A stretch of DNA of 37,824 nt from an uncultured Clostridia bacterium (lineage in GTDB: Bacteria; Bacillota; Clostridia; Christensenellales; Borkfalkiaceae), in contig CAJFGA010000014.1 in the NCBI GenBank assembly GCA_904374385.1, forward strand, positions 1 to 37,824. Reading direction: 5' to 3'. The position numbers and the translations under genes were made by a program. The notes beneath the pieces were generated by a model. That model had not been told where the DNA came from and made no database searches. It saw only the letters and a list, made by a program, of their open reading frames with translations. Each line of letters starts with the position of its first letter. Positions within the stretch are counted from its first letter, which is position 1. This document shows, one piece after another, positions 1-37,824 of the stretch.

Positions 1-21
1 TTATAAATTCTTTTACACAAA

Positions 22-70
22 CCCCTCATCAGTCACCTTCGGTGACAGCTTCCCCCCAAGGGGAAGCCTT
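22..70. repeat. Dispersed intergenic repeat, copy 1 (short form)
   Basis: This copy has CCCTCATCAGTCACC, then GGTGACAGCTTCCCC, then a GGGGAAGCC arm and a T-rich stretch. Related copies lie near 11580-11752, 13859-14175, 17880-17970, 24577-24715 and 36631-36770, all between genes. The TCACC/GGTGA and GCTTCCCC/GGGGAAGC arms would fold into two hairpins in RNA. This is the 3' half of the longer copies. Confidence 0.75.
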
Positions 71-102
71 TATTTTTGCGCATCGGCATAAGCCTATACT
101 GC

Positions 103-130
103 CCCCCGGATTATCTGGGGGTTTTCTTTT
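103..130 (+). terminator. Rho-independent terminator-like hairpin
   Basis: The arms CCCCCGGA and TCTGGGGG pair with one G-U across a TTA loop and are followed by TTTTCTTTT. The orientation suits a rightward transcript entering from left of the window. Confidence 0.5.
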
Positions 131-133
131 AAC

Positions 134-170
134 AAAAATCCCCCGAAAGGATTCTTTCGGGGGATTTTTT
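134..170 (-). terminator. Bidirectional terminator, end of feo operon
   Basis: AAAATCCCCCGAAAG and CTTTCGGGGGATTTT are near-perfect arms with A and T tracts on both sides, so it can work in either direction. It lies just downstream of the leftward Cys-rich protein gene and is the likely end of the feo transcript. Confidence 0.75.
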
Positions 171-238
171 GAGGTTATGTTATTTAGAGATCACAGATCG
201 TATGATCGTATGTGTACCCGCTGCGCGCGAGCGCTTTT

Positions 239-433
239 TTATTTGCGCTCCTTCTTTTTACTTCGGCAGGCGGAACAGCCCGCACAGCCCGCGCAGTCGC
301 ATCCGCAGCCCGTTTTGCCCTGTTTTTTGCGCACGAAATGCAATACGAGGGTCAAAACGACGATGCCGACGGCTATGACTGCCACGGCAACGGATATGAC
401 CGTTCCCGCGACGGACAGAAGATTGAAAAACAT
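239..433 (-). CDS. FeoB-associated Cys-rich membrane protein
   Basis: This 64-residue protein has one N-terminal membrane segment (about residues 5-33, V/I/A-rich). A short basic stretch follows, then a cysteine cluster GCGCDCAGCAGCSAC near residues 43-57 and a lysine-rich tail. That layout matches the small FeoB-associated Cys-rich family found after feoB in many Firmicutes. It starts 39 bases after the feoB stop on the same strand and so is probably co-transcribed. Its role in the family is thought to be support of the Fe(II) channel, but the biochemistry is not settled. The cysteines could bind metal; that is inference. Confidence 0.85.
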   Translation of the reverse strand: MFFNLLSVAGTVISVAVAVIAVGIVVLTLVLHFVRKKQGKTGCGCDCAGCAGCSACRSKKKERK

Positions 434-472
434 GATCGCTTCCTCCCCGCCGCAAACGGCGGTCAGCTCGGC

Positions 473-2800
473 TTATTCTTTGAGCGCCTGCGCCTTCTTT
501 TTGCGGCCAAAATTGATTTTGCCCTTATTGCGGAGTATAAAGTACGCCACGACCAGCGCGATAATCGCTGCGACGATGAACGCAGTCCACCACCAGGTGA
601 ACATGAGGTAGAGCGCCGTAGAGGTCAGATAAGAAGTCAACAGCCAGAATGCGAGCGTCCAGCGGAATTTGCCCTTGGGAAGCTCCGCCCTGACCGTTGC
701 CGCCGCCGCAAAGCAGGGCACGGTGAGCATATTGAACACGCAGAAAGCGATCAGCCCTTGCCACGTAATGCCGACGTCTTCGGAAGCGAGAAACGCCGCG
801 ATGACGCCGATGCCGCTTTCTCCGTCCTCCCCCGCGACGCCGAGCACGCCGACGCCGATGGCGCCCGCCAGCACATAGAAGGTGGAGATGACGTTTTCCT
901 TTGCGATAAGGCCGGTGACCGCCGCCACGACGAACACCCAGCCGTACTGCCCGAGCTGGAGCCCGAAGCCCATCGGGGTGCAGATCCACATAAAGAAAGT
1001 GCCGATATCGTGCAGAATGCTCTCGTTCATGCGGCTGACTTCCTCCTCCCCGACGGTGAGGCACTCCCACTGCCAGTTGAAGTTGGAAAGGAACCAAATG
1101 ACGATGGAGGAAGCCAAAATGATGGTAAACGCCTTTTTGAGGTAATGCTTGAGTTTATCCCACAGATGCACCATCAAATTGCGGAACTGCGGCGCATGGT
1201 ACGCGGGAAGCTCCATGATGAAGGGTGCGACCTCTCCGCGCATGGACGTCTGCCGCATAAACAGCACCATGATGACCGCCATGATCATGCCGAACAGGTA
1301 GAGGAAAAATACCAAGAGGTCGGCGCCGATGGGAATGTTCGTGAAGTGCGCCACGATACCGCCGCAGACGGCGGCGAGAATGGGCGCTTTCGCCCCGCAT
1401 GTAAAGAAGGGAATGACGCGGTTGGTCATGATCCGTTCCTTTTCGTCGGCGAGCGTCCTCGTGTTGACCGCCGCGGGCACCGAACAGCCGAAGCCCATGA
1501 TCATCGGGATGAACGCCCTGCCCGAAAGCCCGAATTTGCGGAATGCGCGGTCGAGTATGAACGCGACGCGCGCCATATAGCCGGAATCTTCGAGGATAGA
1601 GATGAAGAGGAACAGTACGAGGATCTGCGGGACAAAGGACAGGACGCCCGCGACGCCGCCCCAAATACCGTCGTTGACCAGACCCTGCGCCCAGACGGCG
1701 GCGCCCGCGCTTTCCAGCCCGGTAGCGATCAGCCCGCCGAGTTGATCGGTGATAAAGCCCATCAAATTGAATAAAATAGCGCCCGGCGTCGAGATCCCCG
1801 CGGAACTGTAGAACACGGCTACAAACGCATCCAGCACTTCGTTGCCCGTGGATACATCCTTTGCAAAGCCGAAGATCGCGTTCAGGTACAGCAGATCTTC
1901 GCCGAAGGTCAGATGGAAGATCGCGAACAGGATGACGATAAAGATGGGGATACCCCAGATCCTGTGGGTGAGCACCTTGTCTGCCCTATCCGACTTGGTG
2001 AGCGCGCCCTCTTCCTTTTTTGCCGCATGGGTAAATGTCTGCGAAAAATGCGCGGATATGTATTTATAGCGCGCGTCGGCGACCATCGCCTCGAAGTCGC
2101 CCTCGAATACATCGTCGGAGAATTGTTTTTTAAATTCTTCGACCATCTGCATTTCGTCGGGATGAGCGCCCACTTCCAATTCGTCCCCTTCGGCGAGTTT
2201 GACGGCATGGAAGAGCGGATTTTCCACCCCTTTGCCCTTTAACGCGATGCGCACGTCGTCGATGACGTGAGAAAGTTTGGATTCTTTGAGGACGGTCGTC
2301 CCTTCGCGCTTGTTCTGCGCCGCCGCATAGGCGCGTTCCATCAGTTCTTGAATGCCCTCGTCTTTGAGCGCGGAGATCTCGACGACGGGAACGCCGATGC
2401 GGCTTTCCAGCGTTTTTGCGTCGATCTTGTCGCCGCTCTTTTCGACGACGTCGATCATGTTGAGCGCGATGACCATCGGCACGTCGATCTCCATGATCTG
2501 CGTCGTGAGATACAGGTTGCGCTCTAAGTTGGTCGCGTCGACGATGTTGATGACGCAATCCGGCTTTTCATCGAGGATGAAATTGCGCGAGATGACCTCT
2601 TCGGGCGTATACGGCGAAAGGGAATAGATCCCGGGCAGATCTACGATCGCGACGGGGGCGCTGAGTTTTTTATAGACGCCCTCCTTTTTATCGACCGTGA
2701 CGCCCGGCCAGTTGCCGACGTGCGCCGTGCTGCCCGTAAGGGCGTTGAACAGGGTGGTTTTACCCGAATTCGGGTTGCCCGCCAGTGCAAATTTAAGCAT
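473..2800 (-). CDS. feoB: Ferrous iron transport protein B (GTPase-permease)
   Basis: FeoB imports Fe(II) across the cytoplasmic membrane. The 775-residue length matches the full-length family. The N-terminal G domain shows G1 GNPNSGKT (residues 8-15), G3 DLPG near 54-57, NMID near 114 and SALKDEG near 143. The permease part follows, with Gate-type motifs such as GFGCSVPAA and the FFTCGAKAP segment, and many membrane helices. The start overlaps the upstream feoA stop by 8 bases, with GGAGG inside the feoA end, which suggests translational coupling. No truncation or missing G motif is seen. Confidence 0.97.
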   Translation of the reverse strand: MLKFALAGNPNSGKTTLFNALTGSTAHVGNWPGVTVDKKEGVYKKLSAPVAIVDLPGIYSLSPYTPEEVISRNFILDEKPDCVINIVDATNLERNLYLTTQIMEIDVPMVIALNMIDVVEKSGDKIDAKTLESRIGVPVVEISALKDEGIQELMERAYAAAQNKREGTTVLKESKLSHVIDDVRIALKGKGVENPLFHAVKLAEGDELEVGAHPDEMQMVEEFKKQFSDDVFEGDFEAMVADARYKYISAHFSQTFTHAAKKEEGALTKSDRADKVLTHRIWGIPIFIVILFAIFHLTFGEDLLYLNAIFGFAKDVSTGNEVLDAFVAVFYSSAGISTPGAILFNLMGFITDQLGGLIATGLESAGAAVWAQGLVNDGIWGGVAGVLSFVPQILVLFLFISILEDSGYMARVAFILDRAFRKFGLSGRAFIPMIMGFGCSVPAAVNTRTLADEKERIMTNRVIPFFTCGAKAPILAAVCGGIVAHFTNIPIGADLLVFFLYLFGMIMAVIMVLFMRQTSMRGEVAPFIMELPAYHAPQFRNLMVHLWDKLKHYLKKAFTIILASSIVIWFLSNFNWQWECLTVGEEEVSRMNESILHDIGTFFMWICTPMGFGLQLGQYGWVFVVAAVTGLIAKENVISTFYVLAGAIGVGVLGVAGEDGESGIGVIAAFLASEDVGITWQGLIAFCVFNMLTVPCFAAAATVRAELPKGKFRWTLAFWLLTSYLTSTALYLMFTWWWTAFIVAAIIALVVAYFILRNKGKINFGRKKKAQALKE

Positions 2801-3029
2801 CTTTCACCTCCATGACCACGCAGGAGGCCTCGCTTTTTCGAAGCGATAACTCGTACCCGCGCAAATTGACTTCGACAGGGTCGCCGAGGGGGGCCAGCTT
2901 TCTGAGCATGATCTCCGCGCCCGGCGTCACGCCCATATCGAAGAGCCTGCGCCTGATTTTTCCTTCGCCCTCGATGCGTTTGACGATGCCCTTTTCACCG
3001 ACGGCGAATTCGTTGAGATGTTTTTCCAT
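2793..3029 (-). CDS. feoA: FeoA-family protein, proximal to feoB
   Basis: This is a small SH3-like FeoA domain protein of 78 residues. The typical pattern is visible: a GEKGIVKRIEG turn, RRRLFDMGVTPGAEI, then LAPLGDPVEVNLRGYELSLRKSEA. I chose the ATG at 3029 because GGAG lies just upstream; a TTG six codons earlier is in frame but has no ribosome binding site of its own. It overlaps feoB by 8 bases. FeoA proteins are cytoplasmic partners thought to modulate FeoB. This is one of two tandem feoA genes. Confidence 0.93.
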   Translation of the reverse strand: MEKHLNEFAVGEKGIVKRIEGEGKIRRRLFDMGVTPGAEIMLRKLAPLGDPVEVNLRGYELSLRKSEASCVVMEVKDA

Positions 3030-3098
3030 ATATTCTCCTATCCACAAACATTGCGCTTTGCTTTTTCAGAAGATAACGCTTTCTCTGTAAGAACGGCA

Positions 3099-3308
3099 TT
3101 AAACTAAAATCTTCATCGCCAAGGTCCTGTCCAGCGCGAGGCGGCCTTCCTTCACTTTTAGGATGACGCTTCCTCCCACTTCGGACAATACGGTGATCTT
3201 GGACCCGATGGTAATGCCTAAATTTTCGAAATGTCTCTTGTTCTTTTCGTCCGCAAGGATCTTTCTGACCGTAAGCTCTTCTCCCGCGGGTGCGATCGGC
3301 AACGGCAT
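3099..3308 (-). CDS. feoA: FeoA-family protein, first gene of operon
   Basis: This 69-residue protein keeps the FeoA core (ILADEKNKRHFENLGITIGSKITVLSE, then GGSVILKVKEGRLALDRTLAMKI). The ATG is preceded by GGGAGGAAT at good spacing. It is the promoter-proximal gene, 69 bases before the second feoA. It differs clearly in sequence from its neighbour, so it is an old paralog and not a recent duplication. Tandem FeoA genes ahead of feoB are common in Clostridia. Confidence 0.9.
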   Translation of the reverse strand: MPLPIAPAGEELTVRKILADEKNKRHFENLGITIGSKITVLSEVGGSVILKVKEGRLALDRTLAMKILV

Positions 3309-3357
3309 GTTTTTATTCCTCCCTTTTATTTGCGGAATTTCTCCGTGATCTCTTTTT

Positions 3358-3400
3358 ATTAACCGAGGTTAATTTTAAACTATATTTATGACATTGTCAA
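3358..3400 (-). promoter_or_regulatory. feo promoter with palindromic operator
   Basis: On the minus strand, TTGACA (3400-3395) and TAAAAT (3377-3372) are separated by 17 bases. Directly downstream lies a perfect inverted repeat at 3358-3373, ATTAACC-GA-GGTTAAT, which would cover the transcription start. A metal-responsive repressor of the DtxR or Fur type is the natural guess for an iron operon, but the site does not match the classical Fur box well. Confidence 0.75.
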
Positions 3401-3435
3401 GCAAATGATGACATAATTTTTAAAAAAATCGCACC

Positions 3436-3464
3436 AAAAAAGGCGCGCGCCCTTAGGGGCGCGC
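3436..3464 (-). terminator. Terminator after flotillin operon
   Basis: The arms GCGCGCCC (3445-3452) and GGGCGCGC (3457-3464) have a four-base loop. A run of A on the plus strand becomes a U tract for leftward transcripts. It sits 16 bases beyond the flotillin stop. Confidence 0.8.
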
Positions 3465-3479
3465 ATTTTTGCCTGCGTT

Positions 3480-4871
3480 TTATTCTTTTTCCGCCTTTTC
3501 TTCCGCGTTTTCTTCCTTTTGCGGAGAAACGATTTTGGGAAGGGACAGCCCCGCCATATTGTATATCTCTTCAAGCGGAGGCAGGCTCTTTAAAAGTCCG
3601 CTCAAAAAGCCGGCGGTCGCCGTCTTGCCGTCCTTGCCTTCGCCGCCGTCCCATACGGTCACTTTGTCGATCTTGATGTTTTTGATCGCTTCGACCTGTT
3701 CGGCGACGAGCTGCTCGATCTTGTCGGCGACGATCAGGCGCACCGCGTCGTTCGCGTCGCCGCCCGCCGCTTTTACGAGCGCGTCAAGGCCTTCCGCCTG
3801 TTTGGAGAGTTTTTCGCGCACGCCGCGCGCTTCCGCCTCCATTTTTGCAAAAATCGCGTCCGCTTCGCCCTTTGCCGTGCGGCGCATCTGCTCCGCTTCC
3901 GCATCCGCTTCGATCTCTTTGCGGCGCTTTTCGATTTCCTGCTTGACGATGATATCCGCTTCCTGCGTCGCCTTTTCTTTTTCCGCACGCGAATGTTCCG
4001 CCTGTTTTTCGGCGACGTAGCTCTCTTCGAGTGCCTTCGCCGCCTGCACCTTTTCGGCCGTGACGGCGAGTTTCATCGCTTCTGCTTCCTTTTCGCGCAG
4101 TTCCGCCTGCGTTTTGGCGATCTCTGCCTTCGCCTTGTTTTCCCCCTTGATCGCCTCGCTTTCCGCTTCGGCGACGCGCACGCGCTCTTCCATTTTGGCA
4201 TTTGCTTCGCCGATCGAACCGATCTTGTTCGCCTCGGCGACGGAGATCTTCGCATCGTTGATCGCCTTTGCCGCCGCCTCTTTGCCGAGAGCGATGATAT
4301 AGCCCGATTCGTCCGAAATATCGGTTACGTTCACGTTGATCAGGCGCAAACCGATCTTTTTCAATTCCCCTTCCACGTTGCGGGAGATGGCCTCCAAAAA
4401 CTTGTCGCGGTCGGTGTTGATCTCCTCGATGTTCATCGTGGCGATGACCAAACGAAGCTGACCGAAGATGATGTCTTTGGCGAGTTCCTGGATCTCTGCC
4501 ATCTTCAGATTGCGCAGGCGCTCCGCTGCATTTTCCATGACGGTCGGCTCGGTCGAGATACCGACGGTGAAGATCGAGGGCACGTCGATGCGGATATTCT
4601 GCCGCGAAAGCGCGCTTTTAAGATCTACCGAAATGGAAAGGGGCGTCAAATCGAGATAGGTAAACGCCTGTACGAGGGGCCAGATGAACGCGGCGCCGCC
4701 GTGGATGCACTTGGCGCTGCGCGCATTGCCTTCCTTATCCGCGCCGACTTTACCGTAGATGACCATGATCTTGTCGGGCGGACATTTTTTGTAGCGGGTG
4801 ACGACCATCAAAAAGAGCATGACGATGACGAGCACCGCCACTACGATGAGTAAAACGATCCAACCTTCCAT
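3480..4871 (-). CDS. floT: Flotillin-like SPFH-domain membrane protein (FloT/YuaG type)
   Basis: Flotillins scaffold functional membrane microdomains. This 463-residue protein has one N-terminal membrane anchor (about residues 5-25). An SPFH/band-7 domain follows, including the RNVEGELKKIGLRLINVNVTDI region. A long Ala/Glu/Lys-rich coiled coil (about 200-370) comes next, then a Gly-containing flotillin C-terminus. The length is near that of B. subtilis FloT. It starts 29 bases after the NfeD-like gene, with AAGGAG before the ATG. The NfeD-flotillin pairing equals the yuaF-yuaG arrangement, which supports the call. Confidence 0.93.
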   Translation of the reverse strand: MEGWIVLLIVVAVLVIVMLFLMVVTRYKKCPPDKIMVIYGKVGADKEGNARSAKCIHGGAAFIWPLVQAFTYLDLTPLSISVDLKSALSRQNIRIDVPSIFTVGISTEPTVMENAAERLRNLKMAEIQELAKDIIFGQLRLVIATMNIEEINTDRDKFLEAISRNVEGELKKIGLRLINVNVTDISDESGYIIALGKEAAAKAINDAKISVAEANKIGSIGEANAKMEERVRVAEAESEAIKGENKAKAEIAKTQAELREKEAEAMKLAVTAEKVQAAKALEESYVAEKQAEHSRAEKEKATQEADIIVKQEIEKRRKEIEADAEAEQMRRTAKGEADAIFAKMEAEARGVREKLSKQAEGLDALVKAAGGDANDAVRLIVADKIEQLVAEQVEAIKNIKIDKVTVWDGGEGKDGKTATAGFLSGLLKSLPPLEEIYNMAGLSLPKIVSPQKEENAEEKAEKE

Positions 4872-4900
4872 GATGTTATTCTCCTTTCACTATATCATTA

Positions 4901-5485
4901 TCATTTTTTTTCCCGTTCGACCACGAACACGTCGCCCTGCGACTGGCGGATGACGACCTGCGCGTCCACGGGTATTTTTTCCTCTTCGTCGGTCACGGCA
5001 TCTGCTTCGGTGTATCTGCCCTGTAAAACGAGGGTGATCTTTCCCCTTCCTTCCCTTTTTGGGGGAACGGAGACATAGACGGTCGCCACTTTTCCGACGG
5101 CGCTGTTGTAATCAGCAGTGCCGTCCTCCTGTAAGCGGAGGATCATGCGGATGACAAACCATACGACGATATAGGCTACCAACCCTGCCACGATAGAGAC
5201 CACGATGGATACGGCGGTGTTGACCCCGCAGGTGAGCATGACGATGCCCGTCCAGCCGCCGATGGCGAAAAAGGCGGTCAGACCCTTCGTAGTGAAAAGC
5301 GACATTCCCGTATCGGTATGCGAATCGAGCGCGCCGTCGCCGTCGGTATCGGTGTCGAGATCGGCATCGCCGCTCTCCGCCCCGATGATCATCATGACGA
5401 TCTGCACGAGCAAAAAGAGCGTGCCGATGCAGGCTATAACGAAATATGTCCATTCCAGCCCGCCGAAATCTTTAAACCAAGTCAT
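4901..5485 (-). CDS. NfeD/YuaF-like membrane protein
   Basis: This 194-residue protein has a membrane segment near 15-36, a very acidic loop, two more membrane segments near 65-115, and a C-terminal OB-fold-like domain (about 125-190, VGKVATVYVSV to DAQVVIRQSQGDVFVVE). The acidic loop, DADLDTDTDGDGALD near residues 40-55, resembles a Ca-binding loop. NfeD-type partners act with flotillins. The start overlaps the end of the upstream SLOG gene by 14 bases, and GGAGAAGAGG precedes the ATG. Confidence 0.88.
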   Translation of the reverse strand: MTWFKDFGGLEWTYFVIACIGTLFLLVQIVMMIIGAESGDADLDTDTDGDGALDSHTDTGMSLFTTKGLTAFFAIGGWTGIVMLTCGVNTAVSIVVSIVAGLVAYIVVWFVIRMILRLQEDGTADYNSAVGKVATVYVSVPPKREGRGKITLVLQGRYTEADAVTDEEEKIPVDAQVVIRQSQGDVFVVEREKK

Positions 5486-5948
5486 TTTCCTCTTCTCCTT
5501 TTTGATGGATATAGATGATTTTTTTCCCTTTCTTCAGGGCATATTTGACCGTATACCACGTGCCGCCCCGCTCGGCATACAGATATGCGAGCAATACGTC
5601 GCAGCAGTCGACCATATAGCGGTTGCGCTCGAACATGCACCCCGCTTCGTACCGCTCGTGCAATACGATCGTTTCGTCACATTCGCGCAAGAGGTCTTCG
5701 TACAGCCGACGCATCTCATAAGTATAGCGGCTGCTTTGATCGGCACAGGGGATGCAGGCGACGATTTTGATCGGAAATTCCCTTTTCAGAGAGGCGAGTA
5801 CCCCGCAGCAAACGAGATCGAAGCCGAGCGCCATGCCGCAGTAAAAGGTATCCGCCCCCTGCGCGATGAGTTCTCTGCATTTTTCTTCGAGGGCGGCGCA
5901 GGAAAAATTTCTTTCCAAAACGCGGTGCCCGGTCAATGCGCACTTCAC
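5472..5948 (-). CDS. SLOG-family protein, YpsA/DUF1273-like
   Basis: The 158-residue protein begins KCALTGHRV and contains GADTFYCGMALGFDLVCCGVL and a late AYLYAERGGTWYTVKYALKKGK. These fit the Rossmann-like SLOG superfamily (YpsA/DUF1273), whose members are predicted to bind nucleotide-like ligands. I chose the GTG start at 5948, which overlaps the rsmG stop as GTGA and follows GAGGAG. A longer in-frame extension exists but lies inside rsmG. The specific function is unknown; in B. subtilis YpsA is linked to cell division and stress phenotypes. Confidence 0.8.
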   Translation of the reverse strand: MKCALTGHRVLERNFSCAALEEKCRELIAQGADTFYCGMALGFDLVCCGVLASLKREFPIKIVACIPCADQSSRYTYEMRRLYEDLLRECDETIVLHERYEAGCMFERNRYMVDCCDVLLAYLYAERGGTWYTVKYALKKGKKIIYIHQKGEEENDLV

Positions 5949-6643
5949 AGCGGCTTGCTCCTCTCTTTTCCGTGTCCGCGGGGATACAGTGCGGGCGTAC
6001 GGCTCTTTTTTTCGGCGACGATGAGCGTCCTTTCTCCCTCCCCTTCGGGGAGGGCATAGCATTGTACATGCGCTACCCTTCCGCCCAAAACGGAAAGGGC
6101 GTTTTTTGCCTCTGTAAGTTCCTCTTCCGCCCTGCCTTTATAGGCAACGAATACGCCGCCCACTCTGACGAGGGGAAGGCAGTATTCGCACAGGGTATTC
6201 ATCCGCGCGACCGCGCGGGCGCAGCAGGCGTCAAAATTTTCGCGCAGGTCCCGATCGCGCGCGGCCTCCTCCGCGCGGGCGTTTATCACGCGCGCGGGCA
6301 GATCCAACTCTCGGATCACCTCTTCCAAAAAAGCGCACTTTTTACCCACCGATTCGATCAGCGTAAATTTGAGGTCGGGCCGCAGCAGCATGAGCGGTAC
6401 GGACGGAAAACCGCCGCCCGAGCCGACTTCCGCGACGCTGGCGTTCGGGGGAAAATATTTCTCTCCCGCAACGCTGTCGAGAAAGTGTTTGATGTAGCAC
6501 TCCCTCTCGCCCGCAATGCGGGTCAAGTTGATCTGTTCGTTCTTTCGTGAAAGGAGCCTATAAAACAGGCGGAATTTTTCACCCGTTTCTCCCTCTTCTA
6601 TTTTATGCGCGTATGCGTTCAGCCAATCTTTCATTTTTTTCAT
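5945..6643 (-). CDS. rsmG: 16S rRNA (guanine527-N7)-methyltransferase RsmG
   Basis: RsmG (GidB) methylates G527 of 16S rRNA using S-adenosylmethionine. The SAM-binding stretch VAEVGSGGGFPSVPL is near residues 69-83, preceded by NLTRI and KHFLDS, which are typical of the family. The length of 232 fits. The first ATG (6643) overlaps a -10 element, and the fourth codon (ATG at 6634) lies about where transcription would begin, so the real start may be 6634 on a leaderless message. rsmG is a usual origin-neighbourhood gene. Confidence 0.95.
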   Translation of the reverse strand: MKKMKDWLNAYAHKIEEGETGEKFRLFYRLLSRKNEQINLTRIAGERECYIKHFLDSVAGEKYFPPNASVAEVGSGGGFPSVPLMLLRPDLKFTLIESVGKKCAFLEEVIRELDLPARVINARAEEAARDRDLRENFDACCARAVARMNTLCEYCLPLVRVGGVFVAYKGRAEEELTEAKNALSVLGGRVAHVQCYALPEGEGERTLIVAEKKSRTPALYPRGHGKERSKPL

Positions 6644-6670
6644 TATATCATATTTTTCGCCCCATTACAA
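6642..6670 (-). promoter_or_regulatory. rsmG promoter, possibly giving a leaderless mRNA
   Basis: On the minus strand TTGTAA (6670-6665) and TATAAT (6647-6642) have a 17-base spacer. The -10 overlaps the first ATG, so the expected start point is at or next to the second ATG (6634). No ribosome binding site is visible. Confidence 0.65.
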
Positions 6671-7079
6671 TGTTTTGCAACCTTTTTATTTTCCACTTAT
6701 TCAGAATTTGTCCTTCCACATTGTGGAAAAATTTCTTGATAACCTCTTCGGTTATTCATTTTTGCTCCTTTCAAAATTTTTTCTTCTCTCTTACCTTTCT
6801 TTTTTTATATTCATTTATCCACACAGGCTAAACCTTTCCCCTCTCTCTTCACAGCCTTTTCAACAAAAATTTCCTCCCTTGTCCACAAGGATTGCGAGGC
6901 AAGTTGCTTGCTTTTTGCGCCGTTTTTTTATATAATGATTAGGAAAAAGAAAAGATTTGTGAAATTTTTCCACAAATCTACACGGCCTATTATTAAATAA
7001 CAACATTTAAAAGAATAAATATTTAAAATAAATCTTTCCCGCACAGGGCGGTCTGGGAACGATTTACGGGAGGAACAGC
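6644..7079. other. AT-rich origin-like intergenic region with DnaA boxes before dnaN
   Basis: This 436-base gene-free gap separates leftward rsmG from rightward dnaN. It holds a perfect DnaA box TTATCCACA at 6815-6823 and near matches TTGTCCACA (6879-6887), TTTTCCACA (6966-6974) and TGTGGAAAA on the reverse strand (6722-6730). It also has long T-rich tracts. The divergent flanking genes and dnaN placement resemble the dnaA-dnaN side of an origin, but dnaA itself is absent. Confidence 0.6.
6908..6936 (+). promoter_or_regulatory. dnaN promoter
   Basis: TTGCTT (6908-6913) and TATAAT (6931-6936) have a 17-base spacer. The predicted leader before dnaN is about 135 bases and includes one DnaA-box-like site (6966-6974), so DnaA could influence transcription here. 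Confidence 0.65.
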
Positions 7080-8180
7080 ATGAAGATCATTTGCGAAGGC
7101 ATAGAACTTTCGGATGCGGTGATGAAGGTAGTTAAGGCATGCAGCACAAAGACGACCAATCCCATCCTCGAAACGATCAAAATTTCGGCGGAAAACGACG
7201 TTTTGACCCTGCTCGCTACGGACGGCGAAATTTCTATTCAAAAGAAGATCAAAGCGGAAGTGCTGGAAGAGGGCGTGGCGTGCGTGCCCGGTAAATATTT
7301 TTCTGACTTTATTAAAAAACTGGAAAACGCACAGCTGACGCTGACATGCGAGAGCGACAAACTGGATATCCGTTACGGAGATTCGGAAAGCAGCATCCAG
7401 GTATTGCCCGCGGAAGATTTTCCCGCCATCGATATGAAGATAGACGAGAAAAGTTTTTCTCTCCTTTCCAAAGATCTGAAGGATCTGATCGCCAAGACGA
7501 CCTTTTGCTGTGCGCAGGACGATTCCCGGCCCGTTTTAAAGGGATGCCTCATTGAAGCGAAGGAGGGAACCGTCACCTTTACGGCGCTGGACGGCTACCG
7601 CATGGCGATCGCGCGCAGGGATGTTTCCGCCGCCAACGGCGACGTGCGCATCATCTGCCCCGCCCGCACATTGAACGAGATCGGCAGGATGATCTCTGCG
7701 GAGGAAGAGCCCCTCGAAGTGTTTGTACAGAAAAACATGCTGCTTGTCAGCATCGAAGACACCGTGCTTACGAGCCGGCTGTACGAGGGAGATTTCATCA
7801 ACGTTTCCAACATCATACCCAAGGCGTTTACGAGCGAAATCGTGGTAGACAAAAAAGTTTTGGACGAGAGCGTAGACCGCGCTTCGGTGCTGGCGCGCAC
7901 GGATAAGAACAGCATCCTCTGCTTCGATATCAAAGAAAACGGTATGGCGATCACTTCGAATACGTCCATAGGCAGGGTAGACGAAAGCGTGCCGGTGGAA
8001 CTGGAGGGAAAGGACGTGAGTATCGCCCTCAACAGCAAATATATCGGGGAATGCCTTTCCGCAGTCGACGAAGAGAAGGTGCGCATTTGTTTTAACGGGG
8101 CGGTATCTCCCTGCGTCGTACTGCCGAAAGAGGGAGATTCTTTCCTTTATTTGATACTTCCCGTGCGTACAACGGCATAA
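7080..8180 (+). CDS. dnaN: DNA polymerase III beta subunit (sliding clamp)
   Basis: The 366-residue protein matches the clamp family in length and in landmark stretches: a TTNPILETIKI segment near the start, LLATDGEISIQ, PVLKGCLIEA with ALDGYRMAIAR in the middle domain, and the C-terminal LPVRT. It forms the ring dimer that tethers the replicative polymerase. The ATG follows GGGAGGA at ideal spacing. It is normally preceded by dnaA; here it is preceded by a non-coding gap and leftward rsmG. Confidence 0.97.
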   Translation: MKIICEGIELSDAVMKVVKACSTKTTNPILETIKISAENDVLTLLATDGEISIQKKIKAEVLEEGVACVPGKYFSDFIKKLENAQLTLTCESDKLDIRYGDSESSIQVLPAEDFPAIDMKIDEKSFSLLSKDLKDLIAKTTFCCAQDDSRPVLKGCLIEAKEGTVTFTALDGYRMAIARRDVSAANGDVRIICPARTLNEIGRMISAEEEPLEVFVQKNMLLVSIEDTVLTSRLYEGDFINVSNIIPKAFTSEIVVDKKVLDESVDRASVLARTDKNSILCFDIKENGMAITSNTSIGRVDESVPVELEGKDVSIALNSKYIGECLSAVDEEKVRICFNGAVSPCVVLPKEGDSFLYLILPVRTTA

Positions 8181-8186
8181 AAACGG

Positions 8187-8216
8187 TTGACAGCCGCCGC
8201 GCATTTTATGTATAAT
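8187..8216 (+). promoter_or_regulatory. rpmH promoter
   Basis: TTGACA (8187-8192) and TATAAT (8211-8216) have an 18-base spacer. A short leader with AGGAG precedes rpmH. It lies in the 76-base gap after dnaN. Confidence 0.85.
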
Positions 8217-8256
8217 AGGGTGCGAACGATATTAAAATAGGAGAATTGGCGTTAAA

Positions 8257-8391
8257 ATGAAGAGAACTTACCAGCCTAAAAAGAGGCAGAGAAGCAAAGT
8301 ACACGGTTTTCGTCAGAGAATGAAGACCCAGGGAGGCAGAAAGACCCTGAAGAGAAGGAGAGACAAGGGCAGAAAGAAGATCTCTGCTTGA
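8257..8391 (+). CDS. rpmH: 50S ribosomal protein L34
   Basis: This 44-residue, strongly basic protein reads [14 protein letters not shown], then HGFRQRMKT, then [14 protein letters not shown], the classic L34 pattern. AGGAG precedes the ATG. It directly precedes rnpA, as in nearly all bacteria. Confidence 0.98.
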
Positions 8392-8414
8392 CCTCTCGCC
8401 GAAAAAGGTGCGTC

Positions 8415-8735
8415 TTGTATACGAGATTAAAGAAAAACAGCGATTTTCAGAAATTGTTTGCAAGGGGAAAAAAAGCTTTTTCCCCTGCTTTAATTGTACT
8501 GTATTTGCCCGCCAAGGAAACGAGAATGGGGCTTTGCGTGAGCAAAAAGCACGGAAAAAGCGTCAGGCGCAACCGCATCAAACGGCTGCTGAGGGAGGCT
8601 TTTCGCGCCGTTTGCGGCGGGCTGCAGGGAAATTATATCTTTGTGCTCATCCCCAAACAGGCAGAAACGTATTCGCTGGACAAGTTTAAAAAGTGCCTTT
8701 ATTCTGCTTTGAAGCGGGAGGGGCTGATCGAATGA
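8415..8735 (+). CDS. rnpA: Ribonuclease P protein component
   Basis: RnpA is the protein subunit that assists the RNase P ribozyme in 5' tRNA maturation. Family landmarks are the N-terminal [16 protein letters not shown] and the RNR-type motif [15 protein letters not shown] near the middle. I chose the TTG at 8415 (106 residues) because AAGG lies upstream and the protein then begins in the usual place. An in-frame TTG at 8388, overlapping the rpmH stop, would add nine residues. Confidence 0.93.
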
Positions 8736-9025
8736 ACGGGCCGGCTGTGCGAAAAATTTGGAAAAAATTGCGCCGCACCGTATTCAAGCCGTATATTAAG
8801 ATGCTGCTCATGCATGCCATCGTCTTTTATCAGAAATACTTTTCGAGAAAGATGTGTCTTTACCGCCCTACCTGTTCGCAGTATATGCTGGAAGCCATCA
8901 ATAATCACGGCGTGATCATCGGCATACTGCTCGGTTCGTGGCGGATTTTGCGTTGCAACCCCTTTTCGAAGGGAGGATACGACCCCGTACCCGAAAATTA
9001 TTTTAAAGTGCGGTGGCTATATTAA
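8732..9025 (+). CDS. yidD: Membrane protein insertion efficiency factor YidD
   Basis: This 97-residue protein carries the YidD/DUF37 core: [22 protein letters not shown], then [20 protein letters not shown]. It is a small membrane-associated helper of YidC-dependent insertion. The ATG overlaps the rnpA stop (ATGA) and GGGAGGGG precedes it, so translation is coupled. Confidence 0.96.
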
Positions 9026-9045
9026 TTTTTTTTGGTAAATAGGGA

Positions 9046-10545
9046 ATGTTCAATTTTTTGACTACGCTGGGTTCCGGCCAGTTGATCGAATTGTTTTTTT
9101 TGGAGGGCAGCGGCGGACTGAACTGGATCGGCCGGGTCATCGGCTGGATCATCGAACTGTTTGGCAGCTATGTGGGCCTGGGCATCATCGTGTTCACCCT
9201 CGTTTTAAAGCTGATCACCCTCCCCCTCGACATCTACTCCAAATCCAAGATGCGTAAAAACAGCTTGAAGATGGAGAAAATGCGGCCGCAGCTCGAGAAA
9301 CTGCAAAAACAATACCAAAACGACCAGCAAACGTACAATATGAAGATGATGGAGCTGTACAAAAAGAACGGCTACTCTATGTTCGGCGCCTGTCTTCCCA
9401 TGATCGTGACGCTCGTCATCTTCTTTTTCGTGCTCGGCGCGTTTACTTCTTATTCGCAGTATTCCAATGTTCGGCTGTACAACGACATGGGAAACAGCTA
9501 TTCGGAAGCCATCCTCGCCTATGCGCCCGAACCGGGAGAGGCGGTGATCACTTCCCCTACGGCGACCGATCAGACGGATGAAAACGGAAATCCAGTCTAT
9601 TTGATCACCCGCACGGTGGAAGCGTATGCAGACGATCATTTTGTAGCGTATACGCAGGTACAGAATTATTACACTTCCGATCAGGCGATAATCGCCGACC
9701 CTTCCCTCATCGTTTGGGATGACGTGGAAGTGACGAGCGCTTATTATGTAAATACGAGCGCGGTGCTCTCCTCTACAGACGCAAACGTGCAGGCGGCGCT
9801 GGAAGAGATCCGGCAGGCGCACGCAGAGGACGAAACCGCGATGACGGACGACAGGCTCGCGCAGGAATATGTCAAACAAGCGGGCAGGGACGCCGCCGAA
9901 GCGGTGTACGATACCGGAAAATCCGGATTTTTGTGGGTCAAAAACATTTGGCTGCCCGACACTTCGTACAATCATCCCGTACAGGGATACAGCGATTTCC
10001 GCAGTTCGGCAAGCCGCGTGAACGTAGATATCACAGAACCTTTTTACGAAGAAGTGACGTATAACCTCTCCTACGAAAAGGGAGCGGCGAACGGGTATTA
10101 TATCCTCATCGTCATTTCGATAGGCAGCATGTTCCTTTCGCAGTTTATCGTATCGAAGAGCAATAAGGCGCAGAACGAATTGCAGACGGCGGACGGGAGA
10201 GGCAAAAAGACGCAGAAGATCATGATGATCGTGATGCCGATCATCTTCGGCGTGTTCGCCTTTATGTACAGCGCGGCGTTCAGTATTTACATGATCGTGA
10301 GCAACTTGTTCGGCATATTGAGTACCGTTCTCATCAACTTGATCATCGACAGAAAATTTGCTAAGATAGAAGAAAAAGAGATACAGGAAAAGTACAGCAA
10401 ACGCATCCCGCAGGCGTCGCGTGCCGCACAGGGCGGCAGCGCGGGAGCTGTAAAAATTAAGGATAAAGACAAAAAAATCGATCCGCAGACGATTTCGAAT
10501 ACGCAGGACAAAGATTCGGCGCGGAAGGGAGGAAAGAAAAAATGA
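9046..10545 (+). CDS. yidC: YidC/Oxa1-type membrane protein insertase with enlarged external loop
   Basis: YidC inserts and folds membrane proteins alone or with SecYEG. The insertase core is clear: GIIVFTLVLKLITLPLD near residues 46-62, a charged cytoplasmic hairpin KMRPQLEKLQKQYQ, the CLPMIV helix from about 115, and three later helices from about 350 to 430. Between the second and third core helices lies about 210 residues (138-349), where Gram-positive YidC usually has a few dozen. The insert is acidic and Tyr/Thr-rich, ending near FLWVKNIWLPD. At 499 residues it is about twice the usual Firmicutes length. The ribosome binding site is weak. Confidence 0.95.
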   Translation: MFNFLTTLGSGQLIELFFLEGSGGLNWIGRVIGWIIELFGSYVGLGIIVFTLVLKLITLPLDIYSKSKMRKNSLKMEKMRPQLEKLQKQYQNDQQTYNMKMMELYKKNGYSMFGACLPMIVTLVIFFFVLGAFTSYSQYSNVRLYNDMGNSYSEAILAYAPEPGEAVITSPTATDQTDENGNPVYLITRTVEAYADDHFVAYTQVQNYYTSDQAIIADPSLIVWDDVEVTSAYYVNTSAVLSSTDANVQAALEEIRQAHAEDETAMTDDRLAQEYVKQAGRDAAEAVYDTGKSGFLWVKNIWLPDTSYNHPVQGYSDFRSSASRVNVDITEPFYEEVTYNLSYEKGAANGYYILIVISIGSMFLSQFIVSKSNKAQNELQTADGRGKKTQKIMMIVMPIIFGVFAFMYSAAFSIYMIVSNLFGILSTVLINLIIDRKFAKIEEKEIQEKYSKRIPQASRAAQGGSAGAVKIKDKDKKIDPQTISNTQDKDSARKGGKKK

Positions 10546-11417
10546 ACGAATACGAATTCACCGGAAAAACGGTGGAAGAGGCGGTGGATGAGGGACTAAA
10601 AGCCCTCGGGCTTGCCAGGGAAGAGGCGGAAGTCGTCGTCATCGAAGAAGGAAAAAAAGGCCTTTTTAAATCGGTGAAGGCAAAGGTGAAGATCTCGAAG
10701 AAGAGGACGGACGGCGAACGCGCGGTGGAATTTTTGGAAGGGTTATTTTCCATTTTGAACATCGCGGCGACGGAAGAACTGGAAGAGGACGAAGAGCACA
10801 CCAAGATCAACGTGATCACGACCAATTCTTATTCGGTGATCGGGCACAGGGGCGAGATCCTCGACGCGCTGCAAGTTTTGGCGGGCGCGGTTGCCAACAT
10901 CGGCAGAGAGGAATATAAGCGCGTGGTCGTAGACTGCGAGAATTACCGCGAAAAGAGGGAAGAAACGTTAAAGCGCCTTGCGAACAAGCTGGCGGAAAAG
11001 GCGGTGCGCACGGGAAGGAAGCTGTCGTTAGAGCCGATGAGCCCCTATGAGCGTCGCGTGATCCATTCTGCCCTTGCAGACAGTACGGAAGTCAAGACGC
11101 AGAGCGAGGGCAAAGAGCCCAACCGCTATATCGTGGTCATTCCCAACAATCTGCGGCCCGGTTCCGACCGCTTTGACAGGCGCGGCGGGTTCAACCGCGA
11201 CAGGAATTTTAATAACCGTGACCGCGGCGGGCGCGGGTTCAATAAGGACAGGCGCGACAGGAACGACCGCGGCGGCAAACCGTACGAAAAGCGCGATAGA
11301 AGGGATAGGCCTGCGGGCGGCGCAAAGCCGGCGGCGAAGCGCACCCCCTACTTCGGCACATACCTCGGCAACAGCAACGACGTTAAAAAGACGGACGAAC
11401 AAAACAGCGAAGAATAA
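10542..11417 (+). CDS. jag: Jag/KhpB RNA-binding protein with Arg/Gly-rich tail
   Basis: The Jag_N domain occupies about residues 1-52 (EFTGKTVEEAVDEGL to GLFKSVKAKV). A KH domain follows with SYSVIGHRGEILDALQVL replacing the usual GxxIGxxG region. An R3H domain follows, with PMSPYERRVIHSAL near residues 165-180. After PNNLRPG the protein continues into about 75 residues rich in Arg, Gly, Asp and Asn (about 205-262), likely disordered. KhpB acts with KhpA as a global RNA-binding partner. The start overlaps the yidC stop (ATGA), and GGGAGGA precedes it. Confidence 0.95.
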   Translation: MNEYEFTGKTVEEAVDEGLKALGLAREEAEVVVIEEGKKGLFKSVKAKVKISKKRTDGERAVEFLEGLFSILNIAATEELEEDEEHTKINVITTNSYSVIGHRGEILDALQVLAGAVANIGREEYKRVVVDCENYREKREETLKRLANKLAEKAVRTGRKLSLEPMSPYERRVIHSALADSTEVKTQSEGKEPNRYIVVIPNNLRPGSDRFDRRGGFNRDRNFNNRDRGGRGFNKDRRDRNDRGGKPYEKRDRRDRPAGGAKPAAKRTPYFGTYLGNSNDVKKTDEQNSEE

Positions 11418-11431
11418 GGCGCAAACAGCGC

Positions 11432-11464
11432 AAAAGAGGCGGCATTTTTGCCGCCTCTTTTATA
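11432..11464 (+). terminator. Terminator of the dnaN-jag block
   Basis: AAAAGAGGCGGC and GCCGCCTCTTTT form a perfect stem around ATTTTT, followed by T-rich sequence. It begins 15 bases after the jag stop. Confidence 0.92.
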
Positions 11465-11544
11465 TTTTTAAATTTTCCACGCCGACAGATACCGCGAAAA
11501 ATAATTTTCTCCGCGTAAAATGCAGAGCATTTTGGTTTCGTATA

Positions 11545-11760
11545 TAATTCTAATCCCCTTCGGGAGAAACGTTTGCATATTTTTCTTCCTGCCTTCCCCA
11601 AGGGGGCCCGCTTGCGGCGGATGAGGGACTAAACATTTCTTCTCCCCCTCATCAGTCACCTTCGGTGACAGCTTCCCCTTAGGGGGAAGCCTTTTTGTTC
11701 GTCCAATAATCAGTCACCTTTCGCGACGACCCCAGGGGGGAAGTCTTTTTTACTCGGTCA
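11545..11760 (+). repeat. Composite dispersed repeat, left copy of inverted pair
   Basis: The block runs CCCCTTCGGGAGAAACGTT, a TTCTTCCTGCCTTCCCC arm, CCGCTTGCGGCGGATGAGGG, the CCCTCATCAGTCACC core, GGTGACAGCTTCCCC, then TTTTTGTTCGTCCAATAATC and a third hairpin unit. The reverse complement of 13965-14175 repeats this order almost base for base. This 430-base gap (11418-11847) holds no gene besides the jag terminator. Confidence 0.8.
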
Positions 11761-11847
11761 AATACAGCGACAACTTAGATATAAGGAGAATCCTTTTTTG
11801 ACGCAGGATCGGTCGTTTTTCGTGACAGAGAGGGAAGACAACCGCAG

Positions 11848-13218
11848 CTATTTCATATATTTTCGGATGATTTTTTCCTTTTGCGGGGAAGCGGGGGCAT
11901 AGCGGAAAGGAAGGTCGATCTTTGTGCTTTTATCGAGAATGCCTTTGACATGAGAAAAGGCAAAAAATCCGCGCGGGCCGTGATAGGCGCCCGTACCGCT
12001 CTCCCCTACGCCGCCGAAGCCGAGTTCATGAGAGGTGAGGTGAACGACCGTATCGTTGATACAGCCGCCGCCGAAAGAGATCTCTCGAATGGCGCGCATG
12101 GCGGCGCTCTTGTTTTTGCCGAACCAGTAGAGGGCGAGCGGCGAGGGATTGCGGGCGATCGCCCCCTTTATATCGTCGAAGGAAGCCGCTTCCAAAACGG
12201 GCAGTACGGGGCCGAAAATTTCCTGTTGCATAATCGCGTCATCCAAAGAGACACCTTCCGTCACGGTGGGCGAAATTTTTAAGGACGCCTCGTCCGTTTC
12301 GCCGCCGAAGGAAACTTTGGAAGGGTCGATGAGGGCTGCCACGCGATCGAATTGGCGCCTGTCGATCATCTTAGGGTAATCCGGATTTTTCAGAGGGTCT
12401 TTGCCGTACATGCGGACGATTTCCTCTTCTAATGCGGCGACGAACGCGGCTTTGCGGTTCGGGTGGGCGAGCACATAGTCGGGCGCGACGCACGTTTGCC
12501 CCGCATTGAGAAATTTGCCGAAGGCGATCCGCCGCGCCGCAAGGCGCACATCCGCATCCTCGGTAAGGATACAGGGGCTTTTTCCGCCCAGTTCTAAGAT
12601 GGCGGGCGTCAGATTTTTTGCGGCGCCGACGGCGGCGCGGCGGCCCGTCTCTTTGCCGCCCGTAAAAAATAGGACGTCATATTTAAAATCAAATAAATTT
12701 GCGTTCGCTTCCCTGTCCCCCTCGATCGGGGCGACATAAGAGGGAGGAAAGGCGGCTTCGATCACCTTGCGGATGACCTGCGCCGTATGGGGAGATTTTG
12801 CGCTCGGCTTGACGAGCGCCGTATTGCCCGCCGCAAGGCAGTCGACGAGGGGTACCATTGTCAATTGAAAGGGATAGTTCCACGGGCTGACGATGAGCGC
12901 CGTGCCATAGGGCGACGGAACGGAAAAACTTTTGGCGGGAAACTGGGAGAGGGGCGTTTTGACCGATACCGCGCGCATGAGTTTTTTGACATGTTTCTGC
13001 ATGTAAGATATTTCCGCATACACCATGCCGAGTTCGGTCATGTAGCTTTCGAAGGGGCTTTTGGAGAGATCGGCGCGGAGCGCTTCGAGAATTTCCCCTT
13101 CATGAGAGCGGATCGCATGCAACAGCTTTTCCAGAGCGCGGATGCGAAAGGATGCTTCCAACGTTTTTCCTTCCGAAAAAAAGGCGCGCTGTGCCTGCAA
13201 CAGGGAAGGTATATCCAT
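11848..13218 (-). CDS. Aldehyde dehydrogenase, class 3-like
   Basis: This 456-residue NAD(P)-dependent aldehyde dehydrogenase oxidises an aldehyde to the acid. Catalytic residues are in place: Asn114 in SPWNYP, Glu209 in LELGGKSP and Cys243 in GQTCVAPD. The length and the missing N-terminal extension match class 3 enzymes such as YwdH or fatty aldehyde dehydrogenases. A C-terminal tail follows FSHVKGILDKS and ends in basic residues, without a clear membrane anchor. AAGGAG precedes the ATG. It stands alone and diverges from the small membrane protein at 13440. The substrate cannot be read from sequence. Confidence 0.95.
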   Translation of the reverse strand: MDIPSLLQAQRAFFSEGKTLEASFRIRALEKLLHAIRSHEGEILEALRADLSKSPFESYMTELGMVYAEISYMQKHVKKLMRAVSVKTPLSQFPAKSFSVPSPYGTALIVSPWNYPFQLTMVPLVDCLAAGNTALVKPSAKSPHTAQVIRKVIEAAFPPSYVAPIEGDREANANLFDFKYDVLFFTGGKETGRRAAVGAAKNLTPAILELGGKSPCILTEDADVRLAARRIAFGKFLNAGQTCVAPDYVLAHPNRKAAFVAALEEEIVRMYGKDPLKNPDYPKMIDRRQFDRVAALIDPSKVSFGGETDEASLKISPTVTEGVSLDDAIMQQEIFGPVLPVLEAASFDDIKGAIARNPSPLALYWFGKNKSAAMRAIREISFGGGCINDTVVHLTSHELGFGGVGESGTGAYHGPRGFFAFSHVKGILDKSTKIDLPFRYAPASPQKEKIIRKYMK

Positions 13219-13269
13219 AATATTCTCCTTTGCAGGCGCCGACCGCAGTAAGGCGGCGCTTGCACTATC

Positions 13270-13297
13270 ATTATAACCCCTTTTCGGAAAAAAGCAA
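13270..13297 (-). promoter_or_regulatory. Promoter of the aldehyde dehydrogenase
   Basis: On the minus strand TTGCTT (13297-13292) and TATAAT (13275-13270) are 16 bases apart. The leader is about 45 bases. Confidence 0.6.
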
Positions 13298-13375
13298 CAG
13301 CTCCCGCAAAAAATCAGAAAAAAATCAAAGATTCATAAAATTTTAACATTTCAGAAATAATTGTTTTACTTTTTG

Positions 13376-13407
13376 CTGACAAAAGCGCAACACTTGCGCT
13401 CTATAAT
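13376..13407 (+). promoter_or_regulatory. Promoter with internal inverted repeat, small membrane protein
   Basis: TATAAT lies at 13402-13407. Immediately upstream is a perfect inverted repeat AGCGCAA-CAC-TTGCGCT (13384-13400), placed where RNA polymerase would contact the spacer. CTGACA at 13376 is a possible but poorly spaced -35, as would be expected of a promoter that needs or resists a regulator. Confidence 0.55.
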
Positions 13408-13439
13408 AAAGGAGCAAAAAGCAAAAGGAGCAAAGAGAT

Positions 13440-13787
13440 ATGATCAGCGAAAAGGAAAAGAAAGAGATCGAAAAAATGCGTTCCGCTTATGCGGAAAAAG
13501 AAACGACGCCCTTGGAAGAACTCAAAAGGAAAGACCGCGCGGCGCGGCGGCCCGCCGCGGTGTTCGCCTATATTTTCGGCATTGCGGGCGCTCTGGTGCT
13601 CGGCGTGGGGATGTGCCTCGCCATGCGGGTGATAGGCGATCTGTTTATTCTCGGGATCGCGGTAGGAATCGTCGGGATCGCGATGGTGGTTGCCAATTAT
13701 TTTATTTACAAGGCGATGCGCAAGGCGGGCAGAAAAAAACATGCACAGGAAATTTTAGATTTAAGCAATAAATTGCTCAATGAATGA
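13440..13787 (+). CDS. Small two-helix membrane protein of unknown function
   Basis: I do not recognise this 115-residue protein. It has a charged N-terminal half (Lys/Glu/Arg-rich, about residues 1-38), two hydrophobic segments near 39-62 and 66-92, and a basic C-terminus. Both ends are probably cytoplasmic. GGAGCAAAGAG precedes the ATG. It diverges from the aldehyde dehydrogenase and both lie between inverted copies of a repeat. A strong terminator follows. Confidence 0.75.
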   Translation: MISEKEKKEIEKMRSAYAEKETTPLEELKRKDRAARRPAAVFAYIFGIAGALVLGVGMCLAMRVIGDLFILGIAVGIVGIAMVVANYFIYKAMRKAGRKKHAQEILDLSNKLLNE

Positions 13788-13802
13788 AATGATCAATATA
13801 CA

Positions 13803-13836
13803 AGATCCCCGCAATGAAGCGGGGATCAAATTTTTG
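13803..13836 (+). terminator. Terminator of the small membrane protein gene
   Basis: GATCCCCGC (13804-13812) and GCGGGGATC (13819-13827) form a perfect stem, followed by AAATTTTTG. Confidence 0.9.
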
Positions 13837-13858
13837 TATTAAAAACCGCGGATCGTGC

Positions 13859-14175
13859 GCGTGAAACAGAATGCAATAGCGATGCGCAAAAAAAGCCCTC
13901 CCTTCGGGAGGGCACGGAATGCGGCCGATTAAATAAAAAGGTTTCCCCTTGGGGCAGTCACAGAAGGTGACCGAGAAAAAAAGGACTCCCCCGGGGTTGT
14001 CGCGAAAGGTGACTGATTATTGGACGAACAAAAAGGCTTCCCCCTTAGGGGAAGCTGTCACCGAAGGTGGCTGATGAGGGGGGGAAGGGATGTTTAGTCC
14101 CTCATCCGCCGCAAGCGGGCCCCCTTTGGGGAAGGCAGGAAGAAAAATATTTGAACGTTTCTCCCGAAGGGGAAG
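13859..14175 (-). repeat. Composite dispersed repeat, right copy of inverted pair
   Basis: Read on the minus strand, 14175-13965 repeats the 11545-11760 block in the same order. The remaining part (13859-13964) has GCGTGAAACAGA, GCAATAGCGATGC and a GCCCTCCC/GGGAGGGC hairpin, and is shared with 24577-24660. No gene is seen in 13788-14216. Confidence 0.8.
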
Positions 14176-14216
14176 GCAGAGAGATTGACCCGTTTACGGT
14201 AAGATGAAAAGTGAAT

Positions 14217-15926
14217 TCATGCGTCAATATTGCAGAAAGAAAATTGATCTACGTCAAACAGGCCCCGGTCGGACAATTTCAAGGAAGGAATGACGAGCAG
14301 GGCGAGAAAGGACAGGCTCATAAATGCGTCAAATCGGCGGTCTATGCCGAGGGCATAGGCGCGCGACAGAAGGGCCTGCGAACGGGTGACGTATTCTTCG
14401 GCGGGAAGGGAACTCATCAGCCCCGCAATATCGAGGGGAAGAGAATCTATGCGGCCGCCCGCGGCGATCGCCATACCGCCGCCGATGCGTTTGAGTTCGT
14501 TTACGGCCGCAGCCATGTCCGCATTGCGATCGCCGAGGACAATGACGTTGTGCGAGTCGTGCGCGACGGTCAGCGCGATCGCGCCGCCGTGCAGGCCGTA
14601 GCCCTCTAACAGCCCCAGCCCGATATTGCCCGTGTCGCGGTGCCGTTCGACAACGGCAAGTTTCAAAAGGTCTGTGCCCGATAAAACGACGTCACCGGCC
14701 TCGCTCTGTACGGTGCGCACCGCGCGTTCCGTGACGACGTTATCCGGCAGGATGCGGATGACATTGGCGCGGCTGCCCTTCAGCTTTAAGCGGAAAGAAT
14801 CGGGGGAAAGAACGCCGAGGTGTACGGTATTTTTTACTTCTTCCGGCAATGCGCGGCAGGAGGCGTCAAAGAGCGGCTTTCCCCCCTCCGCAACTTTTTT
14901 ACCCCCCTTAAAGGTCATAAAACAGCGAAAGTCTTTCAAGTCGTCGAACACGGCGATGTCCGCGTCATAGCCGGGCGCGATCGCACCCTTGCCTTTTAAA
15001 TGGTAACAATCGGCGGCGTTGAGGGTGGCGGCAATGACCGCCTGTACGGGATGCATGCCCGCTTTGACGGCGACGCGCAGGGCATTGTCTAAATGGCCGT
15101 TCTCCTGCAAGTCCGCGGCGTGGCGGTCGTCCGTACAGAAGAGAAAGCGGCGCAGATTATAGGGCGTGACTGCCCTGCAGTTGACGGCGACGTTGCGCGT
15201 TGCCGAACCCTCGCGCAGGTGAATATACATGCCTTTGGAAATTTTTTCCTCCGCCTCTTCGGGGCGGATGCACTCGTGATCGGTAGAGATGCCCGTGGCG
15301 ATATAGGCATTCAGTCCCCTGCCGCCCGTCGAGGGAGCGTGGCCGTCGATGATCTTGCCGGCGGCGCGCGCCCCTTCGAGTTTTTTGATCGCTTCGGGAT
15401 CTTTGGCCAAAACGCCGGGATAGTTCATAAATTCCCCTAAACCGAACAAAAAGTCCTCGCGGATAAATTTTTCGGTATCGGCGCCGGTGAGGACGGCCCC
15501 GCTCGTTTCAAAGGCGGTGGCGGGTACGCAGGAGGGAAGCATCACTTTGACTTCGAGCGGCGTATTTTCGGATGCTTTGTAAATATATTGCGCACCGGAA
15601 ATACCGCAGACGTTGGTGATCTCGTGCGGGTCGGCAATGACGGTGGTCGTGCCGCGCGGCATGACGAGGCCGGCAAACGCTTCCGGCGAGAGCTGCGAAC
15701 TTTCGATGTGTACATGTGCATCGATCAGCCCGGGTACGGCAATTTTGCCCTTAAGGTCGATCTCTTCCTGCCCTTCATAAGAGCCGTACCCGACGATTTT
15801 ATCCCCTTCTATGGCGATATCCGCGCCGATCAGTTCGCCCGTGAATACATTGACGAAACGGCCGTTTTTGAGGACGAGGGAGGCCTTTTTTGTGCCTAAA
15901 GCGGCGTCGATCCATTTTTCGATCAT
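14217..15926 (-). CDS. ade: Adenine deaminase
   Basis: This enzyme converts adenine to hypoxanthine and ammonia. The 569-residue length fits bacterial Ade. Amidohydrolase metal-site motifs are visible: DAHVHIESS (His71, His73), GEFMNYPGV, DGHAP, a later FCTDDRHAADL, and the C-terminal VAHDSHNVIVLG and GGMAI typical of Ade. I start it at the ATG at 15926 because GGAGG precedes it. The open frame continues 176 codons further upstream, but that part overlaps the permease gene in another frame and is not coding. It lies downstream of the purine permease on the same strand. Confidence 0.96.
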   Translation of the reverse strand: MIEKWIDAALGTKKASLVLKNGRFVNVFTGELIGADIAIEGDKIVGYGSYEGQEEIDLKGKIAVPGLIDAHVHIESSQLSPEAFAGLVMPRGTTTVIADPHEITNVCGISGAQYIYKASENTPLEVKVMLPSCVPATAFETSGAVLTGADTEKFIREDFLFGLGEFMNYPGVLAKDPEAIKKLEGARAAGKIIDGHAPSTGGRGLNAYIATGISTDHECIRPEEAEEKISKGMYIHLREGSATRNVAVNCRAVTPYNLRRFLFCTDDRHAADLQENGHLDNALRVAVKAGMHPVQAVIAATLNAADCYHLKGKGAIAPGYDADIAVFDDLKDFRCFMTFKGGKKVAEGGKPLFDASCRALPEEVKNTVHLGVLSPDSFRLKLKGSRANVIRILPDNVVTERAVRTVQSEAGDVVLSGTDLLKLAVVERHRDTGNIGLGLLEGYGLHGGAIALTVAHDSHNVIVLGDRNADMAAAVNELKRIGGGMAIAAGGRIDSLPLDIAGLMSSLPAEEYVTRSQALLSRAYALGIDRRFDAFMSLSFLALLVIPSLKLSDRGLFDVDQFSFCNIDA

Positions 15927-15967
15927 AATTTCCTCCGAGGAGCGGCTTGCCGTGTCAGGCGGCAGCC

Positions 15968-16004
15968 TAAAAATGTCCGCCGCGGCATTGCAGTGCCGCG
16001 GCGG
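15968..16004 (-). terminator. GC-rich hairpin between permease and deaminase genes
   Basis: CCGCCGCGGCA (15977-15987) and TGCCGCGGCGG (15994-16004) form an 11-bp perfect stem. For leftward transcripts it is followed by CATTTTTA. It could partly terminate after the permease or protect the message end. Confidence 0.65.
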
Positions 16005-16027
16005 CGTTTTTGCGCGGAGCGCGCAAG

Positions 16028-17566
16028 TCAGTGCGTGAACAGGAACGTAAAGATAAATACCAGGCTGAGCACGGCGGTAACGGGACTGATTTCTTTGATC
16101 TTGCCCGTACACAGCTTGATGAGCGTATAGGAAATGAATCCCGCGGCGATGCCGTACGAGATGGAGTAGGCAAAACTCATGACCGCGATCGTGAGGAAGG
16201 CGGGCACTGCGGTGGCGGGATCTTTCCAATCGATATCGATGACGTTGCGCATCATCAGAACGCCGACGTAAACGAGCGCGCCTGCCGTTGCGCAGGAAGG
16301 AATAAGCGCTGCGATGGGGCTTAAAAACATGGCAACGGCGAATAGGACGGCGACGACGAGGGCCGTCATGCCCGTTCTGCCGCCGACGGCAACGCCAGAG
16401 GCGGACTCGACAAATGTCGTGACCGTCGAGGTACCGAGGATGGCGCCCGTGCATGTGGCGATCGAATCGCTCAAAAGCGCGCGCTGAATATTTTTGACCT
16501 CTCCCTTTTCATCGATCAGGCCGCTTTCTTTGCCGGCTGCCTGGCAGGCGCCCATCAGAGAGCCGAGCGTATCGAACATGTCGACCATGGCGAAGGCGAC
16601 GAGCGCGGCGATAAAGTCGAAGATCATATTGGAAGGCACGGTAAAGCCGTTTTTAAAGACCTGCCCGAATGCCTGCGTGCCGAATTCCTGAAAGGCGACG
16701 AAGGGATTGAGATTAAACTCTTCGGAAATCGTCGTAAAGACGGCCTTGCACGATTCAGAGCCGACAGCGACGCCGATGCCGCAGCAGGCATAATACATCA
16801 AGGCGCTGCCGACGATGCCGAGCACAATTGATGCCTTAAAATTTAATTTAGAGAAGATGGCGATGATGATCAGCGAAGCGATCGAAATGGCCGCGGCGAT
16901 CATGGTCGCGCCGTCCGTCGTGAAGGTGCGCAGGTTGAAGGAAACGAGCGCGACGCCTGTGCCGGCGTCCGGAACGATCAATCCCGCATTTTGCAGGCCG
17001 ACAAAGGCAACGAATAGGCCGATTCCTGCAGAGATGGCGACGCGGATACAGGCAGGTACGGCGCGGACGATCGCCTTGCGCGCGCCGATGATGGTGAGAA
17101 ACAGGAACAAGAATCCGGAAAATAGTACGATGAGCAGCGCTTGGGCATAGGTATATCCCATCGTCATGCAGATGGTATATACGAAGAAGGCGTTCAGCCC
17201 CATACCCGGTGCCTGTGCGAAGGGAATCTTCGCCAGGAAGGACATCAAAAGCGTGCCCACGATTGCAGAGAGCGCCGTGACGATATACATGGCGCCGTAA
17301 GACACTTCCCCCGTTTCTGCAAACATGTTCGGATGCACCATGAGGATGTAGACCATCGTCATAAAGGTCGTACAGCCTGCGACGATCTCCGTCTTGAAGC
17401 CGGACTTCATCTTTGTAATGCCGTAGAACTTGTCTACTTTGCCGAGGAAGCCCTTGTAGCGCGGCGCCACGACTTCGCCATAGCCTTCCTGCGATGTCGT
17501 AGCGAGCTGAGGTTCGCCGATCGTCTCTTCGACTTTCGGCTCTTCGGTGTTTTGATTTTCAGTCAT
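16028..17566 (-). CDS. NCS2-family purine permease (AzgA/PbuG type)
   Basis: This is a proton-driven nucleobase transporter with about 12-14 membrane segments over 512 residues. AzgA-group landmarks are KTEIVAGCTTFMTMVYILMVHP near the start, PFAQAPGMGLNAFFVYT and the TSTVTTFVESASGVAVGGRTG stretch in the second half. The 45-residue soluble N-terminus is longer than usual. With adenine deaminase downstream, adenine or hypoxanthine is the likely cargo; this is inference. AGGTTTTCAG precedes the ATG. Confidence 0.95.
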   Translation of the reverse strand: MTENQNTEEPKVEETIGEPQLATTSQEGYGEVVAPRYKGFLGKVDKFYGITKMKSGFKTEIVAGCTTFMTMVYILMVHPNMFAETGEVSYGAMYIVTALSAIVGTLLMSFLAKIPFAQAPGMGLNAFFVYTICMTMGYTYAQALLIVLFSGFLFLFLTIIGARKAIVRAVPACIRVAISAGIGLFVAFVGLQNAGLIVPDAGTGVALVSFNLRTFTTDGATMIAAAISIASLIIIAIFSKLNFKASIVLGIVGSALMYYACCGIGVAVGSESCKAVFTTISEEFNLNPFVAFQEFGTQAFGQVFKNGFTVPSNMIFDFIAALVAFAMVDMFDTLGSLMGACQAAGKESGLIDEKGEVKNIQRALLSDSIATCTGAILGTSTVTTFVESASGVAVGGRTGMTALVVAVLFAVAMFLSPIAALIPSCATAGALVYVGVLMMRNVIDIDWKDPATAVPAFLTIAVMSFAYSISYGIAAGFISYTLIKLCTGKIKEISPVTAVLSLVFIFTFLFTH

Positions 17567-17646
17567 CTGAAAACCTCCGTTCGTTTATTTTTACGCACAA
17601 GGCGTAAAGCGACGCCGTTAAACCAAATTTTTTCTTATTTTTCTCA

Positions 17647-17675
17647 ATTCTAACACATTTTTATGACAAAAGCAA
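17647..17675 (-). promoter_or_regulatory. Promoter of the purine permease-deaminase unit
   Basis: On the minus strand TTGCTT (17675-17670) and TAGAAT (17652-17647) have a 17-base spacer. The ~75-base leader holds a small GGCGT/ACGCC hairpin. It lacks the conserved purine riboswitch core. Confidence 0.65.
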
Positions 17676-17760
17676 ACATTTAAAGCAAATAAATGGCATA
17701 TTGCCCGATTTTCTTTTGAATTGAGTACATGATTGTAAAAAGCGCCTTGAAAAAGCAAAG

Positions 17761-17802
17761 GCGCAGGAACAAAATTTATGCGCTTAAAATTTGTTCCTGC
17801 GC
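17761..17802. repeat. Long inverted repeat (hairpin)
   Basis: GCGCAGGAACAAA and TTTGTTCCTGCGC are 13-base perfect arms, extended by A/T pairs, around ATGCGCTT. Leftward it is followed by CTTTGCTTTTT, so it could be a second terminator beyond yyaC. Nothing else is seen from 17676 to 17830. Confidence 0.6.
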
Positions 17803-17879
17803 TCAAATCCTCGCCGGAAGGCGGCTATTTATTTTATTGTTGATTTTCCCCGTCGGAAGGAGCACTCATGTATTTCATT

Positions 17880-17970
17880 GGCGGTCTTCCTCCGTTGGGG
17901 AAGGCGGCCCGCTTGCGGTGGATGAGGGGTTATATACACCCCCCTCTCCTTCATCAGTCACATACAGGAA
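17880..17970 (+). repeat. Dispersed intergenic repeat, degenerate copy
   Basis: GTTGGGGAAGGCGGCCCGCTTGCGG, TGGATGAGGGGT and TTCATCAGTCAC appear in the same order as in the longer copies. The 3' hairpin is degraded. Confidence 0.65.
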
Positions 17971-18093
17971 ATTTTCACCTTGAGAGCCCTCTTTTGTTTT
18001 TAGCATAAATATTTTTACGCAGCACGCCTAAGGAAAGGCTGTCTCTGCGCATCGATATAGCTTTCAGTTTCTTGCGTTTATTTCGCTAAGTTT

Positions 18094-18129
18094 CTTTAAA
18101 AATGAAATGGCGCATTTATGCGCCATTTC
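18094..18129 (-). terminator. Terminator of yyaC
   Basis: GAAATGGCGCAT and ATGCGCCATTTC form a 12-bp perfect stem. On the minus strand it is followed by ATTTTTAAAG. It lies 20 bases beyond the yyaC stop. Confidence 0.85.
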
Positions 18130-18149
18130 AAAATATTGGCGCAAATTTT

Positions 18150-18698
18150 TCATACTGCGTCGGCATGCGCGTAACTCGTAACAAAGGAAGAAAGTGCCTC
18201 TGCTATAATGCCCGCCATTTTGTAGACGAGGCTGAGCCGCGTTAAATTGAGCAAAGAGTAGTTAAAGACGGACTTTTCCGCAACGATGCCCATAATACTC
18301 ACATCGCCGATGGCGTCGAATTTCTTATTAGCCCCTAAACCGGGCCGTAGCCCCTTATTGCTGATTTTGATCAGGCCGATATCGCCGGCATCCCCTACCG
18401 CCGCGTCTACGGCAATGATTTTAGATCCGGGATGTGTCCTTTTTAGGAAGTCACCGAGATACTTTATTTCCTTTGCGGTGACGGGATTTTTGAGTGTGCC
18501 GTAAATAAACGCACCTGCATTGAGAGCATCAGTCTGCGTCATTGTCCCGACGACGGGGCCGAGACTGTCGCCAATCGCCAGATCGCTGCCAATGCATAAA
18601 ATGACGGGCGGTGCAGTCATTTCTTTTAAAAAACCGTTTAAAGTCATAATAATTCCCGTCGGTGCCATCTTATTGAACATATTAAAAGAGTATTCCAT
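18150..18698 (-). CDS. yyaC: Sporulation-associated protein YyaC (GPR-like peptidase fold)
   Basis: The 182-residue protein shows the YyaC/DUF1256 pattern: PVILCIGSDLAIGDSLGPVVG, FIYGTLKNPVTAKEI, IIAVDAAVGDAGDIGLIKI, GLRPGLGANKKFDAIGDVSIMGIV and LLNLTRLSLVYKMA. The family shares the fold of the germination protease GPR and is found in spore formers, often near parB. Its substrate is unknown. AAAGGG lies about nine bases before the ATG. It implies, but does not prove, a sporulating ancestor. Confidence 0.92.
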   Translation of the reverse strand: MEYSFNMFNKMAPTGIIMTLNGFLKEMTAPPVILCIGSDLAIGDSLGPVVGTMTQTDALNAGAFIYGTLKNPVTAKEIKYLGDFLKRTHPGSKIIAVDAAVGDAGDIGLIKISNKGLRPGLGANKKFDAIGDVSIMGIVAEKSVFNYSLLNLTRLSLVYKMAGIIAEALSSFVTSYAHADAV

Positions 18699-18812
18699 AA
18701 TTGTGTGCCCTTTGCGTTATCATATTTGTGCTAACAATTGCAGCGTGAACGCAGGTGCAGTTATTGACGAGCTGGCAGAAATTTATACTATACCCCGCAT
18801 TTTTTCTGAAAA

Positions 18813-18983
18813 TGTGCATAAAGTGAGTTGCAACGCAAGCATCGGTTTTCTAAAATCATTGCATATCATCAAAAGCATGCAATTATCCACAGAATTGTGC
18901 ACAATTTTGTAGATAAAAGCGTTATGAACACGAATAAAAGCCGCTATACAATTATACATTCATTATGCACACACTGTGGATAA
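18813..18983. promoter_or_regulatory. DnaA box cluster
   Basis: Exact TTATNCACA sites lie at 18813-18821 (reverse), 18883-18891 (TTATCCACA), 18963-18971 (TTATGCACA) and 18975-18983 (reverse TTATCCACA). The last two face each other three bases apart. Near matches are TTGTGCACAA at 18895 and TTTGTGGAAAA at about 19025. AT-rich sequence follows. Confidence 0.75.
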
Positions 18984-19672
18984 AATGCACAAGGAAAAAT
19001 TCAAAGTGCAAATCTATTTCGCGTTTGTGGAAAATTATGACGCATGATAAAATTGTGTATGTTAAAATATGGAACGCAGAGTGCAATTTAATAAAAATGA
19101 TATGATAATTTTGCGCGTTTAGCCATTGTCAGAATATTCGAAAGCGTCTTGGGTATAAAAGTCTATAGGTAGATGTCGCGTCATTGTATAATAAAAGTTA
19201 ATAAAGCATAATGCACTGCACTTTTTTGCTAAATAATGGGATCGCCAAATTTTTACTTGCGTTCCACCTCGTTTGAATGCCGCTAACCCCATTAACGTCG
19301 AATTTGTGTTTCATACCCCTTTTTTTATTCAAAAATTCATTTTTTTTCTAAAATTATGCCAAAAAAGCCTCATTCTGGGCATTTTTAAGAGAATTTGAGC
19401 AGGATAAAAACTGTTGAATTTTGAGGCAAAAATCGGTAAAAAATGCCACGCGCTACATCGATTTTTCGATCAAAAACCCAATTTTCAACCATTTTTGGCC
19501 TTTTAAAAAACGCTCTCAGACGATTTGAGACAGAATAATTTTCATTTTCCCCAAAAAAGCCGACCTAAAAACGACTTAAAATCTGTTTAAAATCGAGTTT
19601 TTAGTTGATTTTGCCTGCCTGATTCTTTTATTTTTGTTTTACTGATAAAAATTTCATCACCGAGACGTTTTC

Positions 19673-19688
19673 GGTTTCACGTGAAGCA
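19673..19688. promoter_or_regulatory. parS-like site 1
   Basis: GGTTTCACGTGAAGCA differs at two positions from the consensus TGTTTCACGTGAAACA and keeps the CACGTG centre. Confidence 0.75.
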
Positions 19689-19745
19689 TATATTGCACCA
19701 GTTTTATCAAAAACTTAAAAGTAGCGCATTACATAATCACGTTTA

Positions 19746-19761
19746 TGTTTCATGTGTAACA
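19746..19761. promoter_or_regulatory. parS-like site 2 (degenerate)
   Basis: TGTTTCATGTGTAACA has two changes from the parS consensus and both outer ends intact. Confidence 0.6.
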
Positions 19762-19793
19762 TAACTTATTTATATACGCGCGCATGCTTGAAT

Positions 19794-19809
19794 AGTTTCA
19801 CGTGAAACA
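19794..19809. promoter_or_regulatory. parS site 3 (best match)
   Basis: AGTTTCACGTGAAACA matches the parS consensus at 15 of 16 positions, with a perfect 14-bp palindrome. It is the likely primary ParB loading site. Confidence 0.9.
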
Positions 19810-19825
19810 ATCAAATCATCGGTAA

Positions 19826-19841
19826 GGTTTCATATGAAACA
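19826..19841. promoter_or_regulatory. parS-like site 4 (degenerate)
   Basis: GGTTTCATATGAAACA keeps palindromic symmetry but has CATATG in place of the central CACGTG. Confidence 0.55.
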
Positions 19842-20586
19842 TTTATCATGGTAAAAATGGCTTACAAAACTGCAGCGCAAAGGCATAAATTGTGATAAAT
19901 TATGATAATTTCATAAAAAATACCACCTTTAAGAAAAAACTCCAGTCAAATTCTTGTGTTTTTCTTAGAATTATGATATGATTATAGCATAACTACAGCA
20001 TTAGCAAAAAACGCGCATAATTTTTTGTTTTTAATGTCATAGTTGCTGCTTAGTTTTGTAAAAAATAAGCACGGCGGAAAAACATGACAGCGATTCCGTT
20101 CAATAATCGAGTATAAAAGTGTTTTAGGCGTCGCGATTTATAAAATAAATCTTGCTGCAAATTTGTTTAAAAACTCATGAAAGAGTGCAAACTTATATCT
20201 GAATGCTCAGCATTGAAAAGGGATTCAGCTCCTATATACAAATGATGCGGTATCGAAATCGCCGATTGGCGGGGCATGTGTGTTTAGGGCGTCCCGCGCT
20301 TAACCATATAGAAAAATGCCGTGTTTAGCAGGGGTATAGCATGCCCCCTTATGTTCGGCCTTCTATTTCTTATAACTTATAATAAGGAAAGGGCAGCCTT
20401 TAGCCGGACAGGGGAGTGTGTCCGTATTGCGGCACGCATTGTTTTTATAGAGTAAATGATCGAACTGTACACATACGCAGAACAAATCGACGGTTTTGCT
20501 CTCAGCGATGAGGGGAACGCATTATGATCGGCCAAGTGTGCGGTGCGGTAAAATTATAATTGCTTAAAACTACAAGGAGAAACTTC

Positions 20587-22569
20587 ATGAGCAAAACGGC
20601 AAAAATAGTACTGTGGACGATTCTCGGCATAGTGCTCATTATCATTCTCGTTTCCGTTTTGACGAGTCTGCTCAGCGGTGGAAGAGAGATAGATTATTCC
20701 GAAGTAGAGCGGCACGTTTCGGCGGGCGAGATCGATCGAATTGTTGTAGATGACTACAACCTGATCTGCTATAAAAACGGCAGAATTGTATATGAAACGA
20801 CGTACGGCAGAATGGAGTGGGACGCGCAGAAGCTGGACGAGTGGGTCACTTTAGCTAAGAATAATGGCTACACGCTAACTTATACCTATACCGATCCCAA
20901 CGCGGGCAGCTTCATTTCCTATTTGATCCCGATCATCGGCATCGTGCTCGTCTGCGTGGTGTTCTGGCTTTTGATACGCCAGACGCAAGGCGGCAGCAGC
21001 AAGGCGATGAGCTTTGCAAAGACAAAGGCGCGCGTCAATTCAAATATAAAAGTGCGCTTTTCCGATGTTGCTGGCGCTGAAGAAGAAAAACAAGAGCTCG
21101 CAGAGGTGGTCGAATTTCTAAAAAGTCCTCGAAAATTCTCCGATTTAGGCGCGCGCATCCCGCGCGGCGTATTGCTTGTCGGCCCTCCGGGCACCGGTAA
21201 AACGCTGTTTGCGAAGGCTGTCGCCGGCGAGGCGAACGTGCCGTTCTTTTCTATTTCCGGCTCCGACTTCGTCGAAATGTTCGTCGGCGTCGGTGCATCG
21301 AGGGTGAGGGATCTTTTCGACGCGGCAAAGAAAAGTCAACCCTGTATCGTGTTCATCGATGAAATCGACGCAGTCGGCCGCCAAAGGGGCACGGGGCTCG
21401 GAGGCGGGCACGACGAGCGCGAACAGACGCTCAACCAGTTGCTCGTGCAGATGGACGGCTTTGAAACGAATGAAGGCATTATCGTCATGGCGGCAACGAA
21501 CCGCGCCGACATTTTGGATCCTGCGCTGCTCCGTCCGGGGCGCTTCGACCGGCAAATCCATGTGAATTTGCCCGATGTGCGCGGCAGGGAGGCGATCTTA
21601 AAAGTGCATGCGCGCAATAAACCGCTCGCACCCGACGTTAATTTTAAAATACTTTCCCGCATGACCAGCGGTTTTTCCGGCGCGGATCTGGAAAACCTTC
21701 TCAATGAGGCAGCGATCCTCACCGCGCGGGCCAATAAAAAGATGATCGGCAATAAAGAGCTGTTCGAGGGGATCAACAAAGTGCTCCTCGGCCCGCAGAA
21801 AAAGAGCAGACTGGTCACGGAGTCCGACAAACGGATCACGGCATACCACGAAAGCGGACATGCGATCATCGCGAAGCTCTGCAAGCACTGCGATCCCGTG
21901 CAAGAAGTATCCATCATTGCCCGCGGTATGGCAGCAGGGTACACGATGACCCGCCCCGACAACGATGACAACCATATGACCAAGGCGAAGATGACCGACC
22001 TCGTCTGCGAATTGCTCGGCGGCCGCGTGGCGGAGGAATTGGTCATCAAAGACGTATCGACGGGGGCATCCAACGATCTGCAGCGCGTAACGGAGATCGC
22101 CCGCAAGATGGTCACCGAATGGGGCATGAGCGAGCGCGTCGGCCTTGTGACGTACGGATCGGACAACCCGATCTTCCTCGGCAGAGATATGGAGGCTCAC
22201 AATTCCTACAGCGAAGAGACGGCGGGCCTGATCGACGAAGAGGTGCACAAAATTATCGAGTCGGCTCACGACCGTGCCGTGAAACTGTTGACGGAAAACA
22301 GGAAAGTTCTCGACAACATGGCGCGCGTACTCGTCGAAAGGGAAACGATCTACACCGAAGAAGTGGATATGCTTCTCGAAGGTGCGACGGTGGAAGAAGT
22401 GTACGCCCATATGGACCGCTATGAGAAAGCGGAAGAAGAAAATCCTTTCAAACGCTTTATCGACACGGAAAGCGAAAAGTCTGAAAGCGGAGCGGGCGAC
22501 CCCGCGGCCGGAAGCAAAGCCGAACCGCCTGCGAACGAAAACAAAAAGGACGATAACGGCAAAAATTAA
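20587..22569 (+). CDS. ftsH: ATP-dependent zinc metalloprotease FtsH
   Basis: FtsH is a membrane-anchored hexameric AAA+ protease for misfolded membrane and regulatory proteins. In this 660-residue protein one helix lies near residues 9-31 and a second near 110-130 around a short external domain. Walker A GPPGTGKT is at 199-206, followed by FIDEIDAVG and the GRFDRQ region. The zinc site is HESGH (421-425) with Asp497 in SNDLQ. I chose the ATG at 20587 for its AAGGAG; nine more codons exist upstream. The acidic C-terminal tail is low complexity. Its position directly before parA is unusual. Confidence 0.97.
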
Positions 22570-22580
22570 AGGGCGCATGA

Positions 22581-22604
22581 GAGGGGGCGCTCTGCGCTCC
22601 CTCG
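22581..22604 (+). other. Hairpin after ftsH
   Basis: GAGGGGGCGC and GCGCTCCCTC pair around TCT. No T tract follows, so it is more likely a message-end stabiliser or weak terminator than a full stop before parA. Confidence 0.45.
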
Positions 22605-22687
22605 AACAGCCCGAGAGAATGTGAAACAATCGGCACGCTTATCGCCCGGCGAATCAGGGGCGAAAAACGCAAGAAGAGGTGAAAGAA

Positions 22688-23461
22688 ATGGGAAAGATCG
22701 TTTCGTTTTCAAACCAAAAGGGGGGCGTGGGCAAAACCACGACCTGCGTGAACATGGCGGCGTACATAGCCGTTACCGGCAAAAAAGTCCTGCTTGTCGA
22801 TATCGATCCGCAGGGCAACGCCACGACGGGGCTGGGGTTTTCGAAAAGTTCGCTGAAAAAATCAGTCTATAACGTATTGATCGACGACGAAAAAGCGTCC
22901 GACAATATTTTAAAAACGGAATTGGAAGGGCTCGACCTGTTGCCTTCCAACATCGACCTTGCCGGTGCAGAGGTCGAACTCGTCTATAAAAAAGGCCGCG
23001 AAAAGATCTTAAAAAATGCTCTGGAAGATCTCAAGAAGGTGTACGATTATATCATGATCGACTGTCCTCCTTCCCTCGGACTTTTAACCATCAACGCGCT
23101 CGCCGCGGCGGATTCGGTCATCATTCCCATCCAAAGCGAATATTACGCGTTGGAAGGGCTGTCGCAGCTGATGAATTCGATCACGCTCGTAAAGCAGCAT
23201 CTCAATCCGGAACTGGAAGTGGACGGGGTCGTGCTGACAATGTACGACAGCCGTTCGCTGATCTCTAAACAGATCGCCGATGAGATCCGTAAATTCTTTA
23301 CCCGCCGCGTCTTCGAAATCGTCGTGCCGCGCAATATCCGCCTTGTCGAGGCGACGTCATACGGAAAACCCATCGTGCTGCACGATCCCAAATGCGCGGG
23401 TGCCCGTGCCTATAAAGCCCTCACGCAGGAATATTTGGGCAAAGAGAAGGAAAAGAACTGA
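22688..23461 (+). CDS. parA: Chromosome partitioning ATPase ParA/Soj
   Basis: This 257-residue ParA has the deviant Walker A KGGVGKTT (residues 11-18) with its signature lysine, DIDPQGNATTGLG, and IMIDCPPSLGLLTINAL. It binds DNA non-specifically and drives ParB-parS movement; Soj also tunes DnaA. The ATG at 22688 follows AGAGGTG. An upstream in-frame GTG would add three residues. parB lies 103 bases downstream. Confidence 0.96.
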   Translation: MGKIVSFSNQKGGVGKTTTCVNMAAYIAVTGKKVLLVDIDPQGNATTGLGFSKSSLKKSVYNVLIDDEKASDNILKTELEGLDLLPSNIDLAGAEVELVYKKGREKILKNALEDLKKVYDYIMIDCPPSLGLLTINALAAADSVIIPIQSEYYALEGLSQLMNSITLVKQHLNPELEVDGVVLTMYDSRSLISKQIADEIRKFFTRRVFEIVVPRNIRLVEATSYGKPIVLHDPKCAGARAYKALTQEYLGKEKEKN

Positions 23462-23564
23462 CGCGCGCGACATTTTAAAAAAATAAACACGTCCGCCGAC
23501 GGTAAAAACGGGGCATTGGTCTTATGACCGCCTCGCGGAGAGAAACCAGTAAGGAGAGAAAAAC

Positions 23565-24506
23565 ATGAAAACGAACAGAGGATTGGGCAGGGGGCTTTCG
23601 GCTCTGTTTTCTGATACGGAAGAGGCATATGAAAATGCGGCAAAACAGCCGATCTCTTCCGCGGATGTACCCGACGCGCCTTTGCCTGAGGATATCAAGG
23701 GCCTGACCGAGGTGAATATCGATCTCGTTCGGCCCAACCCCAATCAGCCGCGAAAGCACTTCGACGAGGATGCGCTCCGCGAATTGGCTGATTCCATCAA
23801 AAAGCATGGGATGATCATGCCGATCGTCGTCAACAATATGGAAGACGGCAAGTATATGATCATCGCGGGCGAACGCCGCTACCGCGCGGCAAAAATGGCG
23901 GGAAAAACCACGATCCCCGTCGTCATCCGCGAGTACACCGACCGCGAGATCAAAGAGATCTCGCTGATCGAAAACCTGCAGAGAGAGGATCTGAACCCCA
24001 TCGAGGCGGCGACGGCGATGAAACAGCTGATGGATGAATATCACCTCACGCAGGAAGAACTTGCCGAAAGGATCGGCAAAAGCCGCCCGGCCGTCACCAA
24101 CACGCTGCGGCTGCTGTCTCTCTCGCCCGAAGTCATTCAAATGGTCTCTTCCGGCAAGCTGAGCGCGGGGCATGCGCGCGCTTTGGTCACGCTGCCGGAA
24201 GACGTGCAGTATAAACTTGCAAACGATACCGTTAAAGACGGCCTGTCCGTCCGCGACATCGAGCGGAGCGTGCGCGATTATTTTGCCACGCCCGAAGAAT
24301 TGGCGGATAAAAAAGACAAGAAAAAGCTGCAGGTGTCCATAGAGTTGAAAGACCTCATCGAGCGGATGCGGCATACGTTCAAAACGAAGGTGTCTTTGAT
24401 CGGCAATGACCGCAAGGGCAGGATCTATATCGACTATTACAACACCGACGACTTGGATCGCATCAGCGAGATCGTCGATATGGTCGATAAAAAAGAAGGA
24501 AGATAA
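23565..24506 (+). CDS. parB: Chromosome partitioning protein ParB/Spo0J
   Basis: ParB is a CTP-dependent clamp loaded at parS. The 313 residues show the N-terminal ParA-activating GLGRGLSALF, NPNQPRKHF, the CTP-binding GERRYRAAK (102-110) and ENLQREDLNPIE (136-147). A helix-turn-helix near 162-187 (LTQEELAERIGKSRPAVTNTLRLL) and a C-terminal dimerisation part follow. AAGGAG precedes the ATG. Matching parS sites lie about 3.8 kb upstream. Confidence 0.97.
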   Translation: MKTNRGLGRGLSALFSDTEEAYENAAKQPISSADVPDAPLPEDIKGLTEVNIDLVRPNPNQPRKHFDEDALRELADSIKKHGMIMPIVVNNMEDGKYMIIAGERRYRAAKMAGKTTIPVVIREYTDREIKEISLIENLQREDLNPIEAATAMKQLMDEYHLTQEELAERIGKSRPAVTNTLRLLSLSPEVIQMVSSGKLSAGHARALVTLPEDVQYKLANDTVKDGLSVRDIERSVRDYFATPEELADKKDKKKLQVSIELKDLIERMRHTFKTKVSLIGNDRKGRIYIDYYNTDDLDRISEIVDMVDKKEGR

Positions 24507-24524
24507 ATAATAGTTTGACATTCA

Positions 24525-24551
24525 AACGGCGGGATCCCCGCCGTTTTTTTG
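24525..24551 (+). terminator. Terminator of parAB
   Basis: AACGGCGGG and CCCGCCGTT form a perfect stem around ATC, followed by TTTTTTG. It starts 18 bases after the parB stop. Confidence 0.93.
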
Positions 24552-24576
24552 TTAAATAAAATGCCCCGGAAAGTCC

Positions 24577-24715
24577 GCGTGAAACAGAGGAAGCAATAGC
24601 GATGCACAAAAAATAAAGGCTTTCCCTTGGGGAGGCACGGAAGGAATCTAATTATTTAACGAACAAACAGACATCCCCGCGGAGGGCTGTCGCCGAAGGT
24701 GACTGATGAAGAGGA
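24577..24715 (-). repeat. Dispersed intergenic repeat, short form
   Basis: GCGTGAAACAGA, GCAATAGCGATGC and CTTGGGGAGGCACGGAA recall 13859-13930. GGCTGTCGCCGAAGGTGACTG then matches the core of the family on the minus strand. The middle block of the long copies is missing. The rest of 24716-25040 is AT-rich with no gene. Confidence 0.65.
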
Positions 24716-25041
24716 AAAACGGTTGGCTTTGCCGGCGGATAATTTATTTGCAAAAAACGCGTTGGCGGCAAAATGAACAAAATGAACATTTTTAACAAAG
24801 TGAGTCGAAAAAAGATTGAGCGGCAATAAATAAACAAATTCGCTAAAAATGTCGAAAATATTTAAAAAGAATAAGTGAACGTTTCGCTAAAAACGGAAAT
24901 TTTTGCGTTTCGCCGTCAAAAAAAAGAATGCGATCGGTCGAAGCATGCCGTATCTTGTTATAAGTTATCGTTAATTGGTCGAATTGACCAAAAAAAAGGC
25001 AAAAAATAAGAAAAAAGTCACAAATTTTTTTAGATTTTCTA

Positions 25042-25076
25042 TTGACAGAAGGCATGAAGTATGATAAGATTATCAT
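25042..25076 (+). promoter_or_regulatory. Promoter and operator of the glycan operon
   Basis: TTGACA (25042-25047) and TAAGAT (25065-25070) have a 17-base spacer. The -10 is embedded in a perfect inverted repeat ATGATAA-GA-TTATCAT (25061-25076). Arm length and the GA centre equal those of the feo operator, but the arm sequence differs. A dedicated repressor is likely; none is encoded in the window. Confidence 0.75.
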
Positions 25077-25225
25077 ATCGAAGGGAGAGGGGAAAGTGAC
25101 GATTATCCGCAGTTCGGATGAGATGGCGCATTCTTCGTTGTTTTTTCCGGATGGCGGATTTTTTTGCCTATGGTGCAAACACTTTTTCATCTTCCGCAAT
25201 ATCGTACAGCGGCGCTTTGGTGCCC

Positions 25226-25291
25226 AAAAAGAGGACGTCCTCTTTTTTCCCTTGCATGCAAGGGAAAATCAGAAAAGATTTCTGCTTTTTT
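25226..25291 (+). promoter_or_regulatory. Three consecutive palindromes in the glycan operon leader
   Basis: AAAAAGAGGAC/GTCCTCTTTTT (25226-25247) is followed by CCCTTGCA/TGCAAGGG (25249-25264). Next comes CAGAAA-AGA-TTTCTG with CTTTTTTG (25270-25291). The third has the form of a weak terminator. The leader is about 265 bases, so attenuation is possible. It matches no riboswitch I know. Confidence 0.5.
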
Positions 25292-25343
25292 GTGCATGAA
25301 ACGGTCTGCGAGTGCGAAAAAATATTTATAAGAGGTTTTAGGA

Positions 25344-27968
25344 ATGAAAAGGATTCTCAAAAAACTGTCTGCTGTAGCGGTTGCTGGGATCATGGTGGTT
25401 CCCCTTTGCCTTGGGTTATTCGCCGGCTGCGGTTCGAAAGCGGCATTTTCGGCGTATATCTTTTCCAGCGCAACGGACCAGGCGACCAACCAGACGCTCA
25501 TCAACGCGTGGGCAGATGCGTATGCGGAGGAAAATGGTCTCGAACCTTTTACGGTCGATTTAACTTATGAATCTGATACAAATAGATATTTTGAAAATAT
25601 CGGCAACGATATTGCCGCTGACACGGCTGCGGATATTTTTTATGTATCTCCTAAACAGGTGCGCTCGTATGCGTCTGCTGGTACCGTTCTCGATCTTACT
25701 TCCTATGTAAATTGGGAAAAATACAGTAACGGCAGCGACGTTTGGGACACGGCTTTGGGCGTGTATGCGACAGATTCTTCTTTCAATGTATCGGGCGAGC
25801 ACATTACCTATGACTCATCTTCCGGCACATGGAAAACGGTGAGCGACGGAACGAAGGTCGGTCTGTATGCATTGCCGAAAGATTATTCTTCCTTCGGGCT
25901 TGCCTATAACAAAAATTTCTTTACAACGGCCCTGAAAAATGCTTATACGTCCACTTCGACGGCCGATTACGGCGGGGCAGCCTATTATGTGAATGCCGAC
26001 GGATCCAGAGGGGCCGCGGCGCCGTTCATTTCGATCGGCAGCACCGTGCGTTACTATCCGTTTAACTTCTATAATTATGACTCTTATAGCGAAGCGCTCG
26101 CGGCAAACGATCCGATTGCAAAATTGGCAGACATGAACGACGGGTATGATGTGACCATTCTCGGATGGCCGGGGGATACCTATGATACGGGCCTCACGGA
26201 CGATCCCGCGACGGAATACGATGAGAGCATCGGCTATGTCACTTATACCTATGCCGAATACAGCGCAATGACGTTCGCGGTCTGCTATTATTCGGAAATC
26301 GTCGACAGACAAGACGATGGTACGCACACCCTTATGACATGGCTCAATGACAGCAGCTATTATGTCGGCAATAACTATGTGTACGGGAATGACCAGTATG
26401 AAGGCACTCTCTACCTCACGGCGTGGCTGCTCGGCAACGATGCGGATATCATCAGCGACGATTATAGGTCGGTCGATGCGCGTTACCAGTTTACGGGATA
26501 CAGCAACGACGGCACTGCGCAATATGAGGACACCGGCGCAACGGATGAGGACGGCGATGGGCTGTACGATTCCGATTACGGCATCAACAGCGAAAAATTT
26601 GCGGAAGCATATGCCGCCTTCCTCGCTTACGGTTCTGACTGGAACAATCTTTCCTATTTTTCCGGGAACGATTATGAAAACGCAACGACGCGCGGCGGTT
26701 GGGCCGCCATGTGTTCCGGCCGTATGGTTTTCTATGGCTGCGGCACATGGGATTTGCAATCCTTCAACTCTACAACGATCGACAAGCTGCAGGTCGGTTT
26801 GATGCCTGAACCGGTCAGCGAAAGTTTCTCTCCCTATTCGAGAGTAAAAAATGCGGAATATAACGAACAGGTCTATACAAACAGCGAACGGAATGCAAGC
26901 GGCGATGCGATCGAGAACGGCGCATTGAATGTTTACGCAAACGGGGCGATCGATGCTTCTTCCTCCAATTACAGCGCATGGCTTGCTTATCAACAGGAAA
27001 GGCAGAGCGAATGGTTTGCCCGTCTTGACACGGTAGGATACGGGGTCAATTCAAGGGTCTTGACCAGATATACGGGCGATGACGAATGGAAAATCGCGGC
27101 GATCGCAGATCTATGCGCTTTCCTTACGATGGGTGAAGATGTTCAGCTTGCCTATACCTATTCCGGATCGCAGCTTTCTTCCCTGAAGAGCCAGTGTGAA
27201 GATTATGTTTCCTTCTCGTCAAGCGGTGCTTTTTCGAACATGATCACGCCCGACGGCAATTCTGCCGGCTCGTTGACCGTATCGGCAGACGAACTCTCCA
27301 AGGTCAATGATTATTATGCAGGGCTCACTTATATGGCGGAGGATATCAATCTGTCGGGAACGACCCTTACGGGAGAAGATATTTGGTACTTTGCGGTCGG
27401 GGCCGTCAATATCATGTACGACAGCGTCGCAAACCAAACGGCAGAAGAGTATATCACCGCAAATTTCCCTTCGCTCGTGCCGTACTTGAACACTTATTTC
27501 AAGTCTTTGAATATCAGAAATGATATTACCAGCGGTTCGATGGCATATAAAGCGTTGAACATGGTTAGTTTCGGCGAAGCGGAGCGCAACTTGCAGGTCC
27601 GCATGGCGGCGGGCGTTAACGGCGCAAGCGATTCGTGTACTTTCACATACAGGTCCACATGGATCGATTCGACCTTTACCACCTATAAAGGTTATGCGTT
27701 GATCGCTTACCTCACCGAAAAAGATCCGGGCGGTGCCAGTATCCTGAATACAAGCGCAACGTATAATCCGGAAACGGGCGTTTACTTCGCGGTCGGCAAT
27801 CTTTCTTCGATTACTGTGGGAAGAGCGGATGGCGTTGGCTGGACGGGAACGTTCTATACGCCTACGGCTTACTGCGTTTCGATCGTCAGCTCGGTCCAGC
27901 AAGAGCTTAGAATTGCCGCCGTCGAAGCAGAGTACGATGCGATTCACTCTACCGGCGCAGCCGCGTGA
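25344..27968 (+). CDS. Large ABC-transporter substrate-binding lipoprotein (carbohydrate)
   Basis: The 874-residue protein has a basic N-terminus, a hydrophobic core and lipobox LFAGC with Cys29, so it is membrane anchored outside. The first ~130 residues (SATDQATNQTLINAWADAY, DTAADIFYVSPKQVRSYASAGTVLDLT) match family 1 extracellular sugar-binding proteins. It is roughly twice the usual length, with many Tyr, Asp and Ser. A Ca-loop-like DEDGDGLYDSD lies near residues 400-410. MalF- and MalG-type permeases follow. The substrate is probably an oligosaccharide, given the GH43 enzymes downstream. The ATG is preceded by a weak AGAGG. Confidence 0.85.
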   Translation: MKRILKKLSAVAVAGIMVVPLCLGLFAGCGSKAAFSAYIFSSATDQATNQTLINAWADAYAEENGLEPFTVDLTYESDTNRYFENIGNDIAADTAADIFYVSPKQVRSYASAGTVLDLTSYVNWEKYSNGSDVWDTALGVYATDSSFNVSGEHITYDSSSGTWKTVSDGTKVGLYALPKDYSSFGLAYNKNFFTTALKNAYTSTSTADYGGAAYYVNADGSRGAAAPFISIGSTVRYYPFNFYNYDSYSEALAANDPIAKLADMNDGYDVTILGWPGDTYDTGLTDDPATEYDESIGYVTYTYAEYSAMTFAVCYYSEIVDRQDDGTHTLMTWLNDSSYYVGNNYVYGNDQYEGTLYLTAWLLGNDADIISDDYRSVDARYQFTGYSNDGTAQYEDTGATDEDGDGLYDSDYGINSEKFAEAYAAFLAYGSDWNNLSYFSGNDYENATTRGGWAAMCSGRMVFYGCGTWDLQSFNSTTIDKLQVGLMPEPVSESFSPYSRVKNAEYNEQVYTNSERNASGDAIENGALNVYANGAIDASSSNYSAWLAYQQERQSEWFARLDTVGYGVNSRVLTRYTGDDEWKIAAIADLCAFLTMGEDVQLAYTYSGSQLSSLKSQCEDYVSFSSSGAFSNMITPDGNSAGSLTVSADELSKVNDYYAGLTYMAEDINLSGTTLTGEDIWYFAVGAVNIMYDSVANQTAEEYITANFPSLVPYLNTYFKSLNIRNDITSGSMAYKALNMVSFGEAERNLQVRMAAGVNGASDSCTFTYRSTWIDSTFTTYKGYALIAYLTEKDPGGASILNTSATYNPETGVYFAVGNLSSITVGRADGVGWTGTFYTPTAYCVSIVSSVQQELRIAAVEAEYDAIHSTGAAA

Positions 27969-27992
27969 TAGGCGAAGTGTTTTAATGGGAGA

Positions 27993-28020
27993 GCCGGAAG
28001 GCGGCAACCCGCCTTCCGCT
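27993..28020 (+). other. Intercistronic hairpin between binding protein and permease genes
   Basis: GGAAGGCGG and CCGCCTTCC pair around a short loop with no T tract. Such hairpins often stabilise the upstream message and raise binding-protein levels above those of the permeases. Confidence 0.6.
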
Positions 28021-28096
28021 CCATAGCCTAACCGCATAACAAACTTATGAGGAAGGCCGCGCGGCGCCAAGCCGATAAATATTAGGAGGGAGTTTG

Positions 28097-29122
28097 ATGG
28101 AAGAGCAATCTGTGGCGCAGGAACAAGCCGGTGTACAGGTAGCGGAGGAGATACTCTTTCAACCCAAAAAGAAGCGGATCAATCGGGCCGTCTTGATGGA
28201 AAATCTTTGGGGTTGGTTTTTCGTTTGCTTTCTTGTGATCGGTACAACAGCATTTATTTATTTTGCTTTTGTTTTGTCCGTTTGGATGTCCTTTACTTCC
28301 TATTCGAGCAGTTCAGGAACATCTTTGTGGGAGGCATTGGGGAATATACATTCGGACGGGTGGTATCACTGGTATCAATATATGTTCAGCCCCGAATATT
28401 CTGCGGACGGAACTTTATTGACGGGTACAGGTATCAATCAGCGTTTTTGGACGACCTTATTAAATTCGGTTATCTATATGATCGGTATTCCGATCGGCAT
28501 GGCGATCAGCCTCTTTTTGGCGGTGCTGATGTCTCGGGATATCAAAGGTGCAGGCGTATTCCGCGTTATTTATTATATTCCGACCGTTTCCAGCGTCGTT
28601 TCCATTGCAGTCCTTTGGAACAATTTGTTCGGCGACAGCGGTATCATTGTAGAGCTGTTCGGAACGCGGTTTATCGGTGGATCCACCTGGATGCAAAAGA
28701 TCACGGTCGTTATTATGACGACGTGGAAAGGCCTCGGCGGGTCAGTATTGTTGCTGTGCGCGGGTATGAACGGCGTCAATGCAAGCTATCACGAGGCAGC
28801 CGAAATCGATGGCGCCAATGCGTGGCAGATTTTTTGGCGCATAACGATGCCGCAGCTTTGGCCGACCATTTTTTATTGCATCGTCACGTCGGTAATCGGC
28901 GGGATGCAGATTTTTGCAGAGCCGCAATTGCTTTACGGCAACTATCCGAGCCAAGGAGCGAATTCCGCATCGGTGGATGTTACGCCGTTTGTCGGTTTGA
29001 TTTATGGGTACTACGGTTTAGGCAACTATGCGCTCTCGTCTGCGCTCGGTATCGTTCTTGCGATAATTATTTTCGTTTTAACTCTCATACAATTTGCTTT
29101 GGATAAAAGGAGGGACAGCTGA
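28097..29122 (+). CDS. ABC sugar transporter permease, MalF type
   Basis: This 341-residue membrane protein has about six helices and the conserved cytoplasmic EAA loop EAAEIDGANAWQIFWRITMPQ (near residues 234-254), which docks the ATPase. The soluble N-terminus of about 35 residues is Gln/Glu-rich. AGGAGGGAG precedes the ATG, and an in-frame TTG lies one codon earlier. The last base of its stop is the first base of the next gene's ATG. No ATPase gene follows; a shared MsmX/UgpC-type ATPase elsewhere is expected. Confidence 0.94.
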   Translation: MEEQSVAQEQAGVQVAEEILFQPKKKRINRAVLMENLWGWFFVCFLVIGTTAFIYFAFVLSVWMSFTSYSSSSGTSLWEALGNIHSDGWYHWYQYMFSPEYSADGTLLTGTGINQRFWTTLLNSVIYMIGIPIGMAISLFLAVLMSRDIKGAGVFRVIYYIPTVSSVVSIAVLWNNLFGDSGIIVELFGTRFIGGSTWMQKITVVIMTTWKGLGGSVLLLCAGMNGVNASYHEAAEIDGANAWQIFWRITMPQLWPTIFYCIVTSVIGGMQIFAEPQLLYGNYPSQGANSASVDVTPFVGLIYGYYGLGNYALSSALGIVLAIIIFVLTLIQFALDKRRDS

Positions 29123-30120
29123 TGACTGAGGTTTTTAACCAAAATGTGAAAGCCGAAAGCGCCCCCGAAGAGCCAAAGCGCAATCCTATTGCAAAGGGCT
29201 TGGATACCTTTGCCGGGTGGTTCGGGTTCGGATCAAAATCGAGCAAAACGCGCCGTAAAGTATTTTATGATGTGATCACTTACATCATTCTCGCTTTTTT
29301 TGCCTTTATTATGATCTACCCGTTCTGGTGGATGATCGCTGCCTCGTTTGCCCGCAACAGGGCGAGCATGCTTACTACCGTTTGGTGGCCGTCGGCATTG
29401 GCAACAGAAAACCGCGGAGGTTCTTTCTTCTACCATTACTCCAATATTATGCGCATCATGAGCAATAACGGCTTTAATTACTGGCGCGTGGTGCTCAATA
29501 CGGTCATTTACTCCATTGTCCCCGTCGTGATAGGGTTGATCACTTCCACGATGGCGGCGTTCGCCTTTGCGAAATTGAACTTTAAAGGTAAAAACATCGT
29601 ATTTTTCTATTGCTTAGCCGCAATCATGGTGCCCGGCCCTTCCATCATGATCGCACAGTTCTGCGTATATTCAGAACTCAACTGGACGCAAAACGGTTTA
29701 TCGATGATCATCCCCGGGATGTTCGGCGCGATCATGACGGCTTTCTTTATCCGGCAGTTCCTTTATGGGTTACCCACTTCGATCATCGAAGCGGCCAAGA
29801 TCGACGGCGCCGGATATTGGCGAATCTTTTGGGGGTTTATCATGCCGCTGGCGATGCCTGCAGTCATGGCGCAGGGGATCCTCAGTTTTATCGGTTGCTG
29901 GAACAACTACCTTGGCCCCCTGCTGTTTGTCAGGAATAACGATTGGTATCCTTTGGCACTGGTCGTTTCGCAGATGAATACGGAAGCCGGTGAAGATACA
30001 AACAATGCGCCTTCGGTCATGGCACTTGCCGTATTGGCATTGCTGCCTGTCCTCGTTTTGTTTGCGATTTTCCAAAAGACCATTATCGGCTCGATTATGT
30101 TGACGGGTTCCAAAGAATAA
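29122..30120 (+). CDS. ABC sugar transporter permease, MalG type
   Basis: This 332-residue partner permease has about six helices and the EAA loop EAAKIDGAGYWRIFWGFIMP near residues 228-247. The N-terminus (about 50 residues) is soluble and basic. It overlaps the upstream stop (TGATG), so the pair is translated together. The C-terminal QKTIIGSIMLTGSKE is typical of MalG-type CUT1 permeases. Confidence 0.94.
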   Translation: MTEVFNQNVKAESAPEEPKRNPIAKGLDTFAGWFGFGSKSSKTRRKVFYDVITYIILAFFAFIMIYPFWWMIAASFARNRASMLTTVWWPSALATENRGGSFFYHYSNIMRIMSNNGFNYWRVVLNTVIYSIVPVVIGLITSTMAAFAFAKLNFKGKNIVFFYCLAAIMVPGPSIMIAQFCVYSELNWTQNGLSMIIPGMFGAIMTAFFIRQFLYGLPTSIIEAAKIDGAGYWRIFWGFIMPLAMPAVMAQGILSFIGCWNNYLGPLLFVRNNDWYPLALVVSQMNTEAGEDTNNAPSVMALAVLALLPVLVLFAIFQKTIIGSIMLTGSKE

Positions 30121-30155
30121 AGCTTTTCAATTTGTGCATAATGCAATCATAGGGT

Positions 30156-30193
30156 GGGAGGTTGTTGGTATTAAACAGCCTCCCCTTGTTTTA
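30156..30193 (+). terminator. Terminator after the permease genes
   Basis: GGGAGGTTGTT and AACAGCCTCCC pair with one G-U, followed by CTTGTTTTA. It divides transport genes from the lipoprotein genes. Confidence 0.75.
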
Positions 30194-30274
30194 TGGCAAC
30201 GTTCACCTATGCGGAGCCGGCATTCGGAAAAATGGGCGGCGGATGAAACGGAAAGAGATCTAAAACAAATACAC

Positions 30275-30280
30275 TATAAT
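30275..30280 (+). promoter_or_regulatory. Possible -10 element for the LamG lipoprotein gene
   Basis: TATAAT stands about 45 bases before the start codon. No good -35 is visible at 16-18 bases, so an activator or extended contacts would be needed if it is real. Confidence 0.35.
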
Positions 30281-30325
30281 CAATAAAAACGGGCAATGCC
30301 CGAAAAAAATAGGAAGGAGAAAACA

Positions 30326-33022
30326 ATGAAGAAAAAGACAGTCACATTATTTGCATTGATGCTGACATTGATTTTTTCGTTGTCCGTAGCCGTTATGACG
30401 GCGTGCAGCGATATCAGCGATGATAATGATAATCCTGCCGGAGACGGGTCATATGTCAGCCTTGTCGACGACGATGCGCTTACCGGCAAGCTGTTTGCAA
30501 TGTATACCTTTGAAGATTCGGGCAATACGTTGTCCGCCGTCAACCCCTATACGGGCGCTGCGCTTTCCTCTAATAACGGGGAATATTTGGGCGGCGGCAG
30601 AACGGCTACCCCCCAACAGCAGGGCGAATCTACGACCGTTTTCAATACGGATTCCGCGATCCGCCTCGGCAGTTTTTCCGACGTGATCACGGATGAGTTT
30701 GAAGATTCATGGTTTGTAGACGGAAATGACTACGAAGGGCTTTCCATTTCGTTTTGGGCTTATAATAATGAAACGATCGTCGGCCCGACAACAGAAGACG
30801 GCGAATCCGCCGACTGGTCTAACCTCGCTACGAATGGATATGAATCCATCAACTGGGGCAACTTTACGCATATGACGGCGAGCGAAGGGACGTATGACGC
30901 CGTTTATCCGTCGGCTTCGAATAATTTGTATGTCGGCAGAGGCGCTTATACCGAAGCCTCATATGAAGCGGCGCGCGCCATTTGGGACAATGAGTCTCTC
31001 AGCCATTATATGTCGAGTTATGCTTGCTGGAATGCCGTTGCCGGGAACCGGCAGGATGCAACCGCGACTACGCCCGATAATAGCTATGTCGTGGCCTTGG
31101 CGGAAGCCTATTATCAAACATGGCGGTATATCACGGTGAATATCGATTTGGAAGGGGGCCTCTCTTTCTATGTGAACGGCAGGCTTGCTTTCAATTATAC
31201 TCCGGCAATTTTCAATTCAGGTGCGATCGGCGCCGCCGGCGGATGGGAACAGATTTATGCCGATTTCCTGTTGAGCGCTTTGGGCACCGGCGATATGTAT
31301 ATCGATATGTTCGGCGCGATCACGGGCATTTATGTTGACGATTTGATCGTCGGCAAATCTTTAACGGCGGAAGAGGCCTGCGCATTATATGAAGATCTGT
31401 CCGGCACGACTTGGAACGAAGATGACCTGACGCTCGAATCCTCTGCTTCTACGGAAGAACAGGAACAGAGTGCCGCCATTACGGAATACCTCGCTGAAAT
31501 GTTGGAAGGCGTTACGACCCCTGTCGAGGGCGATAATTGGGGCAACGGAACTTCGGCAACCGATGCGGGCGTTATCAGGGAAGATACCAACGATGACGGC
31601 GTGATCACCGATGCCGTCTATGACGCGCGCGAAGCTTGGCTTGCAGAAGATCACGACCTCGAAGCGGAGTTTATTGAAGTGATCGGCAGCACTTCGCTGG
31701 ATAACAGCTATGCGCCTTCTTCGTCAAATTATTATTATGTTCCCGATGTCAATGAAGACGGAACATTTACGATGACCGTTTCCGGCCTGCTTATGACAAG
31801 CGGTGCCCAAAATTACCATACGGCAGTAATGTCGCTGTATTCGGGCGATGTGGAACAGACGACCCCCAGAATCGACAACTATGTCAACTATGCGGCAGAA
31901 GGGCTTACGGTCGCGAGCAATAATATGAACATCAGCTGGGTAGATACTTCAACGAACGGCGTTTACCTGAATGTCATTCAGCGTTTCGCAAAGTTGGATG
32001 TTATACTCGCTTTTGACGGAACCAATTTAACGCTCACATATAATATTTACTATTATTATGCCGGAGAAGAAGTGACCTTGGAAACGGCAAGCGGAGCGGA
32101 ATTCCAATATACAGCTCCGAAGGACAGCACTACGCTTTTCAATTACATCACATACAATGTGACCGCCGCGAGCGGACTGGACGTGGTGTTGGATTTGAAT
32201 GCGTTGAGCTTGAAACTCGGTTCGGAATGCGCAGCTTTCTTGGTTGAAGAAGTAACCGGCGGCAGCACTTCTGAAACGGCGCCTCAAGTGAGTGAAAATC
32301 CGGCGGCGGATGCTGCTTTGCAGGCACAGGCGCAGCTGACGGCAAAAAGAGAAGAGGCTTTGGCCAACGCTGTTTCGACCGCTCTCGATGGCGGCGAAGC
32401 GGTGGCAACGGTCGGGGCAGAGGATCTGAGCAATACCTACGGCATCGATAGCCGGGCGATCACTCCCTCCGGGGATACTTGGACTGTTACGATTTCCGGT
32501 TATATGCATTCTTCGGCGCTCAACAATTACAGCACGCCCGGCCTGGCGATTTATATCGGAGGAGCCGATAATTTAGTGGGCGTCTTGCGCGGCGATAGGT
32601 ATATCAATGCAGGCAGCGGAAGCAATGCATATGCCGGCGGCGATGCCCGCGTCGCTTGGGCGACGACCGTCAATGGTGACGCTGTGGCGGCTGACGCCGT
32701 TGATTGGGCAGACTGGACAAACGTTTACGCGTATTCCAAATATGACATCACGATTTCCTTTGACGGCTCTGCGCTTACGGTTTCTTTCACGGTAGAGGCG
32801 GTTGACGGCGGCGTGGCGTATCGCGAAGCGGTATCGTATACGGATAATGGAGAAACGAAAGAATATGTTGCAGAGCTTACCCCTTCCGATAATGTTTGGG
32901 TAACGTCGGCGACGATTACAGATGCTGCTACCCTCGCTTTGGCAAGTGATATGTATTTTGCCATCAGCTCGGAAAGCTGCTACTATACAGTAACGGCTTT
33001 GAGCGGAGCAGCGATCGGGTAA
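30326..33022 (+). CDS. Surface lipoprotein with LamG-like domain and two related beta-rich modules
   Basis: The 898-residue protein has lipobox VMTAC (Cys27). Residues about 50-360 look like a LamG/concanavalin-type fold: LSISFWAYNNE, RYITVNIDLEGGLSFYVNGRL, IYVDDLIVGKSLTAEEACALYEDL. DTNDDGVITD near 420 resembles a Ca-binding half dockerin loop. Two modules follow (about 448-645 and 692-898) that share FTMTVSGLLMTSGAQNYHT versus WTVTISGYMHSSALNNYST, later R-D-YxN and a similar end. An Ala/Gln-rich helix (about 660-690) links them. No catalytic motif was recognised; glycan binding is likely. AAGGAG precedes the ATG chosen. Confidence 0.8.
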   Translation: MKKKTVTLFALMLTLIFSLSVAVMTACSDISDDNDNPAGDGSYVSLVDDDALTGKLFAMYTFEDSGNTLSAVNPYTGAALSSNNGEYLGGGRTATPQQQGESTTVFNTDSAIRLGSFSDVITDEFEDSWFVDGNDYEGLSISFWAYNNETIVGPTTEDGESADWSNLATNGYESINWGNFTHMTASEGTYDAVYPSASNNLYVGRGAYTEASYEAARAIWDNESLSHYMSSYACWNAVAGNRQDATATTPDNSYVVALAEAYYQTWRYITVNIDLEGGLSFYVNGRLAFNYTPAIFNSGAIGAAGGWEQIYADFLLSALGTGDMYIDMFGAITGIYVDDLIVGKSLTAEEACALYEDLSGTTWNEDDLTLESSASTEEQEQSAAITEYLAEMLEGVTTPVEGDNWGNGTSATDAGVIREDTNDDGVITDAVYDAREAWLAEDHDLEAEFIEVIGSTSLDNSYAPSSSNYYYVPDVNEDGTFTMTVSGLLMTSGAQNYHTAVMSLYSGDVEQTTPRIDNYVNYAAEGLTVASNNMNISWVDTSTNGVYLNVIQRFAKLDVILAFDGTNLTLTYNIYYYYAGEEVTLETASGAEFQYTAPKDSTTLFNYITYNVTAASGLDVVLDLNALSLKLGSECAAFLVEEVTGGSTSETAPQVSENPAADAALQAQAQLTAKREEALANAVSTALDGGEAVATVGAEDLSNTYGIDSRAITPSGDTWTVTISGYMHSSALNNYSTPGLAIYIGGADNLVGVLRGDRYINAGSGSNAYAGGDARVAWATTVNGDAVAADAVDWADWTNVYAYSKYDITISFDGSALTVSFTVEAVDGGVAYREAVSYTDNGETKEYVAELTPSDNVWVTSATITDAATLALASDMYFAISSESCYYTVTALSGAAIG

Positions 33023-33038
33023 AAAAACAAGCCCTTCA

Positions 33039-33068
33039 AAAGGGGAGAAGGGAAGCCTTCTCCCCTTT
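33039..33068 (+). other. Intercistronic hairpin
   Basis: AAAGGGGAGAAGG and CCTTCTCCCCTTT form a 13-bp perfect stem with loop GAAG. No T tract follows, so partial termination or message protection is more likely than a full stop. Confidence 0.6.
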
Positions 33069-33098
33069 CGTAAAAATAGTAAATTTTAAGAGGTTGAA

Positions 33099-34772
33099 AT
33101 GAAAAGAAAAATATTAAGTTTGCTTTTAGGGCTGATTATGCTGCTGCCGCTTTGCTTAGCGGCGTGCTCCGGCGGGCAAAATGAAGATCCGAACGATAAC
33201 CCTCCGATCGTGACGCCCGGTGATCCCGATGACGGACTATATCCTTCGGATCCGAATTTCGATGCGCTTTCCGGGTTTGATTCAACCGATACATCGCGGT
33301 GGGGCGAGGCGAAGGCTCACGACCCGTCCGTGATCGAAGCGGACGGCAAGTTTTATGTCTTTTCGACGGATAACGACGGCGGGTACGGATATCAAGTTCG
33401 CACATCGGATGATCTGATCCATTGGAGTTTTGTCGGGTTCGCTATCGAAAATTGCGGTACGAGCGTATCGGATGCGAAGTCCACTTACGAGGCAGGCAAC
33501 GGCGGCTTGCAGGAAGTATACGAAATTTTGGTCGAAGATTCCGAGTGGGGCAGAACTTCTTCCGGCACTTATGACCCTAACGGCACATGGACGCTTTGGG
33601 CGCCCGACGTGGTAAAAGGAAGTGACGGTAAATATTGGCTGTACGGCTGCTGGACGGCAGGGTTCGGGCAGGGGCATTCCGTTATCTTTCTCTGCAAGGC
33701 AAATTCCGTTACGGGGCCCTATTCCTTTGATTCCATTTTGCTGTATTCATACGACGGTTGGCCGACGAACTACAGTAATCCCAATGCGATAGATCCGCAA
33801 ATCTACTATGTGGGCGACCGGATGTTTATGGCATATGGCTCGTTTAGCGGCGGTACTTGGACGATCGAACTTGATCCGGAAACAGGATTGCGTGCAGACG
33901 GACTTTCGGGGAACGATTTGCTCCCTGAAGGGAATAAGACGCCGGCGGAGCGCTACGGCGAACGTTTGGTCAACGGTACTGTAACGGAAGGCCCCACGAT
34001 AAATTATCATGAAAACGTCGCGATTTATCCTGACGATGTAGAGTCCATTCGCAATTATGACGAATCGAAGCTGACTTATGAAGACCGCTATTATTTGATG
34101 GGCTCGGCAAACAGTTTAAGTTCGGATTATAATATGCGCAGCTTTGTCGGCACGATCGGAGAAGACGGCTTGCCGGAATTTACTTCCTATTTAGGGGACA
34201 ACGGCAACCGTGTCAGCGGCTCGTTCTCGTGGAAAACCCGCAGAACAGACAGGGATATCAGCTTTGATTTCTTTGCGCCCGGGCATAACGATATGCTTAC
34301 TACGTCCGACGGTAAAAACGTGATCGTGTATCATAACCGCCTTACGCTCGGCTCTGCGGGCAATCACTATCTGTTTGTCAGCTCGTATGCTTTTAACTCT
34401 CGCGGCGATTTGGTGATTAATCCAAACCGCTATGCGGGGGAAACGCTTCGTACGATCGAAACAGAAGAACTTGCGGATAAAGAATTCTATTATGTTTTGG
34501 TTGACAGCAATAACTATGCGGGGCTTGAAAACGGCGGCTATGCACAATCCGGTTTGGTTCTGAATGCCGACAACACCATCTCTCTCAATGACGAAGAAGC
34601 CGGTGTATGGTATTTGTACGGCGATTATTATGTATACATGCAACTGAACGGTACGGAGTATTACGGTGTTGCAATGCCCGCTTGGATCCAAAAGGAAAGC
34701 GCGGGCGGGATCACGATTTCTTTGCTCAGTAAAGACGGTGCCGACACCCTTTATATGAATATCAATTTGTAA
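33099..34772 (+). CDS. Exported GH43 lipoprotein, probable arabinanase
   Basis: This 557-residue protein has lipobox LAAC (Cys23) followed by an Asp/Pro-rich linker. The five-bladed GH43 catalytic domain shows Asp75 in AHDPSVI, Asp232 in NAIDPQIYY and the acid Glu297 in VTEGPTI. WAPDVV and YLMGSANSL are also typical. The C-terminal part has PGHNDML and NRYAGE as in two-domain arabinanases of the Abn2 kind, then a beta domain. It probably cuts arabinan outside the cell, releasing arabino-oligosaccharides; substrate is inferred. It is paralogous to the gene at 34996. Confidence 0.88.
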   Translation: MKRKILSLLLGLIMLLPLCLAACSGGQNEDPNDNPPIVTPGDPDDGLYPSDPNFDALSGFDSTDTSRWGEAKAHDPSVIEADGKFYVFSTDNDGGYGYQVRTSDDLIHWSFVGFAIENCGTSVSDAKSTYEAGNGGLQEVYEILVEDSEWGRTSSGTYDPNGTWTLWAPDVVKGSDGKYWLYGCWTAGFGQGHSVIFLCKANSVTGPYSFDSILLYSYDGWPTNYSNPNAIDPQIYYVGDRMFMAYGSFSGGTWTIELDPETGLRADGLSGNDLLPEGNKTPAERYGERLVNGTVTEGPTINYHENVAIYPDDVESIRNYDESKLTYEDRYYLMGSANSLSSDYNMRSFVGTIGEDGLPEFTSYLGDNGNRVSGSFSWKTRRTDRDISFDFFAPGHNDMLTTSDGKNVIVYHNRLTLGSAGNHYLFVSSYAFNSRGDLVINPNRYAGETLRTIETEELADKEFYYVLVDSNNYAGLENGGYAQSGLVLNADNTISLNDEEAGVWYLYGDYYVYMQLNGTEYYGVAMPAWIQKESAGGITISLLSKDGADTLYMNINL

Positions 34773-34804
34773 TGTGCAAAGAGATTCAACGAAAAATATA
34801 GTCT

Positions 34805-34827
34805 GCCGTGCAGGAGCGCTGCACGGC
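34805..34827 (+). terminator. Hairpin after the exported GH43 gene
   Basis: GCCGTGCAG and CTGCACGGC pair around GAGCG. It is not followed by a clear T tract, so its strength as a terminator is doubtful. Confidence 0.5.
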
Positions 34828-34903
34828 GGATAAATCGTTGCAAAAACGTATCGTTCACCTATGGAATGAGCGGAAAAACTCATAAAAAACGCCGGTCTTT
34901 TGC

Positions 34904-34932
34904 TTGCAACCTGTCGTGCAATGGTGTATAAT
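34904..34932 (+). promoter_or_regulatory. Promoter of the cytoplasmic GH43 gene
   Basis: TTGCAA (34904-34909) and TATAAT (34927-34932) have a 17-base spacer. The start point is expected near 34939. Confidence 0.75.
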
Positions 34933-34942
34933 ACGTTGCGTT

Positions 34943-34977
34943 AAGGCGGTTTGATGAAAACCGCCTTCTATTTTTCT
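34943..34977 (+). promoter_or_regulatory. Terminator-like hairpin at the 5' end of the GH43 message
   Basis: AAGGCGGTTT (34943-34952) and AAACCGCCTT (34958-34967) form a 10-bp stem around GATGA, followed by CTATTTTTCT. It begins only a few bases after the predicted start point. The early ATG at 34954 is inside the loop. Confidence 0.6.
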
Positions 34978-34995
34978 GATCGAAATAGGTTTATT

Positions 34996-36453
34996 ATGAA
35001 AGAAGATATGAAAGATTTTCCGAACGGCGTCCGCTTTGACGCCCTCAATCAAGACTGGGAAGCCACCCCCGACAAGTGGGGCGTATTCGGCGTGCACGAT
35101 CCCTCGATGATCGAGGCGGACGGCTATTATTATGTATTTTCCACGGGCACATTCCGCCGCGACCTGTATCAGATCCGCCGTTCCAAAGACCTCATCCATT
35201 GGGAATTTGTCGGCGAAGCATTCACGGGCTTTGACGAACTCAAGCCCGTCGTCGGCACCCTGAAAAAAATTTACGGCGGCGATGTCCGCACGGAAAACCT
35301 TTGGGCGCCCGACGTAGTGCCCGCATATGGCGGCGGCTACTGGCTGTACGGCTGTTATACGGGCGTTTTCGGCAACAATTATTCGGTGATCTATCTCGCC
35401 CATGCCGACGGGATCGAAGGCCCGTACCGCTATGTAGAAATGCTCGTCGTTACGGGCGGCAATTGGGGGCTGGCGCCCAACGCGATCGACCCGCAGATCT
35501 TTTATGACGGAGCGGGCAGGATGTGGATGACATACGGTTCCTTTTACGGCGGCATCCGTATCCTTGAACTCGACCCCGCGACCGGCCTGCGCAAAGACGG
35601 GTTCACCTTCGATATGTTTGAAAAGAGAGAGATCGGGCGTGAAGAATATTACGGCAGGCGCATTCTCACTACGACCAATGCGGAAGGCTCCGTCGTGGCG
35701 TATCATCCCGGGGTACCCGTTTACACGGGCGATATCTTTGCCGAAGCGGAAAATCCCGCCCGCTGGGAGAAAAAAGATCTCTTTTATTTGATGTGTTCCG
35801 CCGATTCCCTCTCTATGGACTACAATATGCGCGTTTGGGCGAGCGAGTCGCCGGACGGCGGCTATATGCAGTGTCCCTACGGCAGGGCAGGGCAAAAGGT
35901 TGCCAGCTCTTTTTCATGGCGTTACGGAGAGGATGACCTTCGCGTCAGTTTCGACTTCTATGTGCCCGGCCACAACGACCTGTATACAACGCGGAACGGC
36001 GTCGACCTCGTCGTGTATCATAACCGCACGCCGTATACCTCGCAGCGCATTCCGCGCCGCCATTACCTGTTTATCAGCATGTATGCGCGCAACGCGAAAG
36101 GGGAACTGGTCATGAGCCCCAACCGCTATGCGGGCGAAAAAATGCGCAAGATCGCGCGGGAAGAACTTGCCGGCAGGGAGTTTGATTATATTCAGCTCGG
36201 TTCCGGCAATTTCGACTGCGCCTTTGCCAAACCCGGTATTCGGTTGGAAGAGGACGGCAGTTTGACCTTAAAAGGAGAAAAGCTGGGGCAATGGAAGCTG
36301 TACGGCGAGTATTACGTTGCGTTTACCTTTGACGGGCTGCAATACTTCGGCGCGGCGATGCCCGCGTGGATCGAAGCGGAAAACGGCCCCGGGATCACCG
36401 TCACGGCGCGCGGGGAAGACGGGCTTTCCTTCTTCCTTAACAGTAAAAACTGA
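34996..36453 (+). CDS. GH43-family glycosidase without export signal
   Basis: This 485-residue GH43 enzyme has Asp35 in VHDPSMI, Asp165 in NAIDPQIFY and Glu230 in NAEGSV. WAPDVV, FYLMCSADSL, PGHNDLYT and NRYAGE match the lipoprotein paralog at 33099 across both domains. It lacks a signal peptide, so it should act in the cytoplasm on imported oligosaccharides. I start at ATG 34996 because the earlier ATG lies in a stable leader hairpin; the ribosome binding site (AGG) is modest. EGS replaces EGP around the catalytic Glu. Confidence 0.85.
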   Translation: MKEDMKDFPNGVRFDALNQDWEATPDKWGVFGVHDPSMIEADGYYYVFSTGTFRRDLYQIRRSKDLIHWEFVGEAFTGFDELKPVVGTLKKIYGGDVRTENLWAPDVVPAYGGGYWLYGCYTGVFGNNYSVIYLAHADGIEGPYRYVEMLVVTGGNWGLAPNAIDPQIFYDGAGRMWMTYGSFYGGIRILELDPATGLRKDGFTFDMFEKREIGREEYYGRRILTTTNAEGSVVAYHPGVPVYTGDIFAEAENPARWEKKDLFYLMCSADSLSMDYNMRVWASESPDGGYMQCPYGRAGQKVASSFSWRYGEDDLRVSFDFYVPGHNDLYTTRNGVDLVVYHNRTPYTSQRIPRRHYLFISMYARNAKGELVMSPNRYAGEKMRKIAREELAGREFDYIQLGSGNFDCAFAKPGIRLEEDGSLTLKGEKLGQWKLYGEYYVAFTFDGLQYFGAAMPAWIEAENGPGITVTARGEDGLSFFLNSKN

Positions 36454-36476
36454 ACGATATAATCTTGATTGTAAAC

Positions 36477-36512
36477 AAAAATCCATCGGCTCAGCCGATG
36501 GATTTTTGTTTT
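36477..36512 (+). terminator. Terminator of the GH43 gene
   Basis: ATCCATCGGC and GCCGATGGAT form a 10-bp perfect stem around TCA, with TTTTGTTTT after it and AAAA before it. Confidence 0.92.
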
Positions 36513-36630
36513 GGAACTGCCGGCCCAAAACGATCGGCGGTACATAAGCCGGGCATGCGGTAGCCTGACAATCACGCGATCGCTGCTTGCAGCCCGTAAA
36601 CGGGTCGCCCTCCGAGCCTTCCCCGTCGGG

Positions 36631-36770
36631 GGCGCTTGCATATTTTCTTTTGCCTTCCCCCTTTGGGGGAAGGGGAACCGCTTGCGGTGGATGAGGGGAT
36701 ATGTTCCCTTTTCCCTCATCAGTCACTCTCGGTGACAGTTTCCCCTGAGGGGAAAGCCTGTTTTTATTTA
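36631..36770 (+). repeat. Dispersed intergenic repeat, long form
   Basis: TTGCATATTTTCTTTTGCC, a CCTTCCCCC/GGGGGAAGG hairpin, CCGCTTGCGGTGGATGAGGGG, CCCTCATCAGTCACTC and GGTGACAGTTTCCCC with GGGGAAAGCC follow the order of 11575-11695. Nothing else but the GH43 terminator is seen in 36454-36987. Confidence 0.78.
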
Positions 36771-36987
36771 TGCAAAATCTGTCACGCATTATGAAAAAAA
36801 AGCGGCGCAAAAAAGGCCGACGCTTACGGCCATTCGAATTTTTCCTTATCCTTATTATATAATATATATAAAAATAAGCGCCGCCTGACCTTTGGACATC
36901 TTTGTTTTCACGCAAGGCTCGATGGATGCTGTTCAATAAAAAAGCGGCAAGCGTTTCCCGCTTTGCCGCAGTTCATTAAAAGCACTT

Positions 36988-37209
36988 TTATTTATCGGTA
37001 TCGTCGTTTTCTGCCGTTTCTTCCGGGGGATCCTTTTTGTCCCTATCTTCCTGCAGAAATTTAAATAGCATGCTCAGCGCAAAAAAGAGCAGGGCGCCGC
37101 CCAAGCACGCCCAAACGGCGATCATATCCCAAAAGATGCCGGCGGGCACGCACAGTGCTATGGCAACCGCCGCAATAATCGCACAGACCATTCGCAAAAT
37201 TTTAAACAT
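36988..37209 (-). CDS. Small membrane protein of unknown function
   Basis: I do not recognise this 73-residue protein. It has two hydrophobic segments (about residues 5-24 and 27-49), a short basic turn FKFLQEDRDKKD, and a very acidic C-terminus. I chose the ATG at 37209, preceded by GAGG; the longer in-frame extension starts inside GC-rich sequence without a ribosome binding site. It lies alone and runs toward the repeat, opposite to the rRNA operon. Confidence 0.6.
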   Translation of the reverse strand: MFKILRMVCAIIAAVAIALCVPAGIFWDMIAVWACLGGALLFFALSMLFKFLQEDRDKKDPPEETAENDDTDK

Positions 37210-37422
37210 TTTTAACCTCGCTTGCGCCGCCGCGCGGCGCAACAATCTTTGCGGCATCATTATAACATAAAATCAAAAAAGCCGCAACGATTTTTTCCCT
37301 GCCGCAGCAAGCTATATATTGTGTGAAAAAACGGTTAAAAATGCCATATTTTGGGGTACGATGCAATCGGAGAAAAAAGCACAAAAAAAGTCGAAAAAAA
37401 TTAAAAAATTTTCAAAAAATCG

Positions 37423-37451
37423 TTGACAAATGCCTAAAGATGTGGTATTAT
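37423..37451 (+). promoter_or_regulatory. rRNA promoter P1
   Basis: TTGACA (37423-37428) and TATTAT (37446-37451) have a 17-base spacer. A-tracts just upstream resemble an UP element. Confidence 0.85.
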
Positions 37452-37537
37452 AAGCAAGCTGTCACGGAGAGAGCGGCTTATAATTGAATATCGGCGAAAA
37501 AATTTGCAATTTTTCAAAAAAAGTTTTGAAAAAACGC

Positions 37538-37566
37538 TTGACAAATAATTTCAGTTATGATATTAT
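37538..37566 (+). promoter_or_regulatory. rRNA promoter P2
   Basis: TTGACA (37538-37543) and TATTAT (37561-37566) have a 17-base spacer, again after A-tracts. All elements are exactly 115 bases after those of P1, including a shared GCT-TCACG-AGAGAGC stretch (37458-37474 and 37573-37589). Confidence 0.88.
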
Positions 37567-37589
37567 AGGTAGGCTTTCACGAAGAGAGC

Positions 37590-37770
37590 ACCGGACGAAG
37601 TTCGGTTGGTGAAGATTAAAAATTGAATAGAAAGGAAATGAATTAAACATTATTTATGATAATGTTTAAGTGTTTCTGTCAATTTAACTTTTAGTACACA
37701 AGTACTTAAAGAACAGTCAGCAAATAATAACGTTAGAGCAGACGTTCGAAAGAACGGGCTTTAAGCAATT
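37590..37770 (+). other. rRNA leader
   Basis: The leader carries an 11-bp perfect hairpin (TTAAACATTAT/ATAATGTTTAA, 37643-37669) and GTTC-GAAA-GAAC near 37744-37755. These are probably parts of the processing or antitermination structure before 16S. Confidence 0.6.
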
Positions 37771-37824
37771 AAACTTAAGAGTTTGATTCTGGCTCAGGAT
37801 GAACGCTGGCGGCGTGCTTAACAC
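37771..37824 (+). rRNA. 16S rRNA, 5' end only
   Basis: AAGAGTTTGATTCTGGCTCA followed by GGATGAACGCTGGCGGCGTG and CTTAACAC is the universal start of bacterial 16S rRNA. The gene continues beyond the window. The start is placed by analogy with the E. coli 5' end and may be off by a few bases. Confidence 0.97.

What the first reader, a model, noticed from the sequence alone, without database searches (positions are those of the whole stretch)
18813..19841. DnaA boxes and a parS cluster side by side in a 1.9-kb gene-free region
Four exact TTATNCACA boxes (18813-18983) lie 0.7-1 kb from four parS-like palindromes, one matching 15 of 16 consensus bases (19794-19809). yyaC is on one side and ftsH-parA-parB on the other. 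In Firmicutes these sit near oriC, so this may be the real replication origin and centromere although dnaA and dnaN are not adjacent.
Basis: partly seen in the sequence, partly recalled or inferred. Interest (0 to 1): 0.72.

Follow-up and report, generated by a model that had tools for sequence, protein, structure and literature searches.

The report
Centromere with DnaA boxes, off-origin
This stretch of a gut bacterium's chromosome holds clustered parS-type sequences, which likely act as its centromere, beside a cluster of binding motifs for the replication starter DnaA, while replication itself likely starts 12 kb away next to dnaN, so the two motif clusters would tie chromosome segregation to the control of replication.

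Summary
The motifs are real: four exact TTATNCACA boxes (18813-18983) and four parS-like palindromes (19673-19841) between yyaC and ftsH-parA-parB, rare elsewhere in the genome. The centromere reading holds: 20 of 20 Candidatus Borkfalkia yyaC-ftsH gaps contain parS-like sites. The origin reading does not. dnaN is in the window, 12 kb away, and the cumulative GC-skew minimum lies at its 5' side (6886). In Borkfalkia contigs that minimum is within 1 kb of dnaN in 23 of 30, and within 1.5 kb of yyaC in 0 of 23. A DnaA-box plus DnaA-trio unwinding motif lies upstream of dnaN in 26 of 29 Borkfalkia regions and in 0 of 20 yyaC-ftsH gaps. dnaA shares a contig with dnaN in 0 of 32 genomes. So this is a likely centromere with a conserved DnaA-box array (54 boxes in 20 gaps, 2.3 expected), off the origin. 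Committed mechanism, untested: the array binds DnaA and couples initiation to segregation, as reported at the Caulobacter centromere. Main rival: DnaA control of yyaC.

The parts
18813..18983 (.). DnaA-box array: exact TTATNCACA at 18813(-), 18883(+), 18963(+), 18975(-), with near boxes between
   Evidence: array enriched in the genus, 54 boxes in 20 gaps against 2.3 shuffled
19673..19841 (.). four parS-like palindromes at 19673-19688, 19746-19761, 19794-19809, 19826-19841
   Evidence: 20 of 20 genus gaps hold sites with at most 2 mismatches; the CATATG-core variant is in 19 of 20 gaps as a k-mer
19505..19538 (+). conserved element of unknown role between the boxes and parS; core 19515-19536
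18150..18698 (-). yyaC (DUF1256)
20590..22569 (+). ftsH
22694..23461 (+). parA (ParA-type ATPase)
23565..24506 (+). parB
6644..7079 (.). rsmG-dnaN gap, likely oriC; contains box 6815, near boxes and the skew minimum 6886
6966..6995 (+). unwinding motif: DnaA box TTTTCCACA, 12-bp spacer, three DnaA-trios
   Evidence: conserved in 26 of 29 genus and 18 of 19 related regions
7080..8180 (+). dnaN

Best explanation
The yyaC-ftsH gap holds a cluster of parS-type sites, likely the chromosome's ParB-bound centromere, beside a conserved array of DnaA boxes that is predicted to bind DnaA, and it is likely not the replication origin, which would lie 12 kb away upstream of dnaN. Shown by sequence: the sites, their conservation, the skew minimum and unwinding motif at dnaN, and the absence of dnaA from both places. 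Inferred: ParB loads at parS and DnaA occupies the array. Committed mechanism, untested: the array holds DnaA next to ParB and ParA, so that DnaA level or activity is read at the centromere. This would either trigger or license movement of parS, as reported for Caulobacter, or draw DnaA away from oriC soon after the origin-proximal DNA is copied, as box clusters outside the origin of B. subtilis suggest.
For: 54 exact boxes in 20 Borkfalkia gaps against 2.3 shuffled. parS-like sites in 20 of 20 of these gaps. Skew minimum within 1 kb of dnaN in 23 of 30 contigs, within 1.5 kb of yyaC in 0 of 23; interval skew points away from dnaN in 22 of 23. Unwinding motif upstream of dnaN in 26 of 29 genus and 18 of 19 related regions, in the yyaC-ftsH gap in 0 of 20 and 0 of 41. 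dnaA and dnaN on one contig in 0 of 32 Borkfalkia genomes. In 16 other-family genomes 12 boxes lie within 1.5 kb of parS against 1.8 expected, and in three of the four genomes concerned no yyaC is adjacent. Precedents: PMC6399470, PMC9945499, PMC5295017 (passages).
Against: No binding data. 4 of 20 Borkfalkia gaps have no exact box. Related lineages have few: boxes in 7 of 41 gaps. Among other families only 4 of 16 show the association. In 11 of 16 Borkfalkia gaps with boxes the nearest box is within 200 bp of yyaC, which suits a promoter role. 7 of 30 contigs have their skew minimum more than 1 kb from dnaN. The unwinding pattern is not order-wide: upstream of dnaN in 7 of 23 other-family genomes, one a weak reverse-strand hit, and upstream of dnaA in 3 of 22, one of them (G048) with dnaA detached.
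Confidence: 0.55

Rival explanations
1. The box array is an operator: DnaA regulates transcription of yyaC, a gene named as a sporulation protein, as DnaA does at sda in B. subtilis; the nearness to parS is incidental.
For: In 11 of 16 Borkfalkia gaps with boxes the nearest box is within 200 bp of the predicted yyaC 5' end. YyaC matches NCBIfam spore_YyaC. The sda promoter has many DnaA boxes (PMC6399470 passage).
Against: In 5 of 16 gaps the nearest box is 436-2032 bp away. In G007 ORFs of 200-297 aa lie between yyaC and the boxes, which stay on the parS side. In G038, G039 and G048 boxes lie by parS without an adjacent yyaC.
Confidence: 0.22
2. The array is a relic or a passive remnant, for example of the box-rich half of an ancestral two-part origin, with no present role.
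For: Clostridial origins are bipartite; C. difficile oriC1 has boxes but no clear trio (PMC7561715 passages). dnaA has left the origin in this genus. Box number varies from 0 to 8 per gap.
Against: 54 exact 9-mers against 2.3 expected across 20 species' gaps means they are kept. Few exact boxes in the gaps of related lineages (7 of 41) suit gain or strengthening in Borkfalkia better than decay.
Confidence: 0.13
3. One reading: the yyaC-ftsH gap is the replication origin as well as the centromere.
For: Densest exact box cluster in the genome, AT-rich (32-43% GC), beside parS, with divergent genes on both sides.
Against: Skew minimum at dnaN in 23 of 30 contigs and near yyaC in 0 of 23; interval skew of the wrong sign in 22 of 23; unwinding motif in 0 of 20 and 0 of 41 gaps.
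Confidence: 0.07

Closest known systems
DnaA-binding centromere (parS) of Caulobacter crescentus (Mera et al. 2014; seen only through passages of PMC6399470 and PMC9945499)
   Same: DnaA boxes at the parS locus, near but apart from the origin (about 8 kb there, 12 kb here).
   Different: Another phylum; binding and effect on segregation shown there, only predicted here; oriC here lies by dnaN and dnaA is detached.
DnaA-box clusters outside the origin of Bacillus subtilis (Okumura et al. 2012, not held; summary in PMC5295017, passages)
   Same: Several DnaA boxes outside oriC but close to it; could lower free DnaA.
   Different: There six clusters at several loci, removal gives early initiation; here one cluster beside parS, effect untested. 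Whether any B. subtilis cluster adjoins parS was not seen.
rctA/parS2 of Vibrio cholerae chromosome II (passages of PMC6399470)
   Same: Centromere locus that also binds the replication initiator and seems to draw it from the nearby origin.
   Different: The initiator there is RctB, unrelated to DnaA.
Bipartite origin of Clostridioides difficile (PMC7561715, passages)
   Same: Unwinding half with a DnaA-trio upstream of dnaN (oriC2), like rsmG-dnaN here; a second, trio-free box region.
   Different: There both halves flank dnaA; here dnaA is gone and the trio-free box array is 2.5-26 kb away at the centromere.
Cyanobacterial origins next to dnaN with dnaA elsewhere (PMC7198777, passages)
   Same: oriC near dnaN, dnaA encoded separately (Synechococcus elongatus).
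   Different: Different phylum; no parS-linked box array was noted in the passages seen.

Membership tests
bacterial chromosome origin (oriC) of Clostridium/Bacillus type, for the yyaC-ftsH gap | cluster of DnaA boxes | tested here: met
bacterial chromosome origin (oriC) of Clostridium/Bacillus type, for the yyaC-ftsH gap | DnaA box followed by DnaA-trios (unwinding motif) | tested here: not met
   0 of 20 genus and 0 of 41 related gaps; 26 of 29 and 18 of 19 at rsmG-dnaN
bacterial chromosome origin (oriC) of Clostridium/Bacillus type, for the yyaC-ftsH gap | GC-skew minimum | tested here: not met
bacterial chromosome origin (oriC) of Clostridium/Bacillus type, for the yyaC-ftsH gap | peak of read depth or mapped start of synthesis | not testable with these tools
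   no reads available
ParABS centromere | cluster of parS palindromes near parA-parB | tested here: met
ParABS centromere | origin-proximal position | tested here: met
   12 kb from the likely oriC; dnaN-yyaC distance 2.5-25.7 kb in 23 Borkfalkia contigs
ParABS centromere | ParB binds and the locus segregates first | not testable with these tools
   needs ChIP-seq or imaging
DnaA-bound centromere of Caulobacter type | DnaA boxes beside parS | tested here: met
   recurrent but not universal in the order (4 of 16)
DnaA-bound centromere of Caulobacter type | DnaA binds there and promotes movement of parS | not testable with these tools
oriC-proximal DnaA-box cluster of B. subtilis type | DnaA boxes outside the origin | tested here: met
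oriC-proximal DnaA-box cluster of B. subtilis type | removal alters initiation timing | not testable with these tools
DnaA-regulated yyaC promoter | boxes stay at the yyaC promoter in relatives | tested here: inconclusive
   within 200 bp in 11 of 16, further in 5 of 16; separated by ORFs in G007
datA or DARS of E. coli | IHF-dependent DnaA-ATP hydrolysis or reactivation | not tested
   no IHF search was made

The most novel reading that the evidence does not exclude
A two-part clostridial origin has been pulled apart: the unwinding half stayed with dnaN, dnaA left, and the box-rich half now sits at the centromere, so that DnaA bridging dnaN-oriC and parS over 2.5-26 kb makes origin firing depend on the ParABS complex.
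Probability: 0.17. Interest if true: 0.78.

Novelty: new variant of a known kind. Interest (0 to 1): 0.5.

Why it matters
If DnaA really sits at the Borkfalkia centromere, coupling of initiator and centromere would exist in Clostridia as well as in Caulobacter and Vibrio, and its scattered recurrence (4 of 16 other-family genomes) would make it testable as a convergent control. The same data suggest that when dnaA leaves the origin in this order, the origin tends to stay with dnaN (five of the six detached cases examined outside the genus). That helps origin calling in MAGs, where dnaA is a common landmark.

Tried and rejected
Origin in the yyaC-ftsH gap: rejected on skew and unwinding motif. 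Origin at the relocated dnaA: rejected; of eight dnaA loci seven have the same skew sign on both sides, one turns from slightly positive to negative, none from negative to positive, and none has an exact box within 1 kb (dnaA start positions approximate). Gene-strand bias as the cause of the skew: checked with third codon positions split by gene orientation. Non-coding RNA in the gap: no Rfam family at gathering score; two chance-level hits at E about 0.3. Conserved element as the end of a mobile element: of five second copies examined, four lie just after trypsin-like protease genes and one after a gene with Pfam Lin1244_N, none after a recombinase. As a terminator: script folds of 26 copies show no shared hairpin. 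Stretch 19240-19700 has no match in the plasmid or phage records.

Results that weaken or limit the reading: the trio pattern is upstream of dnaN in 7 of 23 other-family genomes (one weak, reverse strand) and upstream of dnaA in 3 of 22 (G039 weak, G048, G058 reverse strand). In G042 the skew minimum is near neither gene.

Exclusions before counts: one search used Borkfalkia contigs with both dnaN and yyaC (23); its right flank counted 21 because two were under 800 bases. One search used yyaC-ftsH gaps under 9 kb with divergent genes (20 genus, 41 related) and rsmG-dnaN gaps under 1.8 kb with divergent genes (29 genus, 19 related). One search used all 30 fetched Borkfalkia contigs with dnaN; its 7 misses are G001, G007, G010, G015, G018, G030 and G031. 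Related-lineage loci were L114-L143 and L145-L163, 49 of the 80 kept (469 relatives were found there, the best 80 kept); the other 31 have ParA identity 83-94% and were taken as Borkfalkia. One search used 16 of the 24 other-family genomes, those with a parS of at most one mismatch.

Full report
What is there. The window is the whole of contig C14 (37,824 b) of a 1.96 Mb, 101-contig assembly. Order: feoB, a Band-7 (flotillin-type) gene, a gene without Pfam match, a YpsA-type gene and rsmG on the minus strand; dnaN, rpmH (8257-8391, named by eye), rnpA, yidD, yidC and jag on the plus strand; aldehyde dehydrogenase, adenine deaminase, a permease and yyaC on the minus strand with one small plus-strand ORF between; then the gap in question; then ftsH, parA and parB on the plus strand. 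Exact boxes number 57 genome-wide (29 for the reversed pattern), and in that list no other place has even three within 1 kb. parS with up to two mismatches occurs at four places, three of them here.

Who it is. So I take the genus to be Candidatus Borkfalkia, order Christensenellales. More distant relatives in the same scan include Ca. Gallimonas. That they share a family Borkfalkiaceae is recalled, not from a call.

Where replication starts. The window's cumulative GC-skew minimum is at 6886, between rsmG and dnaN. In 23 Borkfalkia contigs with both dnaN and yyaC, the skew of the DNA between them points away from dnaN in 22 of 23 (pooled +0.057). The flank beyond dnaN is positive in only 3 of 23 and the flank beyond yyaC is positive in 19 of 21. 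Third codon positions, averaged by hand over the two gene orientations, give -0.045, +0.077 and +0.065 for the three zones (numbers), so gene direction alone does not explain it. The minimum lies within 1 kb of the dnaN 5' end in 23 of 30 contigs (2.4 expected) and within 1.5 kb of yyaC in 0 of 23.

The unwinding motif. Following published rules (PMC8287927, one section read) I searched for a DnaA box, a spacer of at most 16 bp and at least three trios, with a stricter trio pattern than theirs. It is upstream of dnaN in 26 of 29 Borkfalkia and 18 of 19 related regions (shuffle means 0.2 and 0.1), and in the yyaC-ftsH gap in 0 of 20 and 0 of 41 (shuffle means 1.1 and 0.6). The window copy is 6966-6995, about 85 bp before dnaN. 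It resembles the trio of C. difficile oriC2, the dnaA-dnaN gap that melts with DnaA in vitro when both origin halves are present (PMC7561715, passages). In other families of the order my pattern is found less often: upstream of dnaN in 7 of 23 and of dnaA in 3 of 22.

dnaA has left. dnaA and dnaN were both found in 32 Borkfalkia genomes and share a contig in 0 of 32. Among 22 genomes of other families with both, 15 have them within 2 kb, 4 have them 9-42 kb apart on one contig and 3 on different contigs (same calls). In five of six detached cases that could be examined, the skew minimum of the fetched stretch is within 1.1 kb of the dnaN 5' end (G041, G044, G048, G053, G054; not G042; G039 had only short fragments). 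At eight dnaA loci of the genus the skew never turns from negative to positive, and no exact box lies within 1 kb. So the origin appears to stay with dnaN.

What the gap is. parS-like sites (at most 2 mismatches) are in 20 of 20 Borkfalkia gaps examined and in the same place in related lineages, beside parA-parB: a centromere by sequence. parS with at most one mismatch was found in 26 of 37 Borkfalkia genomes; 10 of the 11 without it also lack yyaC, which suits a missing piece of assembly. The box array is kept as well: 54 exact boxes in 20 gaps against 2.3, with 4 gaps having none. It is weaker in related lineages: 15 against 1.5, in only 7 of 41 gaps. In 16 genomes of other families, boxes within 1.5 kb of parS number 12 against 1.8 expected, 2.0 per 10 kb against 0.5 elsewhere, but all come from 4 genomes (G038, G039, G048, G053). 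The association is recurrent, not universal.

How it may work. In Caulobacter DnaA binds parS about 8 kb from the origin and promotes its movement, and on V. cholerae chromosome II the initiator RctB binds the parS2 locus and seems to be drawn from the origin (PMC6399470 passages; PMC9945499 passages). In B. subtilis a strain without six box clusters outside the origin initiates early (PMC5295017 passages). I commit to a DnaA-binding array that couples initiation with segregation. Binding, coupling and the direction of the effect are inferred. The main rival is DnaA control of yyaC: in 11 of 16 gaps with boxes the nearest is within 200 bp of yyaC. Against it stand G007, where ORFs of 200, 297 and 261 aa separate yyaC from the boxes, and G038, G039 and G048, with boxes at parS but no adjacent yyaC.

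A further conserved element. Between the boxes and parS sits a 34-bp element with core 19515-19536. With up to three mismatches its core is found in 28 of 37 Borkfalkia genomes and in 4 of 24 others, the latter only at three mismatches; the reversed control pattern gives 0 of 37 and 2 of 24. One or both of its k-mers are in 18 of 20 gaps. No Rfam family, plasmid or phage match was found. Its role is open.

Limits. The assembly is a fragmented MAG, as are the relatives, so whole-chromosome skew, coverage and the true dnaA distance are untested. All statements on binding are predictions. Literature: no paper in the held library has both Borkfalkia and oriC; for the broader searches only the listings were seen.

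Noticed in passing
window 19505-19538; L164 6339-6360; L165 6138-6159: A 34-bp element conserved once per genome between the DnaA boxes and parS in most Borkfalkia; perfect second copies in G010 and G036 sit just after the stop codon of trypsin-like protease genes. No known family matched.
   Followed up: partly
G002:C21 (L053): A contig with four strong parS sites and parA/parB only 51-55% identical to the window's, in a genome whose C12 carries the usual yyaC-dnaN order: possibly a contaminating contig.
   Followed up: no
G012:C14 and G012:C32: Two DnaA C-terminal domain hits in one genome: a second dnaA or a mixed bin.
   Followed up: no
G009, G015, G018, G020, G024, G031, G032 (L027, L032, L060, L021, L038, L022, L042): In these Borkfalkia contigs the dnaN-jag block is inverted relative to yyaC-ftsH, so rsmG rather than jag faces parS.
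   Followed up: partly
G000:C1 about 67.9-69.2 kb (L001, L064): dnaA stands alone away from dnaN, with no exact DnaA box within 1 kb, so the usual self-control of dnaA through such boxes may be absent or use weaker sites.
   Followed up: partly
window 33099-36453: Two neighbouring glycosyl hydrolase family 43 genes downstream of parB.
   Followed up: no
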